A stretch of DNA of 64,000 nucleotides from Marinimicrobium agarilyticum DSM 16975 (GTDB taxonomy: Bacteria; Pseudomonadota; Gammaproteobacteria; Pseudomonadales; Cellvibrionaceae): contig NZ_KE384008.1 of assembly GCF_000423345.1 (NCBI RefSeq), positions 686,857-750,856 of the forward strand, given 5' to 3'. Positions 1 through 64,000 of this stretch are shown in pieces; the stretch's first letter is position 1, and each line of letters begins with the position of its first letter. Below the pieces are notes generated by a model. That model was not told where the DNA came from and searched no databases. It was given only the letters and a program-made list of their open reading frames with translations. The translations under genes and the position numbers were made by a program.

Positions 1-1012
1 GCGTGGACAGCAGGACAATCCTCGGGTCATTCTTAGCGAGCCGCGCTACCACCTCCTGCGTCTCATCAGTGCTGCAATCGTCTGCAACCAGTATCTCGAG
101 GTTTGTCCAGTTCTGTTCCTGCAGACTACGAATCGCCAAACCAATCTGGTGGGCGGCATTATAGGCTGGCATTACAATGGACACCTTCGCTTGCTGTAAT
201 TGCACCTGAGGTAGCACGGGTACGCCATAACAGGCAATGTTGAAGATCGAGATAGCGTTCGACTTATCCCGTCGGTCGACCATCGAAAACCCCGACTGAG
301 CCAACGCCTGATTGACACTGGCCAGCCAGTCCGACTCAAAACCGACGTCGGCACAGCTGATTAGACCGTTCGCCCGAGCGAGCAGCAGATCCACATCGCA
401 TTGCTCGGCTTTGGGTAGTGAATCCAAGTGACCCAACGCCTCGTCAGGCCGGCCCATACGATTGAGACAATCGATCAGCATCAATCGGGACGCTTTGCCG
501 GAAGCCGCGTTAGGATCAAGGAACCGCTGCTGCTGTATCCGCAACAGTGCCTCATCATACTCACGGTGAAAAGCCGCCCAGCGGGCCAGTGCCCAAGCAG
601 CATAAGCACGTTCCTGTCGACTTTGAGAGGGCGATTGCAGCTTCGCCTTTAACGTGAATAGGCCATCGTCAGAAAAACCACCCCACAGCAGGCTCTCCAA
701 TTTTTGGGACCTAAGGCTAATCAACGCCTCAGGACTGTCGGCGACAGGTCCCAATGCCAGCTTTGGCTGCCCAGCTTCAATATAGCGCCAAAGCACATTA
801 ACTGAACCGGCCTCAATACCAATCACTCGGCGAGCGTCAGAAAGCGAGAACGCTTTGCTAGGCGACCTTCCCAGCCTCGCACCCACATGCACGTAGTGAA
901 CCACGGGTGCCATTCCGGACGCCGCAACATCTGGATAAGACTGCGTATACCAGTCGTCATCGAACAATCCGGAAAGCACCACATCGCTTATAACTCGCTC
1001 AAGCGTTGTCAC
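1..1012 (-). CDS. Glycosyltransferase family 2 protein with N-terminal FD-x-x-WY repeat (partial, 3' end outside window)
   Basis: The reading frame stays open from a GTG at 1012 down to base 1, so the C-terminal part is missing. A GGAAAAGG element precedes the GTG, and the start overlaps the end of the upstream gene by 14 bases, as in a coupled operon. Residues 15-56 form one copy of a repeat (LFDDDWYTQSYPDVAASG, then HYVHVGARLGRSP) also found twice at the C-terminus of the protein at 22227-23789. A helical middle follows. From about residue 280 comes a GT-A fold start (SIVMPAYNAA, ILVADDCSTDETQ) typical of GT2 enzymes that transfer sugars from nucleotide donors. The acceptor cannot be read from sequence. 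It probably builds the polysaccharide encoded by this cluster. Confidence 0.8.
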   Translation of the reverse strand, partial: MTTLERVISDVVLSGLFDDDWYTQSYPDVAASGMAPVVHYVHVGARLGRSPSKAFSLSDARRVIGIEAGSVNVLWRYIEAGQPKLALGPVADSPEALISLRSQKLESLLWGGFSDDGLFTLKAKLQSPSQSRQERAYAAWALARWAAFHREYDEALLRIQQQRFLDPNAASGKASRLMLIDCLNRMGRPDEALGHLDSLPKAEQCDVDLLLARANGLISCADVGFESDWLASVNQALAQSGFSMVDRRDKSNAISIFNIACYGVPVLPQVQLQQAKVSIVMPAYNAAHQIGLAIRSLQEQNWTNLEILVADDCSTDETQEVVARLAKNDPRIVLLST

Positions 1013-4000
1013 AATAAACCTTTTCCACCGACTTGAAATCTGACTCAACGCGGTACGCGTAAGGATTCGGAAGGCTGGCGCCCGCCCCGGCTTCAATTTG
1101 GCGGTAGACGTAAAACAAATAATCTCTCATCAGCCGCTTGTCAGCACCAAAGCGGGCCATAGTTCCGTTTGAGGTGCCCACATTGTAGTAATAAAGAATG
1201 TCGTCAATTCTGCGAAACTGGGAAATATTGACGTTTGCGAGAACGCCGAGGAACAGCCCCAGATCAGAGCAGTATTTAAGCCACCGACCATCCGGCGTGA
1301 AAAACAGTCGCTTATCTGACGCCGTATATGCACTCTTCACCAACGTTCTTGGGTGACCAAACTTGAAAACGTTGTTTGAAGCAGGATTCTCTGCCAGCTC
1401 TGCTCTTGTATGGCTGGGCCAGGGCTTCTTAACAACATCATTGAACATCCAGCCGCCAAACGTACCCATCGTATCTGGATGCGCGACATATTCGGCAATA
1501 ACACGACGAATAATAGACGGAGACACTTCGTCATCCGAGTCCAGAAAGAGACAGACCGCATCTTCCTCTGCCACCTGCTCTGCCAGAAACGCGCGACCAA
1601 ACGCAGGCCCCTGATTCGCCAGACCCTTGAACACGGTAACGGGCCAAGCGGTAAAGTTCTTTCTCAGAAACTCTATAAGAACATCTACCGAACCGTCTGT
1701 AGATCCATCGTCATAGAAAAGGACCTCGACGTCTAAGAAATTGGTATTCCGAACGGCCCAAAACAGTGATCGAGCGAACTTGTTGGCAAAACTTTCGTAG
1801 TTGTAGCCTGTACAACAGATATAAAGCTTGCGGCCAAACTGGCTAAAGTAATTCCTGTCGTACTCATCCGCCAATGAATACTTCAAGCTCGCAGACTCAC
1901 CCTCCCTTTCCAGAGCCTGAGGAACCTTCCGGGAACTTTGTTGCTGCTGTTCTTGTATCGACGACACAAACGTTCGAATTTGCTCTTCCCGGTCATTCGC
2001 TTGATTCTGTTTGAACAGTGCCACAGGACGCTGATCAGGCGCCTCATCCGATTTTGCCTCCTTGATCCACTGTAACGGACGAGCAATCGACACAATCTCG
2101 CAGTCTTGTCTTGCACAAAACTCCGCGAACACAACGTCGATCATACCGTAAGGTGGGCTATCGAAACTTTGGATAGGCGCGCCAGGCGGAATCATAACAG
2201 TGCCGGTGCCAGGAACATCAACCACCACATCGTGAATCAACGGTTCTTTAAAGTGGTAGTACCGCCCACGCTTCTGGGAGTCTGTATGAATACTCTTCAA
2301 GTGAGGCCAAAGACGATACCCATGCACACATAACACCTTACTATCAGAATACAAAGAGCTTTTATACAGAAAGGTATCTACGTAATCTTCAGGATAAATC
2401 AGATCGTCGTCAAAGGTAAAGTAATAGGTATTCTCTTGCCGCTCACGCGCCAGAAAAAACTTCGCGTTATCCCTAAGGTCACCGACATGAGACGACCGAA
2501 AAAGGTGCACTCTGCCATCATCAATAACAGAAGCCAAATCAGGATGTTCTACATTCACAGGACCGTTGAGAAAAACATTGATCTGGTCAACCTGCCCCAG
2601 TATTGAACGCAGGGCCTGAGAAAACTGACTTTCCCTACCCGGAATCGTGGCGACCGAGCCCTCGACTCTAACCGCCTCATTCCTGGAAACAACATTGCCA
2701 CCAAAATGATTAAAGGGTGCTTTCAACTCTTTATGTACATTCTTATAATCCCGCTCAAACTGGGCTCGCGCTTCGGAAGCGTTAAACTCGTAGACGAGCG
2801 GAGAGTCGACACCACCGACTGAAAAAATATCAGAAGTAAGCCGCCCCTCGTTCGCCTCATCCATTAAAGCGAAGTAGGTGTTGAGAGGCGCATCAACCAC
2901 CCCTTTTCCCAATCGTTTAACACGGTCGTAAAACTCGCTGTCTCCACTCTTTCTGACGTGGGAAAAAAGACCATACGTAAAGTACGTAGAGCGCTTGGTA
3001 TGCCAAGTCATCAACCCCTTACGGAACAGCTGCAAGGGCTGAGAGCCTTTTTTCATGGAGAGCAGGTTGGTGCCCGAGTCACACCGAGCATGTCGCGTGA
3101 CCAGAAAGTCCTTACCGGATTCCTTCAGCAATACGTTCGAGAGAAACACGCGCTGCGGCGTTGAGTGGTCATCAAGATCCTGGCCAAACAGGTAAGAAGC
3201 CCGGGACTTGATAATGGCCACGTTACGCGACGGATAAACCCCCTGATTCAACGGGCTATGGGTAATGCGCTTATCCGCGTAGGGAAACAATGAAAGGAAC
3301 CCGTTTGCCAGCGCCAGCCCGTCATCCGCGGAACAATCGTCCACGACGTTAACCTCAAGTCGCGACACTGACTGCGCTACTACGCTTAACAACGACGCGC
3401 AAAGCGTACTGCCATTGTTAAAGCACGCCGAAATCGAGCCAAACTGCTCTTTAGTGCTAAGCTCATACAGCTCTTTGGGGCTCATTTGACAGGGAATTCG
3501 CCTTATAACGGGCACCTGAACCGTGATGGGTGTCTTTCCAGTTGCCAAAAGGAAATCAAGGCCAGACACCTCATAGGTACGTAAGGGAAGAAGATCAACA
3601 TAAAGCAGCTCCTTTGATTCCGAAAGCGCGAGAAGCGCTTCGCTGGCCTGTAGAGAGCCCGATCTCCCGGAATTGGTCAGCACCTTCACCTTGGGCTTTT
3701 CAAGCCCGTCCAGGAAATGAAACTCCTCGTGCTTGATTTTTCGACTGATTCCCGAACGATTCAAAAACGCATCGAAGCAATACACATCCACCGGAGCTTC
3801 GACCGAGGATCGCTCGCCGTAGAGAGCCAGCAGCGTTGATGACTTACCCAACATCCCTTCCGGGTAACTTGCGAGCCATTGAAGGACATCCAAGGGTTTT
3901 ACGAAACCACCGCCTTGCTCTATCAGGTCAAAAGTCACTTTACGAGCAATTGCCAGCGCAGGCGATGTTTCGGAGTAGGAAAGCTGAGAGAAAACGCGAC

Positions 4001-4748
4001 GCCCGATACCACCAGGAAGAACGCCCCGCACCTCCAGCCTCAGAAGGTAGCTCAAACAGGCGGCCATCCCTTCCAAAGGAATGAAAAAGCCACCGCACTC
4101 TTTTGTTTGATAAGCACTGAGGGAAAACAGCGCAAAACCACTCGTGGCAATACCAAAAAGACTACGATCCCCGCGATGAACGACATCAAGGCGAGCAAGC
4201 ATTGAGTCCAGGCCGCCACGACTGAAGTTCACACCCAGTGCACGGGTATACTCATTCTGGTTGAGCACATAGTTAACCCAGAACTCATCCTCTGCCTCAA
4301 AAGGCGGAACATACACCTCATCGGCACCCAGGCGCTTCGCGGCATTCAGAGCTTTCTGTGTCGATGCCTTGCGCAACACCACGCACACCGTTCCTTTCGG
4401 GCAGGTATGACGAAACTGACTGATGACACCGGACGTTTCGATTTTGTCCAGACTATAGCCAAGCACCAGTAGCAGTGGCGCTGCTTCGGCTTTCAATACC
4501 GACAGCTCAGACGCCAAAATCCCACGCACCGAGTTCTCAGTCAGCTTGTACTCACTGGCGGCGTCCTGAAAGCTATCAAACGCTTCATCTTCTCCCAGCG
4601 CGGCTCGGCAAATATCGATATTGGCGTCAAATATACCTTTACCGACCTCATTTTCTGCCAAGAGATACAGCTCAAGAGCGGATGAATAATCGCCATTCAA
4701 CAGCGCCTCGTGAGCTTTAGTGGAATAGCTAATATGACGCTGACTCAT
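999..4748 (-). CDS. Giant multi-domain glycosyltransferase (three GT2-like domains)
   Basis: This 1249-residue protein begins with a short helical module (about residues 8-52, A-x-x-x-L-x-x-x-Y-x-x-A-L-x-x-Y with a later F-x-A-N-I) that recurs in two other cluster proteins. An uncharacterised region runs to about 430. A first GT-A-like domain spans about 435-650 (VVDDCSADDG near 468, QDLDDHSTPQR near 523). A second GT-like domain spans about 695-915 (TFDDDLIYPEDY near 778). A third, canonical GT2 domain spans about 975-1200 (YDDGSTDGS near 1012, LDSDDEVSP near 1069). The start overlaps the sulfotransferase stop by four bases (ATGA). Several transferases in one chain suggest consecutive additions to a repeat unit; linkages and donors are unknown. 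No membrane segment is evident, so it is probably cytoplasmic. Confidence 0.85.
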   Translation of the reverse strand: MSQRHISYSTKAHEALLNGDYSSALELYLLAENEVGKGIFDANIDICRAALGEDEAFDSFQDAASEYKLTENSVRGILASELSVLKAEAAPLLLVLGYSLDKIETSGVISQFRHTCPKGTVCVVLRKASTQKALNAAKRLGADEVYVPPFEAEDEFWVNYVLNQNEYTRALGVNFSRGGLDSMLARLDVVHRGDRSLFGIATSGFALFSLSAYQTKECGGFFIPLEGMAACLSYLLRLEVRGVLPGGIGRRVFSQLSYSETSPALAIARKVTFDLIEQGGGFVKPLDVLQWLASYPEGMLGKSSTLLALYGERSSVEAPVDVYCFDAFLNRSGISRKIKHEEFHFLDGLEKPKVKVLTNSGRSGSLQASEALLALSESKELLYVDLLPLRTYEVSGLDFLLATGKTPITVQVPVIRRIPCQMSPKELYELSTKEQFGSISACFNNGSTLCASLLSVVAQSVSRLEVNVVDDCSADDGLALANGFLSLFPYADKRITHSPLNQGVYPSRNVAIIKSRASYLFGQDLDDHSTPQRVFLSNVLLKESGKDFLVTRHARCDSGTNLLSMKKGSQPLQLFRKGLMTWHTKRSTYFTYGLFSHVRKSGDSEFYDRVKRLGKGVVDAPLNTYFALMDEANEGRLTSDIFSVGGVDSPLVYEFNASEARAQFERDYKNVHKELKAPFNHFGGNVVSRNEAVRVEGSVATIPGRESQFSQALRSILGQVDQINVFLNGPVNVEHPDLASVIDDGRVHLFRSSHVGDLRDNAKFFLARERQENTYYFTFDDDLIYPEDYVDTFLYKSSLYSDSKVLCVHGYRLWPHLKSIHTDSQKRGRYYHFKEPLIHDVVVDVPGTGTVMIPPGAPIQSFDSPPYGMIDVVFAEFCARQDCEIVSIARPLQWIKEAKSDEAPDQRPVALFKQNQANDREEQIRTFVSSIQEQQQQSSRKVPQALEREGESASLKYSLADEYDRNYFSQFGRKLYICCTGYNYESFANKFARSLFWAVRNTNFLDVEVLFYDDGSTDGSVDVLIEFLRKNFTAWPVTVFKGLANQGPAFGRAFLAEQVAEEDAVCLFLDSDDEVSPSIIRRVIAEYVAHPDTMGTFGGWMFNDVVKKPWPSHTRAELAENPASNNVFKFGHPRTLVKSAYTASDKRLFFTPDGRWLKYCSDLGLFLGVLANVNISQFRRIDDILYYYNVGTSNGTMARFGADKRLMRDYLFYVYRQIEAGAGASLPNPYAYRVESDFKSVEKVYCDNA

Positions 4749-5560
4749 TTGGCACCATTGATGCTCGCAAGGTTGGGATCCGGTATTGAGAGCTCTCGGG
4801 CTAGACGCCTGTACTCAAGCGAACCCAGGATCAATTGAAACTCGTCCTCAGTCAACTCCACAACAGTGCTCTCATCCACATTGTTTTTGGACTTCACCTT
4901 CTCCATGCTGTTTTGTTTCCCTAGGCGATTGACCCGCCGTTCTAGAGTCTCGTCGACCGAAAGGTTAAGCGCATCAAACAGAAACCGGTAATACGACATG
5001 TTATTTTCATGGCTCTTCAGCTCATCCAGCTTGACCAAGTGCACCCGACCAGGTGCCAGCCGTAACATCTCCTGATACTTTTTCAACGAAGAAAGATACA
5101 ACGAAAGATTCTTTTCAACTGAGTTCTTATTCCAGGCCAGGTTCTTAAGATTTTTTACCGAACGCAAGACAGAAAACGCATTACGTACACAGTATACATA
5201 AATGGGTTTTTGACCAAAAAGCTGTTCAAACTTGTCAAAGTGATGCTCAACTGTGGGCGTTTTGTTACCGACATAAGCGGCTTTAGCCAACTTATCCATA
5301 TCAGTGGCAGTATCGCGAAGGGCCCACATCATGTGAACCATTGCATCTGACTTTTCCTGTTTTAGTTCATTCGTTATGCGATCCGGCAAATATTCGCTAA
5401 ACCGTGACACCATTCGGTTCAACTTACTGACATTATGCCACTCTCCTGTTATGAGAACATCTGAATGGGCATTTAGTACGTTCGCGCACATGCGGGTGCC
5501 ACTGCGGGGATTGCCGCACACGATCACTGGGGGATTATTGAGAAATCTAAAGTAATCCAT
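4745..5560 (-). CDS. Sulfotransferase family protein
   Basis: The 271-residue protein carries a PAPS-binding P-loop at its N-terminus (VIVCGNPRSGTRMC, residues 13-25), the 5'-phosphosulfate loop of the sulfotransferase superfamily. A later segment (YVCVRNAFSVLRS) fits the 3'-phosphate-binding motif region. The likely role is transfer of sulfate from PAPS to a sugar or lipid acceptor during polysaccharide modification. The ATG at 5560 was preferred to an in-frame TTG at 5575. The gene ends in an ATGA overlap with the next glycosyltransferase, so the two are translationally coupled. cysD and cysNC, which make PAPS, lie elsewhere in the window. Some P-loop proteins of this superfamily in such clusters are uncharacterised, so the acceptor is open. 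Confidence 0.75.
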   Translation of the reverse strand: MDYFRFLNNPPVIVCGNPRSGTRMCANVLNAHSDVLITGEWHNVSKLNRMVSRFSEYLPDRITNELKQEKSDAMVHMMWALRDTATDMDKLAKAAYVGNKTPTVEHHFDKFEQLFGQKPIYVYCVRNAFSVLRSVKNLKNLAWNKNSVEKNLSLYLSSLKKYQEMLRLAPGRVHLVKLDELKSHENNMSYYRFLFDALNLSVDETLERRVNRLGKQNSMEKVKSKNNVDESTVVELTEDEFQLILGSLEYRRLARELSIPDPNLASINGAK

Positions 5561-5663
5561 AAAGAATCCGCTCAACTATTGTCAATTTACAAAATTTTCC
5601 GAAACAGACTTCACCCTCACCTCAGGGTAAAAGTTTCTATAAGTACTCAGCTTGCCCAAAAAG

Positions 5664-6839
5664 CTAAGATAGACTGTCGATTACAGAACGCAAATAACGA
5701 ATCTCATCATCCAGCGTCACTTGATGATTCCCCACAAATAGACCGTTCTGATCAATATACTCCGCAGCACTGACGTCCCCACTGACCTCATAGTCAAAGA
5801 ACTCAAGCACTTCTGTATTCTTCAAAAAGTTTCCCGTCACGATCGGTCGACACTCAATCCCGGCCTCTTGAAAAGCCGTAACCAGGTCTTTTCGCCCAAA
5901 AGGCGCACCCGGCTTGATCACCATGGAGAATCCAAACCAACTACTGCTTCCCACTTCATTTTGGATCTGAATATGGGGATCATCGCCGAACAGCTCCACG
6001 AACAGCTTGGCGTTTTCACGACGGATGGACACAAAACCAGGCAGCTTCTTAAGCTGCTCAATACCAATAGCCCCGCTCATCTCGAGGGGCCGGACATTAT
6101 ACCCAGGCAAAACAAACTTGAAGGCCTCTTCAAACGGATCATCGCTTTTTATGCCGGACACCCGATTTTCCTTGGGTAAATTCCGAGTCCAGCCGTGTGC
6201 CCGGATGCTCAGGAGGATATGGTACAGTTCCTCGTCATCCGTAATGACGCAACCACCTTCCATGGTCGCAATATGATGGGAAAAGAAGGAACTGAAGGTT
6301 CCCATCAGGCCGAAAGAACCGGTCATTTTACCTTTGTACTCGGCGCCCATGGATTCGCAATTGTCTTCCAGTATCAGAATATCCCGGTCAGCGATCAGCT
6401 GGTTGATCGCGTCAAAGTCGTTCGGGTTACCGAGCAGGTTCACCAACAGAACCGCTTTGGTGTTGTCGGTAATCGCGTCTTTAAGCTTATCCAGATCGAT
6501 ATTGAGCGTTTCCTGATCAATATCCACAAACTTGACTTTCAATCCGTACTGCTGAAGGGGAAAGTACGTCGTTGACCAAGAGACAGCGGGCACAATCACT
6601 TCGTCGCCACGCTGCAAGCGAGGCGTCTTGGTGAAAAACAAGGAGGCGATCATCAGCAGGTTCGCCGTGGAGCCCGAGCTGGCCATCACCGCGTACCGCG
6701 AGCCGAAAAACTCCGCAAAGCGCTTTTCGTACTGCGCAACTTGCGGGCCCATGGTGTACATATCCGAGTCGATCACCTTCTGGATGGCGTCGAGCTCCTC
6801 CTGGCCCCAGGTGCTGGAGGCCAACGTATACTGTGTCAT
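5664..6839 (-). CDS. colD: GDP-4-keto-6-deoxy-D-mannose 3-dehydratase (ColD)
   Basis: This 391-residue protein has the fold of DegT/DnrJ/EryC1 PLP enzymes, but the Schiff-base lysine is replaced. The segment FSSFFSHHIATMEGG puts His188 where sugar aminotransferases have Lys. That His is the hallmark of ColD, which uses PMP to remove the C3 hydroxyl of GDP-4-keto-6-deoxymannose. Length and sequence (SSGSTANLLMIA, VPAVSWSTTY, GYNVRPLEMSGAIG, CRPIVTGNFLKNT) match my recollection of E. coli O55 ColD closely. gmd, which makes the substrate, and colC lie directly upstream, and the colC stop overlaps this ATG by four bases. The product would be GDP-4-keto-3,6-dideoxymannose. A perosamine-type aminotransferase is unlikely without the lysine. 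Confidence 0.9.
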   Translation of the reverse strand: MTQYTLASSTWGQEELDAIQKVIDSDMYTMGPQVAQYEKRFAEFFGSRYAVMASSGSTANLLMIASLFFTKTPRLQRGDEVIVPAVSWSTTYFPLQQYGLKVKFVDIDQETLNIDLDKLKDAITDNTKAVLLVNLLGNPNDFDAINQLIADRDILILEDNCESMGAEYKGKMTGSFGLMGTFSSFFSHHIATMEGGCVITDDEELYHILLSIRAHGWTRNLPKENRVSGIKSDDPFEEAFKFVLPGYNVRPLEMSGAIGIEQLKKLPGFVSIRRENAKLFVELFGDDPHIQIQNEVGSSSWFGFSMVIKPGAPFGRKDLVTAFQEAGIECRPIVTGNFLKNTEVLEFFDYEVSGDVSAAEYIDQNGLFVGNHQVTLDDEIRYLRSVIDSLS

Positions 6840-7765
6840 TTCGCTTCCTTTAAAAAATACTGATAGGTCTTTTCAATGCCGTCGATAAGCGACGTTTTCG
6901 CCCGCCAGCCCAATGCATTCACCCGGCTGCTGTCAATCAGCTTCTGGCGCATACCCACCGGCTTTGACAGGTCGTGTTCAAAGCGGCCCTCATACCCGAC
7001 TACCTCGGCAATCGCCTGGTAATACTGATTGATGGAGTAATCGGTGCCCAACCCCACATTCATCAAGTCGGGTAAAGCCTCACCTGCAGCTAACTGATCT
7101 ATGACATCAAACACACAGTCGGCCAGATCCTCAACATACATAAACTCCCGACGGGCCTCGCCGTCTCCCCAGATCCCCACCGTGTCGGCGCCCTGTACGC
7201 GCGCCTCATAAATTTTGCGGATCACCGCCGGAATCATGTGGGAGTGCGCCGGGTCAAACTTGTCGTAGCGGCCATACAGATTGCAGGGAATCAAGGTCAG
7301 ATACTGTACATCGTCATTCATCCGACTAATGTACTGGCACAGCCGTGTAGCGGTGATCTTGGCCAGGGCATAGCCCTCGTTGGTGGGCTCAAGCTCCCCG
7401 GTCAGGACCTGTTCCTCTTTGAGCGGGTTCGGCGCATTCCGAGGATACATGCAGGAACTGGCCAGGTTGACGCAGTGTTTGACACCGGACTGGTACGCCG
7501 CGTTGATCACATGCAGCCCCATCAGCGAATTATTGACCAGAAACCCCACCGGGTCGGCCATATTGGCTTGTATACCACCAACCTGCCCGGCGGCGTGTAC
7601 CACCACATCCGGCTTTTGGGCTTTGATGTAAGCCAGCACCGCACTCTGATCGGTCAGATCAAGCTCTCGGCTGCTCGGGGCAAGCAATTCGCAATCCTGG
7701 GCGAAGGAGTGAGCCTGCAGGTTTCGGCCCACCATGCCGGAGCCACCGGTCAAGAAAATTCGCAT
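6836..7765 (-). CDS. colC: GDP-L-colitose synthase (ColC) / GDP-L-fucose synthase-like epimerase-reductase
   Basis: This short-chain dehydrogenase-type epimerase/reductase has 309 residues from the ATG at 7765, which has AAGGGTAGT just upstream and avoids overlap with gmd; an upstream in-frame start at 7804 would lie inside gmd. The NAD(P) motif TGGSGMVG is at residues 6-13, the catalytic Ser at 103-104 (LASSCMYP), and Tyr132 and Lys136 form the YxxxK pair. Alone it would be called GDP-fucose synthase (fcl). Sitting between gmd and colD, it is better read as ColC, which epimerises C5 and reduces C4 of the ColD product to give GDP-L-colitose. Fcl and ColC are close relatives, so the choice rests on context. 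Confidence 0.8.
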   Translation of the reverse strand: MRIFLTGGSGMVGRNLQAHSFAQDCELLAPSSRELDLTDQSAVLAYIKAQKPDVVVHAAGQVGGIQANMADPVGFLVNNSLMGLHVINAAYQSGVKHCVNLASSCMYPRNAPNPLKEEQVLTGELEPTNEGYALAKITATRLCQYISRMNDDVQYLTLIPCNLYGRYDKFDPAHSHMIPAVIRKIYEARVQGADTVGIWGDGEARREFMYVEDLADCVFDVIDQLAAGEALPDLMNVGLGTDYSINQYYQAIAEVVGYEGRFEHDLSKPVGMRQKLIDSSRVNALGWRAKTSLIDGIEKTYQYFLKEAK

Positions 7766-7772
7766 ACTACCC

Positions 7773-8891
7773 TTACTCCGTCGATACTGACACATGGTGC
7801 CCATGCGCCTTCAGCAGGGCATGACGCTTGGCCTGATCGAGATCGTGAGCCACCATCTCGGCGCACATTTCCCGCACAGTGATCTCTGGTACCCAGCCCA
7901 GTTCATTTTTCGCACGAGAGGGATCCCCCAGCAGGGTTTCTACTTCAGCGGGCCGGAAGTAACGGGGGTCGACCTCGACGATCACATCACCCGGCTTTAC
8001 GGACGGGGCCAGATCGCCCTCTACTTGCTCGACGACCGCCTTCTCATCAACGCCCTCGCCCTCAAACCTCAGGGAAATACCCAGTTCGGCGGCGGACCAC
8101 TCAATAAACCGGCGCACAGAATACTGAATGCCAGTAGCGATGACAAAGTCTTTCGGCTCTTCTTGCTGCAGCATCATCCACTGCATGCGTACGTAGTCTT
8201 TGGCGTGCCCCCAGTCCCGCAGAGCATTCAAATTGCCCAGATAAAGCCTGTCTTCCAGGCCCTGAGCAATGTTTGCCAGTCCGCGAGTTATCTTTCGGGT
8301 GACAAAGGTTTCGCCCCGGCGTGGAGATTCATGATTGAACAGCACACCGTTGCAGGCATACATGCCATAAGCCTCACGGTAGTTTACCGTAATCCAGTAG
8401 GCGTACAGCTTAGCCACCGCATAGGGCGATCGAGGATAAAACGGCGTAGTTTCTTTTTGGGGAACTTCCTGAACCAGCCCGTAAAGCTCAGAAGTTGATG
8501 CCTGATAAAACCTCGTCTTCTTTTCCAGCCCACAGATCCGGATCGCTTCAAGCAACCGCAGGGTGCCCATAGCATCCACGTCCGCCGTATACTCTGGCGA
8601 CTCGAATGACACCGCCACATGGGACTGGGCCCCCAGGTTATACACCTCATCCGGCTGAATTTCCTGAATAATTCGAATGAGATTGGTTGAATCCGTCAAA
8701 TCTCCATAGTGAAGAATAAAGTGCTGATTATCGACGTGCGGATCCTCAAAAATATGGTCAACACGCTGGGTGTTGAAAAGTGACCCACGACGCTTGATTC
8801 CGTGAACCTCATAGCCTTTTGAAAGAAGCAGTTCTGCCAGGTAGGAGCCATCTTGGCCAGTCACACCTGTTATAAGCGCTTTTCTTTTCAT
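7773..8891 (-). CDS. gmd: GDP-mannose 4,6-dehydratase
   Basis: The 372-residue protein converts GDP-D-mannose to GDP-4-keto-6-deoxy-D-mannose. It begins [19 protein letters not shown], with the dinucleotide motif GVTGQDG at residues 9-15. Active-site Thr133/Glu135 (ASTSELYG) and Tyr157/Lys161 (YAVAK) are in place, and R-x-D-W equivalents ([12 protein letters not shown]) are visible. The ATG at 8891 matches the family N-terminus; an ATG at 8903 also exists. It is the first enzyme of the deoxysugar branch here, followed seven bases later by colC and then colD. The genes for GDP-mannose supply (manB, manC) are not in the window. Confidence 0.95.
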
Positions 8892-8930
8892 TTCGCCACA
8901 CATTCCTATTGGTTAATGGGTTTCTCGGGC

Positions 8931-10160
8931 TCAAATTCGCATAAGCCGATAAGTCAGCTCAAGCAAATCAGAGAACGGAGAACCGCCTTCAAAATCTTGA
9001 CGCCAGTCACTTTTTAGACCAAACGTTTTGGCAAAAAACCGTCTCTGCCAACGGGTTCTTGAATTGCTTTTGAGAAAACTGACAAGGCTTTCATGGTCAG
9101 CGAGAATTCGCTCTGCCCCTTTGTCAGCTTCTGTTACTCGACCATCTCTAAAGTCTCGCCAGACCCTCATATAAGGAAACACAACGTTATCTGGGTCAGC
9201 GCTTAGCCCCTTGTCACATAACAAATCAAAATCCTTTCTCTCCAACACCAGAAAACCAAGCACCAATGCCTTTTTACACGCAAACCCAACTTGTTCTTTG
9301 GGAACATCGGGACTGATTTCGGTAGAGGTAACACTCCTGACCACCAAGTCGCATACTTCCGCTTGGTCAACTATACGCTCCGGATTGAGTAGAGGGATGC
9401 CGCCAACGATGCTGGAGAGCACCGCAAAACCGCTGCTACCTGCATAAACCGACTCAGCTCTTGACATAACAATAGCGTCAAAAATCGCCGACTCCACCCT
9501 GCCAAAGGACTCAGGATGCAACCTTTCAATTGAAGTAACCTGCGCCTGTTGAGAAAGCAGGCTTATGACCGCCAAATCCTGACCAGCCAATAACACATTG
9601 CCCCGTTCCTCCAAAAACCCATTGACCAGATTTTCAACAGATGGGTATGAAATTGCCTTAGAGATAGAGCTTATGTTGCTGCGCAGACCGCCATATATTA
9701 CATCGCCCGCCCGCAAATGAATGGCTACACAGCTCTCTGGGAGCTTTACTCGCATTGCAGCGTTGATTGCCAGCTCAATGGACTCAGAGAATCCAATCTT
9801 CCAAAATGACTCAGACAACTTAGCCTTAAAATCACCGTACCTGTGAGGCTCGCTCTCAAAAACAGCCTCCTCCACTACCTGGTCGCAGTAAAAAACGCCA
9901 CTACCCGAGAACAGAACCTTGTGCAGCGGTTTAGCAGACTCTGCGACATCTTGGTCGATGTGGTAAGCATCGATAAAATTTGATGAGAATACCTTCTCAA
10001 TAGAGTCTATCGCGTGCCCCTCTTTATTAAACTTGTCATCATCCCAATAAAAGCCAAACCGAGCGCCATAAAGCTCACTCAACGCGAAGGCGTTTAATAT
10101 GGCTCGAAGGCGCTCACCCAGGCCATCGGTTCTCTTTGCTATAAACATCAATTCTGACAC
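8931..10160 (-). CDS. Putative GT11/fucosyltransferase-like glycosyltransferase
   Basis: This 409-residue protein has no exact relative that I recognise. Two segments recall GDP-fucose-using transferases: an N-terminal GLGERLRAIL block (residues 13-22), like the G-L-G-N-R-L motif, and AIHLRAGDV (146-154), like the H-x-R-x-G-D donor-binding motif of GT11/GT23-type enzymes. A third region (MSRAESVYAGSSGFAVLSS) resembles the conserved Ser/Gly block near the GDP-binding end of such folds. It sits immediately upstream of gmd-colC-colD, so a colitosyl- or fucosyltransferase role is a reasonable inference. The start is GTG at 10160 with AAAGG upstream; ATG at 10148 is an alternative. The C-terminal 130 residues are unassigned. 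Confidence 0.55.
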   Translation of the reverse strand: MSELMFIAKRTDGLGERLRAILNAFALSELYGARFGFYWDDDKFNKEGHAIDSIEKVFSSNFIDAYHIDQDVAESAKPLHKVLFSGSGVFYCDQVVEEAVFESEPHRYGDFKAKLSESFWKIGFSESIELAINAAMRVKLPESCVAIHLRAGDVIYGGLRSNISSISKAISYPSVENLVNGFLEERGNVLLAGQDLAVISLLSQQAQVTSIERLHPESFGRVESAIFDAIVMSRAESVYAGSSGFAVLSSIVGGIPLLNPERIVDQAEVCDLVVRSVTSTEISPDVPKEQVGFACKKALVLGFLVLERKDFDLLCDKGLSADPDNVVFPYMRVWRDFRDGRVTEADKGAERILADHESLVSFLKSNSRTRWQRRFFAKTFGLKSDWRQDFEGGSPFSDLLELTYRLMRI

Positions 10161-10255
10161 AATAGAACTACCTTTCTAACAGCAGGGCAAGATTAGACAG
10201 GGGGCATCGAAAAGCGACCTACCTGCTTACTGCCCAAACGGAATCACAAGACTAT

Positions 10256-11599
10256 CTACAATGTGATGCGAATCACACCCTCGTCTAGCATAGTGTCGTC
10301 TCGCCTCGCCGGATAATGCTCACACCATGCCTTCACTACCTGCTGCACCCGGCTATCCTGTGCTCCCAGCATCCATAATTCCGCATGAGGCGACATTTTC
10401 TCCAATACTGACGGAAACGCCGGGTAACGACTGCAGGGTTGGCCCTGAAAATCAGGCCCATCGACAATCACCCAATCCAATGTGGGCAGTGACTCAAAAG
10501 CACCTTCAGAGAACCATTTTTTGAGCGATCGCTCACAATCCGGTAGGTGCCGATAACCCCAATCTTCCAATGGTTCGGTAACTACAGACATAACAGACGC
10601 AAGACCTTCTGCCTCCAGCCTACTCTTCAGTGCATCAGCCTCGTCAGAGGGCTCGGCGATAATCACGGCTCTGCCGCCACCCGCCGCCTTCAGCGATTCG
10701 GCTAACGGCAATGTATTCGCACTTACACCAAATTGGAGCACGCACGCAGGCCGCCAGGCATCAACATGCTGCTGCAGCGCACTCGATACCTCAGAGTTTA
10801 CAGACCAGTTTAAAGACGATGCCTGCTCACCCTCCTCTGAGGAAGAAGGCTGGCGCTCATTAGGAATCAATACACCCAGCCCTTTCTCCAGGCTGAAGAA
10901 CTCAACGCTGTAACCATAGCGTTTAGCCCAATCTTTGCTGATATCGACCTCCTCCTGTCGCACGGTATCATCCATCCACACCTGTGCTCTTGGGGCCAAA
11001 CGGTCTACCAGTGCAGGCAGCGCGGGATAGCGAGCATATTTACAGGTCGCCCCCGGCGGGCCATCCACAAACAGTAAATCGATGTTCTGGATACCCGTAA
11101 GCGACGCAGAGGAATACCACTTGATGGTTTCCTCCTTACCGTCGTTCAAATGTGGGCCGTCCCAATCTTCGAGCTCACCGATACGCAGATCCACCCATTG
11201 GCTCAAACCCTCACGCTCCAGTAGGCTCCGGGTCTTCCCCCCAAACTCCGTCGAGTGCTCCAAGGATACCAAAACACCCTCCCCGTTCTGGCGCAGCGCA
11301 TCGGCAATCACCAGCGTGGAAGAGCCACTACCGCACTCCACCACAACTTTGGGCTTTTGGAAGCGGATATGTTCGTGGAGGCGTAGCAGCACATCCGGCG
11401 ACGCTGCCCAGCCGCGAAGCGGGGGCAATGACCCAGACAGCGTCAACGCCCGACTCAACCAGGTTAGAGCTTCGATTTGGGAATAAATTCTATTTTGAAC
11501 AATGATCAAATCTTTGAAGGATCTGTTCATCAGGTCTTTCTGGACGCGATCTATCTGTCTGGTCAGTGCTTCAAGTTGTGACTCAAGGGTATCTGCCAT
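10256..11599 (-). CDS. Tandem SAM-methyltransferase-like protein
   Basis: Two Rossmann methyltransferase-like halves follow a short N-terminal helix. The first (about residues 60-245) has VVVECGSGSSTLVIADAL as SAM motif I, then LLFVDGPPG, ARYPALPAL and a VWMDD-type motif. The second (about 270-445) repeats the layout in degenerate form (VLQFGVSANTLPLAESL, WVIVDGPD, SRYPAFPSVL). The VDGPPG/ARYPALP pair recurs in the C-terminal domain of the protein at 20084-22057. The degenerate second half probably lacks activity. The likely role is modification of the surface polysaccharide, but methyl transfer is not proven. The start is uncertain: ATG at 11599, or GTG at 11608, neither with a strong ribosome site. 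Confidence 0.6.
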   Translation of the reverse strand: MADTLESQLEALTRQIDRVQKDLMNRSFKDLIIVQNRIYSQIEALTWLSRALTLSGSLPPLRGWAASPDVLLRLHEHIRFQKPKVVVECGSGSSTLVIADALRQNGEGVLVSLEHSTEFGGKTRSLLEREGLSQWVDLRIGELEDWDGPHLNDGKEETIKWYSSASLTGIQNIDLLFVDGPPGATCKYARYPALPALVDRLAPRAQVWMDDTVRQEEVDISKDWAKRYGYSVEFFSLEKGLGVLIPNERQPSSSEEGEQASSLNWSVNSEVSSALQQHVDAWRPACVLQFGVSANTLPLAESLKAAGGGRAVIIAEPSDEADALKSRLEAEGLASVMSVVTEPLEDWGYRHLPDCERSLKKWFSEGAFESLPTLDWVIVDGPDFQGQPCSRYPAFPSVLEKMSPHAELWMLGAQDSRVQQVVKAWCEHYPARRDDTMLDEGVIRITL

Positions 11600-11609
11600 A
11601 ATATCCACA

Positions 11610-11934
11610 TTAAAGGGGGTTTGATGTCTTGGACAACTTTACATCGTTATTGCCCACTTGCCGCGCAAAGCCTAGAATAGCCACCTTTCGACCTTCCCAT
11701 TCATCCATCAGTTCAACAGTGTGCTCCTCTGCGGGCGAATACCACGCGACGGCTTCCTTTTTACCGTCAATCATCAACAGCAGGAAAGTTTTTGGTCTCC
11801 ACGACCGATTCTCTAAATGCCCTCAATAGTTTAGATTTACTCTCTTTGTTACTCCCCTTAATCTCGTCTAGAATAAACGCCCTAGCTTCTAACGTTAGAT
11901 TTTCAAAGATATCTGCTATCGATCTTGGGTACAT
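11610..11934 (-). pseudogene. Frameshifted small ORF upstream of the methyltransferase gene
   Basis: From an ATG at 11934 the frame encodes 55 residues (starting MYPRSIADIFENLTLEARAF) and stops at 11767. A second frame, open from about 11830 to the TAA at 11610-11612, encodes a domain-like stretch (ENRSWRPKTFLLLMIDGKKE, then VAWYSPAEEHTVELMDEWEG). Joining the two with one frameshift around 11815 would give a protein of about 100 residues. The second part reads like a real beta-rich domain, not noise. Either the gene is broken, the shift is programmed, or there is a sequencing error. I do not recognise the family. Confidence 0.4.
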
Positions 11935-11954
11935 TATTAGCGCCTTCTATGCAA

Positions 11955-14045
11955 TCAACTGACGCTCTCGCAAAGCTCTCTTATCTGACTCACAATCAGT
12001 CTCCGATCAAAATGTTTTCGTGCATATTCCACATACTGCTTACGGTCTGGGTTGCAAGAAATAAATGAGACTAATGCCTCAACGCCTGAGAAGATGAGCT
12101 CTTTTGGATATACTGTCTCAGCACCGGCCCAAGGAAGTATCAGCGGAAATGCACCCGAAGCCATACCTTCCGCCACAGCTTGGTGGCTACCTTCGTAATC
12201 GCTGACCGACAGTATGTAATCAACCTTCTTGTACCAATTGGACATATCATTGCCATGCGGGTCAAAAATTATATTTTTCCCCCATGGCTCCGAATTAATA
12301 CTATTAAATAAGTGCTCGAACCGTTCCATTTCCTCCTTGTGGTTGTCGTTCAGCATCCAGGGAAGCTCGTTCGGCTTCTTGCCCTTGACACGGAGCTTAA
12401 AATTCTTATTCTTCTCCCAAAGTAACTTCAGCACCTCAACAGCTCGGTCTAACCTTTTCCCCCAAGGAACTATCCCAACCATTCCTATGGTAAACCCATC
12501 GGAGTACCTTCCAGAGGGCGTGATAACATCAGTGTCGACGGAGTTGAATATCATTTTTGACTTACGCCGGGGCATATGAGCCTTGGCCACAAACTCCTCA
12601 TACCTGTATGGAGCAATAAAAATATATTTGTCAATATTTTTTTCTATCGAATCGCAAAGATAATCTAACCGTTGAACTTCCTGTCTATGAACCCTAACAA
12701 CTAACTTTTGTCCCGGCTTCTTGTAATTGGAGTACCAACGAATATTCCCTAAACCCCACTCACAGAAGATAATATCTGCTTGCGTCAGCTTGTCTAGACT
12801 TTCGTCCTCGTTGTGCTGAGTATGTCCTTTCCATTTGTCGATCAGCACCTCGAACTTGTCGTCTTTGTCATACGCGTCGATTACGTCCGTCAAAAACTTA
12901 AAGTCGTGCCCGGCAAAAAGAACTGTAGTTTTCTTGTGGTTTAGCAAGCGCTCGACAATTTCTGCATGATTGACAGTATTGGCAAAGCGCTTGTAAGCGC
13001 TATAGGCCATTTTTGCAGCTTGCTCATACAAAGCGACGTTGGTCATTGCGGCCGCACACTTTTCGGCGGCTTCAGCGTGGTTCTCAGCAAACAACGGGAA
13101 ATCGTCACCCAGCAAGTCTTTATGCACCTTCGTCGGACGAAGGATGACCGGTTTGCCAGCGCTCATGTATTCGAATAATTTGGTCGAGAGCTCTTGAGAG
13201 TTGTCGTTATCAATTTGGCCTGATCGCAGAGCGAAACCAATATCCGAATCACGGGAAAGTTGAATGCTTTCTTGGCGAGAAACTTCTCCCACCCAGTTAA
13301 TATTCTCGTCAGAGGCGAAGTACTGCTCAATTTCGTCCTTCCGCCCGCCCAGGTCACCGTGGAATTTATTGCCTGCGATGTTGAGTTTGGCGTAGGGAAG
13401 CTTCTGCTTCAAAGCATTGAAGGCATCTACCAGACCGGGGGTGCCCCATTCTTCCGAGAACTTGCCGGTATAGCATAGGGTATTCAGCCGATTCCGGAAG
13501 CTTGGGTTTTTTACAATGGGTGGGATCAGCGGCGGCAGTATGTACAGGTGCTCTTCCGGAATATCGAACTCCCGACTGTAGCTGGTGCGCATGCGTTCGC
13601 TTTGGACGATAGCGAATGCTGTTTTTTTCAATAGCTGCCCAATGCCGGCTTTTTCCGTGCGCGTCAGCTCTGTCATGCGCTGGAAGGGCTCCAGCGTGTA
13701 GTAAGCCAACCGACCGGGCAGGATTTTGATTAGCTCCTGACCCAAGGCAATGTTGCCGCGTACCAGAACCCGATCGTAGTGGTTTTGATCGTCCAGTTCA
13801 CGTATGGCTTCCACTACCTGACCGGGCTGCATGGGCCGGGGATGCTTCTCTATCCGATTGATAGTGGCGATATCTCGCACCTGTTCATTCAGTGGACCGC
13901 CTTGGTCTGGTGCTTTCTGGAGAAAGTCCAACTGTACACGGGGGTCAGCGGCAATCAGCCGTAGTAGTTCAGCTAACCAGACAGAGGAGCCGTCCATAAT
14001 GTTGAGGTTGACGTCGGCGTAGACCAGTAGCTTCAGGGATTTCAT
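11955..14045 (-). CDS. Two-domain GT4-type glycosyltransferase
   Basis: The 696-residue protein carries two GT-B halves in tandem. The first (about 1-370) ends with a GT4-like C-terminal region (LNTLCYTGKFSEEWGTPGLV, KLFEYMSAGKPVILRPT; the E-Y-M-S-A-G-K-P segment is the nucleotide-sugar-binding motif). The second (about 375-690) has its own FAGHDFKFL start, then GMVGIVPWGKRLDRAVEVL and EGMASGAFPLILPWAGAE. No membrane segments are visible, so it would act on the cytoplasmic face. The start ATG overlaps the stop of the upstream gene by four bases, implying coupling. Donor and acceptor are unknown. Confidence 0.8.
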   Translation of the reverse strand: MKSLKLLVYADVNLNIMDGSSVWLAELLRLIAADPRVQLDFLQKAPDQGGPLNEQVRDIATINRIEKHPRPMQPGQVVEAIRELDDQNHYDRVLVRGNIALGQELIKILPGRLAYYTLEPFQRMTELTRTEKAGIGQLLKKTAFAIVQSERMRTSYSREFDIPEEHLYILPPLIPPIVKNPSFRNRLNTLCYTGKFSEEWGTPGLVDAFNALKQKLPYAKLNIAGNKFHGDLGGRKDEIEQYFASDENINWVGEVSRQESIQLSRDSDIGFALRSGQIDNDNSQELSTKLFEYMSAGKPVILRPTKVHKDLLGDDFPLFAENHAEAAEKCAAAMTNVALYEQAAKMAYSAYKRFANTVNHAEIVERLLNHKKTTVLFAGHDFKFLTDVIDAYDKDDKFEVLIDKWKGHTQHNEDESLDKLTQADIIFCEWGLGNIRWYSNYKKPGQKLVVRVHRQEVQRLDYLCDSIEKNIDKYIFIAPYRYEEFVAKAHMPRRKSKMIFNSVDTDVITPSGRYSDGFTIGMVGIVPWGKRLDRAVEVLKLLWEKNKNFKLRVKGKKPNELPWMLNDNHKEEMERFEHLFNSINSEPWGKNIIFDPHGNDMSNWYKKVDYILSVSDYEGSHQAVAEGMASGAFPLILPWAGAETVYPKELIFSGVEALVSFISCNPDRKQYVEYARKHFDRRLIVSQIRELCESVS

Positions 14046-17000
14046 ACAACCGCCTCCTGAAGGTGAACCTGCTCCGTCTCAGCTTGGTACTGGGTTTTGA
14101 TGGCCTGATCTTCCAAGTGCGTAGCCGGGAAAGTGCCATCGATTGCCATGTCGACTTCGATCCCATCCAGGGGCTTGGCAAACTCAGTCAGTACACGGAA
14201 AATCTCTTCTTCATTGTTCAGGTTCAGGTAGGGGTAAAGAACGTTGCTGTTCTCCAGGTTGACCACCAGACGTTTACGGTGGTAGCCCTGTTGCTGGAAG
14301 TGGGCCCTTGCCCGTTCTACTTCGGCTTCAGTGCTTGCAGTGTAGACGGCATTGGCGATGGGCAGATGCGGTATAACCGGTATACCCAACCGTTCACATA
14401 CTTGCTCCAACCGGTCGGCCAAGGTGTGGCGACCCAGGGTTTCGCGAACACCCTGCTCGCTTATGGCCTGGTATTCTGCGGGCTCTTTCAGGCGGTTCAG
14501 GTAGTCACTCACCTCTTTCTGACTATCGCTCGCACACACGATACCACCAAACTGGGTGATCACGCCCTCGGAGTAGTTGCTGATCACAGGAGTACCCGAC
14601 GCCAAGGACTCATACACCCGACGAGCAAACATGGTAGGGCTGTGTTTTACCGTGTTCAGGTTTACGGTGAAGCGGTAGCCTTTGTAGGCCTTCCACATCT
14701 CGTGCGGCTCCAAGTAGCCCACTACGTGTTTTTTGAAGTGCTCCGGGAACTGCAGGTGTGCCACACCGCGCTTTAGGCATCGATCATATATATCGTAGTC
14801 CACTCCGGCTTCCTCCAACCCCTGCATAATGGTGTGGAAGTTCTCGCACCGCTCTATTTTATCGCTGTAGTAAGATCCCGCGAAGGCAGCTTTGTGATTG
14901 CGAGCAATGATTGGGCTCGGATTGTGAACCTGTGGCTGGCAAAAGAACGAGAGCGGCTCGGCGTCGATTCCGAAATCCTCTCTGTACGCTGTAACCATAT
15001 TGGCGTCGGTGGTGTACACATAGTCAAACAGCTTGGCGGTCGGCCCGAAACGCTTGTAGTGAACGGGGTCTTCTTTGGCCCAGAATACGGTGGGAACGCC
15101 CTTCTTACGACAATAGGCGATAACCTGGATCAGCTCGTCCATTTTGTTAGGGCCGTTGGAGGTGTAACCGTACATCAGGCCGCTCCACTGGTTGGCATTG
15201 CCAAACCAGCAGCTCTCGACAAACAGCATATCGGGCTGACTGGTTTCGATCTCGGCTTCCCAGTTTTGGGGAGATAGCGCCGTGAGCTGAACTTCGTGGC
15301 GGAAGCACTCCATGGTGAATTCGTCGAGTATGGCGGCGATTTTGATGTTCCGGAGCGAGCGGGCCGGTGCTTCGGCACGTTTGGCGGCCTGTGCCGCCAT
15401 ATCCGACCTATTTTGTTTTTGATCGCCGCCTTTTTCTTTCGACGCCAACTGGCTGATGCATTGAATAGGGCTCGTCAACCGCACGGAACTTTGCGCGTTC
15501 CAGGTCTGTATTCCAAGTGCCACTCGCCGGGCCCCTAGGGGTGGCACGATTTGCAGTAGCTTTTCGCTGGTGACATTGAGATAGGAGAAGGGCCCTACCT
15601 GCTTGGAAGAGGCCAGGCCATTGTATGGCCCAGGAATAGTCTTTCCGGATTCGTCCTGGTATTCAACGCGAGTGATACAGGCACGCTTTGATATATCAGC
15701 GCGATCAGAAAACTCGAGTTTGCCGCTGACGGTATGGGGAACCAGCTCATCGACATCAAAATTGAACCACATTGGCGCTCGGCTGATTTCAATATGAGTC
15801 GACTGCTCGAAGGGCGGCGGGGCTGGCTCGGCTTCAAGTTTTTGCTGGCCCGGGTTGGCTGATCCCTCCTGTGAAATTGGTTCACTTGTCAGTGTCGTAA
15901 AGCTAGCGGGCTCCCGAGGTACACCATGTTGAATGGGAGCAGTTAATCGGCCCGTTAACGCTTTAACCATCGGTGCTACAGACCGAGTGAACAGCAATGC
16001 CTTAATATCGCCCTCGCTGCTTTCCGTCTTTTTAAGAGCAACTTGTATGGCATCCGACAGGGATGACGCAGAATCCGCCTCGAACGACGTTGCTGCGGAG
16101 AAGGCTTCGCTATAAGGCTGGAGTGGGGCGATATCCGAGAGCACAAGGGGCTTTTTGTAGCTCAAGGCTTCGACTACTTTAATCGGCGGTACAAGCTGGC
16201 ATACCGGCAAGTTCTTGCGCGGAATGGCGATAACATTTGCCAAGGCGTAATAGTCTGCCATGTGCTCGTGCTGCACTCGTCCTGCTTGGATTAGCCACGG
16301 CACCTTGTCGCTGGTAACAGATTGTTTTTTAGGGTGATTTAGGGGTTGCTTGTCCCCAACAAAGAGGAGCTTGATACTCTGGCCAGTATTAACCAGGTAT
16401 TCGCAGGCGTCGAACAACAAGTCCAGCCCTTCATACTCCGTTTGGCTACCTATGTAAGCTACCACTTTGTCATTGGGTTCGATACCTAATGACTTCTGTA
16501 AGTTAGCATCAGGGATTTTGGTTTCAGGAATACACTCTATGCCATTTGGGGCCAGCTCTATACGCGCTTGCTCAACACCGCGTTGGGCCAATTCGTGTTT
16601 CATCGGCTCGTTTAGAGTGAAGACTCTTTCCGCCTGCTGGGCAACGAAGACATCCCGCTCCGCTTCGGCTTTGAATTGCGGGGTTTTGGCATAGCCGGGT
16701 TCTCGGGCATCCCTTGAGAGCTCCCAAAAGCCACGCACTTCGTTATAGAACGGGAGATTCAGGCGTTGAGCGGCAATCCAGGCTGGCAGCCCGACAGCGT
16801 AATTGGAGGCTACCAGCACTTTTTCCGGGCGGTAGATGCGAAAGAGCTGCTCCAGTTTGTCGGCGGTGACTTCTAGGCGTTCAGCTTCGGTTTTGGGCCT
16901 TTTGTTGTTAGGCCAGCGGGTGTGGATATAGCGAACACCATCGATCAGCATTTCGGGGTTTGTGCCACTGGTCACGCCGAGATCCCAGGGACGGCCCTGG

Positions 17001-17212
17001 CGAACGAAGCAGAGGGTTTCCAGGCCATGGTCGTTCAGGGCTTTGGCGATGCCCTGGGTACGAATGGCATAGCCGTTGCTGGCGTAGCTTTGACCATGAC
17101 TGACGACGTAAGCGATGCGCCCCGGTATGGGGAGGTAGGGGGTACTGCCTTGTTTGGCGAGTTCAATTGCCTGTTGGAGTAGTGCGTCCATTTGGGTCCT
17201 GTGGTGATTCAT
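14042..17212 (-). CDS. GT4 - beta module - CgeB-like dual glycosyltransferase
   Basis: The 1056-residue protein begins with a GT4 enzyme (about residues 25-410: GRIAYVVSHGQSYASNGYAI, PNDKVVAYIGSQTEYEGLDL, VEALSYKKPLVLSD). A linker and a beta-rich segment follow (about 470-610). A second GT-B domain of the CgeB/DUF3880 type spans about 645-950 (DMLFVESCWF, VPTVFWAKEDPVHYKRF, RVYESLASGTPVIS). A further 100 residues end the chain. It probably adds two sugars of the same polymer. The ATG at 17212 is annotated, but ATG 17191 has the better Shine-Dalgarno (AGGA) and may be the true start. It lies downstream of wecC across a short gap containing a palindromic repeat. Confidence 0.8.
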   Translation of the reverse strand: MNHHRTQMDALLQQAIELAKQGSTPYLPIPGRIAYVVSHGQSYASNGYAIRTQGIAKALNDHGLETLCFVRQGRPWDLGVTSGTNPEMLIDGVRYIHTRWPNNKRPKTEAERLEVTADKLEQLFRIYRPEKVLVASNYAVGLPAWIAAQRLNLPFYNEVRGFWELSRDAREPGYAKTPQFKAEAERDVFVAQQAERVFTLNEPMKHELAQRGVEQARIELAPNGIECIPETKIPDANLQKSLGIEPNDKVVAYIGSQTEYEGLDLLFDACEYLVNTGQSIKLLFVGDKQPLNHPKKQSVTSDKVPWLIQAGRVQHEHMADYYALANVIAIPRKNLPVCQLVPPIKVVEALSYKKPLVLSDIAPLQPYSEAFSAATSFEADSASSLSDAIQVALKKTESSEGDIKALLFTRSVAPMVKALTGRLTAPIQHGVPREPASFTTLTSEPISQEGSANPGQQKLEAEPAPPPFEQSTHIEISRAPMWFNFDVDELVPHTVSGKLEFSDRADISKRACITRVEYQDESGKTIPGPYNGLASSKQVGPFSYLNVTSEKLLQIVPPLGARRVALGIQTWNAQSSVRLTSPIQCISQLASKEKGGDQKQNRSDMAAQAAKRAEAPARSLRNIKIAAILDEFTMECFRHEVQLTALSPQNWEAEIETSQPDMLFVESCWFGNANQWSGLMYGYTSNGPNKMDELIQVIAYCRKKGVPTVFWAKEDPVHYKRFGPTAKLFDYVYTTDANMVTAYREDFGIDAEPLSFFCQPQVHNPSPIIARNHKAAFAGSYYSDKIERCENFHTIMQGLEEAGVDYDIYDRCLKRGVAHLQFPEHFKKHVVGYLEPHEMWKAYKGYRFTVNLNTVKHSPTMFARRVYESLASGTPVISNYSEGVITQFGGIVCASDSQKEVSDYLNRLKEPAEYQAISEQGVRETLGRHTLADRLEQVCERLGIPVIPHLPIANAVYTASTEAEVERARAHFQQQGYHRKRLVVNLENSNVLYPYLNLNNEEEIFRVLTEFAKPLDGIEVDMAIDGTFPATHLEDQAIKTQYQAETEQVHLQEAVV

Positions 17213-17247
17213 CTTTACGTATGTTTTAAAAGCGGAACGCTTAGTTT

Positions 17248-17280
17248 GTGGCGGATGCGCCTTTGGCTTATCCGCCCTAC
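17248..17280. repeat. REP-like palindrome between wecC and the dual glycosyltransferase
   Basis: GGCGGAT at 17250-17256 pairs with ATCCGCC at 17270-17276, with GCGCCTTTGGCTT between them and CCTACG following. It is an extragenic hairpin of the GGCGGAT...ATCCGCCCTACG type, a different family from the GTAGGTGGCG repeats further right. Confidence 0.6.
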
Positions 17281-17295
17281 GCGGTGGCTCAGGGG

Positions 17296-18576
17296 TTAGG
17301 CTAATAGGCCTACGGCGTCTATGACGGAGGGTTTAGCCTTGATTGCTTCGGTGGCTTTTATAAAGGGCTTATGCTTTACCAAGATGCATAGAATGTCGGC
17401 CTGGGTTAGAGCTTCGTCCAAGGTGGCCAGTTGGGTGTTGCCGGTGTCGAGCTGTGTGGGGAGTTCGTGAATGTTGGGCTCTACCACTTGCACGTGACAG
17501 CCTAGGTCGGAGATGGCTCGAGCGATGCCCAGGGCTGGGCTTTCGCGCAAGTCGTCGATGTCCGGCTTAAAGGCGACGCCCAAGCAGGCGACCGTAAGGT
17601 CACTGCGCCTAATGTCAGGATTAGCCTGGTGATATTGCTCCAGCTGCGTTTTGACGCGCTCCAACACCCATTTGGGCTTGTCGTCGTTGACCTCTCGGGC
17701 AGTGCGAATCAGGCGTGCCTGTTCGGGGCATGCGTCTACGATGAACCAGGGGTCTACGGCGATGCAGTGCCCCCCTACCCCGGCACCAGGCTGGAGAATG
17801 TTCACCCGGGGATGGCGATTGGCTAGGCTGATGAGCTCCCACACGCTGATGTCCAACTCATGACAGATGGTAGACAACTCGTTGGCGAAGGCGATGTTCA
17901 CGTCCCGGAAGCTGTTTTCGGTGAGTTTGGCCATTTCCGCCGTGCGGGCGGTGGTGGCAATGCAACTGCCCTGGACAAAAATCTCGTACAGCTCGCAGGC
18001 TCGCTTTGAGCAGGCGTCAGTCATGCCTCCGATAACGCGGTCGTTCTCAATCAACTCACGCATGACGTGCCCGGGCAGCACGCGCTCTGGGCAGTGGGCA
18101 ATGCGAATGTCGGAACCTTCGCCATGGGTTTGCGGGAACGTTAAGTCAGGACGGGCTTCGGCCAGCCAGGCGGCCATCTGTTCGGTGGCACCTACGGGGC
18201 TGGTAGATTCCAGCACCACCAGGTCGCCTTTTTTAAGAACCGGAGCCAACGCTTGGCTAGCGGCTTTAATGTACTTCAGGTCCGCCGTGTGGGATTGCCC
18301 TTCCGGGTCATGAATGAAAGGGGTAGGCACTGCAATCATGAACGCATCGGCCGGCTCTGGCGTGGCCGTAGCGCGCAGGTAACCCTGGGTTACCGCTGCA
18401 TGTACGGCAATATCCAGGTCCGGCTCGACAATGTGGATTTCACCTTTGTTGATGGTGTCCACGGCATGCTGGTTTACATCGACTCCCACCACTTTCTGTT
18501 TGCGGGAGGCGATAACGGCGGCGGTGGGCAAACCAATGTAGCCCAAACCAATGACGGAAATGGTGTTGAATGACAT
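17296..18576 (-). CDS. wecC: UDP-N-acetyl-D-mannosamine dehydrogenase
   Basis: The 426-residue enzyme oxidises UDP-ManNAc to UDP-ManNAcA with two NAD+. The N-terminal ISVIGLGYIGLPTAAVIA gives the Rossmann motif (residues 6-23). The catalytic cysteine is Cys271 in the GVGGHCIAVDPWF block, and ACLGVAFKPDIDDLRESPA is the usual C-terminal signature. The ATG at 18576 matches the family N-terminus; a longer in-frame extension to 18699 would overlap the wecB stop region and is rejected. It follows wecB by 55 bases in the same operon, so the two together make an acidic ManNAcA donor for the polymer. It is distinct from ugd at 43.9 kb. Confidence 0.93.
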   Translation of the reverse strand: MSFNTISVIGLGYIGLPTAAVIASRKQKVVGVDVNQHAVDTINKGEIHIVEPDLDIAVHAAVTQGYLRATATPEPADAFMIAVPTPFIHDPEGQSHTADLKYIKAASQALAPVLKKGDLVVLESTSPVGATEQMAAWLAEARPDLTFPQTHGEGSDIRIAHCPERVLPGHVMRELIENDRVIGGMTDACSKRACELYEIFVQGSCIATTARTAEMAKLTENSFRDVNIAFANELSTICHELDISVWELISLANRHPRVNILQPGAGVGGHCIAVDPWFIVDACPEQARLIRTAREVNDDKPKWVLERVKTQLEQYHQANPDIRRSDLTVACLGVAFKPDIDDLRESPALGIARAISDLGCHVQVVEPNIHELPTQLDTGNTQLATLDEALTQADILCILVKHKPFIKATEAIKAKPSVIDAVGLLA

Positions 18577-18631
18577 GGCGCGATTCCTGGGTATTTCGTA
18601 ACGGATGTGTTGTTGCGGCGCGGGCTGGCAG

Positions 18632-19750
18632 TTAGTGGGCCAGTAGCGCGTCGATAATGCGGTGGCAGGCTTTGCCGTCACCGTAGGGGTTGTGGGCAAA
18701 GCTCATTTCTTTATAGGCGCTATCATCCGTTAGCAGGGTGTTCAGTTCCCGGGTAATGGTACTTACGTCAGTACCCACCAGTTTTACCGTGCCAGCGTCG
18801 ACCGCTTCGGGTCGCTCGGTGGTATCGCGCATCACCAGCACAGGCTTACCCAAAGAGGGGGCCTCTTCCTGAATGCCACCGGAGTCGGTGAGGATGATGT
18901 GGGCGCGGTTCATCAGGTAAACGAACGGCAGATAGTCCTGCGGTTCGATCAGATGGATGTTGCTGTGGCTGGCCAGAAGGCGGTTGACCGGTTCCTGAAC
19001 GTTGGGGTTCAGGTGTACCGGGTAGACGATCTGGCACTCGGGATGCTTGTCGGCGGTTTGCGCGAGCGCCTCGCAGATGCGTTCAAAGCCACCGCCAAAG
19101 CTTTCCCGGCGGTGGCCGGTGACCAGAATCATGCGCTGCTCGTCGTTCAGAAACGGGAAACGGCTGCGCTGCTCCGCAGACAAGGCGTCTTGCGTATCCA
19201 GCTTATGAACCACTTCCAACAGAGCATCAATCACGGTGTTCCCGGTCACGTGGACACTGGCGTTGCTTATGCCTTCTCGCAGGAGATTCTGCCTGGAGGT
19301 GTCCGTAGGTGCGAAATGCTTAGCTGCCAGGGCACCCGTGAGCTTACGGTTGGCCTCTTCCGGCCACGGTGAGTAAAGGTTACCGGTGCGCAGCCCGGCT
19401 TCGACATGACCCACAGGGATCTGCTGATAATAGGCCGCCAGGGTGGTGGCAAAGGTGGTCGCTGTGTCGCCGTGAACCAAAACGATATCGGGTTTGAATT
19501 CCGCCAGCACAGGTTTGATGCCTTGGAGGATGCCGGTGGTGACGTCGGTCAGGTCCTGCCCCGGTTTCATGAGGTTAAGGTCATAGTCCGGGGTGAGTTC
19601 GAACAGGCTGAGCACCTGATCAAGCATTTCCCGGTGCTGGGCGGTAACACATACTTTGGCATTGAAGCGCTTGTCTTCAGCCAATTGAAGCGCCAAGGGC
19701 GCCATTTTGATGGCCTCGGGTCGAGTGCCAAATACTGTTAGTACCTTCAT
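18632..19750 (-). CDS. wecB: UDP-N-acetylglucosamine 2-epimerase (non-hydrolysing)
   Basis: The 372-residue protein interconverts UDP-GlcNAc and UDP-ManNAc. It shows the family features [19 protein letters not shown] at the start, [35 protein letters not shown] and [20 protein letters not shown]. These cover the UDP-binding and catalytic acid/base regions. Length is normal for the family. It lies just upstream of wecC and 26 bases downstream of the small TPR-like gene. It may also feed enterobacterial-common-antigen-like pathways, but its place inside the ops-led operon argues for the polysaccharide encoded here. Confidence 0.95.
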
Positions 19751-19776
19751 AGAAAACCGGTCGACATCTTATGTAA

Positions 19777-20061
19777 TTACTTATCCAACAGCTGATACTC
19801 CAGCTCCTGACTTCGATTGAAATAATACTCCAACAACTCTTGGGTATTTTGAAGTTGTTGTTCCAGAGAGATGCCCTCCTCGCTTCCAATGAGATTGGAC
19901 GTCGCATTGTTTTTTAGACGGCGCTGGCAAAGGGCGATGTTTGCCTCGAACAAGGTCTTCCCAAGGCGCTCACTGGCTCTCTGGTAGAAGTCCAGTGCCG
20001 TTTGGTATTGGCCGGAGTAAAATGCGCTGACGGCTTGCGGGACGATGGGCTGAGCATCCAT
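19777..20061 (-). CDS. Small TPR-like/coiled-coil protein of the polysaccharide cluster
   Basis: The 94-residue protein starts at an ATG with GGAGA eight bases upstream. Residues 8-50 repeat the helical module seen at the start of the proteins at 999-4748 and 24099-25469 (AFYSGQYQTALDFYQRASER, then LGKTLFEANIALC). The C-terminal half (QNTQELLEYYFNRSQELEYQ) resembles the Q-E-E-L-E-x-Y-F helix in the coiled-coil protein at 22227-23789. It has no catalytic motif, so an adaptor that brings together the larger enzymes is a plausible but untested role. Confidence 0.7.
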   Translation of the reverse strand: MDAQPIVPQAVSAFYSGQYQTALDFYQRASERLGKTLFEANIALCQRRLKNNATSNLIGSEEGISLEQQLQNTQELLEYYFNRSQELEYQLLDK

Positions 20062-20083
20062 TTGATTCAGTCTCCATATGTGG

Positions 20084-22057
20084 TTAAACGTTATTGATGG
20101 CCATCAGTGTGGCCCCTTTCTCCAGATCAATGATCTCCTTGCGAAAAGCAATGCCACGTTGTTCCAGTAGTGTGCTCCAGCGCTCGGTAATGGTGTGCGC
20201 TTCTTCGCGCAAAGTGTCACTTAAAACCACATCTATTGTATGATTCCCAAGGGCATTTAACAACTTCGGTAAGGCTGGGAAACGGGCATTGGGACCGGTT
20301 TTACTCGGCGGGCCATTGACCAGAATCAAAAACTTGGCGGTACGGCCTTCGTATAGACGGGTGATCTGCTCAAGGGTACTGTCACAGCCGTAGTGGAGGT
20401 AATCCTGCCCCTGATGACGATAATCAATCAGCGGAGCGTGCACCAACTCGACCACTTGTTGCAGACCGTTCGTGGCCAGGACCTGTTCGAGCTTGGCGTG
20501 CTGTTCTTTACGATGCTCGAAGCTGATGATGCGTTTGGGCAAGTCGTCGTCATCCGGGGTGACGAAGGCAAGTTCTTTGCCGTTTTGGGATTCGCCATTG
20601 TAGCCAAGCTGTTTCTGTTCATTGTGGTGACGAGTGGCTCGCTTGAGCACAGTTCTGGCCAGAAAGCCAGTGGAAGCGCCGCTGCCAAACTCGATGATCA
20701 GGTCGTATTGGCTGGTTTCAATTTTTTCGGCCACGTAGAGCGCAAGCTGAGCACTGAGCGCGGTACCTACTTGCTTCATGGGCAGATTGCCGTTTTGCAG
20801 GTAGCCTTGCAACGCAAGGGTATTCTCCAGTTGCTCGCTATTGCGCTCGAGCTTCCGATCCATGTGGCTGTTAACGTTTTGGGTAATGTTCTGTGTCACT
20901 GTTGCCAGTTGCGCTTGGAGTTGTTCAAAGCGCTTGGCATTGTCGCCCTGCTCTTTCAGCTGCTGCTGCAGGGTTTGGTTTTGCTGTTCGAGGAATTGAT
21001 TTTGTTGCTCTGCTTCCTCCACCTGCTTTTTGCGGTTGGCTAGGTAGGTTTTGTGCTTTTGCAGTTCTTCCTGAGTGGTGCTGTGCTCGGCCCGTTCGGC
21101 GTCGAGCTGCTCTTTGAGCTTTTGCTGCTGCTGTTGCGCGGCTTTGCTGGTTTGCTGTTCCTGCTCTAACTGTTGCTTAGCCTCTTCAGCTTCATTTTTG
21201 AGCTTACTGAGCCCCGCTTTGGTCTGTTTGAGTTCCTCTCCGGTAGTGGCGAATTTCTCCCGAATCTCGGCTAGTTCCTTACGAAGTTGGGTAGCCATAC
21301 TGTTGGCCTGATTGAGTGCCGCACCCAGCTCCACTTCCCGCTCTTGCAACTTGGCAACCGTGTTATCCATCTCGCTGGAGTGCTGCATGGCGTTTTCCAG
21401 GCGGGTGGTGAGTTCCTGCTTTTCCAGCTCCAGGGCCTGGGCTTGACGGGCCATGGGGTTGCAGGCCAAGTGCCACTGGGGCCAGTCGGTTTGGCTGTGG
21501 TGTTCGGCCTTGATCTGGTAGCCGGCGCGCTCTAATTCGGCCAGGGCGTCAGTGGCGCGGCTGGCACTTTCGTAGTACACATTCCGCGGACAGGTCAGCC
21601 AGATATGGCTGATATTATCGAGCAGTTTCGCTTCGGCCAGGGCCTTTAGAATGGTCTGCTCGGCGCCTGGAGTCTCAAGTACCAGCAGGTTGCGTTCGCC
21701 TTTGAGGGGAAACTGAGCCAGGAGCTGTTCCGGGGTTTGGGTATCGACCTGATGCTGGGCGGTGATGCGCAGGCCGGGAAACAGGTCCCGCAGGCCGGTA
21801 GGCCGATAGAGGCTGGCGGCTTCGGGAAGGTTGTATTCGTTCAGCTGATTGAGGGAGGGGTCAGTCGTGACGGCCACTTCCAAGACTTGAACGCGTCCGT
21901 CCTGTGCCGCTCGGCGGCGCAGCGAATCGGCCAGGATTGAAGAGGGCTCTACCAGGAGGATGCGTTTGGCATCAGAGTCCAAGTACGAGGGGAGCTCTTC
22001 GCCGTATCCTGCGCCGATGTGTAGGATGGTTTCCAGGTTCTCGGGTAATTCAGTCAT
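20084..22057 (-). CDS. FkbM-like methyltransferase - coiled coil - methyltransferase-like fusion
   Basis: The protein has about 657 residues. The N-terminal 200 residues form a Rossmann methyltransferase-like domain (ILHIGAGYGEELPSYL, RILLVEPSSILAD, FkbM style). A long Gln/Glu/Lys-rich coiled coil covers about 205-420. The C-terminal domain (about 435-657) has LIIEFGSGASTGFLART and then FLILVNGPPS and ARFPALPKLLNAL, matching the repeated domain of the protein at 10256-11599. A methyltransferase plus coiled coil recalls WbdD-type chain terminators, where the coiled coil sets O-antigen length. That parallel is inference. The ATG at 22057 has GGA at good spacing; ATG at 22069 is the alternative. 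Confidence 0.7.
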   Translation of the reverse strand: MTELPENLETILHIGAGYGEELPSYLDSDAKRILLVEPSSILADSLRRRAAQDGRVQVLEVAVTTDPSLNQLNEYNLPEAASLYRPTGLRDLFPGLRITAQHQVDTQTPEQLLAQFPLKGERNLLVLETPGAEQTILKALAEAKLLDNISHIWLTCPRNVYYESASRATDALAELERAGYQIKAEHHSQTDWPQWHLACNPMARQAQALELEKQELTTRLENAMQHSSEMDNTVAKLQEREVELGAALNQANSMATQLRKELAEIREKFATTGEELKQTKAGLSKLKNEAEEAKQQLEQEQQTSKAAQQQQQKLKEQLDAERAEHSTTQEELQKHKTYLANRKKQVEEAEQQNQFLEQQNQTLQQQLKEQGDNAKRFEQLQAQLATVTQNITQNVNSHMDRKLERNSEQLENTLALQGYLQNGNLPMKQVGTALSAQLALYVAEKIETSQYDLIIEFGSGASTGFLARTVLKRATRHHNEQKQLGYNGESQNGKELAFVTPDDDDLPKRIISFEHRKEQHAKLEQVLATNGLQQVVELVHAPLIDYRHQGQDYLHYGCDSTLEQITRLYEGRTAKFLILVNGPPSKTGPNARFPALPKLLNALGNHTIDVVLSDTLREEAHTITERWSTLLEQRGIAFRKEIIDLEKGATLMAINNV

Positions 22058-22226
22058 TGGGGGGTCCATTGATCCAATGTTTGGTATGGATTGCGAGTTT
22101 ATTGGTTCGGTTTCAATCAGGATTGAGCCTTTACGGGGTCTTTAACTCCATCCATCACGGAGCCCCCTTGGCGTTGGAACAAGCACCCGCAAAGTGGCGC
22201 ATTTTACCACACAAAAATCATGAAAG

Positions 22227-23789
22227 TCAGATCTTACGGCCTTCCTCTTTACCATGGAGCAGGTAATGCACCAGTGGATTCAGCCCAGCTTCTGCGACAT
22301 CCGGATTGTTTCTCAAGTACTTTTTAGCATCAAATTTAGGGCCCGGAGATCGCCCTTCGGGGCCACCGTGCAGCACAAAATGCTCAATGGGGTTGGGGAA
22401 CTCAGCGGCAACGTCCGGGTTCTTTCTCATGTACCAGTCAGAATCAAACCAACCGCTGTCACGCACCAGCTTTTCTTGCGCCTTGAGCTGCCTGTGGGAG
22501 CGCCGAAAACTCAGCACGGGCGCGGCAAGCTTCCGGAAACTCAACCCTTTCTGTTTGTGAGCCTGCTCGACCTGAAGGCTTTTCCTGAGCACTTGCACAA
22601 CTTCTTTGAGCTCTGCGTTCTCTTTTTCAGCATTGCTCAACGCCCGTTGGTTCTTCTCTAGCTCACCGGCTTGTTGCGCATTACGCACCTCAAGCGCTTC
22701 CATGTCAGCGCGCAGCGTGCGGTTGCTACTCTGGTGATAGGCCAACTCTTCCTGAACTCTGACCAGCTGTCTCAGCACCTTATCGTTCTCGATGCGCAAG
22801 CCTCGGCTGATCTTCCCCTTCAGCTCTTCAATTGTTTTTTGCTGTGTTTGCTGCCTTTTGAGTAACGTTTGTGTCTCGGTGCGCTCAGATTCCAGCTGCT
22901 TCTCTAGATTGACTTTTTGTGCCTCAAGCGTCTTTAGCTGGCTCTTAAGCGATTCATTTTGATGCTGGCTGTCTTTGAATTGGTTCTGGAGGCCTTTGAG
23001 CTTGTCATTGCCCTCCGTTAGCTCACGCTCTTTTTCGTTCAACGCCAGAAAATACTTTTCCAGCTCTTCCTGCGTCTGAAACAACTGCTTAAGCAGCAGG
23101 TCATTCTCGTCTTTAATTTCTCGCTCAGAGTCTTCGCTCTGCTGGAGCTTGACGCTTAACTCGTTAATTTCACCCTGCACGTCTGCGTTTTGATCGGCGG
23201 ATTGACTGCTCCGTGGAGCTTGGCCGAGTTGCCGCGCGATACTCTGGAGATCGGGCTTTGGCGGCTCAAAATGAGCATCAGCCAAGGGGACGCTACTGGC
23301 CTCCAACTGCGCCAACAATGGGGCCAAGTGAGAGGACGACTGAGCCACCCATTGAGTCGCCAGCAATACGTTAAACTCAGAAGGCCGAGCGGGCGACTGA
23401 ATATCGCTTTTAGCGGGCTGCGCTAACTGATAGAAAGCGCTGTGGTTTTGCCTGAGCCAGGCGACCAACTGCTCGGGATGCTGGGCCGCCGCCCAGATAT
23501 CCACCATGACAGCCTGACGGCGGTTCGACTTGTAGAAGTCTAGAAGACGCTGGGCATCGGATTGCCATACCTTCAATGCTCGCTCGCCGTCCCGCCCCTC
23601 ATCAAGAGCGCTGGCAATTGCGTACTCGGGGCGAGCGTGCAGCAGTACCCAGGGACCTGAACTTTTACTATCAAGCTCGTCGGCGTTCAGTGGTCCCGGT
23701 TCTGAGGTGCTTTGCCAGCCGAGTTGTTCAAGCAAGGGCTTCAGGCAAGCCCAGGGGGCAAAAGGGGTTACGCCGATCGTCAGGGGCAT
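22227..23789 (-). CDS. Coiled-coil protein with C-terminal FD-x-x-WY repeats; first gene after ops
   Basis: The protein has about 520 residues. The N-terminal 180 residues form an alpha/beta region, perhaps related to the sulfotransferase-like domains of capsule proteins (WVLLHARPEYAIASALDEG). A coiled coil runs over about 205-410 and includes QTQEELEKYFLALNEKERE. Two repeats end the protein: WFDSDWYMRKNPDVAAEF with HFVLHGGPEGRSPGPKF, and DAKKYLRNNPDVAEAGLNPL with HYLLHGKEEGR. This repeat is common in surface-polysaccharide enzymes, and one copy is in the partial gene at 1-1012. The start is ATG 23789, or GTG 23801. It is the first gene downstream of the ops element and so would be most directly exposed to RfaH-modified polymerase. 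Confidence 0.7.
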   Translation of the reverse strand: MPLTIGVTPFAPWACLKPLLEQLGWQSTSEPGPLNADELDSKSSGPWVLLHARPEYAIASALDEGRDGERALKVWQSDAQRLLDFYKSNRRQAVMVDIWAAAQHPEQLVAWLRQNHSAFYQLAQPAKSDIQSPARPSEFNVLLATQWVAQSSSHLAPLLAQLEASSVPLADAHFEPPKPDLQSIARQLGQAPRSSQSADQNADVQGEINELSVKLQQSEDSEREIKDENDLLLKQLFQTQEELEKYFLALNEKERELTEGNDKLKGLQNQFKDSQHQNESLKSQLKTLEAQKVNLEKQLESERTETQTLLKRQQTQQKTIEELKGKISRGLRIENDKVLRQLVRVQEELAYHQSSNRTLRADMEALEVRNAQQAGELEKNQRALSNAEKENAELKEVVQVLRKSLQVEQAHKQKGLSFRKLAAPVLSFRRSHRQLKAQEKLVRDSGWFDSDWYMRKNPDVAAEFPNPIEHFVLHGGPEGRSPGPKFDAKKYLRNNPDVAEAGLNPLVHYLLHGKEEGRKI

Positions 23790-23894
23790 TCGGTGGTTCA
23801 CTCCGGTGTATTCCGTGCTGCTATTGGGCCGCCCGTCAGGGTCCCGTGGGTGCTGGTGCTAAACGTTGCGAAATTTTACATTTTTCACTGAAGG

Positions 23895-23906
23895 TACGCT
23901 ACCGCC
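23895..23906 (-). promoter_or_regulatory. ops element (RfaH recruitment site) in operon leader
   Basis: Read on the minus strand, the sequence is GGCGGTAGCGTA. The first 11 bases match the E. coli ops consensus GGCGGTAGNNT exactly, including the CG of the best-known sites. It lies about 105 bases upstream of the first gene of the main polysaccharide operon, in a 310-base leader, where ops normally sits. ops pauses RNA polymerase and exposes a hairpin that recruits RfaH. rfaH is present at 43219-43716. Confidence 0.85.
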
Positions 23907-24098
23907 CTACCTTGTCATGACGGCACCACCAACATAGTCGCCACTCGTTTGACAAAATGGCATATTGCATGTCGTCCGAGCCAACTCATTTACGTAAATT
24001 CCCGGACATTCGAGGAACGTTCGCCGAATTTTAGCGAAAATAGAAGCAAATCCTACATCTCGGTATTCGCCAAGCGGCCGGCGCACCGTGGGCGCCAA

Positions 24099-25469
24099 CT
24101 AGGCTTCGCACTGATTTGCTAGTTGGGCAAAGGAAAGGTGGGGAGTTTGAAGAGTGTGCGGAATATTGTAAAGAGCTTTTAAACAGCGAAGCCAGAAGCC
24201 GCTGAATGACAACTCGTCACCCACTTCTGGCCTCAGAACTATCACATCTTTCCCTAGGATGGGAGAAGTGCCGGTCACTGGTTCACCAAACTCAACCACT
24301 AGAAACTGGCTCACCCCTTCACTCCGCTGACGCGCAATCCAGGCCAACGCCCTTAGGTCGCATCGCTTAACCAGAGCAACACGCGTGTTTTGGGCAGTAG
24401 GCGCCTGAGGCAAGGTTTTTCTCTGATGGTTAAAAACATACTCCGCCAAAGCTGGAAGAACGTCAGATGATTCGGCCTTTCTCAACTCGATTTGCAACTG
24501 TTGGTGAAACCTCCATTTTCCAGCCTCGGTGCGGGCAACTCTGGTGAGCGAGTAGTAGCCATTAATTTTACCAAACAGCCGCAGCACAGCGCTTTTTTGG
24601 GTGTAATTGGTGACCTTCGGGTTCTCAGGGGTAATTTCGGCGCCAAGATTGCACTGCAAAGAGGTATCTACCCAGCCGTCGACGTCCTTCAACAGGCCCA
24701 TATAATGGGATTTTCTGAAGATTTCGACACCCTCCCTGACAACGAGGGGGCTAGCAGGCTCTATGTTTAAGGCATTCAGAATCAATGAAAACTCGTCGAA
24801 CTGCCGGGGAAACAGGTTGTTGTTGTAACCGCCTTCCCTGTACAGGCGGGCTGGTAAGGTAACCCGCCCACACGTGCCGTCGCCCCAAGTCCCTGAGAAG
24901 TGGTGGATTATACAGGGACCAAATTCCGCCATAGCCTGCTTGGTGCGAACCACCTCCTCCACAGTGAGGTAATTGTCTCCGTCAAGACTGGAGTAGAAAC
25001 CCGTCTGTACAAGATTCGCAAAGGAGTTCTTGGCTCTGGGGAAATGCCAGGTTTTAAGTGGGGGCATTTGGTTGACGCTGAGTAGTCCGGCATCCAGATA
25101 GACCGCCCCCGCCTGAGTGATCCACAGATAGGCTTCATCATCACGGTCAAAGAGATTGACGATGAGTTTGACATGGCGGAACTGGGAGAGCACATCAAGA
25201 TTGTGCAGCAAGGTCTTCTTCAAGTCGCCCAGGCGGTTGAAAATGGGCACACAGTAGGTGATGTGTTCTTCTTGAAAGCCGGGACTACCGGAGCGCGGCG
25301 CTCTCTGGTTGAGAAAGCGGGCCCGTTCGGCGCGGTTGCAGAGTTCAATAATGTTGGCGAACAAGTGTTCACCCAGCTCGGCGGCAAGGGACCGATACAG
25401 GTTACGAGCGGTGTGGTAATGGCCTTTTTTAAAGGCGTGAGCGGCTTGCGTACTCCGTAGGTTTTTCAT
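24099..25469 (-). CDS. Glycosyltransferase-like protein with N-terminal TPR-like module
   Basis: The 456-residue protein starts at ATG 25469 with AAGGGA six bases upstream; a longer frame to 25520 lacks such support. Residues 7-50 are the helical module shared with the proteins at 999-4748 and 19777-20061 (HAFKKGHYHTARNLYRSLAA, then LGEHLFANIIELC). A GT-A-like domain follows (ITYCVPIFNRLGDLKKTLLH, then SLDGDNYLTVEEV as the D-x-D-type motif near residue 175). It lies upstream of the ops leader, so it may be transcribed separately from the RfaH-dependent operon or be its first gene. The sugar is unknown. Confidence 0.7.
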   Translation of the reverse strand: MKNLRSTQAAHAFKKGHYHTARNLYRSLAAELGEHLFANIIELCNRAERARFLNQRAPRSGSPGFQEEHITYCVPIFNRLGDLKKTLLHNLDVLSQFRHVKLIVNLFDRDDEAYLWITQAGAVYLDAGLLSVNQMPPLKTWHFPRAKNSFANLVQTGFYSSLDGDNYLTVEEVVRTKQAMAEFGPCIIHHFSGTWGDGTCGRVTLPARLYREGGYNNNLFPRQFDEFSLILNALNIEPASPLVVREGVEIFRKSHYMGLLKDVDGWVDTSLQCNLGAEITPENPKVTNYTQKSAVLRLFGKINGYYSLTRVARTEAGKWRFHQQLQIELRKAESSDVLPALAEYVFNHQRKTLPQAPTAQNTRVALVKRCDLRALAWIARQRSEGVSQFLVVEFGEPVTGTSPILGKDVIVLRPEVGDELSFSGFWLRCLKALYNIPHTLQTPHLSFAQLANQCEA

Positions 25470-25666
25470 CACAGTTCCCTTGTGCAGACTTCGCCAGCGC
25501 GAGTGATCCCCGAGCGGCAATTCCGCCGCGCCCGCGGCTCGCTGATTCTGAATGAAGGCGCGATTTTATACCGCTCCCCTTTCAATTCCAAGGCGGTTTT
25601 GTGATAGGCATCCCAATTTGGCGCCAAATACCCCTTGGGCATTTCGTTTGGCAGCAAAATAGTCAC
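25469..25666 (-). CDS. Possible small coupled leader ORF
   Basis: A GTG at 25666 has AGGAG six bases upstream and opens a 65-codon frame. Its TGA overlaps the ATG of the glycosyltransferase gene by one base (TGATG), the arrangement of translational coupling. The first 38 residues (MTILLPNEMPKGYLAPNWDA and on) look protein-like; the rest is Arg-rich and less convincing. I recognise no family. The remaining bases between 25667 and 25784 show no clear feature. Confidence 0.35.
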   Translation of the reverse strand: MTILLPNEMPKGYLAPNWDAYHKTALELKGERYKIAPSFRISEPRARRNCRSGITRAGEVCTREL

Positions 25667-25784
25667 AAGTACTCCTACTCATTAACATGAGCTTGCGTCG
25701 ATGCTAAATCCTAAGTCTTGGACTGAAGGTAATCTGTTGGAGTTCGGTGAGGGATTGTGAAAAGGTGTATGTGGTGTCTGTAGC

Positions 25785-26867
25785 TCAAGGGAGGTTGTAA
25801 CTGAGGTTGACGCTCAAGCTGTGGGCGTCGCGCCAGCGGCTTTGATCCGCCATTAAGCCCAACTGCCAGCTGGCCTGGTTCCATGTGAGCTCAAGCCCTT
25901 CCCGGTTGGGCCAGACGGTCAACTCGAGTTGGGCTCCTCCGCGAAGCCGGTAGCCCGTACCCAGCCCCCAGTGGTTCACGTCGAACCGGCGTTGCCAGAC
26001 GGCGTGCAGTTGCCAAGGCGCCCAGTGGCGGGAAACCTGGGTGCGAATGTTGGGGGCGATGCGCTGGGTGTACTGGTCCTTGTACCCTTCCCGACCGGTG
26101 AACAGCGGGTTGAACCGGGCGTAACCGTCCTCTCCAATGTGTTTTCGGCCGGTGTCGGCCTGGCCCAGGGTGTGGGGAGCGTCTTTCCACCGCACTGTCG
26201 CCAGCAGGTCTTTGGCGGTGGCCTCGAGTTGCCACTGGTTGCTCGGCAGCCAATGCAGCTGTACATCCAGCGCGGCGCCCCGACCGCTTGCGCGGTTTAT
26301 GTCGGGGCGATTAAAGACGGGGTCGCGGTAGTAGACATAGTCGATGTTGGCCTGAATCTGGTACTCGGTGTCCGTCCGTGCGCTGATTGTGCCTTCCAGT
26401 GTGCCGTCGACCAGGTGGCTGGTGTCGAGGTAACTGATCCCGGCACTTATCCAGCCATCGGACCAGTGGTGCCGGTAGCCTACTCTGAGGCTGTGTGCGG
26501 CGAAGCTGCTGGCGGTGAGCGTCAGGGGGACCGGCTCGCCCTTGGGGAGCGGCTCATTGCGTTGGATGCGGCCGTAGAAGTCGGCCGCCTCGGGGTTGAT
26601 GCGGGTATTGGCCTGGGCTCGCCGTTGCCAGGAAAGTTCAAGGCCGCTGGCGAAGCGGTAGCCAAGAGTGAATTCGGAGGTGAGCCACTGGTGCTCGCCG
26701 TATTGGAAGTTGTCTCCCCAGTCTTTCACTGTCGCTGAAACGGGCTCGGGCTCGCTATAGGCGTCGGTGGACACTCCGGCGAACCAGCCGGTGTCGGCGC
26801 TCAGTGCGGGAGAGCAAAGGTAAAAAAAAGCGAGGCCGAAGCCTCGCCAAAATTTTCGGTTGTTCAT
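25785..26867 (-). CDS. Putative outer-membrane beta-barrel protein
   Basis: The 360-residue protein starts with a signal peptide (charged MNNRKFWRG, hydrophobic core FGLAFFYLCSPALSA, cleavage near residue 24). The rest is made of alternating polar and aromatic strands (SGLELSWQRRAQAN, SLRVGYRHHWSDGWISAGI, AQLELTVWPN, SLSVNLSYNLP), typical of a barrel, although the last residue is Pro, not Phe. It follows the large lipoprotein gene by two bases and is probably co-expressed with it. Its first codons contain a strong intrinsic terminator hairpin (26822-26847), so expression should depend on early translation or read-through. No specific function can be assigned. Confidence 0.65.
   Translation of the reverse strand: MNNRKFWRGFGLAFFYLCSPALSADTGWFAGVSTDAYSEPEPVSATVKDWGDNFQYGEHQWLTSEFTLGYRFASGLELSWQRRAQANTRINPEAADFYGRIQRNEPLPKGEPVPLTLTASSFAAHSLRVGYRHHWSDGWISAGISYLDTSHLVDGTLEGTISARTDTEYQIQANIDYVYYRDPVFNRPDINRASGRGAALDVQLHWLPSNQWQLEATAKDLLATVRWKDAPHTLGQADTGRKHIGEDGYARFNPLFTGREGYKDQYTQRIAPNIRTQVSRHWAPWQLHAVWQRRFDVNHWGLGTGYRLRGGAQLELTVWPNREGLELTWNQASWQLGLMADQSRWRDAHSLSVNLSYNLP
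26822..26847 (-). terminator. Intrinsic terminator inside codons 7-15 of the barrel gene
   Basis: On the minus strand GCGAGGC (26847-26841), a TTCG tetraloop and GCCTCGC (26836-26830) form a perfect 7-bp stem, followed by eight T residues (26829-26822). This is a canonical rho-independent terminator. It lies within the coding sequence of the barrel gene, just after the stop of the lipoprotein gene at 26870. Confidence 0.8.
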
Positions 26868-26869
26868 TC

Positions 26870-29476
26870 TCAGAACAGGGATTCAATCTGGGTTTCTTCA
26901 CCGTCCTGGAATACGAGAACGGGCTGGCCTTCGCGCCATTCCACCTGCCCGACTTCGTCGCCGTCGATCAGCGCCTGACCGGTCAGGTCACTGACCTCAC
27001 CGTCGGTAAAGGTGGCGGTCATCGCCAGTTCGTAACCCTGGGCGTTGAAGAAACGGAGCGCGAGCGCCTCGGGGTTGTCCAGGTTGTCTCCGCCGATCTC
27101 CAGAGTGTAGTTGCCGCCATCCCAGTCGATGTTGGTGCGGACGGTGCCCGCCTCGAACCCTGTGCGGTTGAAGGTTGCGGTGACTTGCGCTGCGGGTATC
27201 TCCGGCAGCGCTATGCCCAGTGATGCAGTAATGGAACCCTGAAGATAATAATCGCTATTTTCAAAGCTTGACAGCACGACTATTGACTGCCACCTACTAG
27301 TGTGTTCAGAGTACTCAAACGCAGCTCTTTCGATTTCATATGATGCGCCTGCGGAAATTCTCTCGTCCACTTTCGTACGGACGAACTCCTGCACCTCCTC
27401 TCGCTCTGGCTGTGTAAGCTCCCGGAAGAACTGAACATCATCGCTCCTTTCTTCTGCGGGCGCATAGGCGTAAATTTCGGACCACCGGGGGTAAAGGTAA
27501 ATACCCAGCCGTTGTGGCTCCAGACTGCTTTCCCAGAACGTATCCTTAAGCCATAGATAGTCATCTCCGGTCATTTCACCGCCAACTACCATTGAAGTGC
27601 CAACACTATCAAGCCAACTAAAGGTATCAAAAGCAGCCGCGTTGCGAATATTCAAATTGACTGCAGCGTTGAAGCGAGTCACGTTGTTGGCGGAAATAAA
27701 CTCGCCACTCAAACGGGCGCTTTTGGGTGCCAGCGGGCCGCCTTCAAGATCCGTATCCACAAACATACGAGCGTCGTTGCTGAGGCGAACCAACTCGACA
27801 TTGGCGTCGCCGTTGAAGCGGTAGCCGGCGCTATTGATGGCAACGTCACCGGAGAAGCTTGCGCCCACCAGTGCGCTATTGACTTGCTCACCGTCAAAAT
27901 TGCCCTGCTCGTCACTGCTGACCGTTGAGTCCAGTTCCAATGAAAGCGCGACGTTGTTCAGGCTCACCTGGTGGTCGCTATCTTCAGCGCCGACCTGACC
28001 GTTTACGCTAACTTCAGTGGTGCTCAAAAGGCGGGCCAGCCGAGCACTGATAATTTCGCCGTTGGCATGCTCAACGGTGATATCGTCGGTGGGAATCGAA
28101 GTGTTCAGGCTGACTTCAAACGGCACAAAGGCGCCACTGCTTCCACCCGTGGCGGTGCCTTTGGCGGTAATGCTGAGGCCGTCGTTGTCGGCGAAAACAA
28201 GCTCCGCCTGACCAACGGTGTTGCCGGCTTCGTCTTTAATGTCGATGGTTTCGGTGCCGCCGTTTTCCAGGTGCGTGACCAAGGTCTCGACGTTGCCGAT
28301 GGCGTATTCGCTGACCTGGCCAACCACTTCACCCAAAAACTGGAAACGTGCCTGGGTTTCGCTGTCCATGGTCGCCCGCAGGGTGTCTTCGTCAATGTTG
28401 ACGGAAGCGGTCAGCTCTTCTGAGCTGAGTTCATCCATGGATGAGAACCAGGTGCGGGTTTGGCCTACGAAGGTTTTATAGGCGGCGATTTTGTCGGCGT
28501 CGCTGGCGTCTTCACCCAGGTCCAGGTCTTCGTCGTAGTCGGGTTCAAAACCGTTGCCGCCGGCGGACTCGAGCCGTGCGGCCTGGTTGGCGAGCGCATC
28601 GCTGGCTTCACTGCCCACGCGCTCGGCGTTGGCGGTGATAACGCGGCTGACCGCCTGGCCCAGCTCAGCGGAGGAAAAGCCGTCTTCATCGTTACCGAGG
28701 CGGCCGTCATTCAAGGCGGCGGTGAACCGGTTGAGTTGGTCGGAAATACTCTCGGCGCCGTTGTCGCGGAAGACGATTTCAGCCACGGCGGCGTTCACCA
28801 GCGCGTATTGGGATTGTTCGGTATCCGCACCGTCCAGCTGGGACAGACCGCGAGCCCTTGAGCGAGAGACGTCAAAGCCCACGACCTGGCTGACTTCGGC
28901 GTTGGCCTGGCGACGGGCGTCTTTCAAAGAGGCGCTCGCGCCGTTTTCCCACAGCGCCTTGGCGCGGCTGGCGGCCATGGTGGACCAGGCAGTCACAGAG
29001 GCGGAGACGGTGTCACTGCCCTCCTCCTGCTCGACGATGGAACGCAGCGCGAAATCGCCCGGCACGGCAACATCTTCGCCCTGTGCCACGTCTCCGCAGC
29101 GGCTGGCATCGCAGACCATGGTGGTCTGACCGTCAATGGCAGTCACTTCCACTTCAATCAGTCCGCCGGTGTAGTCCGCACTCAGCGAGAGTTCGTACTC
29201 GCCCTGCTCGTCGGTTTGTGCGGTGCCGACGGCGTTCGGGAAGCGCTCGCCCTGCTCGTCCAGCTCGTAAGCGGTGACCTGTGCGCCTTTCAGCACCCCT
29301 TTGATGGCTTCACCGGTAATCATTACCTGACTATCACCGCCACCGTTGCCACCACCGTCGCCGGGGTCGGTAGGGTCGGGGGTGTTGCCGGAGCCGGATG
29401 ATGATCCGCCACAACCGACCAGAGCGACCAGCGTAGCGACAGAAATTGCAGTGAGAGGGGCTTTGAGGAATTGCAT
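26870..29476 (-). CDS. Large surface lipoprotein, function unknown
   Basis: The 868-residue protein starts at ATG 29476 with AAGGAG upstream, and residues encoded further upstream are rejected. The N-terminus is a lipoprotein signal with lipobox LVGC (Cys22), followed by a Ser/Gly/Pro/Asp-rich linker (GGSSSGSGNTPDPTDPGDGG). A carboxypeptidase-regulatory-like beta-sandwich follows (GEAIKGVLKGAQVTAYELDE, GEYELSL). After a helical middle comes a long beta-rich C-terminal half. It is probably anchored in the outer membrane. The beta-barrel gene follows two bases after its stop, so the pair may form a surface complex; this is inferred from position only. The family is not one I can name. Confidence 0.75.
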   Translation of the reverse strand: MQFLKAPLTAISVATLVALVGCGGSSSGSGNTPDPTDPGDGGGNGGGDSQVMITGEAIKGVLKGAQVTAYELDEQGERFPNAVGTAQTDEQGEYELSLSADYTGGLIEVEVTAIDGQTTMVCDASRCGDVAQGEDVAVPGDFALRSIVEQEEGSDTVSASVTAWSTMAASRAKALWENGASASLKDARRQANAEVSQVVGFDVSRSRARGLSQLDGADTEQSQYALVNAAVAEIVFRDNGAESISDQLNRFTAALNDGRLGNDEDGFSSAELGQAVSRVITANAERVGSEASDALANQAARLESAGGNGFEPDYDEDLDLGEDASDADKIAAYKTFVGQTRTWFSSMDELSSEELTASVNIDEDTLRATMDSETQARFQFLGEVVGQVSEYAIGNVETLVTHLENGGTETIDIKDEAGNTVGQAELVFADNDGLSITAKGTATGGSSGAFVPFEVSLNTSIPTDDITVEHANGEIISARLARLLSTTEVSVNGQVGAEDSDHQVSLNNVALSLELDSTVSSDEQGNFDGEQVNSALVGASFSGDVAINSAGYRFNGDANVELVRLSNDARMFVDTDLEGGPLAPKSARLSGEFISANNVTRFNAAVNLNIRNAAAFDTFSWLDSVGTSMVVGGEMTGDDYLWLKDTFWESSLEPQRLGIYLYPRWSEIYAYAPAEERSDDVQFFRELTQPEREEVQEFVRTKVDERISAGASYEIERAAFEYSEHTSRWQSIVVLSSFENSDYYLQGSITASLGIALPEIPAAQVTATFNRTGFEAGTVRTNIDWDGGNYTLEIGGDNLDNPEALALRFFNAQGYELAMTATFTDGEVSDLTGQALIDGDEVGQVEWREGQPVLVFQDGEETQIESLF

Positions 29477-29557
29477 AGTATCTCCTTGATTCCTTTTTAC
29501 CGGAGGCCACAGATGGGCCCATCCAATAGACGAACAGCGCGAGGCTGTTGGCGTCAA

Positions 29558-29586
29558 ATCTAACGTACGCACTCCAGTGAAGTAAA
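29558..29586 (-). promoter_or_regulatory. Predicted sigma70-type promoter for the lipoprotein gene
   Basis: On the minus strand TTTACT (29586-29581) and TTAGAT (29563-29558) are 17 bases apart, about 80 bases upstream of the lipoprotein ATG. The match is moderate. Confidence 0.45.
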
Positions 29587-29715
29587 GAAAAAAATCGGCA
29601 AAAAGAAGCAATTGTCTTCGATAACGGTTCGATTTTTGTACAATGTGCGGAATTCATGACGCACCAACTAAAATGGCCGCCACTACCAAAACCTTCGCCA
29701 ATTTTTCGTCACTAA

Positions 29716-29746
29716 AACCAAAGGGGTCAGGAACCAAAGGGGTCAG
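29716..29746. repeat. Tandem AACCAAAGGGGTCAG repeat
   Basis: Two copies of the 15-base unit lie one base apart, followed by AGTCGTTTG. Such AAAGGGGTCAG tracts often flank REP-associated tyrosine transposases in gammaproteobacteria. No such transposase is present here, so this may be a remnant. Confidence 0.5.
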
Positions 29747-29808
29747 AGTCGTTTGATTTTTATGGAGCTGGCCTACACCGCGAGCGCCCGGTGGCATCTC
29801 ATGCAGCG

Positions 29809-29837
29809 TTGACAAAACCGCGCCCCTGAAATACTGT
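29809..29837 (+). promoter_or_regulatory. Promoter of rpn copy 1
   Basis: A perfect TTGACA (29809-29814) and TACTGT (29832-29837) are separated by 17 bases, 26 bases upstream of the start codon, with AAGGAG before the ATG. The same architecture precedes copies 2 and 3. Confidence 0.75.
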
Positions 29838-29863
29838 TTATACATACAGATAAAGGAGCCGTT

Positions 29864-30889
29864 ATGTCTAACAACAAGGATTCCACCCCGTTCGATGCCG
29901 GCTATAAGCTGCTGTTCAGCAATCCTAAAATCGTCCAGGATTTGCTTGAGGGGTTCGTGAAGCCCGAGTGGATCAACGAAATTGATTTCCAGACACTGGA
30001 GCCTTTCAAGGCCAGTTTTTCGACAGACGATTTACGCGAGCGCCATGACGACAGTATCTGGCGGGTAAAAATGGGACAGGATTGGCTGTACCTATACCTG
30101 TTGATTGAGTTCCAATCCTCCGATGACTACTTCATGGCCTGTCGGATTATGACCTACATGGGCTTGCTGTATCAGGACATTATCCGTCACGAGCCTCTAC
30201 AACGGGGCCGCAAGCTGCCACCGGTATTGCCTGTCGTTCTATATAGTGGGTCTGGCATCTGGACTGGGCCGTTAAACATGGGAGAGCTCGTACATCGCCC
30301 TCACCCCGCTTTGGCGCGTTTTGTACCGGATTTGAGTTATTATCTGGTGGAAGAGCGGCATATTCCCGAGAGTTATAGCGACGATTATCCTGATAATATT
30401 TTAGGGCATATCATTGGCCTCGGCTTCAGCCGGAATACCGCTGACATGCGTCAACGTTTGCGCCAGCTCCGTGAGCTAATGAGCCGAACCGGTTATCGCC
30501 CTATGCAACGTTCGGTGGCTATTTGGCTAAACCGGTTGTTGAGAGTAAGATTTAGAGACGAAGCAATACCGGAGCTTCACAACTTAAACGAGGTAGACGC
30601 CATGTTGTCTGAGAAGCTGGCTGATTGGACGGAACAGTGGAAACAGGAAGGCCTGGAAGCGGGGTTAGCTGAGGGTCGCGAACAGGGTCGAAAGCAAGGT
30701 CTGGAACAAGGTTTGGAGCAGGCACGACAAAAAGAAGCTGCCTTTCTTCTGAAGCTTTTGGAGAAACGCTTCGGCCCATTGACGAACACCCATCACCAAC
30801 GCATTCAGGCTGCCCCAGTGGAGCAGTTGGAAGTGTGGTGTGAGCGCATTCTGGATGCGGAAACCGTCGAGGAGGTATTTCCGCAGTAG
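29864..30889 (+). CDS. Rpn family recombination-promoting nuclease / Transposase_31 (copy 1)
   Basis: The 341-residue protein belongs to the Rpn/PD-(D/E)XK family. FDAGYKLLFSNP opens the nuclease domain. Asp62/63 and the LLIEFQSS motif (Glu82, Gln84) supply the metal-binding core, and a Gly/Glu/Gln-rich helical tail (residues 257-285, E-G-L-E-x-G repeats) leads to a conserved C-terminal domain. Rpn proteins are DNA nucleases linked to RecA-independent recombination and, in E. coli, to antiphage toxicity. A GAGG eight bases ahead of an in-frame ATG at 30602 (codon 247) could start a 95-residue C-terminal product like the intragenic antitoxin known for E. coli RpnA. Two close paralogues follow at 32749 and 37789. 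Confidence 0.88.
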   Translation: MSNNKDSTPFDAGYKLLFSNPKIVQDLLEGFVKPEWINEIDFQTLEPFKASFSTDDLRERHDDSIWRVKMGQDWLYLYLLIEFQSSDDYFMACRIMTYMGLLYQDIIRHEPLQRGRKLPPVLPVVLYSGSGIWTGPLNMGELVHRPHPALARFVPDLSYYLVEERHIPESYSDDYPDNILGHIIGLGFSRNTADMRQRLRQLRELMSRTGYRPMQRSVAIWLNRLLRVRFRDEAIPELHNLNEVDAMLSEKLADWTEQWKQEGLEAGLAEGREQGRKQGLEQGLEQARQKEAAFLLKLLEKRFGPLTNTHHQRIQAAPVEQLEVWCERILDAETVEEVFPQ

Positions 30890-30927
30890 CTCGAAATTGT
30901 CCGATGCTTCAAGGAAGATTGAGTGTG

Positions 30928-32352
30928 TTATTCATTCCCCGGTAGCACTATCTCGAGCCGGTGCTGTCGCTCGGCGCCCAGTTGCTCGAACTTTCTCTTC
31001 AATTCTTCCCGCGCTTCCCAATCGCCGTGAACCAGGCGAATGGTGTTGGGCCATTGCTTCATGCGTTTGAGGAAGTTGAGCAAGTCCTTCTGGTCGGCGT
31101 GGGCCGAGTAACCGCCGATGGTGGTGACGCCGGCACGAATGGTTTTGCGTTCGCCATCGAGCTCAACCCAACCGTGCTCGGGGCCGTGCTGCTGAATGGC
31201 TCGGCCGGGTGTTCCGACGGCCTGGTAGCCGACGAACAGCACGTGATGACGCGGGTCTTCGATCATGGCTTTGAGGTAGTTCACCACCCTGCCCCCGGTG
31301 GCCATGCCGCTGGCGGCGAGGACGATGGCCGGGCGGCCGGTTTTAGCCAGGTAGCTGACGGTTTGCAGGTGCTCGTCGTGGCTGTCGACGGTGTAGAGGT
31401 TGTCGAAGCTCAGGGGGTGGCGGCCGGCTTTGATACGCGTTTGGGCTTCGGCATCCCAGAAGGGTTTGAGTTCGCGATAGACCTGGGTGAATTTGGCGGC
31501 CAGCGGGGAGTCGACGATGATTTCCATGGCCTGCCAGCGCTCGCCACCGCGGTGGATCAGGTCTTCCAGTTCGTAGAGTAGCTCCTGGGTACGGCCGATG
31601 CTGAAGGCGGGAATGATGACGGTGCCTTCGTTTTCCAGGGCGTGTTCGACGGCGGCCTTGAGTTTCAGGCGTCGGTCCTTGCGGCTTTCGTGGAGGCGGT
31701 TGCCGTAGGTGCTTTCAATAATGAGAGTGTCGGCCTTGTAGGGGGATTTCGGAGCCGGCAGCAGCGGTGCGTAGGGCGCGCCCAGGTCGCCGGAGAAGAC
31801 GGTGCGGTGAGTCTGGCCGTCCGGTTCTCTCTGGTCCACTTCCACGTAGGCGGAACCGAGAATATGGCCGGCGCGTTGGAGGCGGATTTGAACGCGGCGC
31901 CCCTTCTCGTCCAGCACGGTTTTCCAGGTTTTGTACGGGAGCGGGACCAGCTGCTGGTCGACTTTGTTCAGGAACTGCTCGATCAGGCGCCGGTCCCGGG
32001 TGAAGCCGATTTTGAGGGCGTCTTCGATGACCAGGGGCAGCAGTTTGGCAGAGGGTTCAGAGCAGTAGATGGGCCCGTCGAAGCCGGCCGCCATCAGGTA
32101 GGGTAAGCGACCGATGTGGTCGATATGAACGTGGGTGACGACCAGCGCGAAGACGCTGTCCAGGTCGAAGCGAATTCGGTGCTGTTCGAGGCTGTCGAGG
32201 TGGTCGGCGTCCTGCCCCTGAAATAGGCCGCAGTCCACCAGCATGGCGTGCTCGGGGCTGGCGATATAGCGGTGGCAGCTGCCCGTCACGCCGTCGGCGC
32301 CGCCGTGGTGGAGAAACCGGGGGTAGCTTTCCGTCATTGATTGTTTCGTCAT
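30928..32352 (-). CDS. MBL-fold/beta-CASP ribonuclease-like protein
   Basis: The 474-residue protein has the metallo-beta-lactamase motif HVHIDHIG (His74, His76, Asp78, His79). A beta-CASP-type half follows (VIIPAFSIGRTQELLYELED, ASGMATGGRVVNYLKAM, GGYSAHADQKDLL), as in CPSF-73-like and RNase J-like exonucleases. The predicted activity is Zn-dependent RNA cleavage. The ATG at 32352 has GGAG upstream; a longer frame to 32547 runs through the non-coding R1 repeat and is rejected. It faces rpn copy 1 tail to tail. A fragment of its start region is duplicated at 36988-37023, so it took part in local rearrangement. Confidence 0.85.
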   Translation of the reverse strand: MTKQSMTESYPRFLHHGGADGVTGSCHRYIASPEHAMLVDCGLFQGQDADHLDSLEQHRIRFDLDSVFALVVTHVHIDHIGRLPYLMAAGFDGPIYCSEPSAKLLPLVIEDALKIGFTRDRRLIEQFLNKVDQQLVPLPYKTWKTVLDEKGRRVQIRLQRAGHILGSAYVEVDQREPDGQTHRTVFSGDLGAPYAPLLPAPKSPYKADTLIIESTYGNRLHESRKDRRLKLKAAVEHALENEGTVIIPAFSIGRTQELLYELEDLIHRGGERWQAMEIIVDSPLAAKFTQVYRELKPFWDAEAQTRIKAGRHPLSFDNLYTVDSHDEHLQTVSYLAKTGRPAIVLAASGMATGGRVVNYLKAMIEDPRHHVLFVGYQAVGTPGRAIQQHGPEHGWVELDGERKTIRAGVTTIGGYSAHADQKDLLNFLKRMKQWPNTIRLVHGDWEAREELKRKFEQLGAERQHRLEIVLPGNE

Positions 32353-32366
32353 AGGTGCTCCTTCTC

Positions 32367-32643
32367 CATAAGCCTTTACCCCTAATATAGAACAGGGGCC
32401 AACCTTTCGGCTGGCCCCTGGTAGTAACGGTCTGGGCCTGACGTGGCGGACCGCGCGGGCTCGTCCTGAACCGTGGTGGCTTCCTGCCTTGAGTTCCTTG
32501 TGCCTGTCTGGCGGGGGTGTGCTTCCTTTCGCGTTCCTGTGATTCACATTCTCTCGCTAACGCCGTCGCCTGAACAGGCGAGATTCCCGCAATGGTTTGT
32601 AGGAGATTGACGACAATGGAGGTTTTTTGTGAACCAGGTCTCA
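32367..32643 (-). repeat. R repeat, copy R1 (structured, possibly non-coding RNA)
   Basis: This is one of four direct copies. It begins at CATAAG, includes the hairpin GGGGCCAACC TTTC GGCTGGCCCC at its left end, and ends near GTGAACCAGGTCTCA. This copy lacks about 115 internal bases present in R2 and R4, lost between short repeats near GTGGT. On the minus strand it contains CGCCTGTTCAGGCG and CGCGAAAGGAA blocks followed by the strong hairpin, the layout of a structured RNA with a 3' hairpin. It lies between the MBL gene and rpn copy 2. The strand is given for the presumed RNA. Confidence 0.6.
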
Positions 32644-32692
32644 AGGCTGTTCTTTCAGCGCCTGGGGGCCAGCCTTGGCGTTATATACAGCG

Positions 32693-32721
32693 TTGACAAG
32701 CCGGCAAGCCTGAAACACTGT
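32693..32721 (+). promoter_or_regulatory. Promoter of rpn copy 2
   Basis: TTGACA (32693-32698) and CACTGT (32716-32721) are 17 bases apart, the same site as in copy 3 with a one-base change in the -10 element. Confidence 0.65.
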
Positions 32722-32748
32722 TTATTCATACAGTTTTTAGGAGTCATC

Positions 32749-33762
32749 ATGCCTAACAACAAGGATTCTACCCCGTTCGACGCAGGCTATAAGTTGCTGT
32801 TTAGCAACCCCAAAATCGTTCAAGATCTGCTTGAAGGGTTCGTAAAGCCGGAGTGGGTTGACGAGATTGACTTCCAGACACTGGAGCCGTTCAAGGCCAG
32901 TTTTTCGACGGATGATTTACGCGAGCGCCATGACGACAGTATCTGGCGGGTGAAATTAGGGCCGGACTGGCTGTATTTGTATCTGCTGATTGAGTTCCAG
33001 TCCTCTGATGATTACTTTATGGCTTGCCGGATCATGACCTATATGGGGTTGCTGTATCAGGACATTATTCGGCATGAACCGCTCAAAAAGGGGCAAAAAC
33101 TGCCGCCGGTGCTGCCTGTGGTTCTCTACTCGGGCAGCGGCAATTGGACCGGACCGGCAAATATAGCGAACCTGGTTCACCGACCTCACCCAGCCCTGAC
33201 CCAGTTTGTACCGGATTTGAGTTATTGCCTGGTCGAAGAGCGTGATATTCCGGAGCAGTTCAGCGAAGTTCACCCTGGAAACGTGCTGGGACACGTTATC
33301 GGGCTGGGTTTCAGCCAGAGTACCGATGAGATGCATCACCGGGTCAGGCGACTGAGAGCGCTACTGAGCGCTCCGGATAGCGGCCCGCTGCAGCGCTCGG
33401 TGGCCATTTGGCTTAACCGGCTGTTAAGGGTAAGATTTAGAAACGAAGCAATACCGGAGCTTCATAACCTAAATGAGGTAGACGCCATGCTGTCTGAAAA
33501 ACTGACTGACTGGACAGAACAATGGAAGCAACAAGGATTGGAAGCTGGCCGCAAAGAAGGTCTGGAGCAAGGCCTGCAACAAGGCCTGGAAGAAGGCCGG
33601 CAAAGAGAGGCTGCCTTTCTTCTGAAGCTTTTGGAAAAACGCTTCGGTCCATTGACGGACACCCATCACCAACGTATTCAGGCCGCTCCCACAGAGCAGT
33701 TGGAAGCGTGGGGAGAGCGCATTCTGGACGCCGAAACCGTCGAAGAGGTATTCTGTAAGTAG
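32749..33762 (+). CDS. Rpn family recombination-promoting nuclease (copy 2)
   Basis: The 337-residue protein is nearly identical to copies 1 and 3 over the nuclease domain (FDAGYKLLFSNP, LLIEFQSSDDYF) and to copy 1 at the C-terminus (AAFLLKLLEKRFGPL). The ATG at 32749 follows TTAGGAG and matches the other copies; a frame extending back to 32629 lies in the R1/promoter region and is not used. GAGG precedes an internal ATG at 33487 (codon 247), giving a possible 91-residue C-terminal protein. The gene is bracketed by R1 and R2, so R-rpn-R looks like the unit that was duplicated. Confidence 0.88.
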   Translation: MPNNKDSTPFDAGYKLLFSNPKIVQDLLEGFVKPEWVDEIDFQTLEPFKASFSTDDLRERHDDSIWRVKLGPDWLYLYLLIEFQSSDDYFMACRIMTYMGLLYQDIIRHEPLKKGQKLPPVLPVVLYSGSGNWTGPANIANLVHRPHPALTQFVPDLSYCLVEERDIPEQFSEVHPGNVLGHVIGLGFSQSTDEMHHRVRRLRALLSAPDSGPLQRSVAIWLNRLLRVRFRNEAIPELHNLNEVDAMLSEKLTDWTEQWKQQGLEAGRKEGLEQGLQQGLEEGRQREAAFLLKLLEKRFGPLTDTHHQRIQAAPTEQLEAWGERILDAETVEEVFCK

Positions 33763-33777
33763 GCTGTTGTCCTTATT

Positions 33778-34176
33778 CATAAGCTTTTATCCCTAATATA
33801 GAACAGGGGCCAACCTTTCGGCTGGCCCCTGATAGTAACGGTCTTGGCCTGACGTGGCGGACCGCGCGGGCTCGTCCTGAACCGTGGTGTTTTCGTCCCT
33901 GGCCGTGGTACTGCGGGAGAGTCAGTCCACTGCGGCAGCCATCCTGGCTGGTTCCCCTGCTCTGAGCTTTTTGTCCTGTGGCCTCATGCCAACGCTCTTC
34001 CTGGTGGCTTCCTGCCTTGAGTTCCTTGTGCCGGTTCCTGTCTGGCGGGGTGTGTTTCCTTTCGCGTCCCTGTGATTCACATTCTCTCGCTGAGGCCGTC
34101 GCCTGAATAGGCGAGATTCCCGCAACGGTTTGTAGGAGATTGACGACAACGGAGGTTTTTTGTGAACCAGGTCTCA
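33778..34176 (-). repeat. R repeat, copy R2 (full length)
   Basis: This copy spans about 400 bases from CATAAG to GTCTCA, with the same left hairpin (GGGGCCAACC TTTC GGCTGGCCCC) and right-hand blocks as R1, plus the internal segment R1 lacks. Minus-strand reading frames across it show no recognisable protein. Right of 34180 the homology to the rpn 5' flank stops abruptly at a vapC 3' fragment. Confidence 0.65.
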
Positions 34177-34180
34177 AGGA

Positions 34181-34216
34181 TGTTCTGATCTGGAGATTGA
34201 GGTCTTTCGGCCGTAG
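34181..34216 (+). pseudogene. Fragment: 3' end of a vapC-like gene
   Basis: The bases encode LEIEVFRP and a stop and match the last 36 bases of the intact vapC at 36943-36978 almost exactly. They mark a recombination junction at the right edge of R2. The following bases to 34328 contain an imperfect GCGCTACCCGC/GCGGGTTAGCG inverted repeat and no gene. Confidence 0.6.
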
Positions 34217-34328
34217 CGGTGAAGCGGAATGACGTAACGTCCGCCGGTTACTTGCCACGCAGATTAGACTATCCCTGCAGCGCTACCCGCCTTTTAGAGC
34301 GCCCTCAGAGCGTCAATTGCATCGCGGG

Positions 34329-34592
34329 TTAGCGGCGCTTATAGACATGCTTGCGATGACCCACCTTCACAACCGTTACGACAAGCAGCTCCTCTTTTAC
34401 TTCATAGATGATTCGGTACACACCCTGTGGAAGTCGGTAGCGCTCTTGCCCTGAGAGCTTTTCACTGCCGGTGGGGCGAGGGTTGTCCTGCAATTCCTCT
34501 ATGCACTGAAGAATGCGGACCACATCGTTGTTCGGAATGGGCCAAAGGTCTTTGGAGACCGACTTTCTGAAGACGAGCTTATAGTTTGCCAT
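34329..34592 (-). CDS. RelE/ParE-family toxin
   Basis: The 87-residue protein has the features of RelE-type mRNA interferases: a basic N-terminal helix (ANYKLVFRKSVSKDLWPIP), LSGQERYRLPQGVYRIIYEV, and a C-terminal LLVVTVVKVGHRKHVYKRR. RelE toxins cleave mRNA in the ribosomal A site. The antitoxin that should precede it is truncated (34579-34623), so this toxin is an orphan in its present location. It may be inactive in vivo, silent, or neutralised from elsewhere. Confidence 0.85.
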   Translation of the reverse strand: MANYKLVFRKSVSKDLWPIPNNDVVRILQCIEELQDNPRPTGSEKLSGQERYRLPQGVYRIIYEVKEELLVVTVVKVGHRKHVYKRR

Positions 34593-34623
34593 GAGCCTTC
34601 AGGTCGTTCAGCAGGGCCTCATA
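34579..34623 (-). pseudogene. Truncated antitoxin remnant (C-terminal end only)
   Basis: The minus-strand frame encodes YEALLNDLKAHGKL and a stop, and overlaps the toxin ATG by 14 bases, the normal overlap in relBE-type pairs. Upstream of about 34623 the sequence changes to an rpn fragment, so the antitoxin's DNA-binding half is missing. Confidence 0.6.
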
Positions 34624-34746
34624 GCAAGCAACTGAAGGCGCTGCTGAGTGCGCCGGACAGCGGCCCACTGCAACGCTCGGTGGCCATTTGGCTTAACCGG
34701 TTGCTGAGAGTAAAATTTAAAGATGAAGCGCTCTCTGAGAAGCTGG
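34624..34746 (+). pseudogene. rpn fragment (copy 4 remnant)
   Basis: The bases encode KQLKALLSAPDSGPLQRSVA, then IWLNRLLRVKFKDEA and LSEKL, colinear with residues of about 205-252 of the intact Rpn proteins. Thirteen residues are deleted between DEA and LSEKL, which removes the internal start seen in the intact copies. The fragment is open into the SEC-C gene, but that gene has its own ribosome site. Confidence 0.7.
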
Positions 34747-34775
34747 GCGCCAAAACACTTGCAAGAGGTATTTTA

Positions 34776-36212
34776 ATGAGCAAAACCGGCCGCAATGATC
34801 CCTGCCCGTGTGGTAGCGGACGCAAGTATAAGAAGTGTTGCCTACTCAATGCGCCCGCGCCCGTCAGCGATCTCGCCCGCCAGCGCCTTAGAAAAACCGA
34901 GGCCACTCTGGTAGAACCGCTCTTGCGCCATGCTGAAAGTGCCTACGGCGCGGAGTTTATGATGGAGGCCTGGGTGGACTTCAAAGTCGGTTTCGATTGG
35001 CCCCTCTCGGAAGACACGGCGGAAGTGGAAACGATCTTCTTGCCCTGGATGCTGTACAACTGGATTCCCGATAATGCGGAATTGCCAGAAGCCGAACACT
35101 GGCCCGAGGAGACCATCGCCGAACACTATCTGCGGCACGGGAGTCGCCGGGCGGACCTTTACACACAACGGTTTATAGAGGCAGCCACGGCCGAACCCTT
35201 CAGCTTTTTTGTAGTGACCGACGCAACGCCCAGCCACTCAATAACGTTGAGAGACCTACTGCTCAACCGCGAGGTCACGGTGCTGGAGCAGATGGCGAGT
35301 GAGTCGGTACGCTTAGGGCATATTTTATTTACCCGCATCGTATCGGTCGACAACGCCACCGTCATGCTCGGTACGGCGCCGGTTATTATTCCCGGCGGCT
35401 ATTCGGGGCCCATTCTCCAGGAGCGGGACCGCTTCGTGAAGATGTTCGGCGCTCTCGACACTCAGGCCTTGCATGAAGTCGCCCCCGAGCTGCGTGAATT
35501 GTACGGTGAACTCCGTAATATGTTGCTCAACCCCGCCCCGCCGGAATTGACCAACACCGATGGTGATCCACTGACCTTTATTACCTTGCGCTATGAATTG
35601 GATTGTTCCCCGGAGCAGGCCGTCCAAGCGTTAAAAACGCTGAATATCCAAAACGGTGGCAGCGAAGAGGAGGTGCTGGCGGAGGCTGAGTACGACGGCA
35701 GCGGTGCTCTTATTCGGGCCTCGTTCCCCTGGCTACGTCGGGGGAACGCCACAGATCCGCATTTAAAGAAAACGGTGATGGCAAGGATTATTATCGAAGG
35801 CTCCCGCCTGGAGGTTGAGGTCAACTCCGAGGCTCGCGCCACCTCCATCAAGCGGCGCATTGGCCAGCGCCTGAACGGTGGCCGCGCTCGCTTTGTGGGG
35901 GAAGTCGAGGGATCGTTTGATGATTTGGAGGCGAGCGAAAATGCCCCGTCAACCGCCCCCTCCCAAGACGAGTTGATGCAGGCACCGGAAGTTCAGGAGG
36001 CTATTGCAAATATGGCTCGCGCCCATTGGGAGCAGTGGCTGGACGACCCGCTGCCGGCGCTGGATGACAAAACACCCCGCCAGGCGAGCCGCACCGCCAG
36101 CGGACGGGAGCGGCTCGAGTTGTTGCTATTGGAATTTGAGGGGAAAGAGAGCGGCACCCCCTTTGACCCGGATGTTGACGTTTTGCGTGAGCGTTTGGGA
36201 ATGCCATCGTAA
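34776..36212 (+). CDS. SEC-C motif-containing protein
   Basis: The 478-residue protein begins with a zinc-binding SEC-C motif, GRNDPCPCGSGRKYKKCC (Cys10, Cys12, Cys21, Cys22), like the tail of SecA. The rest is a mixed alpha/beta region with no motif that I recognise. The ATG at 34776 has AAGAGG seven bases upstream; the frame extends further back only through the rpn fragment. SEC-C modules bind ribosomes or zinc-dependent partners, and many free-standing SEC-C proteins are uncharacterised. It sits among toxin-antitoxin genes and may be accessory cargo. Confidence 0.75.
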   Translation: MSKTGRNDPCPCGSGRKYKKCCLLNAPAPVSDLARQRLRKTEATLVEPLLRHAESAYGAEFMMEAWVDFKVGFDWPLSEDTAEVETIFLPWMLYNWIPDNAELPEAEHWPEETIAEHYLRHGSRRADLYTQRFIEAATAEPFSFFVVTDATPSHSITLRDLLLNREVTVLEQMASESVRLGHILFTRIVSVDNATVMLGTAPVIIPGGYSGPILQERDRFVKMFGALDTQALHEVAPELRELYGELRNMLLNPAPPELTNTDGDPLTFITLRYELDCSPEQAVQALKTLNIQNGGSEEEVLAEAEYDGSGALIRASFPWLRRGNATDPHLKKTVMARIIIEGSRLEVEVNSEARATSIKRRIGQRLNGGRARFVGEVEGSFDDLEASENAPSTAPSQDELMQAPEVQEAIANMARAHWEQWLDDPLPALDDKTPRQASRTASGRERLELLLLEFEGKESGTPFDPDVDVLRERLGMPS

Positions 36213-36303
36213 AGCCCCGTCGGTTTATCGAACGAGGTTGTAACAGATTGTCAGGCGCGAAAACCAGCTCTGCAAGGAAGGACACCCCCGATGAAACGCA
36301 CGC

Positions 36304-36344
36304 TTGCCACAATCAATAAGGCTGGTTACAATTTAAAGTGTAAC
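36304..36344 (+). promoter_or_regulatory. Promoter and overlapping operator of vapBC
   Basis: TTGCCA (36304-36309) and TACAAT (36327-36332) are 17 bases apart. An inverted repeat GTTACA...TGTAAC (36325-36344) overlaps the -10 element, 16 bases before the antitoxin start. This is the expected geometry for autorepression by the antitoxin. Confidence 0.65.
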
Positions 36345-36359
36345 TTTACTGGGTGATTT

Positions 36360-36611
36360 ATGGAAGCGACAACCAAAGACTTGCGACTACACACCAAATC
36401 GCTAATGGCCGCCACGTCGCGTGGAGAGGAAGTTATTATTTCCTACCGTGGGAAAAAACGGGCGAAGCTCGTGCCTTTAGATAACACCCTCCCCACGCGC
36501 CGTGGTGCGAACCCGCTTTTCGGTTTGTGGGCAAACCTGGAAGAGCCAACCAGCGTGGACGACCTGGTTCGACAATTGCGCCAGCCCAGGAGCTTTGATG
36601 ATGTTGATTGA
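36360..36611 (+). CDS. Phd/VapB-type antitoxin
   Basis: The 83-residue protein has the Phd/YefM N-terminal fold (TTKDLRLHTKSLMAATSRGE, EVIISYRGKKRAKLVPL) and an acidic, probably disordered C-terminus (EEPTSVDDLVRQLRQPRSFD) that would bind the toxin. It overlaps the PIN-domain toxin start by 11-14 bases. The palindrome over its promoter indicates autoregulation. Confidence 0.85.
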   Translation: MEATTKDLRLHTKSLMAATSRGEEVIISYRGKKRAKLVPLDNTLPTRRGANPLFGLWANLEEPTSVDDLVRQLRQPRSFDDVD

Positions 36612-36978
36612 CACGGATGTTCTGATTTGGAATTTGCGAGGGAATGAGCGTGCGCGGGAATTCCTGGACGCACAACCTCAGCTCCAGCTTTCCGCCGTCA
36701 CTTATATGGAACTGGTTCAGGGGTTGCGTAACAAGGCGGAACTTAAAGCGCTACGACAGGCTATGCATTATTGGGAAGCGGACATTGAGCCTATTTCCGA
36801 GGCGGTTTCCTCCCGGGCCATGTACTTGGTCGAAGAGTATTCGCTCAGCCACGGCTTGCAACTGGCGGACGCGCTGATCGCCTCAACCGCCATCACCATC
36901 GGTGAGACTCTTGTTACAGCCAACGATAAGCATTACCGGTTTATTGACAATCTGGAGATTGAGGTCTTTCGCCCGTAG
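36598..36978 (+). CDS. VapC-type PIN-domain toxin
   Basis: The protein of about 125 residues starts at ATG 36598 or 36601, both inside the antitoxin 3' end. PIN-domain acidic residues are visible in LIDTDVLIW, TYMELVQG, QLADALIAS and TANDKHY. VapC proteins are Mg-dependent RNases that often cut tRNA or rRNA. The last 36 bases are duplicated at 34181-34216. Confidence 0.88.
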   Translation: MMLIDTDVLIWNLRGNERAREFLDAQPQLQLSAVTYMELVQGLRNKAELKALRQAMHYWEADIEPISEAVSSRAMYLVEEYSLSHGLQLADALIASTAITIGETLVTANDKHYRFIDNLEIEVFRP

Positions 36979-36987
36979 TAGCACCTC

Positions 36988-37023
36988 AAACCGGGGTAGC
37001 TGTCCGTCATTGGTTGTTTCGTC
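36988..37023. repeat. Duplicated scrap of the MBL gene start
   Basis: These 36 bases match 32314-32350 (codons 2-13 of the MBL/beta-CASP gene) with about three differences, and match nothing else nearby. They record a small duplication or deletion event between vapC and parE. Confidence 0.6.
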
Positions 37024-37029
37024 CGCTTG

Positions 37030-37308
37030 CTACCAGTCTTCATGTTGATGGCGGACGCGCACGACAAAAAGGCAGCCTGCTTCATCTAGGGTATAGACGA
37101 CGATGTGAGCACCGATAGGATGAATTCGAACGGGCGGGATGATTTCACGGCGGAGCGGGGCCGCCGATGGGTTCTCCGCCAGAAATTCAAAGCAGGCCGC
37201 TAACTTGTCGTGATATCGCTCAGCTTGAGCTATTCCAAATTCTTCAGCTGTGTGCAGAAAGATGTTCAGAATGTCTTGTTCCGCCTCCCTGCTTAATTGG
37301 TAGCTCAC
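37030..37308 (-). CDS. parE: ParE-type toxin
   Basis: The protein is about 92 residues from GTG 37308, which overlaps the parD stop as GTGA and has GGAGG nine bases upstream; an ATG at 37329 would add seven residues. VSYQLSREAEQDILNIFLHT, LAENPSAAPLRREI and the PVRIHPIGAHIVVYT strand are typical of the ParE/RelE fold. ParE toxins inhibit DNA gyrase. The ParD-like partner directly upstream supports the assignment. Confidence 0.82.
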   Translation of the reverse strand: MSYQLSREAEQDILNIFLHTAEEFGIAQAERYHDKLAACFEFLAENPSAAPLRREIIPPVRIHPIGAHIVVYTLDEAGCLFVVRVRHQHEDW

Positions 37309-37556
37309 TCGCCACGACCTCCCAGCCATGCCTTTCTAGCGATATCTTTGAGAGTTTTCATGTCGGCCGAACCGGGACCGCTGCTGAGCCCCTGGTCCAC
37401 CAAGCCCTGGAGATGAGCTATTTTTTCCGCCTTTTCCTGATCTTTTCGGATCAGATCCCGGACATAGTCACTGGTGTTGCTGTACTTGCCTGTCTTGGCT
37501 TGCTGTTCCGCCCAGGACTTCATGGGATCGGGCAGGGAAATGTTCATTGTCGCCAT
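37305..37556 (-). CDS. parD: ParD-type ribbon-helix-helix antitoxin
   Basis: The 83-residue protein starts MATMNISLPDPMKSWAEQQA, the beta-strand and helix of a ribbon-helix-helix DNA-binding domain, followed by SDYVRDLIRKDQEKAEKI and a flexible C-terminus that would wrap ParE. GGAGG lies eight bases before the ATG. An inverted repeat over the promoter upstream suggests self-repression. Confidence 0.85.
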   Translation of the reverse strand: MATMNISLPDPMKSWAEQQAKTGKYSNTSDYVRDLIRKDQEKAEKIAHLQGLVDQGLSSGPGSADMKTLKDIARKAWLGGRGE

Positions 37557-37574
37557 AGTGGATACCTCCGACGC

Positions 37575-37605
37575 CCATAATCCGACTTATGGCAAACCTT
37601 GTCAA
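37575..37605 (-). promoter_or_regulatory. parDE promoter and operator
   Basis: On the minus strand TTGACA (37605-37600) and GATTAT (37582-37577) are 17 bases apart. The inverted repeat CCATAA-tccgac-TTATGG (37575-37592) overlaps the -10 element, as in autoregulated parDE operons. Confidence 0.65.
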
Positions 37606-37612
37606 CAACACA

Positions 37613-37683
37613 AATAGGCGAGATTCCCGCACTGGTTTGTAGGAGATTGACGACAATGGAGGTTTTTTGTGAACCAGGTCTCA
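37613..37683 (-). repeat. R repeat, copy R3 (right end only)
   Basis: Only the last 70 bases of the R element remain (from AATAGGCGAGATTCCCGC to GTCTCA), joined directly to the parDE promoter region on the left. On the right it continues as the rpn 5' flank, identical in layout to R1-rpn copy 2. Confidence 0.65.
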
Positions 37684-37732
37684 AGGCTGTTCTCTCAGCG
37701 CCTGGGGGCCAGCCTTGGCGTTATATACAGCG

Positions 37733-37761
37733 TTGACAAGCCGGCAAGCCTGAAATACTGT
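37733..37761 (+). promoter_or_regulatory. Promoter of rpn copy 3
   Basis: TTGACA (37733-37738) and TACTGT (37756-37761) are 17 bases apart, matching the other rpn copies. Confidence 0.7.
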
Positions 37762-37788
37762 TTATTCATACAGTTTTTAGGAGTCATC

Positions 37789-38790
37789 ATGCCCAAGAAC
37801 AAGAATTCTACCCCGTTCGACGCTGGCTATAAGTTGCTGTTTAGCAACCCAAAAATCGTTCAAGATCTGCTTGAAGGGTTCGTAAAGCCGGAGTGGGTTG
37901 ACGAGATTGACTTCCAGACACTGGAGCCGTTCAAGGCCAGTTTTTCGACGGATGATTTACGCGAGCGCCATGACGACAGTATCTGGCGGGTGAAATTAGG
38001 GCCGGACTGGCTGTATTTGTATCTGCTGATTGAGTTCCAGTCCTCTGATGATCACTTTATGGCTTGCCGGATCATGACCTATGTGGGGTTGCTGTATCAA
38101 GACATTATTCGGCATGAACCACTCAAAAAGGGGCAAAAACTGCCATCGGTGCTGCCTGTGGTTCTCTACTCGGGCAGCGGCAATTGGACCGGACCGGTGA
38201 ACATAGCGAACCTGGTGCACCGACCCCACCCGGCCCTGGCCCGGTTTGTGCCAGATTTGAGTTATTGCTTGGTGGAAGAGCGCGATATTCCAAAGCGATT
38301 CAGCGAGGTTCACCCTGAGAACGTGCTGGGACACGTTATCGCGCTGGGGTTCAGCCGGAGTGCCGATGAAATGCATCACCGGATCAAGCAACTGAGAGCA
38401 CTGCTGAGCGCTCCGGATAGCGGCCCGCTGCAGCGCTCGGTAGCCATTTGGCTTAACCGGCTGTTGAGAGTAAGATTTAGAAACGAAGCAATACCTGAGC
38501 TTCATAACTTACATGAGGTAGACGTCATGTTGTCTGAAAATCTGGCTGACTGGACAGAGCAGTGGAAGCGAGAGGGATTGGAGGCTGGCCGCAAAGAAGG
38601 TTTGGAGCAAGGCGTAATGCAAGGGCGCCAGCAGGAAGCCGCCGCCATGCTGATTCGTTTTTTGGTCAAGCGCTTTGGCCCGTTAGATGGTGTGACGCTC
38701 CAACGAGTGGAGAGCGCTTCATTGCAAGAAATAGAAAGCTGGAGCGACCGGGTGTTGGATGCCGACTCGGTTGAGGAGGTTTTTGAGTAG
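37789..38790 (+). CDS. Rpn family recombination-promoting nuclease (copy 3, divergent C-terminus)
   Basis: The 333-residue protein is nearly identical to copy 2 for about 280 residues (nuclease core FDAGYKLLFSNP, LLIEFQSSDDHF). After the E-G-L-E-Q-G tract it changes to a different C-terminal domain (AAAMLIRFLVKRFGPLDGVT, LQRVESASLQEIESW). GAGG precedes an internal ATG at 38527 (codon 247), which would give an 87-residue C-terminal protein. If that product is an intragenic antitoxin, copy 3 would carry a different specificity from copies 1 and 2. It is bracketed by R3 and R4. Confidence 0.88.
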   Translation: MPKNKNSTPFDAGYKLLFSNPKIVQDLLEGFVKPEWVDEIDFQTLEPFKASFSTDDLRERHDDSIWRVKLGPDWLYLYLLIEFQSSDDHFMACRIMTYVGLLYQDIIRHEPLKKGQKLPSVLPVVLYSGSGNWTGPVNIANLVHRPHPALARFVPDLSYCLVEERDIPKRFSEVHPENVLGHVIALGFSRSADEMHHRIKQLRALLSAPDSGPLQRSVAIWLNRLLRVRFRNEAIPELHNLHEVDVMLSENLADWTEQWKREGLEAGRKEGLEQGVMQGRQQEAAAMLIRFLVKRFGPLDGVTLQRVESASLQEIESWSDRVLDADSVEEVFE

Positions 38791-38845
38791 AGCAAGTCCT
38801 GGTGGCGGCCCACACCAGGAGCTCGATAAAGAATTCTCGTCTTCC

Positions 38846-39224
38846 ATAAGAACAGGGGCCAGCCTTTCGGCTGGCCCCCTGGTAGTAACGGTCTTGGCCT
38901 GACGTGGCGGACCGCGCGGGCTCGTCCTGAACCGTGGTGTTTTCGTCCCTGGCCGTGGTACTGCGGGAGAGTCAGTCCACTGCGGCAGCCATCCTTGGTT
39001 CCCCTACTCTGAGCTTTTTGTCCTGTGGCCTCATGCCAACGCTCTTCCTGGTGGCTTCCTGCCTTGAGTTCCTGGTGCCGGTTTCTGTCTGGCGGGGGTG
39101 TGTTTCCTTTCGCGTCCCTGTGATTCACATTCTCGCGCTGACGCCGTCGCCTGAATAGGCGAGATTCCCGCAACGGTTTGTAGGAGATTGACGACAACGG
39201 AGGTTTTTTGTGATGCAGATCTCA
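38846..39224 (-). repeat. R repeat, copy R4 (nearly full length)
   Basis: This copy starts CATAAGAACAGGGG, lacking about 20 bases found at the left end of R1 and R2, and keeps the hairpin GGGGCCAGCC TTTC GGCTGGCCCC and the internal segment. Compared with R2 the hairpin has one A-to-G change. The right boundary reads GTGATGCAGATCTCA in place of GTGAACCAGGTCTCA, and the sequence beyond is unrelated to the other copies. Confidence 0.65.
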
Positions 39225-39268
39225 CCAGCCCGATTCGTCGATGCTATTCATACCGAGACAACAAATGT

Positions 39269-39297
39269 TTTACATTGCTTGTCGGTCGCGGTAGCAT
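39269..39297 (+). promoter_or_regulatory. Possible promoter ahead of the HTH-cysD reading frame
   Basis: TTTACA (39269-39274) and TAGCAT (39292-39297) are 17 bases apart, 30 bases before the ATG at 39328. Confidence 0.4.
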
Positions 39298-39327
39298 CAG
39301 GGTTTTCCCGACTAATGATGGCGACCC

Positions 39328-40185
39328 ATGAGTGGAAAGCGGCTGACAGCGGAACGGATCAACGAGCTTCGTAAAGAGGCGGTTCGGCTGCGCCTGGAGA
39401 AGAAAACTCTTAAGGAAATCAGTGACATAACCGGTTTGACCCGGCCTACCATTTCGGATGCTTACAAGAAGTTTCTGGGTGGGGGTTGGGCTGCGGTGGA
39501 GAATCGGGCTCGTGGGGCGCCCAAGGGGACGAAGGTTGAGCGGGCTGGGGCGAAGAACGCGCCATTGGCTTCCGGGGGGTCAAATAAGGCCAATTCGGTA
39601 GGTGGCGGGCGTTCGCCCTTACCGTACCCTACGCCAGACCGAGACCCTGAGCTCTGGTCACTGGAGCAGGTTGAGGAGTGGCTTGAGAGTCAGGGCGTTT
39701 CGGTGAGTGGGCGCAGTGTCGCCCGGTACCTGGAGCGCTGGGGGCTGGCGGTGTCGGATTCGCCGGGCCGGGCCGAACTTGAGGCTATTCTGTCGCACCA
39801 AGGCATTGACCCGGGAAAGCGGGCATTGCTTTCGGGGAGTGTTCGCACGTTTTCGGGTGAGCAGGCTGGCGAAAGCTCGCACGGGCATCAGCTCTATGCT
39901 CAGGACGGCCGGGGTCGGCTGTTCTGGGTGACGCAGCGCTCGCCGTTCAAGGCGGACGATATCGCGGCTTTTCTCGAACAGCTGGCCGGGCGTTTCCCCG
40001 ACGCTATTCTGATCTTCAAAAGCCCCTCCCTGGAAAACCACAAGGTGCTCGCCCCCTGGTTGAACGGGGAGCGCGCACTGCAATTGGTCACCACACCACA
40101 TTGGCAGAGTCATGACTCTGACTCTTTATCTTTTACACCCGACCGGGCTGCAAGCGAGCCCGCTGCTACTTTCAAGAGGAACCCT
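39328..40185 (+). CDS. IS630-like helix-turn-helix protein, open in frame into cysD
   Basis: The 286 codons before the cysD start form one open frame with no stop. Residues 1-55 are an IS630-type HTH ([20 protein letters not shown]). A second winged-helix-like segment follows ([20 protein letters not shown]). A degenerate DDE_3-like stretch comes next ([20 protein letters not shown]), in which the usual catalytic Asp-Asn (LVLDNA-type) is replaced by Lys-Ser. The last 25 residues look like translated leader, not protein. It is either a decayed or domesticated transposase, or a regulator fused to CysD. A stand-alone protein would need a lost stop codon. Confidence 0.55.
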
Positions 40186-41085
40186 ATGGCACTCACACAC
40201 CTTCAGCGGCTGGAAGCCGAGAGCATTCAGATCATGCGTGAAGTGGTCGCGGAGACGGAAAACCCGGTGATGCTGTACTCCATCGGCAAAGACAGCGCGG
40301 TCATGCTGCACTTGGCGATGAAGGCATTCTCACCGTCTATTCCGCCCTTCCCTCTGCTGCACGTGGATACCACCTGGAAGTTTCAGGAAATGTATAAATT
40401 CCGCAAACGTATGGCGGATGAAACCGGCATGAAGCTGCTGGTGCATGTGAATGAGGAGGGCCGCGCTCAGGGCATCAACCCGTTCACCCACGGCTCGGCC
40501 ATTCATACCGATATTATGAAAACCGAGGCACTGAAGCAGGCACTGGATAAGTACGGCTTTGATGCTGCTTTCGGCGGTGCCCGTCGGGACGAGGAAAAAT
40601 CCCGGGCCAAAGAGCGTATTTTCTCGTTCCGGACCGCTCAGCACCGGTGGGACCCCAAAAACCAACGGCCGGAAATCTGGAAACTGTTTAACGCACGCAA
40701 GCATCGGGGCGAGTCCATCCGGGTGTTCCCGCTGTCGAACTGGACGGAGCTGGACATCTGGCAGTACATCCACCTGGAGCAGATTCCCATCGTGCCCCTG
40801 TACTACTCGGCCGAGCGGCCGGTGGTGGAGCGCGACGGCACTCTGATTATGGTGGATGACGACCGTATGCCGTTGAACCCGGGTGAGGTGCCGATGATGA
40901 AGAAGGTGCGCTTCCGCACGCTGGGTTGTTACCCGTTAACCGGTGCGGTGGAATCCGAGGCGGATACCTTGCCGGATATTATTCAGGAAATGTTGTTGAC
41001 CAAGACCTCCGAGCGTCAGGGGCGGATGATTGACCATGATTCTTCGGCTTCGATGGAGAAGAAGAAGCAAGAAGGTTATTTTTAA
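40186..41085 (+). CDS. cysD: Sulfate adenylyltransferase subunit 2
   Basis: The 299-residue subunit makes APS from sulfate and ATP with CysN. The PP-loop ATP motif is [20 protein letters not shown] near residue 25. [34 protein letters not shown] and [19 protein letters not shown] are standard family blocks, and it ends with [11 protein letters not shown] as usual. The ATG at 40186 has AAGAGGA five bases upstream and gives normal family length. The same frame is open for 286 codons upstream, so a 585-residue fusion is also possible. cysNC follows after 150 bases. APS and PAPS serve assimilation and could feed the sulfotransferase at 4745-5560. Confidence 0.93.
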
Positions 41086-41120
41086 TTGTCCTTTACAGTA
41101 GTGACAGGATTGGGATTTGT

Positions 41121-41209
41121 TTGGTAGGTGGCGCGCGCTCCGCGCGCTTACCTACCCTACGCGCCATATAAGCGTAGGGTTGGTAAGGCGTCAGCCGCCA
41201 CCTACCAAG
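41121..41209. repeat. GTAGGTGGCG palindromic repeat, copy E1 (paired)
   Basis: TTGGTAGGTGGC...TACCTACCCTACGC is followed by an inverted half, GCGTAGGGTTGGTA...GCCACCTACCAA. Each half folds (GGTAGGT with ACCTACC) and the two halves can also pair with each other. It lies between cysD and cysN inside an operon, where it may act as an mRNA hairpin. Confidence 0.75.
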
Positions 41210-41235
41210 AAAACCGGACAACGAAGAGACAGATT

Positions 41236-43140
41236 ATGAGCCATCAATCGGAATTGATCGCGGAAGACATTAACGAATATCTGGCGCAGCATGAGCACAA
41301 GAGCCTGTTGCGTTTTATTACCTGTGGCAGTGTGGACGACGGTAAGAGCACGCTAATCGGGCGCTTGCTGTTTGAGTCCAAAATGCTGTTTGAAGACCAA
41401 CTGGCCGCCGTGGAAGCGGACTCCCGGAAGTGGGGCACCCAGGGCGAGGATATGGACTTCGCTCTGCTGGTGGACGGCCTGGCCGCCGAGCGCGAGCAAG
41501 GCATTACCATTGATGTGGCCTACCGGTTTTTCTCCACTGATCGACGCAAATTTATTGTGGCGGACACGCCGGGGCACGAGCAGTACACCCGCAACATGGT
41601 GACCGGCGCTTCCACCGCCGATGCGGCCATTTTGATGGTCGACGCCCGCCGGGGCATTCTGACCCAGACCAAGCGTCACAGTTACCTGGCGGCGCTCATC
41701 GGTATTCGCCACGTGGTGGTGGCCATCAACAAAATGGATTTGATGGACTACTCGGAAAAAACCTTCAACCGCATTGTGGAAGACTACCGCGTGTTCGCCA
41801 AGCAGATCGGGCTTGAGAACATTACGTTCATTCCGCTCTCGGCGCTGAAGGGCGACAACATTATTACCCCGAGCGAACGGATGCCCTGGTACCGCGGCAC
41901 CACGCTGATGGGCTACCTGGAAACTGTGGAGGTGGACGACGAGTTGATGCAGGCATCGCCGTTCCGGATGCCCGTGCAGTGGGTCAACCGCCCCAACCTG
42001 GATTTCCGGGGTTTCTCCGGGCAAATCGCCAGTGGCGTGCTTCGCCCCGGTGACAAGGTCCGCGCCCTACCCTCGGGCAAGGAAAGCCATATCGATCGCA
42101 TCTATACCCACGACGGTGACCTGGATCAGGCCGTGGCCGGCCAGTCGGTCACCCTGACATTGACCGATGAAATCGATATTTCCCGGGGCGATCTGATTTC
42201 CCAGGCGAGCGAGCCGGCGTCGGTGGCCAATCAGTTTGAGGTCACCGTGGTGTGGATGAACGATGACCCCATGCTGCCGGGCCGTACTTACCTGATGAAG
42301 TGTGGCACCAAAACGGTTTCCGCCACGCTGACGGATATCAAGTACCAGGTGAACGTGAATACGCTGGAGCATACGGCGGCGAAGAAGCTGGAGCTGAACG
42401 CCATCGGTGTGTGCACCATCAACCTGGACCAGAACATTGCCTTTGATCCCTACGAGGAGAACCACGATACCGGCAGCTTCATTCTGATTGACCGGCTTAC
42501 GTACAACACCATGGGCGCGGGCATGATTCACTTCTCCCTGCGGCGCAGCCAGAACATCACTGTGCAGCACGTGGATGTGAACAAACAGGCGCGCCAGGAG
42601 CTGAAGAACCAGAAGCCCTGTGTGCTCTGGCTCACGGGTTTGTCCGGGGCCGGCAAGTCCACCATTGCCAACCTTGTAGAGAAAAAGCTGTACGCCCGAG
42701 GCAGCCACACCTATCTGCTGGACGGCGACAACGTCCGCCACGGGTTGAACAAGGACCTGGGCTTTACCGATGCGGACCGGGTGGAAAACATTCGCCGGGT
42801 GGCGGAGGTCGCCAAGCTGATGGTGGATGCGGGGTTGATTGTGATTACCGCGTTTATCTCACCCTTCCGCTCCGAGCGGGATATGGCCCGCAGCCTTCTG
42901 GATGCCAATGAGTTTGTGGAAGTGTATGTGGATACGCCGCTGGAGGTGGCGGAACAGCGGGATGTGAAGGGCCTGTACCGGAAAGCGCGTAAAGGTGAAT
43001 TGAAAAACTTTACCGGGATTGATTCGCCCTATGAGCCGCCGGAGAATCCGGAATGTGTGTTGAATACTACCGAGATGTCGGCTGAGGAAGCCGCCGATCG
43101 GGTGATTGCGTTTATGGTGGATCGGGGGTATTTGGTTTAG
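41236..43140 (+). CDS. cysNC: Bifunctional sulfate adenylyltransferase subunit 1 / adenylylsulfate kinase
   Basis: The 634-residue protein joins CysN and CysC. CysN has the GTPase motifs GSVDDGKST (residues 31-39), [12 protein letters not shown] and NKMDL. CysC starts near residue 460 with a P-loop GLSGAGKST (about 468-476), [16 protein letters not shown], and [12 protein letters not shown]. CysN drives CysD with GTP hydrolysis, and CysC phosphorylates APS to PAPS. The ATG at 41236 has AAGAGAC upstream; the open frame back to 41128 only translates the E1 repeat. CysNC fusions are common in gammaproteobacteria. Confidence 0.95.
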
Positions 43141-43161
43141 GTGCGCCGGTGTTGGGGTTGA

Positions 43162-43194
43162 TTGGTAGGTGGCGCTGCGCTTACCTACCCTACG
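43162..43194. repeat. GTAGGTGGCG repeat, copy E2 (single half)
   Basis: TTGGTAGGTGGCGCTGCGCT followed by TACCTACCCTACG, one hairpin of the family, between convergent cysNC and rfaH. Confidence 0.75.
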
Positions 43195-43218
43195 GATACT
43201 TCATGAGTGTTTGAAGCG

Positions 43219-43716
43219 TTAGCGGGTGGTGATGCTGTGGACTGGGACTTCGAGGTATTGGGGTTGATTTAGCAGGTTCAGCAGCAGCACTACCCGTTCT
43301 TCGCCTTTGGTGGCGTGAACGACGGCTTCGAGTTCGCGAAAGGCGCCCTGGGTAATCACGACTTTCTCACCCGCTTTGAACATTGGCTCGGGTTCGGCAC
43401 CGTTCAGGATGGCGCAATGCTGGCGCAGGGCTTCGATTACGGTTTCAGGTACGGGCTTGGGGACGCCATTGAAGGTGACCACGTGAGCCACGCCGCGGGT
43501 CGAGCGGATGACGCTCCAGTTGCTGCGGTTGTCGAGCCGAAGGAAGAGGTAGTGCGGGAACAAGGGGTCGGTGACGATCCGTGTGGTCTGGCGATGTTTG
43601 CGCTTGACCGGGTGCGTGGGCAAGAAGCATTCAAAGCCCTGGTGCGTCAGGTGCTCTTCGGCCCGGAAGGTGTGCCGGGGTTTGCATTGCACCAGGTACC
43701 AGTGGGGTTGGGTCAT
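43219..43716 (-). CDS. rfaH: Transcription antiterminator RfaH
   Basis: The 165-residue protein is a NusG-family NGN plus KOW factor. It begins HWYLVQCKPRHTFRAEEHLT with GFECFLPTH, then LFPHYLFLRLD, WSVIRSTRGVAHVVTF, and a KOW-like FKAGEKVVITQGAFRELEAV. Length is close to E. coli RfaH (162), and its region 30-60 resembles RfaH more than NusG. RfaH binds RNA polymerase paused at ops and prevents Rho termination in long surface-polysaccharide operons. An ops element lies at 23895-23906. The proximity to ugd fits a cell-surface theme. Confidence 0.88.
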   Translation of the reverse strand: MTQPHWYLVQCKPRHTFRAEEHLTHQGFECFLPTHPVKRKHRQTTRIVTDPLFPHYLFLRLDNRSNWSVIRSTRGVAHVVTFNGVPKPVPETVIEALRQHCAILNGAEPEPMFKAGEKVVITQGAFRELEAVVHATKGEERVVLLLNLLNQPQYLEVPVHSITTR

Positions 43717-43750
43717 AGACGCTTCACAGCGGTGTGCGGTTGAATGTTTA

Positions 43751-43797
43751 TTGGTAGGTGGCCTTCGCTCCGAAGCGTCGGACCAGCCTACCCTACG
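43751..43797. repeat. GTAGGTGGCG repeat, copy E3 (divergent)
   Basis: TTGGTAGGTGGCC, then CTTCGCTCCGAAGCG forming an inner hairpin, then CCTACCCTACG. A diverged member upstream of rfaH. Confidence 0.65.
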
Positions 43798-43820
43798 TAT
43801 TAAGGTGGATGGAGGCTTGA

Positions 43821-43897
43821 TTGGTAGGTGGCGCTGCGCTTACCTACCCTACACGGCCAAACGTGCGTAGGGTAGGTAAGCGAAGCGCCACCTACCA
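43821..43897. repeat. GTAGGTGGCG repeat, copy E4 (paired halves)
   Basis: A forward half (TTGGTAGGTGGCGCTGCGCT, then TACCTACCCTAC) and an inverted half (CGTAGGGTAGGTAAGCGAAG, then CGCCACCTACCA), about 9 bases apart. The two halves are complementary over about 30 bases. It lies between rfaH and ugd. Confidence 0.8.
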
Positions 43898-43910
43898 TTT
43901 AAGGTCGGAC

Positions 43911-45239
43911 CTACGCCGGGCGACCGACGGAGTAGTAGGTAAACCCTTTCTTCACCATTCGCTTGGGATCGTACAGATTCCGCCCGTCGAAAATCAACGG
44001 CTGCGCCAGCTGCTCCTTGAGCAGGTCGAAATCCGGAGCGCGGAAGGCCTGCCACTCGGTCACGATGATCAGGGCATCGGCGCCGCGCAAGGCGCTTTCC
44101 TTGGTGCCGCAGAGGTTCAGGTCATCACGGCTGCTGTAGATGCGCTGGGTCTCTTCCATGGCTTCCGGGTCATAGGCCTGGACTTTGGCGCCGGCCGCCC
44201 AGAGCGCTTCCATCAGCACGCGGGACGGCGCTTCGCGCATGTCATCGGTGTTGGGTTTGAATGACAGGCCCCAGAGTGCAAAGGTTTTGCCTTTCAAGTC
44301 TCCACCGTAGTGCTTGTTGATCTTCTGGAACAGCGTGGTTTTCTGTTCGTGGTTGCGGGCCTCAACGGACTTGAGGACCTTGGCATCGAAGTTGATTTGA
44401 TCCGCTGCACGAATCAACGCCTGAACGTCTTTCGGAAAGCAGGAGCCGCCGTAGCCAACCCCCGGATAAATAAACTGGTAGCCGATGCGCGGGTCGCTGC
44501 CGATGCCTTTGCGCACGGACTCGATGTCCGCCCCGAGCAGTTCGGCCAGGTTGGCAATTTCATTGATAAAGCTGATCTTGGTGGCAAGCATGCAGTTGGC
44601 GGCGTATTTGGTCAGCTCGGCGCTGCGCACGTCCATGATCATGACTTTGTCGTGGTTGCGGTTGAACGGCGCGTACAACTCACGCATCACTTCTTCGGCG
44701 TAGTCGCTGTCGGTGCCGATGATGATCCGGTCCGGCTTCATGCAGTCGGCGACGGCGGAGCCTTCCTTCAGAAATTCGGGGTTGGAGACCACATCGAATT
44801 CCAGATCAGTGCGGCCAAGCTTTTCCAGCGTTTCGGCCACTTTGGCTTTGACCTTGTCGGCGGTGCCCACCGGGACGGTGGACTTGTCGATGATGACCTG
44901 GCGCTTTTCCATATGGGTGGCGATGGTCTCCGCCACGGCAAGCACGTATTTGAGGTCGGCGGAGCCGTCTTCGTCCGGGGGCGTGCCCACGGCGATAAAC
45001 TGGATTTCCCCATGTTTGACCGCTTCGGCCGCATCGGTGGTGAAATGCAGACGGCCAGCGGCATAGTTTTCAGTGACGATGGGCTCCAGGCCCGGCTCGT
45101 AGATGGGGATGTCCCCGTTCTTCAGTCGTTCGACCTTGGCTGCGTCCACATCCACACAGATAACGTCGTGTCCCACTTCCGACAAAATGGCGCCTTGCAC
45201 CAGGCCGACATAGCCGGTTCCGAATACGGTGACTTTCAT
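43911..45239 (-). CDS. ugd: UDP-glucose 6-dehydrogenase
   Basis: The 442-residue enzyme oxidises UDP-glucose to UDP-glucuronate with two NAD+. [18 protein letters not shown] is the Rossmann motif. The catalytic cysteine is Cys267 in [12 protein letters not shown], and [20 protein letters not shown] is the C-terminal signature. The product is a donor for acidic polysaccharides, and a precursor of UDP-xylose or L-Ara4N in some bacteria. It is outside the main cluster but follows rfaH in the same orientation across repeat E4. Confidence 0.95.
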
Positions 45240-45314
45240 TGACTTGAATCCTTTTAGCTTTCAGGTAAACACAATTTGAATGCCCGGCCGAAGCAACTAC
45301 GGCCCGGGCGTTAA

Positions 45315-45935
45315 TTATTGCCGGTAGCGCCCTTCGAGAGCAGCGTACAGCTCGTCTTTAAAGCTGGGGCTGGCGGCGTCCAGGCTGTGAACCACTTCCA
45401 CCAGGTGCTCGTTGTCCTCACGGCCGTCGTGCCAGTTCTTGCGGTAGCTGCCCTCTTTATAGCCGTTGTCCTGGCGGAAAAAGTTCAGCACGTTTTTACC
45501 GACGTACCCGCGGTAAAGCTCGTCGAAGCTCATGCGGATGCCCGCCATCATCCGGCCGAATTTGCCGATGTGGAACTGCTGGTCCGCCAAAGTGGCACCG
45601 GCGAAGGCTTCCAGGTCCAGACGAAAATCGGGCTCGTCTGTCTTCACGATCAATTCCTGATCAATGTCGGCCGCCAGAGCGTCGAGGTCGTCGCTACCCT
45701 GCAGGCGGATGCTCAGCCCAAAGTGCCAGATGTCGATCAGCTCCAGTGCCACCTGCTCGGTATCCGGTGTCTGTTTCTTCCACCACTTCCAACCGTAGTG
45801 TTCCAACAACTCCGCGCATTCAATCCAGATGGCCCGGTAGAACTCGAACCCTTGAGCCCGCCACTCCGGATGGACTTTGGTGTTCATTGCCTCTTGAAGT
45901 TCCAACATGGTCAGAATCTGTTGCGTACGGGGCAT
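45315..45935 (-). CDS. Dimeric (all-alpha NTP pyrophosphatase) dUTP diphosphatase
   Basis: The 206-residue protein matches the dUTPase_2 family: TMLELQEAMNTKVHPEWRAQ, the metal-binding E-C-A-E-L-L and A-L-E-L-I-D-I-W-H-F helices, and KNVLNFFRQDNGYKEGSYRK near the end. It would hydrolyse dUTP to dUMP and keep uracil out of DNA, in place of or beside trimeric Dut. The start at 45935 has GGAG upstream and matches the family; the longer open frame to 46238 runs through repeat E5. Confidence 0.85.
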   Translation of the reverse strand: MPRTQQILTMLELQEAMNTKVHPEWRAQGFEFYRAIWIECAELLEHYGWKWWKKQTPDTEQVALELIDIWHFGLSIRLQGSDDLDALAADIDQELIVKTDEPDFRLDLEAFAGATLADQQFHIGKFGRMMAGIRMSFDELYRGYVGKNVLNFFRQDNGYKEGSYRKNWHDGREDNEHLVEVVHSLDAASPSFKDELYAALEGRYRQ

Positions 45936-46017
45936 GGATGGCTCCGGCTGAATGATGAGTAAAAGCGAGTATTGTACGGGATGTTGAGGGGCGATAGGAA
46001 TGTTTGGCGGTGTTGTG

Positions 46018-46049
46018 TGGTAGGTGGCGCTGCGCTTACCTACCCTACG
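46018..46049. repeat. GTAGGTGGCG repeat, copy E5 (single half)
   Basis: TGGTAGGTGGCGCTGCGCTT, then ACCTACCCTACG, between tatD and the dUTPase gene. Confidence 0.75.
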
Positions 46050-46107
46050 GCAGGCGGGCAAGTTGGCAATACGGCCGCCGGGCAGCGGGGGAGTACGGAA
46101 GTAGGGG

Positions 46108-46893
46108 TTATACGTGGCCTTGGGCTTTCGGGAAGAGGCGATGGAAGTTGTCTGTGGTGTGCTCGGCGAGCGCCTCCAGCGGGATGCCCCGCAGGTCCGC
46201 GACGAATTCGGCCACTTCGCGCACGTACTGCGGTTCATTGGATTTGCCGCGGTACGGCACCGGCGCCAGGTAAGGAGAGTCGGTTTCCACCAGAAGGCGG
46301 TCCAACGGCACTTTTTTGGCCACTTCCCGCAGGGCTTCGGCGCTTTTGAAGGTAACGATGCCGGAGAGGGAGATGTAATACCCCATGTCCATGGCGGCGC
46401 TGGCCATCTCCCAGGTCTCGGTAAAGCAGTGGAGCACGCCGGCGGAGGCCGGATCGCCGTGTTCGCGAATCAGGTCCAGGGTGTCTTCCCGGGCCTCGCG
46501 GGTATGGACGATGATCGGCAGGCCGGCTCGGGCGCCCGCTTTGAGGTGGAGTGCGAAGCTTTCCTGCTGCAGCTCCTTGGTCTGTTCCGCGTAGTGGTAG
46601 TCCAGCCCGGTCTCCCCCAGGCCAATCACTTCCGGGGCGCTACCCCACTCCACCAGCTGTTCCACGGTGGCGGTGCCGGACTCTACATCACAAGGGTGCA
46701 CACCCACGGAAGCGTGCACGTCCGGGTGTTGGCGGGCAATGTCGACCACCGCTTCGCGGTTGTCCAGACTGACGCCGATACACAGAAACTGCCGGATGCC
46801 GCGCTCGCGGGCAGCGTCCAGGGCGGCATTTAGGTCGCCGTTATAGGGGGTCAGGTCGATACGGTCCAGGTGGCAATGGGAGTCGGTCAGCAT
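46108..46893 (-). CDS. TatD-family metal-dependent hydrolase (YcfH-like)
   Basis: The 261-residue TIM-barrel protein starts MLTDSHCHLDRID (metal-binding His6 and His8), with GLGETGLDY, PIIVHTREAREDTLDL, VLHCFTE and LLVETDSPYLAP as the conserved metal-site and signature blocks. Family members are 3'-5' DNA/RNA exonucleases or related hydrolases. It lies downstream of pilZ and holB, the usual holB-pilZ-tatD order. ATG 46893 is preferred to a TTG six bases earlier. Confidence 0.9.
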   Translation of the reverse strand: MLTDSHCHLDRIDLTPYNGDLNAALDAARERGIRQFLCIGVSLDNREAVVDIARQHPDVHASVGVHPCDVESGTATVEQLVEWGSAPEVIGLGETGLDYHYAEQTKELQQESFALHLKAGARAGLPIIVHTREAREDTLDLIREHGDPASAGVLHCFTETWEMASAAMDMGYYISLSGIVTFKSAEALREVAKKVPLDRLLVETDSPYLAPVPYRGKSNEPQYVREVAEFVADLRGIPLEALAEHTTDNFHRLFPKAQGHV

Positions 46894-46987
46894 GAGCAAG
46901 CGTTTTGTCTGAGAGTGTGTTCAACATCAGCGTGTCGGTTTACGCTGCGCGAAACCGACCTGCGGAGTATGGATAAACGGGGTACGA

Positions 46988-47338
46988 CTACATGGTGTGA
47001 GTGGGGCGTTCGGATTCCAGCGAGCCGGCCAGGTAGGTCTCGATCTTGTTCACCGCGGTGTTGTCCTGGTCGCTGAACTGGACACCGATGCCAGCCGCCC
47101 GGTTGCCCTGGGCGCCTTTGGGGGTCACCCAGACGACTTTGCCCGCCACGGGGATTTTTTCCGCCTCGTCCATCAGGTTCAGAAGCATGAACACCTCATC
47201 CCCGAGTTTGTAGCTTTTGCCGGTGGGAATGAATAGCCCGCCATTTTGCACGAAGGGCATGTAGGCGGCGTAGAGCACCGCTTTGTCTTTGATGGTCAGG
47301 GAAAGTATGCCGTTACGGGCGCCGCCGAGTGCGTGCAT
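46988..47338 (-). CDS. pilZ: PilZ domain protein, type IV pilus assembly
   Basis: The 116-residue protein has the PilZ-subfamily start (LSLTIKDKAVLYAAYMPFVQ, then NGGLFIPTGKSYKLGDEVF) and VAGKVVWVTPKG with AAGIGVQFSD. Classic Pseudomonas PilZ lacks good c-di-GMP-binding residues and acts with FimX/PilB in pilus biogenesis. Its place next to holB and tatD is the conserved one. The R-x-x-x-R c-di-GMP motif is not visible at the N-terminus. Confidence 0.88.
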   Translation of the reverse strand: MHALGGARNGILSLTIKDKAVLYAAYMPFVQNGGLFIPTGKSYKLGDEVFMLLNLMDEAEKIPVAGKVVWVTPKGAQGNRAAGIGVQFSDQDNTAVNKIETYLAGSLESERPTHTM

Positions 47339-47391
47339 AGTTCACTCCGAAGTGGATTTGGAAGAAACAGTAAAGGATTCGTTCGGCGCTG

Positions 47392-47450
47392 TCCAGATTT
47401 GCCGGAACCCCGGGCCAGATTTGCCAGAACCCCGGGGCCAGATTTGCCGG
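47392..47450. repeat. 22-23-base tandem repeat, 2.6 copies
   Basis: The unit CCAGATTTGCCGGAACCCCG occurs in full twice (with one A/G change), and a third copy stops at CCAGATTTGCCGG. It lies between holB and pilZ. Confidence 0.65.
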
Positions 47451-47479
47451 CGCCTGCGGGCGCTTTCACGCGGCTTCTG

Positions 47480-48493
47480 TTACGCGGCTTTCATGGCCTG
47501 GCGGAGCACGACACCCCAGTCCAGCAGCAACTCTTCCAATAATAGCTGCTTATTGGGGTTGGCACCGCTGAGCCACTGGCGTTTTACCGTTATCAGCTTT
47601 TCCAGGTAGCGGTGCAGGAGCGCGGGCGGAACCCGTGTCAGGGTCTGCTGTAAGTGCGCCGGCAGTGCGTCCAGGGCCGATACCCCCACCCCGGCTTGCC
47701 AGCGCGCCAGGTCATAGAGCCAGCCGAGGAGCCATTCGATGGCTTCGCCCACGTCGCCTTTCTGCCAATTGTCCGCCAGTTGCATTGCCGTCAGTTTCTG
47801 ATCGCAGAGTTTGAGAAAGTCCTGCTCTCTCTGGCGGCGCTGTTCCAGGCGGTCCCCATCCAGCAGGCCGAGCGCGGTCAAGGGCGCGCCACGGGCCCGA
47901 TCCAGCAGCTCACCGGCTTCAAAACCGCTGCCCGAAACCAGGGGCTTGAGCCATTCCAGCACGCGGGAGGCCGGAGGTAGCGGCAGGGGCCGAATCTGGC
48001 AACGGCTCCGAATGGTAGGCATAACCGCGCTGGGGGTATGGCTCACCAGGAGCAATAGCGTCTTGTCGGCGGGCTCCTCCAGGGTTTTGAGCAGGGCGTT
48101 GGCGGCGTTGACGTTCATCGCCTCCGCCGGTTCGATCACGACCACTTTGTATCCGCCCTGCTGGGCGGTGTTGCCCAGGGAGCGGGTGAGCTCCCGAACG
48201 GCGTCGATCTTGATGGCCTTGCCGGGCTCTTCGGGCTGCAGGATGGTCAGATCCGGGTGGGTCTGGGCCTTTAACAGGCCACAGCTGTGGCATTTACCGC
48301 AGGCGGTGCCCTGCTGGGGCGCCTGACACAGCAGCCGTTGGGCGAAGGCTCGCGCCAGGTGGAATTTCCCTACCCCGAGTGGGCCCGAGAACATCAGAGC
48401 ATGGGGCAACTGGCGCTCGTCGATGTGGCGATTGAGCCGTTGCCATTCGTCTTTTTGCCAGGGGTACGGCAGTGCCGGAAAGTGTTCGGTCAT
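47480..48493 (-). CDS. holB: DNA polymerase III subunit delta'
   Basis: The 337-residue clamp-loader subunit has the AAA+ start HALMFSGPLGVGKFHLARAF, the zinc motif CGKCHSC with preceding Cys, VVIEPAEAMNVNAANALLKT with LEEPADKTLLLL, and the MPTIRSRCQ sensor segment. delta' stabilises the clamp loader. tmk, which often precedes holB, is 2.2 kb away here, separated by a pseudouridine synthase gene and a TraF-like gene. Confidence 0.93.
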   Translation of the reverse strand: MTEHFPALPYPWQKDEWQRLNRHIDERQLPHALMFSGPLGVGKFHLARAFAQRLLCQAPQQGTACGKCHSCGLLKAQTHPDLTILQPEEPGKAIKIDAVRELTRSLGNTAQQGGYKVVVIEPAEAMNVNAANALLKTLEEPADKTLLLLVSHTPSAVMPTIRSRCQIRPLPLPPASRVLEWLKPLVSGSGFEAGELLDRARGAPLTALGLLDGDRLEQRRQREQDFLKLCDQKLTAMQLADNWQKGDVGEAIEWLLGWLYDLARWQAGVGVSALDALPAHLQQTLTRVPPALLHRYLEKLITVKRQWLSGANPNKQLLLEELLLDWGVVLRQAMKAA

Positions 48494-48630
48494 GGGGTTC
48501 GCGTTGGCCGGAAAAACAAGCCTCTATTGTACGGATTTGCGCTGCAATAGACAGCGTCTTGCGAGCGCCCGATTCCCGTTGGCCCGAATCACGTTAGAAT
48601 GGCGCCCTTTTGTGCTCAGAGAGGTTCGGC

Positions 48631-49254
48631 ATGCTCCCGCCCGTGGTTTACCAAGACAGTGCCTTGCTGGTGGTGGAAAAACCCGCCGGGTTGCTCACTG
48701 TCCCCGGCCGGGGGCCGGACAAGCAGGATTGCCTGATCAACCGGATCCTGCCCCACTACCCCAATGCCCGGATCGTGCACCGCCTGGATCAGCCCACCTC
48801 CGGGCTGGTGATCATTCCGCTGGGGTATGAACCCCAGAAACATCTGGCGCGGCAGTTCGAACAACGCCAGGTCCACAAGCGGTACATCGCCGTGGTTGCC
48901 GGCCGGCCCGATCCGCTGGAGGGGGAGGTCGACCTGCCGCTGATTTGTGACTGGCCCAATCGCCCCCGCCAGAAAGTGGACTACACTGAAGGTAAACCGG
49001 CATTGACCCGCTACCGGGTGGTTTCCCATGACGAGGCAGGCACCCGCATGGCCCTTGAGCCGGTGACCGGACGTTCCCATCAGTTGCGCGTTCATATGAT
49101 GGCCTTGGGTCATCCCATTTTGGGTGATACCCTTTACGGAACTTCCGAAACCATAAGTGCGTCTGAGCGCCTGTTGCTGCACGCCGCTTCCATTGAATTT
49201 ACCCACCCAAGGACTGGCTCACAGGTTCACTGTGATTCAACGCCGGTTTTTTGA
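48631..49254 (+). CDS. RluA-family pseudouridine synthase
   Basis: The 207-residue protein has the RluA core: LLVVEKPAGLLTVPGRGPDK, the catalytic ARIVHRLDQPTSGLVI (Asp in HRLD), HKRYIAVVAG, and EPVTGRSHQLRVHMMALGHP with ILGDTLYG. Length and the lack of an S4 domain fit the RluA/TruC-like branch acting on 23S rRNA or tRNA. The ATG at 48631 follows GAGAGG; an upstream TTG at 48610 is less likely. Confidence 0.88.
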   Translation: MLPPVVYQDSALLVVEKPAGLLTVPGRGPDKQDCLINRILPHYPNARIVHRLDQPTSGLVIIPLGYEPQKHLARQFEQRQVHKRYIAVVAGRPDPLEGEVDLPLICDWPNRPRQKVDYTEGKPALTRYRVVSHDEAGTRMALEPVTGRSHQLRVHMMALGHPILGDTLYGTSETISASERLLLHAASIEFTHPRTGSQVHCDSTPVF

Positions 49255-49418
49255 CCGTCGTTATTGCCAAACTTTCTGCAACAGGACCACTCAAGACTGT
49301 TTTATAATAAGCAGCTATTTGGTTATTGCAGTTGCTTATATATTGGGCCACACTTCAATCGCTAACATTTTTTAACAGGTTCGCCCCAGCTCCACGATTG
49401 ATTCACACAGGTTTTACT

Positions 49419-50672
49419 ATGAAAAAGACGCTCCTCAGTCTGGCTTTGATTGCCGCCTCCGGCACTACCGCTGCCGCGGAATACTACAATGGTCGGCTCA
49501 CCGGTATGGCGGGCGCGGGTTATGCAACCGGTGGTTATGCCGATGGAGTGCTGTTGAACCCGAGCCTGGGCGCCTCCCACGGGGAAAAAGATGATTTTGC
49601 CCTGGTGTTGAACGGTGGCCTGATCGGTGATGATGAGGACGAGCTGCTCGACGGCCTGGAGGAGCTTTCCGACTATCTGGACGAGCTTGAGCAGCGCACC
49701 ACTGCCGGTCTGATTGATGATGTGGGTGGATTCGACCCGAACAACCCGGATGCCTTCGAACAGAACGCCCGCGAGCTGCTTGAAGAAGAAGCCGAGGAAG
49801 CCACGCGTCTGCTGCGAAATGTGGATGACAAGACCACCAAAGTGGGCGCCTCGGGCAGCTTTGTCGTGGCCATCCCCAACGACGTACTTTCTCTGAGCAT
49901 CGTGGGCAAGTCTCATCTGGAAGCGGCCGTGCTGTCATTCGTTGATGACGACGACTACGCCTACATCCAGGACGCGGTCAATCAAGTCGGCTTTGATGCC
50001 GATGAGCTCGAGTCCTACGGGATGGGCGTAGGCGCCGCGGTTTCCGAAGTCGGGCTGACCATGGCCAAGAGCCTGAAAACCGGCGAGGATTCTCGCCTGC
50101 TACTGGGGGTGACACCGAAATACATGCACATCGCCACCTTTATTTATCGTGCGGATGTGGACTCTTTCGACGAGGACGATTTCGACGGGGATGAGTACAC
50201 CGTTGAAGAAAACGATGTCAACCTGGACCTGGGCGCAACCTACCAGTGCGGCAACATGCGCTATGCCCTGACTGTGGCCAACGCCATCAGTGGCGAGTAT
50301 GAGACCATCGACCCGACTCGCACACTGAAGCTGGAGCCGCGCGCTACCACCGCGCTGGGGTACAAGAGCAGCTGGTTTACGGCGGAAGCCTCTGTCGACC
50401 TTAACACCAGCCCGAATTTCGCGACCGGCGAAGACACCAAATACGCTCGTGTCGGTGCGGAGCTGAACGCGGCCAACTGGGCTCAGTTGCGTGTGGGTTT
50501 TCAGCGCGACCTGGAAGACAACGTAGCGGACATGGTTTCCGTGGGCGTGGGTTTCTCCCCGTTTAATGTGGTCAATGTCGACCTGGCGGTGTTCGCGGAA
50601 GATCTGGGCGAGCTCAGCAGCGGCGATACCAATACCGGCGGGGCAGCCCTTCAGTTGGGCATGCGCTTCTAG
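49419..50672 (+). CDS. TraF-like outer-membrane protein (conjugal transfer TraF family)
   Basis: The 417-residue protein has a signal peptide (MKKTLLSLALIAASGTTAAA) and N-terminal YYNGRLTGMAGAGYATGGYA with DGVLLNPSL. An acidic coiled segment (about 70-140) and beta-rich C-terminal strands end in GGAALQLGMRF with a terminal Phe, as in barrel proteins. Despite the TraF name, chromosomal members are common and not part of a conjugation system; none is visible here. A TATAAT at 49303-49308 lies 110 bases upstream. An intrinsic terminator follows at 50699. Confidence 0.7.
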   Translation: MKKTLLSLALIAASGTTAAAEYYNGRLTGMAGAGYATGGYADGVLLNPSLGASHGEKDDFALVLNGGLIGDDEDELLDGLEELSDYLDELEQRTTAGLIDDVGGFDPNNPDAFEQNARELLEEEAEEATRLLRNVDDKTTKVGASGSFVVAIPNDVLSLSIVGKSHLEAAVLSFVDDDDYAYIQDAVNQVGFDADELESYGMGVGAAVSEVGLTMAKSLKTGEDSRLLLGVTPKYMHIATFIYRADVDSFDEDDFDGDEYTVEENDVNLDLGATYQCGNMRYALTVANAISGEYETIDPTRTLKLEPRATTALGYKSSWFTAEASVDLNTSPNFATGEDTKYARVGAELNAANWAQLRVGFQRDLEDNVADMVSVGVGFSPFNVVNVDLAVFAEDLGELSSGDTNTGGAALQLGMRF

Positions 50673-50698
50673 CAAGCGACCCGACACCCGCTTTTCTG

Positions 50699-50726
50699 GC
50701 CCCGCTCTCGCGGGGCTTTTTATTTA
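50699..50726 (+). terminator. Intrinsic terminator after the TraF-like gene
   Basis: GCCCCGC (50699-50705), loop TCTC, GCGGGGC (50710-50716), then TTTTTATTT. It touches the convergent tmk stop, so it may serve mainly the plus-strand gene. Confidence 0.85.
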
Positions 50727-51341
50727 TAGCTGCTCCAAAATCGCCCGGATATCCCCCTGTACCCGCTCAAGTGGCGAGCCCGCATCCACGATTCGGTAAC
50801 GCTCGGGCGCACGCGCGGCCAGATCCCGGTAGACAGCCCTGACCCGCTCAAAAAATGCCACGGCCTCCCCTTCAAAACGGTCCGGCTCGCTGCGGGCACT
50901 GGCTCGGGCCAGGCCCGTTTGCACGTCGATATCCAGAATCAACGTCAGGTCCGGCCGCAAATCGCCCTGCACCAGGGCCTCCAGTTCCGCGATCGCGCTC
51001 TGGTCAAAACCGCGCCCGCCCCCTTGATAGGCATAGGTGGAATCGGTAAAACGGTCGCACAATACCCAGGTGCCTGCGGCGAGCGCCGGCTTCACCACCT
51101 GCTCCAGGTGCTGCGCCCGGGCCGCAAAGATCAACAGCAGCTCCGCCGTGGGCGCGACGGGCTCCTCTCGCGGAGTCAGCAGCAGCGCCCTCACCTCTTC
51201 GGCCATGGGCGTGCCGCCCGGCTCCCGGGTGACGAGCACCTTGTGCCCCTGCGCCTCCAGCCATTGCTGAATAAAAGCGAGGTTGGTGCTTTTGCCGACA
51301 CCTTCGGTGCCTTCCACAGTAATAAATCGGCCCTGGTTCAC
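50724..51341 (-). CDS. tmk: Thymidylate kinase
   Basis: The 205-residue enzyme phosphorylates dTMP to d[23 protein letters not shown] holds the P-loop, [18 protein letters not shown] is the DRX-type block, and [16 protein letters not shown] binds substrate. The LID region lies in [11 protein letters not shown]. The start is GTG at 51341. It is convergent with the TraF-like gene and shares its terminator region. Confidence 0.94.
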
Positions 51342-51540
51342 TCGTTGACTCTTCTGTTCATGACATCAGTTGACCTTCCGCGACTGATAGAAGGTGCAGA
51401 TGTCGCAGTTTAACACTCTTCCCCATCGGCCGAGTAATGCCCAGCATCACCCGAATACGCAAGGTCTCGGCGACCCGGCCGAGCACTGAACTGTGTTAAG
51501 ATTTCGCCCTTTCATTTGACACTCTGCGACGGGACAAATC

Positions 51541-52050
51541 ATGAGCACAGCATCCAAAGTTACTCTGCACACCGACTATGGCGACATCACCATTGAACTG
51601 AACCACGAGAAGGCCCCGAAAACCGCTGCGAATTTTGCCCAGTACGCGCAGGAAGGTTTTTACGATGACACCATTTTCCATCGTGTGATCAGCAACTTCA
51701 TGGTTCAGGGCGGCGGCATGACGGAAGACATGCAGCAGAAGCCCACCCGCGCCCCCATCGAAAACGAAGCCGACAACGGCCTGGGTAATGTGGTCGGTAG
51801 CGTGGCGATGGCCCGCACCAGTGATCCGCACAGCGCCTCTGCACAATTTTTCATCAACGTGCAGGACAACAGTTTCCTGAACCACCGCGACAAGAGCATG
51901 CAGGGCTGGGGTTACTGTGTGTTCGGTAAAGTGGCTGAGGGCATGGATACCGTCAACAAAATCAAGGCGGTGAAAACCGGCAGCAAGGGTGGTCACCAGG
52001 ATGTTCCCGTTGACCCGGTGATGATTAAAAAGGTCACGGTCAGCGAGTAA
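51541..52050 (+). CDS. ppiB: Cytoplasmic peptidyl-prolyl cis-trans isomerase B
   Basis: The 169-residue cyclophilin has no signal peptide. [39 protein letters not shown] (catalytic Arg), [32 protein letters not shown] and [14 protein letters not shown] are typical. It speeds proline isomerisation in the cytoplasm. lpxH follows nine bases after the stop, an arrangement common in gammaproteobacteria. Confidence 0.95.
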
Positions 52051-52059
52051 GCGCGCCTT

Positions 52060-52782
52060 ATGACGAGGTTGTTTATAGCGGATTTGCATTTGAACGAGAA
52101 CCAGCCCCAGGTTACGGAAGGGTTCATGCGGTTTCTCAGAGACCGCGCTCATGGGGCTGAGGCGCTCTATATTCTCGGTGATTTCTTCGACGCCTGGATC
52201 GGCGACGACGATGACAGCGCGCTCTCACGGGAAGTCATCCACGCCCTTCGTACCCTGTCGGATAATGGCACCCGGCTTTACCTGATGCACGGTAACCGGG
52301 ACTTTCTGCTCGGCAAAGATTTCACCCGAGCGGCGGGGGCCGAGTTATTATCTGACCCCAGCGTGATCAACCTTTACGGGCGCCCGGCCCTGTTGATGCA
52401 CGGCGACAGTCTGTGCACACAGGACAAGGAGTACATGGCGTTCCGGCGCAAAGTGCGGGCGCCGCAATGGCAGGCCGAAGTGCTGGGCATGCCGTTGGAG
52501 GAACGCCGTGAGCTGGCCCGCAAGATGCGCCAGCAGAGCCAGAGTATGAACAGCAACAAAGCGCAGGACATCATGGATGTGACACCGGAGGAAGTGACCA
52601 AGGCGATGCGCAAGGAGAAAACCCCCTTGTTGATTCACGGCCACACCCACCGGCCCGCGCGCCATCCGTTGGAATTGAATGGCGAGCCCGCGGAGCGGAT
52701 TGTGTTGGGAGATTGGCACGACCGGGGCTGGTGTCTGGTGGCCGCGCCGGGTATTTTGAATTTGGAGTCTTGGACGTTGTAG
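52060..52782 (+). CDS. lpxH: UDP-2,3-diacylglucosamine diphosphatase
   Basis: The 240-residue metallophosphoesterase cleaves UDP-2,3-diacylglucosamine to lipid X in lipid A synthesis. The metal-binding motifs are TRLFIADLHLNENQP (Asp-x-His), YILGDFFDAWIGDDD, MHGNRDFLLG, LMHGDSLC and IHGHTHRPARH. It is a peripheral inner-membrane enzyme, co-transcribed with ppiB. Confidence 0.95.
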   Translation: MTRLFIADLHLNENQPQVTEGFMRFLRDRAHGAEALYILGDFFDAWIGDDDDSALSREVIHALRTLSDNGTRLYLMHGNRDFLLGKDFTRAAGAELLSDPSVINLYGRPALLMHGDSLCTQDKEYMAFRRKVRAPQWQAEVLGMPLEERRELARKMRQQSQSMNSNKAQDIMDVTPEEVTKAMRKEKTPLLIHGHTHRPARHPLELNGEPAERIVLGDWHDRGWCLVAAPGILNLESWTL

Positions 52783-52791
52783 GCGGTTTTT

Positions 52792-52871
52792 TTGGTAGGT
52801 GGCGCTGCGCTTACCTACCCTACGCGGTTGGAAAGATGTGTAGGGTAGGTAAGCGAAGCGCCACCTACCAA
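52792..52871. repeat. GTAGGTGGCG repeat, copy E6 (paired halves)
   Basis: Two complementary halves (TTGGTAGGTGGCGCTGCGCT with TACCTACCCTACG, and TGTAGGGTAGGTAAGCGAAG with CGCCACCTACCAA) flank about 17 bases. It lies between convergent lpxH and pepN and could act as a bidirectional mRNA end. Confidence 0.8.
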
Positions 52872-52893
52872 AACAGACCCTAACGCTAGCGTC

Positions 52894-55575
52894 TTAAACC
52901 AAACTCTTACTCACCACTTCATACACATCCTTCGACAATTTCGGCTCGGCTTTAATCCTTTCCAACTCCGCCTTCATGGCGTTGCCCAAATTCTCCGGGT
53001 AGCGTCTCCAACGGGTCAACGGCGTTAACAACCGCGCCGCAATCTGCGGGTTGGTGTGGTTCAGGCGCAACACCTGCTCGGCCAGAAAGCCGTACCCTTC
53101 CCCACTGGCAATGTGGAAGTTGACGGGATTGGCGTTGGTGAAGGCGCCCACCAGGGCCCGAATTTTGTTCGGGTTGTTGGGTTCGAAGGCCGCGTGTTTT
53201 TCCAGCTCCCGCACCCGCGTCAGGGTATTGGGCTGGGTACTGGTGGCCTGAACCCGCAACCACTGATCCACCACCAGCGGCTCGTCCTTCCACTGCTCGT
53301 AGAAGTCCTCAAGCGCGCGCTCGCGCACCGCATCGGCGCCCTCGGCCTCGCTGTTCACGATTTGTGTCAACGCGGCCATGGCGTCGGTCATATTGTTGGC
53401 CGCGCGGTACTGAGCGTCACAGGCTTTCAACCGCTCGGCGTCGTTCAGTTCCATCAGATAACTGAGGGCAACATTTTTCAGGCTGCGCTCGGCGATATCC
53501 TCGGCCGTCGGGCGGTAGGTTTTGCGGTGATCGTAACGTTCGTAAATCTCGCGCATTTCCTGCGTCAATGATTTCGCCAGGGCCCGCTTGACGGCGGCGC
53601 GGCTGTAGTGGATGGCCTCCACCTCGATTTTATCGGCCTGTTCACTGAGGTAGGCTTCCGAGGGCAGCGTCAGCATCAACGCGACCATGGCTTTATCGAG
53701 GGAGTCATCCTGCAGCACGCGCCGATAGGCTTCGATCAGGCGTTCATCCACCGACGCGGTGTTTACGTCCTCACCGCGGTGGTAGGCGGTCATGACATCG
53801 TCGATTACCTGCATGGCCAACTGCTGGCTGGCATCCCAGCGGCAGAAGCCGTCCGGGTCGGCGCTCATCAAGCGCATCAGGTCATCACGGCCGTAGTCGT
53901 AATACAGCTTCACGGGGGCGGAGAAGCCGCGCAGCAATGAAGGCACCGGTTTTTCCGGCAGTTGCTCAAACACAAAGGTGTGCTCGGGCTCGGTCAGTTC
54001 CAGAACGGTGTGAGTATTGTCACTGGTTTCCGGGTCCGGCGCCTGGCCTTTGAGTTTCAGCGGCAGCGCACCCGCGCTGCCCAGCAGCCCCATGGCGACG
54101 GGAATATGGAACGGTTGCTTGTTCTGGTTCTCCGGCGTGGGCGGACAGCTCTGGGCGATGGTCAGCCGGTATTCGCCGGATGCTTCGTCCCAGTGGTCCG
54201 TCACGTTGAGCCGGGGGGTGCCAGCCTGGGAGTACCAGCGTTTGAACTGGGTCAGGTCCCGACCGGAGACGTCTTCCATTGCGGCGACAAAGTCTTCGGT
54301 GGTCACCGCCTGGCCGTCGTGGCGCTCAAAGTAGAGGTCGGTGCCCTTGCGGAACAATTCCCACCCCAACAGGTTGCGCAACATGCGAACCACTTCGTGG
54401 CCTTTCTCGTAGATGGTCAGCGTGTAGAAGTTGGAGATTTCGATATAGGAGTCCGGCCGAATCGGATGCGCCATGGGGCCAGCGTCTTCGGCGAACTGCA
54501 TGGTTCTGAGCACGGACACATCTTCCACCCGCTTGACCGTGGGCGAGCCCATGTCCGCGGAAAAAGTCGCGTCGCGAAAGACGGTAAAACCTTCTTTCAG
54601 GCTCAACTGGAACCAGTCCCGACAGGTGACCCGGTTGCCGGACCAGTTGTGAAAATACTCGTGCGCCACCACGCCTTCGACCCGCTGGAAGCCGGCGTCA
54701 GTGGTGGTTTCAGGTTTGGCCAGCACACAGGCGGTATTGAAAATATTCAGGCCTTTGTTTTCCATGGCCCCCATGTTGAAGTCGTCCACGGCGACGATCA
54801 TGAAAATATCCAGATCGTATTCCCGGCCATACATTTCCTCGTCCCAACGCATGGCGTTTTTCAGGGAGGTCATGGCGTGGTCGCATTTATCCAGGTCTTT
54901 TCCTTCGACAAAAATGCGCAGCGCCACTTTCCGGCCGGATTGGGTGGTAAAGCTGTCTTCAATCTGTTCCAGATCCCCGGCCACAAGGGCGAACAGGTAC
55001 GCGGGTTTTTTGTGGGGGTCGTGCCAGGTGGCAAAGTGCCGACCGTCGTCGGTATCGCCCTGCTCGATGGGGTTGCCGTTGGAGAGCAGCACGGGGAAGC
55101 GTTTTTTGTCGGCGACGACGGTGGTAAAAAACTCGCTCATGACGTCGGGCCGGTCCAGGTACCAGGTGATCTTGCGAAAGCCTTCGGCTTCGCACTGGGT
55201 GCAGTACATGGTTTTGGACTGGTAGAGGCCATCGAGTGAGGTGTTGTTTTTGGGGTCGATGTCGCCGACGGTAACGAGTTCAAATTCGTCGGGGACGTTG
55301 AGCAGTGTGAGGGTTTCGTCGTCGAGGCGGTATTGTTTGTCGTCGAGTGTTTTGCCGTCAATGGCGACGGAGATGAGGTCGATTTCCTGGCCATTGAGTG
55401 GCAGTTCGTTTCCGCTGGCGTTAACCTCGGGGTTGCGACGCAGTTTTAAGGTGCTGGTGACGCGGGTTTTGTCGTCTTTGAGGTCGAAGTGCAGTTCGGT
55501 CCGGTCGATCAGGTATTCCGGCGGCCGATAGTCCTTCAACTGGATGGCTTTCGGCTGTGCATCACGTGCGGACAT
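52894..55575 (-). CDS. pepN: Aminopeptidase N (M1 family)
   Basis: The 893-residue zinc aminopeptidase has the substrate motif GAMENKGLN (residues 269-277) and the zinc site HEYFHNWSGNR (His305, Glu306, His309) with Glu328 in SLKEGF as the third ligand. The four-domain length matches E. coli PepN (870). It degrades cytoplasmic peptides. The ATG at 55575 matches the family; the open frame to 55695 runs into palindrome A. Confidence 0.96.
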   Translation of the reverse strand: MSARDAQPKAIQLKDYRPPEYLIDRTELHFDLKDDKTRVTSTLKLRRNPEVNASGNELPLNGQEIDLISVAIDGKTLDDKQYRLDDETLTLLNVPDEFELVTVGDIDPKNNTSLDGLYQSKTMYCTQCEAEGFRKITWYLDRPDVMSEFFTTVVADKKRFPVLLSNGNPIEQGDTDDGRHFATWHDPHKKPAYLFALVAGDLEQIEDSFTTQSGRKVALRIFVEGKDLDKCDHAMTSLKNAMRWDEEMYGREYDLDIFMIVAVDDFNMGAMENKGLNIFNTACVLAKPETTTDAGFQRVEGVVAHEYFHNWSGNRVTCRDWFQLSLKEGFTVFRDATFSADMGSPTVKRVEDVSVLRTMQFAEDAGPMAHPIRPDSYIEISNFYTLTIYEKGHEVVRMLRNLLGWELFRKGTDLYFERHDGQAVTTEDFVAAMEDVSGRDLTQFKRWYSQAGTPRLNVTDHWDEASGEYRLTIAQSCPPTPENQNKQPFHIPVAMGLLGSAGALPLKLKGQAPDPETSDNTHTVLELTEPEHTFVFEQLPEKPVPSLLRGFSAPVKLYYDYGRDDLMRLMSADPDGFCRWDASQQLAMQVIDDVMTAYHRGEDVNTASVDERLIEAYRRVLQDDSLDKAMVALMLTLPSEAYLSEQADKIEVEAIHYSRAAVKRALAKSLTQEMREIYERYDHRKTYRPTAEDIAERSLKNVALSYLMELNDAERLKACDAQYRAANNMTDAMAALTQIVNSEAEGADAVRERALEDFYEQWKDEPLVVDQWLRVQATSTQPNTLTRVRELEKHAAFEPNNPNKIRALVGAFTNANPVNFHIASGEGYGFLAEQVLRLNHTNPQIAARLLTPLTRWRRYPENLGNAMKAELERIKAEPKLSKDVYEVVSKSLV

Positions 55576-55623
55576 AATTAACTCCAACAAAGAATTGCGA
55601 ATGTGGTGGTAGACGGGAAGTCC

Positions 55624-55735
55624 GGCCGTAGGCGGGGTGTACCCTTCAGAGACCCGCCGTAAATACATCCCTGTAGGCTTCTCATCGGCATCCATGCCTC
55701 AGAGAGTCTCTGAAGGGTACACCCCGCCTACGGCC
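55624..55735. repeat. Palindromic element A (112 bases, 30-bp arms, 52-base loop)
   Basis: The left arm 55624-55653 is the exact reverse complement of 55706-55735 (30 of 30). The 52-base loop is, in reverse orientation, 46/52 identical to the loop of element B. It lies in the 380-base gap between pepN and the YeaC-like gene. Confidence 0.9.
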
Positions 55736-55806
55736 TCCGTGCCACAATTGTTGTTTAGTGGTGAATGCAAGTAACAACCACCACATGGTTCTAACGATAG
55801 TTGAGA

Positions 55807-55918
55807 GGCCTGGAGTGGTGTATACCGTTGGGAGACTCTCTGAGGCATGGATGCCGATGAGAAGCCCCCATGGATGGGTTCACGGCGGGTCTCCCAACGG
55901 TATACACCACTCCAGGCC
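55807..55918. repeat. Palindromic element B (112 bases, 30-bp arms, 52-base loop)
   Basis: Arms 55807-55836 and 55889-55918 are perfectly complementary (30 of 30), with a 52-base loop beginning TCTCTGAGGCATGGATGCCG. Its arms differ from those of element A at 10 positions, and each change is matched on the partner strand. The orientation is opposite to A. Confidence 0.9.
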
Positions 55919-55956
55919 GGACGATGCGACTTCGTCAAACCCTAAATGTAGAAAAC

Positions 55957-56217
55957 CTATTTCCACCTAAGAGGTTGATCAGCTTCGGCGACCTCGCCCT
56001 CTCCGCCACAGTGAGTGTGGGGTTTGGGAGGAATGTAGCCCGTGCGCTCCTCCGGGGGCAGGTGCTGGTGCTCATAAGCAATCACCGCCTCCAGACAATG
56101 CTGACGCTGCTCGGGGGTTACCACCCGGCCGTCCGGCCACTTGCCCAGCTCCACCGCACGCTTCAGGTTCTCGTAAATCTCCGGTGTGATGCGTTCGAGC
56201 AAATCACTGTAATTCAT
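55957..56217 (-). CDS. DUF1315 family protein (YeaC-like)
   Basis: The 86-residue protein (MNYSDLLERITPEIYENLKR, then DGRVVTPEQRQHCLEAVIAYE, and LPPEERTGYIPPK) belongs to the small conserved YeaC/DUF1315 family of proteobacteria, whose function is unknown. The ATG at 56217 was chosen over an in-frame TTG six bases before. Confidence 0.85.
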   Translation of the reverse strand: MNYSDLLERITPEIYENLKRAVELGKWPDGRVVTPEQRQHCLEAVIAYEHQHLPPEERTGYIPPKPHTHCGGEGEVAEADQPLRWK

Positions 56218-56275
56218 GCACAAATCCCACAGTTACTTCAGGGTGCAGTATAACAAACCCCCGCCCCACTCTACC

Positions 56276-57124
56276 TTACGATACGCGCCGACCGGAGGAA
56301 AGGATGCCCCAGACCACCCCGGCCACCAATCCGCCCAGGTGAGCGCCGTTGGCGACTGAGCCGCCAATGAACTTATCAACGATGCCCGTCATGCAGATGA
56401 CCAGCCACACTAGCATAAATCCGATGATGCCCGGAGGGACCGCCAGCATCGGGTGGGGGTTGAAGCGCTGGCGCATCCAGAGGTAACCGATCAGGGCGTA
56501 GACCACGCCGGACATACCGCCGAATACGGAAGGACCCGCCAGAAACTGGCCAAGGTTGGCGGCGATGGCAGTCACCACAACGAATAGCAAGTAGCGCCAG
56601 GGCCCGAGGACGGCTTCCAGGCGTCGGCCGAGCTCCCAGATCCACAGGCCGTTGAACAGAATGTGAAACATGCTGAAGTGGAGAAACGCCGGGGTGAGCA
56701 ATCGCCAGAACTCGCCGCTCGCCATGGCCTCGCCCCAGTCACCGAACTCCGGGCCGTTAAAGCCCATGCCTACGGGTTGGAACGTCAGGTAGGGGACGAG
56801 GGCACCGCCGAGTATCTGCATTCCTATCAGAGCGCCGGCGGCGCTCAGGAGCAGGAGAACGACGGTCGCCGGGAACTGACGCGGGCTCGGCCCTTTGGGC
56901 ATGGTCCGGCGTGGTTGCTCGCCCTCGGGCAGTTCCACCTCCCCTTTTAGCCAGCGGTCTGTCAGCTCCCCCAAGGGGTCGACCATGGCCGGGTCCTGAA
57001 CCCAGATCTCCTGGTGTTGGCCTTCATCGGTGATGCGGTGTACCAGTCCGCGCTGGTGCAGGAAGCGGCTCAGCTCGGTCAGGTCTCGGTCCAGTGGGAG
57101 CTGTTTGACGGGAATCCAGTTCAC
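56276..57124 (-). CDS. Rhomboid-family intramembrane serine protease (GlpG-like)
   Basis: The 282-residue membrane protein has a cytoplasmic N-terminal domain (about 1-80, with conserved W-I-P-V start) and about six membrane segments. Rhomboid residues are present: His149/Asn158 in HFSMFHILFNGLW, the nucleophile Ser205 in FGGMSGVVYALIGY, and His262 in ANGAHLGGLVAG. It cleaves membrane-protein segments within the bilayer. The start is GTG at 57124. Confidence 0.9.
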   Translation of the reverse strand: MNWIPVKQLPLDRDLTELSRFLHQRGLVHRITDEGQHQEIWVQDPAMVDPLGELTDRWLKGEVELPEGEQPRRTMPKGPSPRQFPATVVLLLLSAAGALIGMQILGGALVPYLTFQPVGMGFNGPEFGDWGEAMASGEFWRLLTPAFLHFSMFHILFNGLWIWELGRRLEAVLGPWRYLLFVVVTAIAANLGQFLAGPSVFGGMSGVVYALIGYLWMRQRFNPHPMLAVPPGIIGFMLVWLVICMTGIVDKFIGGSVANGAHLGGLVAGVVWGILSSGRRVS

Positions 57125-57173
57125 TCGTTCTCTCTAGGTTGTGGGCATCATTGTGGGAGTTGTACGGGTATTG

Positions 57174-58139
57174 TCAGGGATCGACATAGCTCCAGACAAA
57201 TTTTTTCGGATCGAGTTGCTTTTCACCGTCAAACCGGTAAGCCACCAGTCGCCCGAATTTCACGGCGCTGTAGTCGAGGCAGGCAATATTGGGGGCGACC
57301 GGGGCGGGACGCCCCTTGAGCCAATAGTGGCCGACGAAAACAGGTTTTTCGTTCTCGCCATATGTGATCATGCGCTCCCGATGGGCCGGGTCGATGGGTT
57401 GCTCAGACACGCCTTCGGGCAAGGGGTCGGGCTGGAACAGCAGTTGGCCGTAGGTCTCGGCCTCCGGGGCCCAGAACTTGGTGCGGAAGTGGGTCCGTTC
57501 GACCCCGTCGCTGGAGACGATGCTCATCCCCTGGGGAAGCGGTAGATCGATGCCGCTGGTCAACCGTTGTTTGGTTCGCGCCGCGACGCTATGAGAGTCG
57601 GCGGTTTCCTGCAGAAACGCCCGGTCGAAGTGCCCGCTGCCGAAGCGGGCCCGGTGGCAGGCGATCAGGTGGGCGTCCCAGCAGGCGTGTACGACCCGGA
57701 AGCTGTGCCATTCGAGAAACAGCGGCAGGCGCTGAAACCAGTCCAGGTGATCCTGCCACTCGTCGGGATAGTCGGCGAACTGCTCCAGGGTTTCGGCCAA
57801 TTGCCAGGCATTGCGGGGGGAGTGAGGCCGCAGGTAGCCGCCCTCAGGCCCCTCGTTGGGTGTGCAGTACATCAGGGCGTTGAATTCGTGGTTGCCGAGC
57901 ACCATGTGCGCCGCGCCCGACTCTACCATGGTGCGAACCAGTAGCAGCGCTTCCCGGATTCTGGGGCCCCGGTCAATGATGTCCCCCACAAACACGACCT
58001 GTCGGCGGGGATGGTGGTAGCCGTTGGGCCCGAGGTGGTATCCCAGCTTGTCCAGCAACCGCTCCAGGGTATCGGCGCAGCCGTGAACGTCACCGATCAC
58101 GTCATAGCCTTGGAGCCCAGGGGTTACTGCATCGGTCAT
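57174..58139 (-). CDS. Calcineurin-like metallophosphoesterase
   Basis: The protein of about 321 residues has the PPP-type blocks DVIGDVHGCADTLERLL, VFVGDIIDRGPRIREAL and MVLGNHEFNALMY, then VHACWDAHLIA and VFVGHYWLKGR. It resembles PrpA/ApaH-type phosphatases, but its substrate is unknown. ATG 58139 has GAGGAG six bases upstream. It lies ten bases downstream of nadK. Confidence 0.85.
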   Translation of the reverse strand: MTDAVTPGLQGYDVIGDVHGCADTLERLLDKLGYHLGPNGYHHPRRQVVFVGDIIDRGPRIREALLLVRTMVESGAAHMVLGNHEFNALMYCTPNEGPEGGYLRPHSPRNAWQLAETLEQFADYPDEWQDHLDWFQRLPLFLEWHSFRVVHACWDAHLIACHRARFGSGHFDRAFLQETADSHSVAARTKQRLTSGIDLPLPQGMSIVSSDGVERTHFRTKFWAPEAETYGQLLFQPDPLPEGVSEQPIDPAHRERMITYGENEKPVFVGHYWLKGRPAPVAPNIACLDYSAVKFGRLVAYRFDGEKQLDPKKFVWSYVDP

Positions 58140-58148
58140 CAATACTCC

Positions 58149-59045
58149 TCAGTCCAGCAGGTGCCCGCCCCACCCCAACTTGGATCGGCATCGCTCGTAA
58201 AAGTTGTGGTTCTGTGGGTGAATCAGGGTGAGTTCTTTGGGTTTTTTCCGGATGACCACTTCATCGCCCGGGCAGGCGACGAAGTGAATCTGTCCGTCAC
58301 ACGTGACCTGAGGGTTGGTGTTGTTGTGCTCGCCCACCAGTATTCGAATTTCGCTGTCCCCGGGCACCACCATGGGTCGACTGCTCAGGGTATGGGGGTT
58401 CATGGGAACGAGGCCGATGGCATCCAGCCTGGGATGCAGGATGGGGCCGCCCCCGCTCAAGGCATAGGCGGTGGAGCCTGTCGGGGTGGAGACGATCATG
58501 CCGTCGGAGCGCTGGCTGGTGACGAAGTGGCCATCCACATAGAGCTCGAACTCGAGCATGCGGATGAATTCACCGGGGTGCAGTACCACGTCGTTGAGCG
58601 CGTCTCCGGCGCTGACCAGTTGCCCCTGGCGGATGACCTGCATATCCAGAAGGAAGCGCTTTTCCTCGAAGTAGTTGCCGGCAAGCACTTCGCCCACTTT
58701 GTCTTCGATGTCGTCGGGGGTGATGTCGGTGAGAAAGCCCAGGCGGCCGCGATTGACGCCCAGCAGCGGGACGCCGCTCTCCACCAGGGCACGGGCGCCG
58801 CTGAGCATGCTGCCGTCGCCCCCGACCACGATGACCAGATCACAGTGCTTGCCCAATTCCGCGAGGGAGGCCGTATGGTTGGCTTCATCCCGCAGGCTCT
58901 GGTCGGGCAAGTGGTCGGCCGTTTCCTGCTCCAGCACGAAGTCACGGCCGTTGGACTGGAGGAAGCGGATCAGGCGCTTCAGGGAGTAAACGGCACGCTC
59001 GCTGTTGCGGCGTACAATCAGACCGATGGTGGTGAATTCGGACAT
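58149..59045 (-). CDS. nadK: NAD kinase
   Basis: The 298-residue enzyme makes NADP+ from NAD+ and ATP. The GGDGS motif is at residues 75-79 (DLVIVVGGDGSMLSGAR). NRGRLGFLTDI, DGMIVSTPTGSTAYALSGGG and PMNPHTLSSRPMVV are the other family blocks. Length is normal. Confidence 0.95.
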   Translation of the reverse strand: MSEFTTIGLIVRRNSERAVYSLKRLIRFLQSNGRDFVLEQETADHLPDQSLRDEANHTASLAELGKHCDLVIVVGGDGSMLSGARALVESGVPLLGVNRGRLGFLTDITPDDIEDKVGEVLAGNYFEEKRFLLDMQVIRQGQLVSAGDALNDVVLHPGEFIRMLEFELYVDGHFVTSQRSDGMIVSTPTGSTAYALSGGGPILHPRLDAIGLVPMNPHTLSSRPMVVPGDSEIRILVGEHNNTNPQVTCDGQIHFVACPGDEVVIRKKPKELTLIHPQNHNFYERCRSKLGWGGHLLD

Positions 59046-59078
59046 TCAGTGTCTCACTAACCGGAATTACGGGAGAAT

Positions 59079-59208
59079 GCTCAGGGCTTTTTAATCAGCC
59101 GCTCAGGGCTGTTTAACCAAGCCGCTCAAGGCTTTCTAACCAGCCGCTCAGGGCTGTCTAACCAGACAGCTCAAGGCTGTGTTTCTGGGCAACGCTCAGG
59201 GCTGTTCC
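59079..59208. repeat. Tandem 22-25-base GCTCAGGGCTG repeat (about 5.5 units)
   Basis: Units begin at 59079, 59101, 59124, 59146, 59169 and 59194, each GCTCA(A/G)GGCTxTxTAACCAGCC-like. The last unit contains the stop codon of the cNMP-binding/rhodanese gene, so the array appears to have grown from the 3' end of that gene. Confidence 0.75.
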
Positions 59209-60335
59209 GCCTGCGCTTTGCCCTCTTTTAACACATAGCGCACGTCGGATTCGAGCATAGTCTCCCATTGCGGGTCGGAAAACAATTGCGGGCAGTGATC
59301 GAGTGCCTGGGCACGATAGCCCTGCTGACGAAGCAGGTGGGCGGTCGCCCGACTGCGTCGGCCGGTATCGCAATAGCAGACGTATTCCTGCTCTTCGGCC
59401 AGCAGGCGGGATTTGATGGCCAGCAGGCTCAAGGGAATGTTGACCGCACGGGACAGGTGCCGTTGGCTGTATTCTTCCTCGCTGCGAGTATCCACCAAGA
59501 CTGCGTTGCGCTCGCGCACCTCCGGGAGGGTTTTCACGGGAATGGTGGGCACTTCCGGCGCTTTGAGCAGGCGGTAGAAGTCCTGTTTATCCAGCACCAT
59601 CAGCACGCCATCACTCAGCATGCGCACCCGAGCGTTGCGGGGGGCATCATTGACCAGGGCATCCTCACCGAAACAACGGCCTTTGCCCACATCCGCCAGA
59701 TGGGTCCATCCGGCTTCGCCGCGCCGATGCACTTCCGCTTCACCCTCCTTGATGAAATAGCAGCAGTCACCCATTTCGCCCTGGCGAATCACGATGTCAC
59801 CGGCGTGAACCACCTGGGGCCGCAGCCGGTAGAAAATCTGCTCGACATTCAGCGGCGGGACTTTGAAAAACAGATTGGAGCGCAGGACGGTGGTCATCCA
59901 GTCGATGTCTTCGTCCAGGTCGCGCTGACGGGAAATGTTGAGTTGCAGGTAGTCGGATACCTGGCTCCAGGTCAGCAGTTTGTCCAGTTGCTCACTGTCG
60001 ATGCGCAGTACGCTGCAGTCGGTCTGCGCGATGGCCGACACGGCGCGTGGCTGTTGGTGCGCCAGTGGCAACAAGGTCGAACGGCCTTTGATCGGGGTGA
60101 CGTCGCCGTTGGGGGCTTCGAGCCGCACATCGCCATGCAACAGATAGACATGTCGACCATCGTACTCACCGGCACGAAACAGCGTCTGGCCGGCGAATAC
60201 CACGTCGGCCTGGCTTTGCGAGAGAAGGTCTTCAAGGTGACTCTCGCTCATGTCTTTCAGGGGCACGAGCGTGCGGGTCAGCGCCAGATCAAAAGACGCT
60301 TTATTGTCGGGCGCTTGCGGCTGTGATGACAGCAT
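59196..60335 (-). CDS. Tandem cyclic-nucleotide-binding domains plus rhodanese domain
   Basis: The 379-residue protein has two cNMP-binding-like beta-rolls (about 25-140: FAGQTLFRAGEYDGRHVYLL; about 150-265: HAGDIVIRQGEMGDCCYFIK, then GKGRCFGEDALVNDAPRNAR). A rhodanese domain follows (about 275-360: AVLVDTRSEEEYSQRHLSRA, catalytic Cys in VCYCDTGRRSRA). No DNA-binding domain is visible. It may couple nucleotide or redox sensing to sulfur transfer. ATG 60335 has AAGGAAG upstream. Confidence 0.8.
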   Translation of the reverse strand: MLSSQPQAPDNKASFDLALTRTLVPLKDMSESHLEDLLSQSQADVVFAGQTLFRAGEYDGRHVYLLHGDVRLEAPNGDVTPIKGRSTLLPLAHQQPRAVSAIAQTDCSVLRIDSEQLDKLLTWSQVSDYLQLNISRQRDLDEDIDWMTTVLRSNLFFKVPPLNVEQIFYRLRPQVVHAGDIVIRQGEMGDCCYFIKEGEAEVHRRGEAGWTHLADVGKGRCFGEDALVNDAPRNARVRMLSDGVLMVLDKQDFYRLLKAPEVPTIPVKTLPEVRERNAVLVDTRSEEEYSQRHLSRAVNIPLSLLAIKSRLLAEEQEYVCYCDTGRRSRATAHLLRQQGYRAQALDHCPQLFSDPQWETMLESDVRYVLKEGKAQAEQP

Positions 60336-60408
60336 GGTTACTTCCTTTCCATTCCATTGGCCACTGGCCATTGGCGCGTTTATTTGCACTCATTGTGCGC
60401 CGTTTTAC

Positions 60409-61752
60409 TTACTGTGCCAAGCGCTGAGTCACCAAAGTCTGGTGCGCCGGACAACGGTCACTTTCGCCGGGGTGGAAGTCGGAAGGACGCGCCACGCGCG
60501 GCAATTCCCGACCACAGAGGTTGCCATTGGGATCCACGCCGGTGCAATGCGGATTGCGCCCATGGGCCAGCCAGCCCTTGTACAATTCCGGCTCTACGCC
60601 CAGGGCTCGGGCGGCGAAGGTGTCGGGGTCATCCAGGTACGCGGCCATTTCCGCCGGAGGGACGGTGAGCTGCCCCACGCCGGCATGGAAGGCCACAAAA
60701 CTGATGCCGGCAGTGTCCAGCCGTTCCAGCAGTTGTCCACCCCCCTGCTCCAACAGGGTCTGGTTTTCGAGGCGCAGGCGGGAGATTTCTTCTTTCAGGT
60801 TGTTTTCCTGCTGATGACGGTAGAAGAGCTCCATTTCCCGCATCTCGAGCCGCTCTTCCAGCTCGGACGTGGCGCTGTGGACCCTTGCCGCCAGCTCCAT
60901 TTCATAATTTTCCTGCAGCGTCTGAAGCTGAAGGTTCTCGTCGGCGTGGGCTGCCTTCAGCTTATGGCTGAAATATTCCCGCATGCCTTCGATCTTCTGA
61001 ACCTGAGCGTCGAAGTTTTCCTTGAGCGTTTCCAGGCGTTCGGTCAGCTCGCTGTTCTGGGCCTGAAGCTGTTTGACCTTGTCCCGATAGGCCTGCAGAC
61101 GCTGCTGATGGGTCTGGTTGAGTTTGTCGATTTTGCGCGTCTGCTGGTTCGCCAGAGTGGTAATGCGCAGGCGCTGTTCTTTCAGCATACGGGCCAGACG
61201 GTCCCGCATTTCCTGCGAATAGTGCTCGTGGAGGACTTTTTTCAGCTGCTGAGCTGCCTTCGGGGCGATTTCGGGCTCTCTTTCCGCGGCCGGTGCCGGT
61301 TCGGGCTCGCTGCGTACCAGCCCCAGACGGTTGCGTGCCACGGCCTTGCGCAGTGCCACAAAACTGTTCCGGCCCGGCTCCATCTGCGGGTCCCAGAGGT
61401 GTTTCTGCTGCCACGCGACCGGACACTGGCTGAAGCACACCAGGCGCACCGGCCCACCGCCAAGATCGGGGCCTCGGGAGGCCTGTTGAATCAATTGCTG
61501 AAGGGGAAGGTTCCAACGCCGGTCAGCCATGCCACCGGTGTCGAACTCAATCACGAAGAAAACCAGGGCACTGATGGTCAGTTGGGGGCTTATGGTCAGG
61601 TATACCGCTTTAGCGGTGCGACCGGCGTATTCGGGCACCGGTACAAAACCATCCAGTACAGCCTCAAATTCCGGATACAGCATCTCCCTGGCAAGCTTGT
61701 CACCAGAAAAAAGGTATACCGCTTCGGTATGTTCCGAGATGGGAGTGGCCAT
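60409..61752 (-). CDS. Coiled-coil protein with C-terminal Cys/His-rich segment
   Basis: The 447-residue protein has an N-terminal globular part (about 1-140), a long coiled coil (about 165-345, many heptads such as LKEQRLRITTLANQQTRKID), and a C-terminal domain. That domain contains ARALGVEPELYKGWLAHGRN, HCTGVDPNGNLCGREL and GESDRCPAHQTL, a possible metal-binding cluster of three Cys and several His. No known catalytic motif is recognised. It lies upstream of the cNMP/rhodanese gene in the same direction. Confidence 0.7.
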   Translation of the reverse strand: MATPISEHTEAVYLFSGDKLAREMLYPEFEAVLDGFVPVPEYAGRTAKAVYLTISPQLTISALVFFVIEFDTGGMADRRWNLPLQQLIQQASRGPDLGGGPVRLVCFSQCPVAWQQKHLWDPQMEPGRNSFVALRKAVARNRLGLVRSEPEPAPAAEREPEIAPKAAQQLKKVLHEHYSQEMRDRLARMLKEQRLRITTLANQQTRKIDKLNQTHQQRLQAYRDKVKQLQAQNSELTERLETLKENFDAQVQKIEGMREYFSHKLKAAHADENLQLQTLQENYEMELAARVHSATSELEERLEMREMELFYRHQQENNLKEEISRLRLENQTLLEQGGGQLLERLDTAGISFVAFHAGVGQLTVPPAEMAAYLDDPDTFAARALGVEPELYKGWLAHGRNPHCTGVDPNGNLCGRELPRVARPSDFHPGESDRCPAHQTLVTQRLAQ

Positions 61753-61931
61753 AGATAACTCGGGCGCCGTCGACTGTTTCAGTTAACGCCAAAATTCGCG
61801 AAGACTCAAGCGCTTGAGGGAATTATGCCGGGTGTTTGGCACCAAAGGTGTGAACCGGTCGGCAGAAATGGAATGGGTCTCGCCCCGCAGGGCAGCGCCC
61901 GAATGGGCGGGAAAGGTGGGAGCAGAGGGAG

Positions 61932-62015
61932 TTACAGGTCGGAGTAGTCTTCCGCGCCTTCGTCCTCCGCGTCATCAAAGCTGTATTCCAGTAGGTCTTC
62001 TACATAGTCTTCCAC
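61932..62015 (-). CDS. Very small acidic protein (27 residues)
   Basis: A GTG at 62015 preceded by GGAGGA at seven bases opens a 27-codon frame (MEDYVEDLLEYSFDDAEDEG, then AEDYSDL). It is strongly acidic. The ribosome site is among the best in this part of the window, which argues for translation despite the size. I cannot assign a family. The bases 61753-61931 and 62016-62181 show no other gene. Confidence 0.5.
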   Translation of the reverse strand: MEDYVEDLLEYSFDDAEDEGAEDYSDL

Positions 62016-62181
62016 GGCTTTTTCCTCCGGAAGTGGGTGAGTTAATAGTGGAATCCCTTCCATGCGCCGATCCGTCATGAATAGAGTAAGGGCTTGGTGT
62101 GACAATTTTGTGATTGGTTCCGGAGAAATTTAGAGGGAGGCAAAAATATCGGAAGCTTGACTGGAGGAACACATCGGCCGG

Positions 62182-62218
62182 CGTAGGGTTGGTAAGGGCG
62201 TGAGCCCGCCACCTACCA
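62182..62218. repeat. GTAGGTGGCG repeat, copy E7 (inverted half)
   Basis: CGTAGGGTTGGTAAGGGCGT, then GAGCCCGCCACCTACCA: the inverted half of the family, with an inner GGGC/GCCC hairpin. Confidence 0.7.
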
Positions 62219-62316
62219 TTTTAGGTCTTTTAATGGCAGCCAAACGAGATTCTGAGCGGCAGCGCTTCGCGCTGCGGCGGACCGGACGGGGCTCACTCGG
62301 GCCATCCATGGCCCTC

Positions 62317-62555
62317 GCCCTGCGGGCAGCCTCCGCTGTGCAAAACGGCTATCCTGCCGTTTAGTCATGGGCGCCATGGCCGCCATGGATGGCGGAAATG
62401 CCGAAAACGCAGGAGCAGTTCTCGGCCCATGGCGCCCACCCTTCGGGCAGCCTGCGGCTGTGCAAAATGGCTATCCTGCCATTTAGTGATTCGCCTCATC
62501 CTGAGGCTCGCCCTTCGGGCGGCTGCGCCGTCCCAATTTGTTCCCGACAAATTGG
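62317..62555. repeat. Three serial double-hairpin modules near the tRNA operon
   Basis: Each module has a GCCC-TxC-GGGC-type hairpin, then a second hairpin: AAACGGC-tatcct-GCCGTTT (62343-62362), AAATGGC-tatcct-GCCATTT (62465-62484), and CCAATTTGT-tcccg-ACAAATTGG (62533-62555). The first two share the loop and differ by one compensated base pair. Confidence 0.65.
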
Positions 62556-62563
62556 TCGACCCC

Positions 62564-62593
62564 GCGGGTTCGAGCCCCGTCCGCGACGTACCA
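62564..62593 (+). other. tRNA-like 3' fragment
   Basis: GCGGGTTCGAGCCCCGT forms a T-arm (GCGGG/CCCGT around TTCGAGC), followed by CCGCGACGTACCA ending in CCA. The T-arm differs at one base from that of the adjacent tRNA-Asp but is on the opposite strand. No 5' half of a tRNA is seen, so it is a remnant or mimic. Confidence 0.4.
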
Positions 62594-62613
62594 CGGCAGT
62601 TTCTTTCGGGCAC

Positions 62614-62641
62614 AAAAAAGCCCCAACGTATGGGGCTTTTT
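62614..62641 (-). terminator. Intrinsic terminator of the tRNA operon
   Basis: GCCCC (62620-62624) and GGGGC (62632-62636) pair around a 7-base loop, with six A on one side and five T on the other. It can therefore end transcripts in both directions; on the minus strand it follows tRNA-Asp by eight bases. Confidence 0.85.
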
Positions 62642-62648
62642 CGTAATA

Positions 62649-62725
62649 TGGCGGACCGGACGGGACTCGAACCCGCGACCTCCGGCGTGACAGGCCGGCA
62701 TTCTAACCAACTGAACTACCGGTCC
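62649..62725 (-). tRNA. tRNA-Asp (GTC)
   Basis: The 77-base tRNA has acceptor GGACCGG paired with CCGGTCC, discriminator G and an encoded CCA. The anticodon loop is CTGTCAC on a CCGGC/GCCGG stem, giving GTC (Asp). The T-arm is GCGGGTTCGAGTCCCGT. It lies downstream of tRNA-Val in one operon. Confidence 0.95.
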
Positions 62726-62768
62726 GCTTTGTCATGGCAAGGGCTAAATCGTGTCACTTTAGCTAAAC

Positions 62769-62844
62769 TGGTGGGTGGTACAGGAGTCGAACCTGTGACC
62801 TACGCCTTGTAAGGGCGCCGCTCTACCAACTGAGCTAACCACCC
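62769..62844 (-). tRNA. tRNA-Val (TAC)
   Basis: The 76-base tRNA has acceptor GGGTGGT paired with ACCACCC, discriminator A and an encoded CCA. The D-arm is GCTCAGTTGGTAGAGC, and the anticodon in CTTACAA is TAC (Val). It is the first gene of a two-tRNA operon. Confidence 0.95.
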
Positions 62845-62860
62845 TCGCCATGGGCTGCGC

Positions 62861-62888
62861 ATTCTACCGAAATCCGATCGGGTGTCAA
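62861..62888 (-). promoter_or_regulatory. Promoter of the tRNA-Val/tRNA-Asp operon
   Basis: On the minus strand a perfect TTGACA (62888-62883) and TAGAAT (62866-62861) are 16 bases apart, followed by the GC-rich GCGCAGCCC discriminator expected of stringently controlled stable-RNA promoters. The region 62889-63133 shows no other feature. Confidence 0.85.
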
Positions 62889-63133
62889 ACACTTTCTGGG
62901 AATTGTTGGGAAAAAAGCCAAGATATTGATTGTTGGACATTTTTTGATCATTTACAGGCCTGGCACATGTCACCAAAACCATCTTATTTAACCGTCTTCA
63001 AGGGTGCTTTCAGCGGATGGTTTTGGACAGTAAACGGGGCGCGGGAGGAAGGTGATAATTATGACGCAGTTCGTTAGAAGTTCCGGGCCCGGGGGGTTAG
63101 AATGAACCTTTGTCACCGATAACAACACGAGTG

Positions 63134-64000
63134 ATGCCTCTTTTGATTGCGCACCCGCTTGCACAAGACCCCCTCCCCGCCGGTTTCGGTTTGTTGGCGG
63201 GGAGCAGCCTCCTGACATGGCCCGGTGTCGCCTACGCTCAGGAACCGGCGGGGTGGCCCACGGCCCTACTCTGGTCGGTGATTGCGATGTTGCTGCTGTT
63301 GCAGACGTTGCTGATCATCGGATTGCAGCGCAGCCGCCTGAACAATAAACGCGCCCGCAACGCGTTGCGGCGCAACCAGACCGATCTTGAGGCCCGAATC
63401 GCCGAGCGCACGGAGAGCCTTAACCAGACCAATCAACAACTGCAGGATGAGGTGGCGCACCACCAGGTTACGGAAATTCTGTTGCGCGAAACCCAGGACT
63501 ACCTGCACAGCGTCATCAACGCCATGCCCTCGGTACTGATTGGCGTGACTCCCGAGGGCCTTGTCACTCACTGGAACAGCGCCGCCGAGCGGATAACCGG
63601 CGTCGACTCCGACCATGCCCTGGGCCAGCCGCTGACGGAGGTTTACCCCGATTTGCCGGTGACCATGGAGACCGTCAATCGCACCATCCAGAGCGGTGTG
63701 CCTTATCTCAACGAAAACCTCCAGGAGGGCCAGGGGAGCAACGCCCACTACACCGACCTCAGCATCTACCCCCTGATTGCCGTTCAGGCGATTGGCGCGG
63801 TCATTCGCCTGGATGACATCACCATGCGCGTGCGCATTGAAAACATGATGATCCAGAATGAGAAGATGATGTCGCTGGGAGAGCTCGCGGCGGGCATGGC
63901 TCACGAGATCAACAACCCGCTGAGCACGGTGTTGCACGGCGTGCAGAACATTCAGCGGCGAACCTCGCTGGAACTGCCGCAGAACCAGAAAGTCGCCCGG
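63134..64000 (+). CDS. PAS-domain sensor histidine kinase (partial, 3' end outside window)
   Basis: The frame from ATG 63134 is open to the window end (289 codons). A membrane segment (about residues 48-64: LWSVIAMLLLLQTLLIIGL) precedes a coiled linker. A PAS domain follows (about 115-225: SVINAMPSVLIGVTPEGLVT, HWNSAAERITG). The HisKA phosphoacceptor is in GELAAGMAHEINNPLSTVL (His near 264). The H-E-I-N-N-P-L box is typical of kinases of the NtrB/FixL type. The ATPase domain and any receiver lie beyond 64000. The start is tentative because the ribosome site is weak; the N-terminus resembles a short leader before the membrane segment. Confidence 0.85.
   Translation, partial: MPLLIAHPLAQDPLPAGFGLLAGSSLLTWPGVAYAQEPAGWPTALLWSVIAMLLLLQTLLIIGLQRSRLNNKRARNALRRNQTDLEARIAERTESLNQTNQQLQDEVAHHQVTEILLRETQDYLHSVINAMPSVLIGVTPEGLVTHWNSAAERITGVDSDHALGQPLTEVYPDLPVTMETVNRTIQSGVPYLNENLQEGQGSNAHYTDLSIYPLIAVQAIGAVIRLDDITMRVRIENMMIQNEKMMSLGELAAGMAHEINNPLSTVLHGVQNIQRRTSLELPQNQKVAR

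Follow-up and report, generated by a model that had tools for sequence, protein, structure and literature searches.

The window analysed here, a stretch of 64,000 nucleotides from Marinimicrobium agarilyticum DSM 16975, carries a pair of palindromes in the gap between two genes of the minus strand, a DUF1315 (yeaC-like) gene located upstream of the pair (55957..56223) and pepN, which encodes peptidase M1 domains (52894..55575). Both elements are 112 bp long and they point outward. Element A (55624..55735) has the minus strand as its sense strand and faces pepN, from whose start codon at position 55575 its end is separated by 48 nt. Its 5′ arm occupies positions 55706-55735, its core 55654-55705 and its 3′ arm 55624-55653. 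Element B (55807..55918) has the plus strand as its sense strand, with the 5′ arm at 55807-55836, the core at 55837-55888 and the 3′ arm at 55889-55918. The original prediction, which described two 112-base palindromes with perfect 30-base arms and 52-base loops, was exact: the 30-nt arms of each element are 100% complementary and enclose 52 nt. Its comparison of the two elements also agreed with the sequence, as 10 of the 30 arm positions are changed between A and B, each time with a matching change in the partner arm, and the loops are identical at 46 of 52 positions in opposite orientation. The 71-nt spacer of the divergent pair (55736..55806), which is assigned to no strand, contains the conserved 5′ flank of A, TGGCACGGA (55736-55744, minus strand), and a degenerate one of B. 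The conserved 3′ flank of A is GGACT (55619..55623, minus strand).

Folding of the four strands of A and B yielded energies of -79.3 to -82.1 kcal/mol (z -10.2 to -12.3), and none of 200 shuffled sequences folded as well. In these folds the 52 nt between the arms form a three-way junction from which two short hairpins (P2 and P3) emerge. The sense transcript of each copy is predicted to consist of a long P1 stem of about 30 bp, the junction, and the P2 and P3 hairpins with a GGA in both apical loops. Sequence and folding place the GGA of the P2 loop of element A at 55691..55693; that of the P3 loop is found at 55668..55670, within ACAGGGATGT (55665-55674), which matches the core of the CsrA SELEX consensus, all on the minus strand. 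The corresponding GGA triplets of element B, located in the same way, are at 55849..55851 (P2) and 55872..55874 (P3) on the plus strand. The loop motif is AUGGAU in both hairpins of B, and A has one AUGGAU and one AGGGAU.

A blast search with the A/B unit gave 106 matches in the own genome, with both strands counted. Thirty-six gapless copies, picked from 71 by exact length and well-formed arms, were aligned (alignment A1) and used to build the covariance model R1. This model matched elements A and B with 127.3 and 128.8 bits, respectively (G000:C1:742480-742591:- and G000:C1:742663-742774:+), and had at least 147 matches at E<=0.01 in the own genome and at least 112 and at least 129 in two congeners, where at least one place was counted on both strands. 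The identity between the 36 copies was 61% in the arms and 95% in the cores, confirming within the genome that the loop is more conserved than the arms. Watson-Crick pairing reached 98.6% between the arms of the same copy and 60.7% between arms of different copies, the stem was perfect in 25 of the 36, and there were 312 doubly changed cells as compared to 75.0 in shuffles, none of 500 shuffles reaching as high a count. The arms have then drifted with pairing retained and covary in excess of chance, as had been proposed. A core-pattern search that left the arms unconstrained found 70 type-1 cores in the sampled stretches of the own genome and 46 in those of the two congeners. In every one of them 22 or more of the 30 arm positions were paired, and in 67 and 39 of them, respectively, 27 or more. 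Since arms were complementary in all 116 cores found by core sequence alone, and since they covary, the structural interpretation withstood the search for copies of the loop that had lost their pairing.

The original prediction had left the nature of the element open between an RNA, a single-stranded-DNA mobile element and a structure-recognised integration site, and the cause of the pairing open between selection on a hairpin and templated copying of one arm from the other. The imperfect arm pairs bear on both questions. They were counted in 192 unique elements (5470 arm cells) from stretches of three congeneric genomes. These elements were found by a hairpin scan that demanded paired arms; therefore, the proportion of perfect stems (119/192) is a selected one, and the ratio of G.T to A.C pairs and the core-only arm search described above are unaffected. 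Orientation was taken from the core alone (L208 and L201 were flipped), identical elements were merged (193 to 192) and untyped rows, i.e., REP-like hairpins and others, were excluded, with the exception of the degenerate element L041. The sense strand had 59 G.T versus 3 A.C pairs (p 1.7e-14), or 52 versus 3 when distinct sequence contexts were counted once, and other mismatches accounted for 42 of the 104 imperfect cells. Fifty-three elements from other genera, selected out of 67 matches mainly by leaving out additional array copies and including the short stems of L321 (at a contig end) and L086, had 27 G.T versus 8 A.C pairs (p 0.002), three of the eight A.C being located in one over-extended stem (L073). 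G.T and A.C pairs should be equally frequent in a DNA hairpin or after arm copying, as a G.T read on one strand is an A.C on the other. The asymmetry therefore indicates that selection acts on the stem in the RNA read from the GGA strand, tolerating G.U and removing A.C. A DNA hairpin, an integration site and templated copying alone are all less compatible with it. From the alternatives initially proposed, RNA and selection on a hairpin stood, and the single-stranded-DNA mobile element and the integration site were left without support; the A/B unit had no match in plasmid and phage collections either. The ratio of G.T to A.C pairs offers an inexpensive general way to decide whether the palindromes of a repeat family act as RNA hairpins or as DNA.

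Wobble pairs are rare, representing about 1% of the arm cells (59/5470), an indication that near-perfect pairing is favoured or is restored by recombination. An RNA helix evolving by single steps would be expected to hold more G.U than this. The low number would suit mutational correction of the palindrome, in which an arm is copied from its partner during replication and both drift together without selection, and so would the core swaps and arm mosaics described below, which point to frequent recombination. However, such correction predicts as many G.T as A.C pairs, and with the ratios observed in both sets of elements we regard it as highly improbable. The asymmetry was as strong in copies facing against the flanking genes (19:0) as in those facing with them (26:2), so plain mRNA read-through is insufficient to account for it unless units flip frequently. 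Either units flip frequently, and flipped units were seen, or the copies are transcribed on their own, with no promoter signal detected. An outward promoter belonging to the element, formed by a TTGGCA flank and a TATACC in the 5′ arm, was considered and rejected: it was present in 8 of 130 spacer readings, arms included, and it would leave the arm itself untranscribed. Spacers read with their arms showed no excess of sigma-70 promoters, with scores of at least 9 in 7.7% as opposed to 7.8% of shuffled sequences; without the arms these values were 0.8% and 6.2%.

The core is also strand-specific. Folding of whole elements representing 100 distinct cores of the genus placed GGA in 164 of 224 apical loops of the sense strand, 9 of 222 of the antisense strand and 30 of 181 of core-shuffled sequences. 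In the 53 elements from other genera, GGA was found in 88 of 101 sense and 0 of 105 antisense apical loops. Although P2 and P3 vary between genera, they stay paired: 51 elements had 888 doubly changed cells versus 247.8 in shuffles, a count that covers the whole structure including P2 and P3 in an alignment fitted to the model. Further pair types in these 51 elements showed no excess over shuffles (411/500), and covariation supports the junction and the closing stem. The distance between the GGA motifs was exactly 20 nt in 145 of 169 plain cores in which both were recognised, with a range of 18-22 nt. On the sense strand, the CsrA SELEX core ACARGGAUGU was present in 49 of the 192 congeneric elements and in 13 of 44 from other genera; the antisense strand had it in neither set. 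P3 has few pairs and a UUYAC bulge, and some P2 stems are long. Larger cores contain additional hairpins. Two types of insert add GGA hairpins to the sense strand. A third type, inserted within the P3 loop, interrupts that loop and has GGA hairpins that read on the strand opposite to the host element; it was found in L060 (1813-1974), L063 (1393-1601), L156 (1723-1870) and L174 (1830-1979), and it is present in L156 and absent from the orthologue L183.

A binding site for CsrA consists of a GGA in an apical loop. In the accessible portion of a SELEX study, the consensus for CsrA is RUACARGGAUGU, a CsrA dimer bridges two sites that are separated by 10 to 63 nt and does so best above 18 nt, and very stable stems are disfavoured (PMC7652899). 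The elements have GGA in hairpin loops and two such sites at a spacing appropriate for dimer bridging as given in that portion of the study. We consider it probable that they are dispersed bivalent CsrA/RsmA-binding RNAs acting as decoys or local regulators, and for this we infer that they are transcribed and bound. One CsrA/RsmA homodimer would bridge the P2 and P3 loops, making each transcribed copy a bivalent site. The copies could jointly act as decoys that buffer free CsrA and may also regulate locally the mRNAs containing them. Read-through from either side would meet one sense copy, and the unit would function in either orientation because the pair is symmetric. The strand asymmetry, the covariation, the GGA loops about 20 nt apart, the SELEX cores, the tandem arrays described below and a single csrA gene are all consistent with CsrA binding. 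This gene, at G000:C4:54204-54359, is canonical, and its product is close to solved CsrA structures. The gene was also found in 56 of 58 relatives, with or without the elements, and among genomes of the class it was not found in 3 of 37 with elements (one of them, G252, is 98% complete) versus 2 of 19 without. Being near-universal, csrA says little by co-occurring with the elements, and this co-occurrence was discarded as support. Several observations argue against CsrA binding. Besides the three element-bearing genomes with no csrA found, these are the equally strong asymmetry in copies facing against genes, the P3-loop insert with GGA hairpins on the opposite strand, and the length of some P2 stems in view of the stems disfavoured in the available SELEX text (PMC7652899). 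The recurrent A.G mismatch, with 20 occurrences of which 15 are at one arm position and most in one arm family, is not accounted for by CsrA binding.

Comparison with known RNA classes pointed to TwoAYGGAY (RF01731, clan CL00106), with which the elements share a long outer stem and a pair of hairpins that end in NGGAN loops. The RF01731 alignment spans both CAUGGAUG hairpins and the unpaired AAG and CGG, and many P2 stems have a GA/GA step similar to the tandem GAs reported for that class in the text available (PMC4333381). On the other hand, the loops in this family are often AGGGAU instead of AYGGAY, P3 has the UUYAC bulge, and the hundred-fold copy number and divergent pairs distinguish this family from it. 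The window elements scored 37.7 and 36.2 bits against RF01731, below its gathering cut-off of 43, and the best copy in the own genome reached 42.9 bits. The cut-off was passed by 1 of 20 element loci, G001:C1:3746353-3746480 with 47.2 bits, which coincides with an R1 match and had been chosen for its match; the other 19 failed. Based on these scores and the shared architecture, we call the family a putative relative of TwoAYGGAY, a largely unrecognised branch rather than a curated member. Genome G006 (e.g., L293) has nine RF01731 matches, several of them above the cut-off, and no R1 match; it represents a different, shorter TwoAYGGAY type within the same family. In 2010, as far as the accessible text goes, TwoAYGGAY was considered "probably" an RNA and "probably not" a cis-regulator or riboswitch (PMC2864571), and in 2014 CsrA binding was proposed for it from motif matches alone, again as given in the accessible text (PMC4333381). 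That proposal lends weight to CsrA binding here, and a high-copy relative with strand-resolved selection, fixed spacing and SELEX-type sites makes the CsrA hypothesis directly testable at the bench. Like CsrB/RsmZ-type sRNAs, the elements present GGA in the apical loops of more than one hairpin (for CsrB, in the available part of PMC7652899). Unlike them, they have a long hypervariable stem and are two-hairpin elements dispersed over more than 100 loci instead of one sRNA gene. RsmZ was not detected over the cut-off in 36 relatives, and none was found in the own genome. Matches to Rfam microRNAs (mir-629 with 45.5 bits, and others) were below cut-off and were rejected as an artefact of the long stem, since the alignments shown pair the arms and not the core.

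Adjacent copies in the genus are divergent in 65 of 67 pairs. Core types within pairs were mixed in 35 of 67, about the expectation for random mixing, and a preference for heterotypic pairing was rejected. Among neighbours less than 500 bp apart in other genera, nine were divergent, two convergent and eight on the same strand, the last in three tandem arrays. Same-strand arrays in G032 (L091 1501-2625) and G507 (G507:C1:94414-95209) have six copies with a period of about 200 bp and four copies with a period of about 228 bp, respectively, and they look like multi-site sponge RNA genes. The yeaC-pepN locus has a divergent pair in all three congeners with differing core types, and the whole unit is inverted in G001 relative to G002. 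A second inverted unit was found by comparing L165 and L191, which align over their full length only when one of them is reverse complemented. The type-1 elements of L171 and L190 have identical arms and different cores, i.e., a core swap, and near-identical arms occur at different loci. Chimeric arms were observed in L044 (5548-5659), where the 5′ arm resembles those of L052 and L060 and the 3′ arm that of L061 (1552-1657), as if copies had recombined within the core.

REPINs are high-copy intergenic palindromes in inverted pairs. The same trait, which also defines BIMEs in the portion of PMC2817692 available, is present in this family, and the elements could be a REP/BIME- or REPIN-like DNA repeat whose hairpins depend on a transposase or a recombination enzyme for their spread or maintenance, with function as RNA only secondary. 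High copy number, divergent pairing, inversion of whole units at two loci and near-identical arms across loci are all in line with such a repeat. So is an intergenic location, with 0 of 110 units inside an open reading frame as judged by a crude ORF caller and a scan that merged some pairs. Conserved feet, TGGCACTGA before the stem and GGAC after it (e.g., 55736-55744), were found in the genus, and TGGCAC was also found near element ends in other genera. Moreover, the unit is present in the three congeners, and the yeaC-pepN gap contained no such hairpin, in either orientation, at any of 26 loci of other genera where it could be read; one further stretch had no pepN, and many of these gaps are long enough for another gene. 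However, the excess of G.T over A.C pairs is unexpected for a DNA hairpin and reveals RNA selection on one strand, the unit has no match in the plasmid and phage collections, its positions recur between congeners, and it is the stem that is hypervariable and the inner core that is conserved, unlike in REP/BIME and REPIN. A DNA repeat of this kind is therefore unlikely.

The median distance from a unit to the flanking genes is 43.5 nt on the side of a stop codon and 102 nt on the side of a start. Avoidance of the gaps between divergent genes was rejected: 14 of the 114 gaps with elements lay between divergent genes, compared with 16 of the 81 gaps lacking them (p 0.16, with a crude ORF caller and 36 elements unplaced). 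Proximity to stop codons would agree with RNA hairpins selected for some other role, as the target of another GGA-binding protein, an RNase III site or a stabiliser of mRNA 3′ ends, and a stem of 30 bp resembles a substrate of RNase III. To stabilise an mRNA, a stem requires no conserved 52-nt core and no twin GGA loops at a fixed spacing, and SELEX-type CsrA sites are frequent; we give these other roles a small but real share of probability. GC-rich, near-perfect stems near gene ends are also reminiscent of intrinsic transcription terminators. This possibility was rejected as practically negligible because no more than 2 of the 192 elements are followed by TTTT in the next 15 nt.

The family is spread among the sampled Gammaproteobacteria. 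Among 58 relatives, a set in which the own genome is counted, 30 (belonging to 26 of 53 genera) had R1 matches, as did 38 of 274 sampled genomes of the class (34 of 222 genera). At the phylum level such matches were found in 13 of 299 sampled genomes, all of them the own genome or members of its family, order or class, the share of the 299 that lies outside the class being unstated. Folding of the best or listed loci placed GGA in apical loops on one strand only in 24 of 27, 14 of 15 and 15 of 15 cases in three sets, and in L077, L083, L087 and L313 the predicted minimum fold had no GGA apical loop. A strict core motif had no match in viral contigs, and a looser one was found in one of them, L346 (6233-6255; IMG/VR, 53,994 bases).

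CsrA binding at this copy number leads to a more tentative proposal, which is possible though we do not favour it: CsrA may be buffered in a distributed manner by at least 100 bivalent traps arranged as orientation-independent divergent pairs, beside or instead of a CsrB/RsmZ-type sRNA. The units would flip, swap cores and gain hairpins by recombination, while selection on the RNA would keep the stems paired. If this is correct, the level of free CsrA would report genome-wide transcription through the units. Should the CsrA hypothesis itself hold, much of the CsrA-binding capacity of these bacteria would reside in repeats ignored by annotation, and BIME-like repeats would include a class that functions as RNA. 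The open-licence literature available, which offers partial coverage, yielded no report of dispersed CsrA-binding repeats.

A second dispersed, REP-like palindrome (GTAGGGTAGGTAAGCG..CGCCACCTACC) was observed in the window at 43822-43897 and 52790-52873. It is also present in L046 (1661-1755), L053 (1712-1826) and L055 (1646-1730), and GTAG-type palindromes akin to it were found in both congeners.
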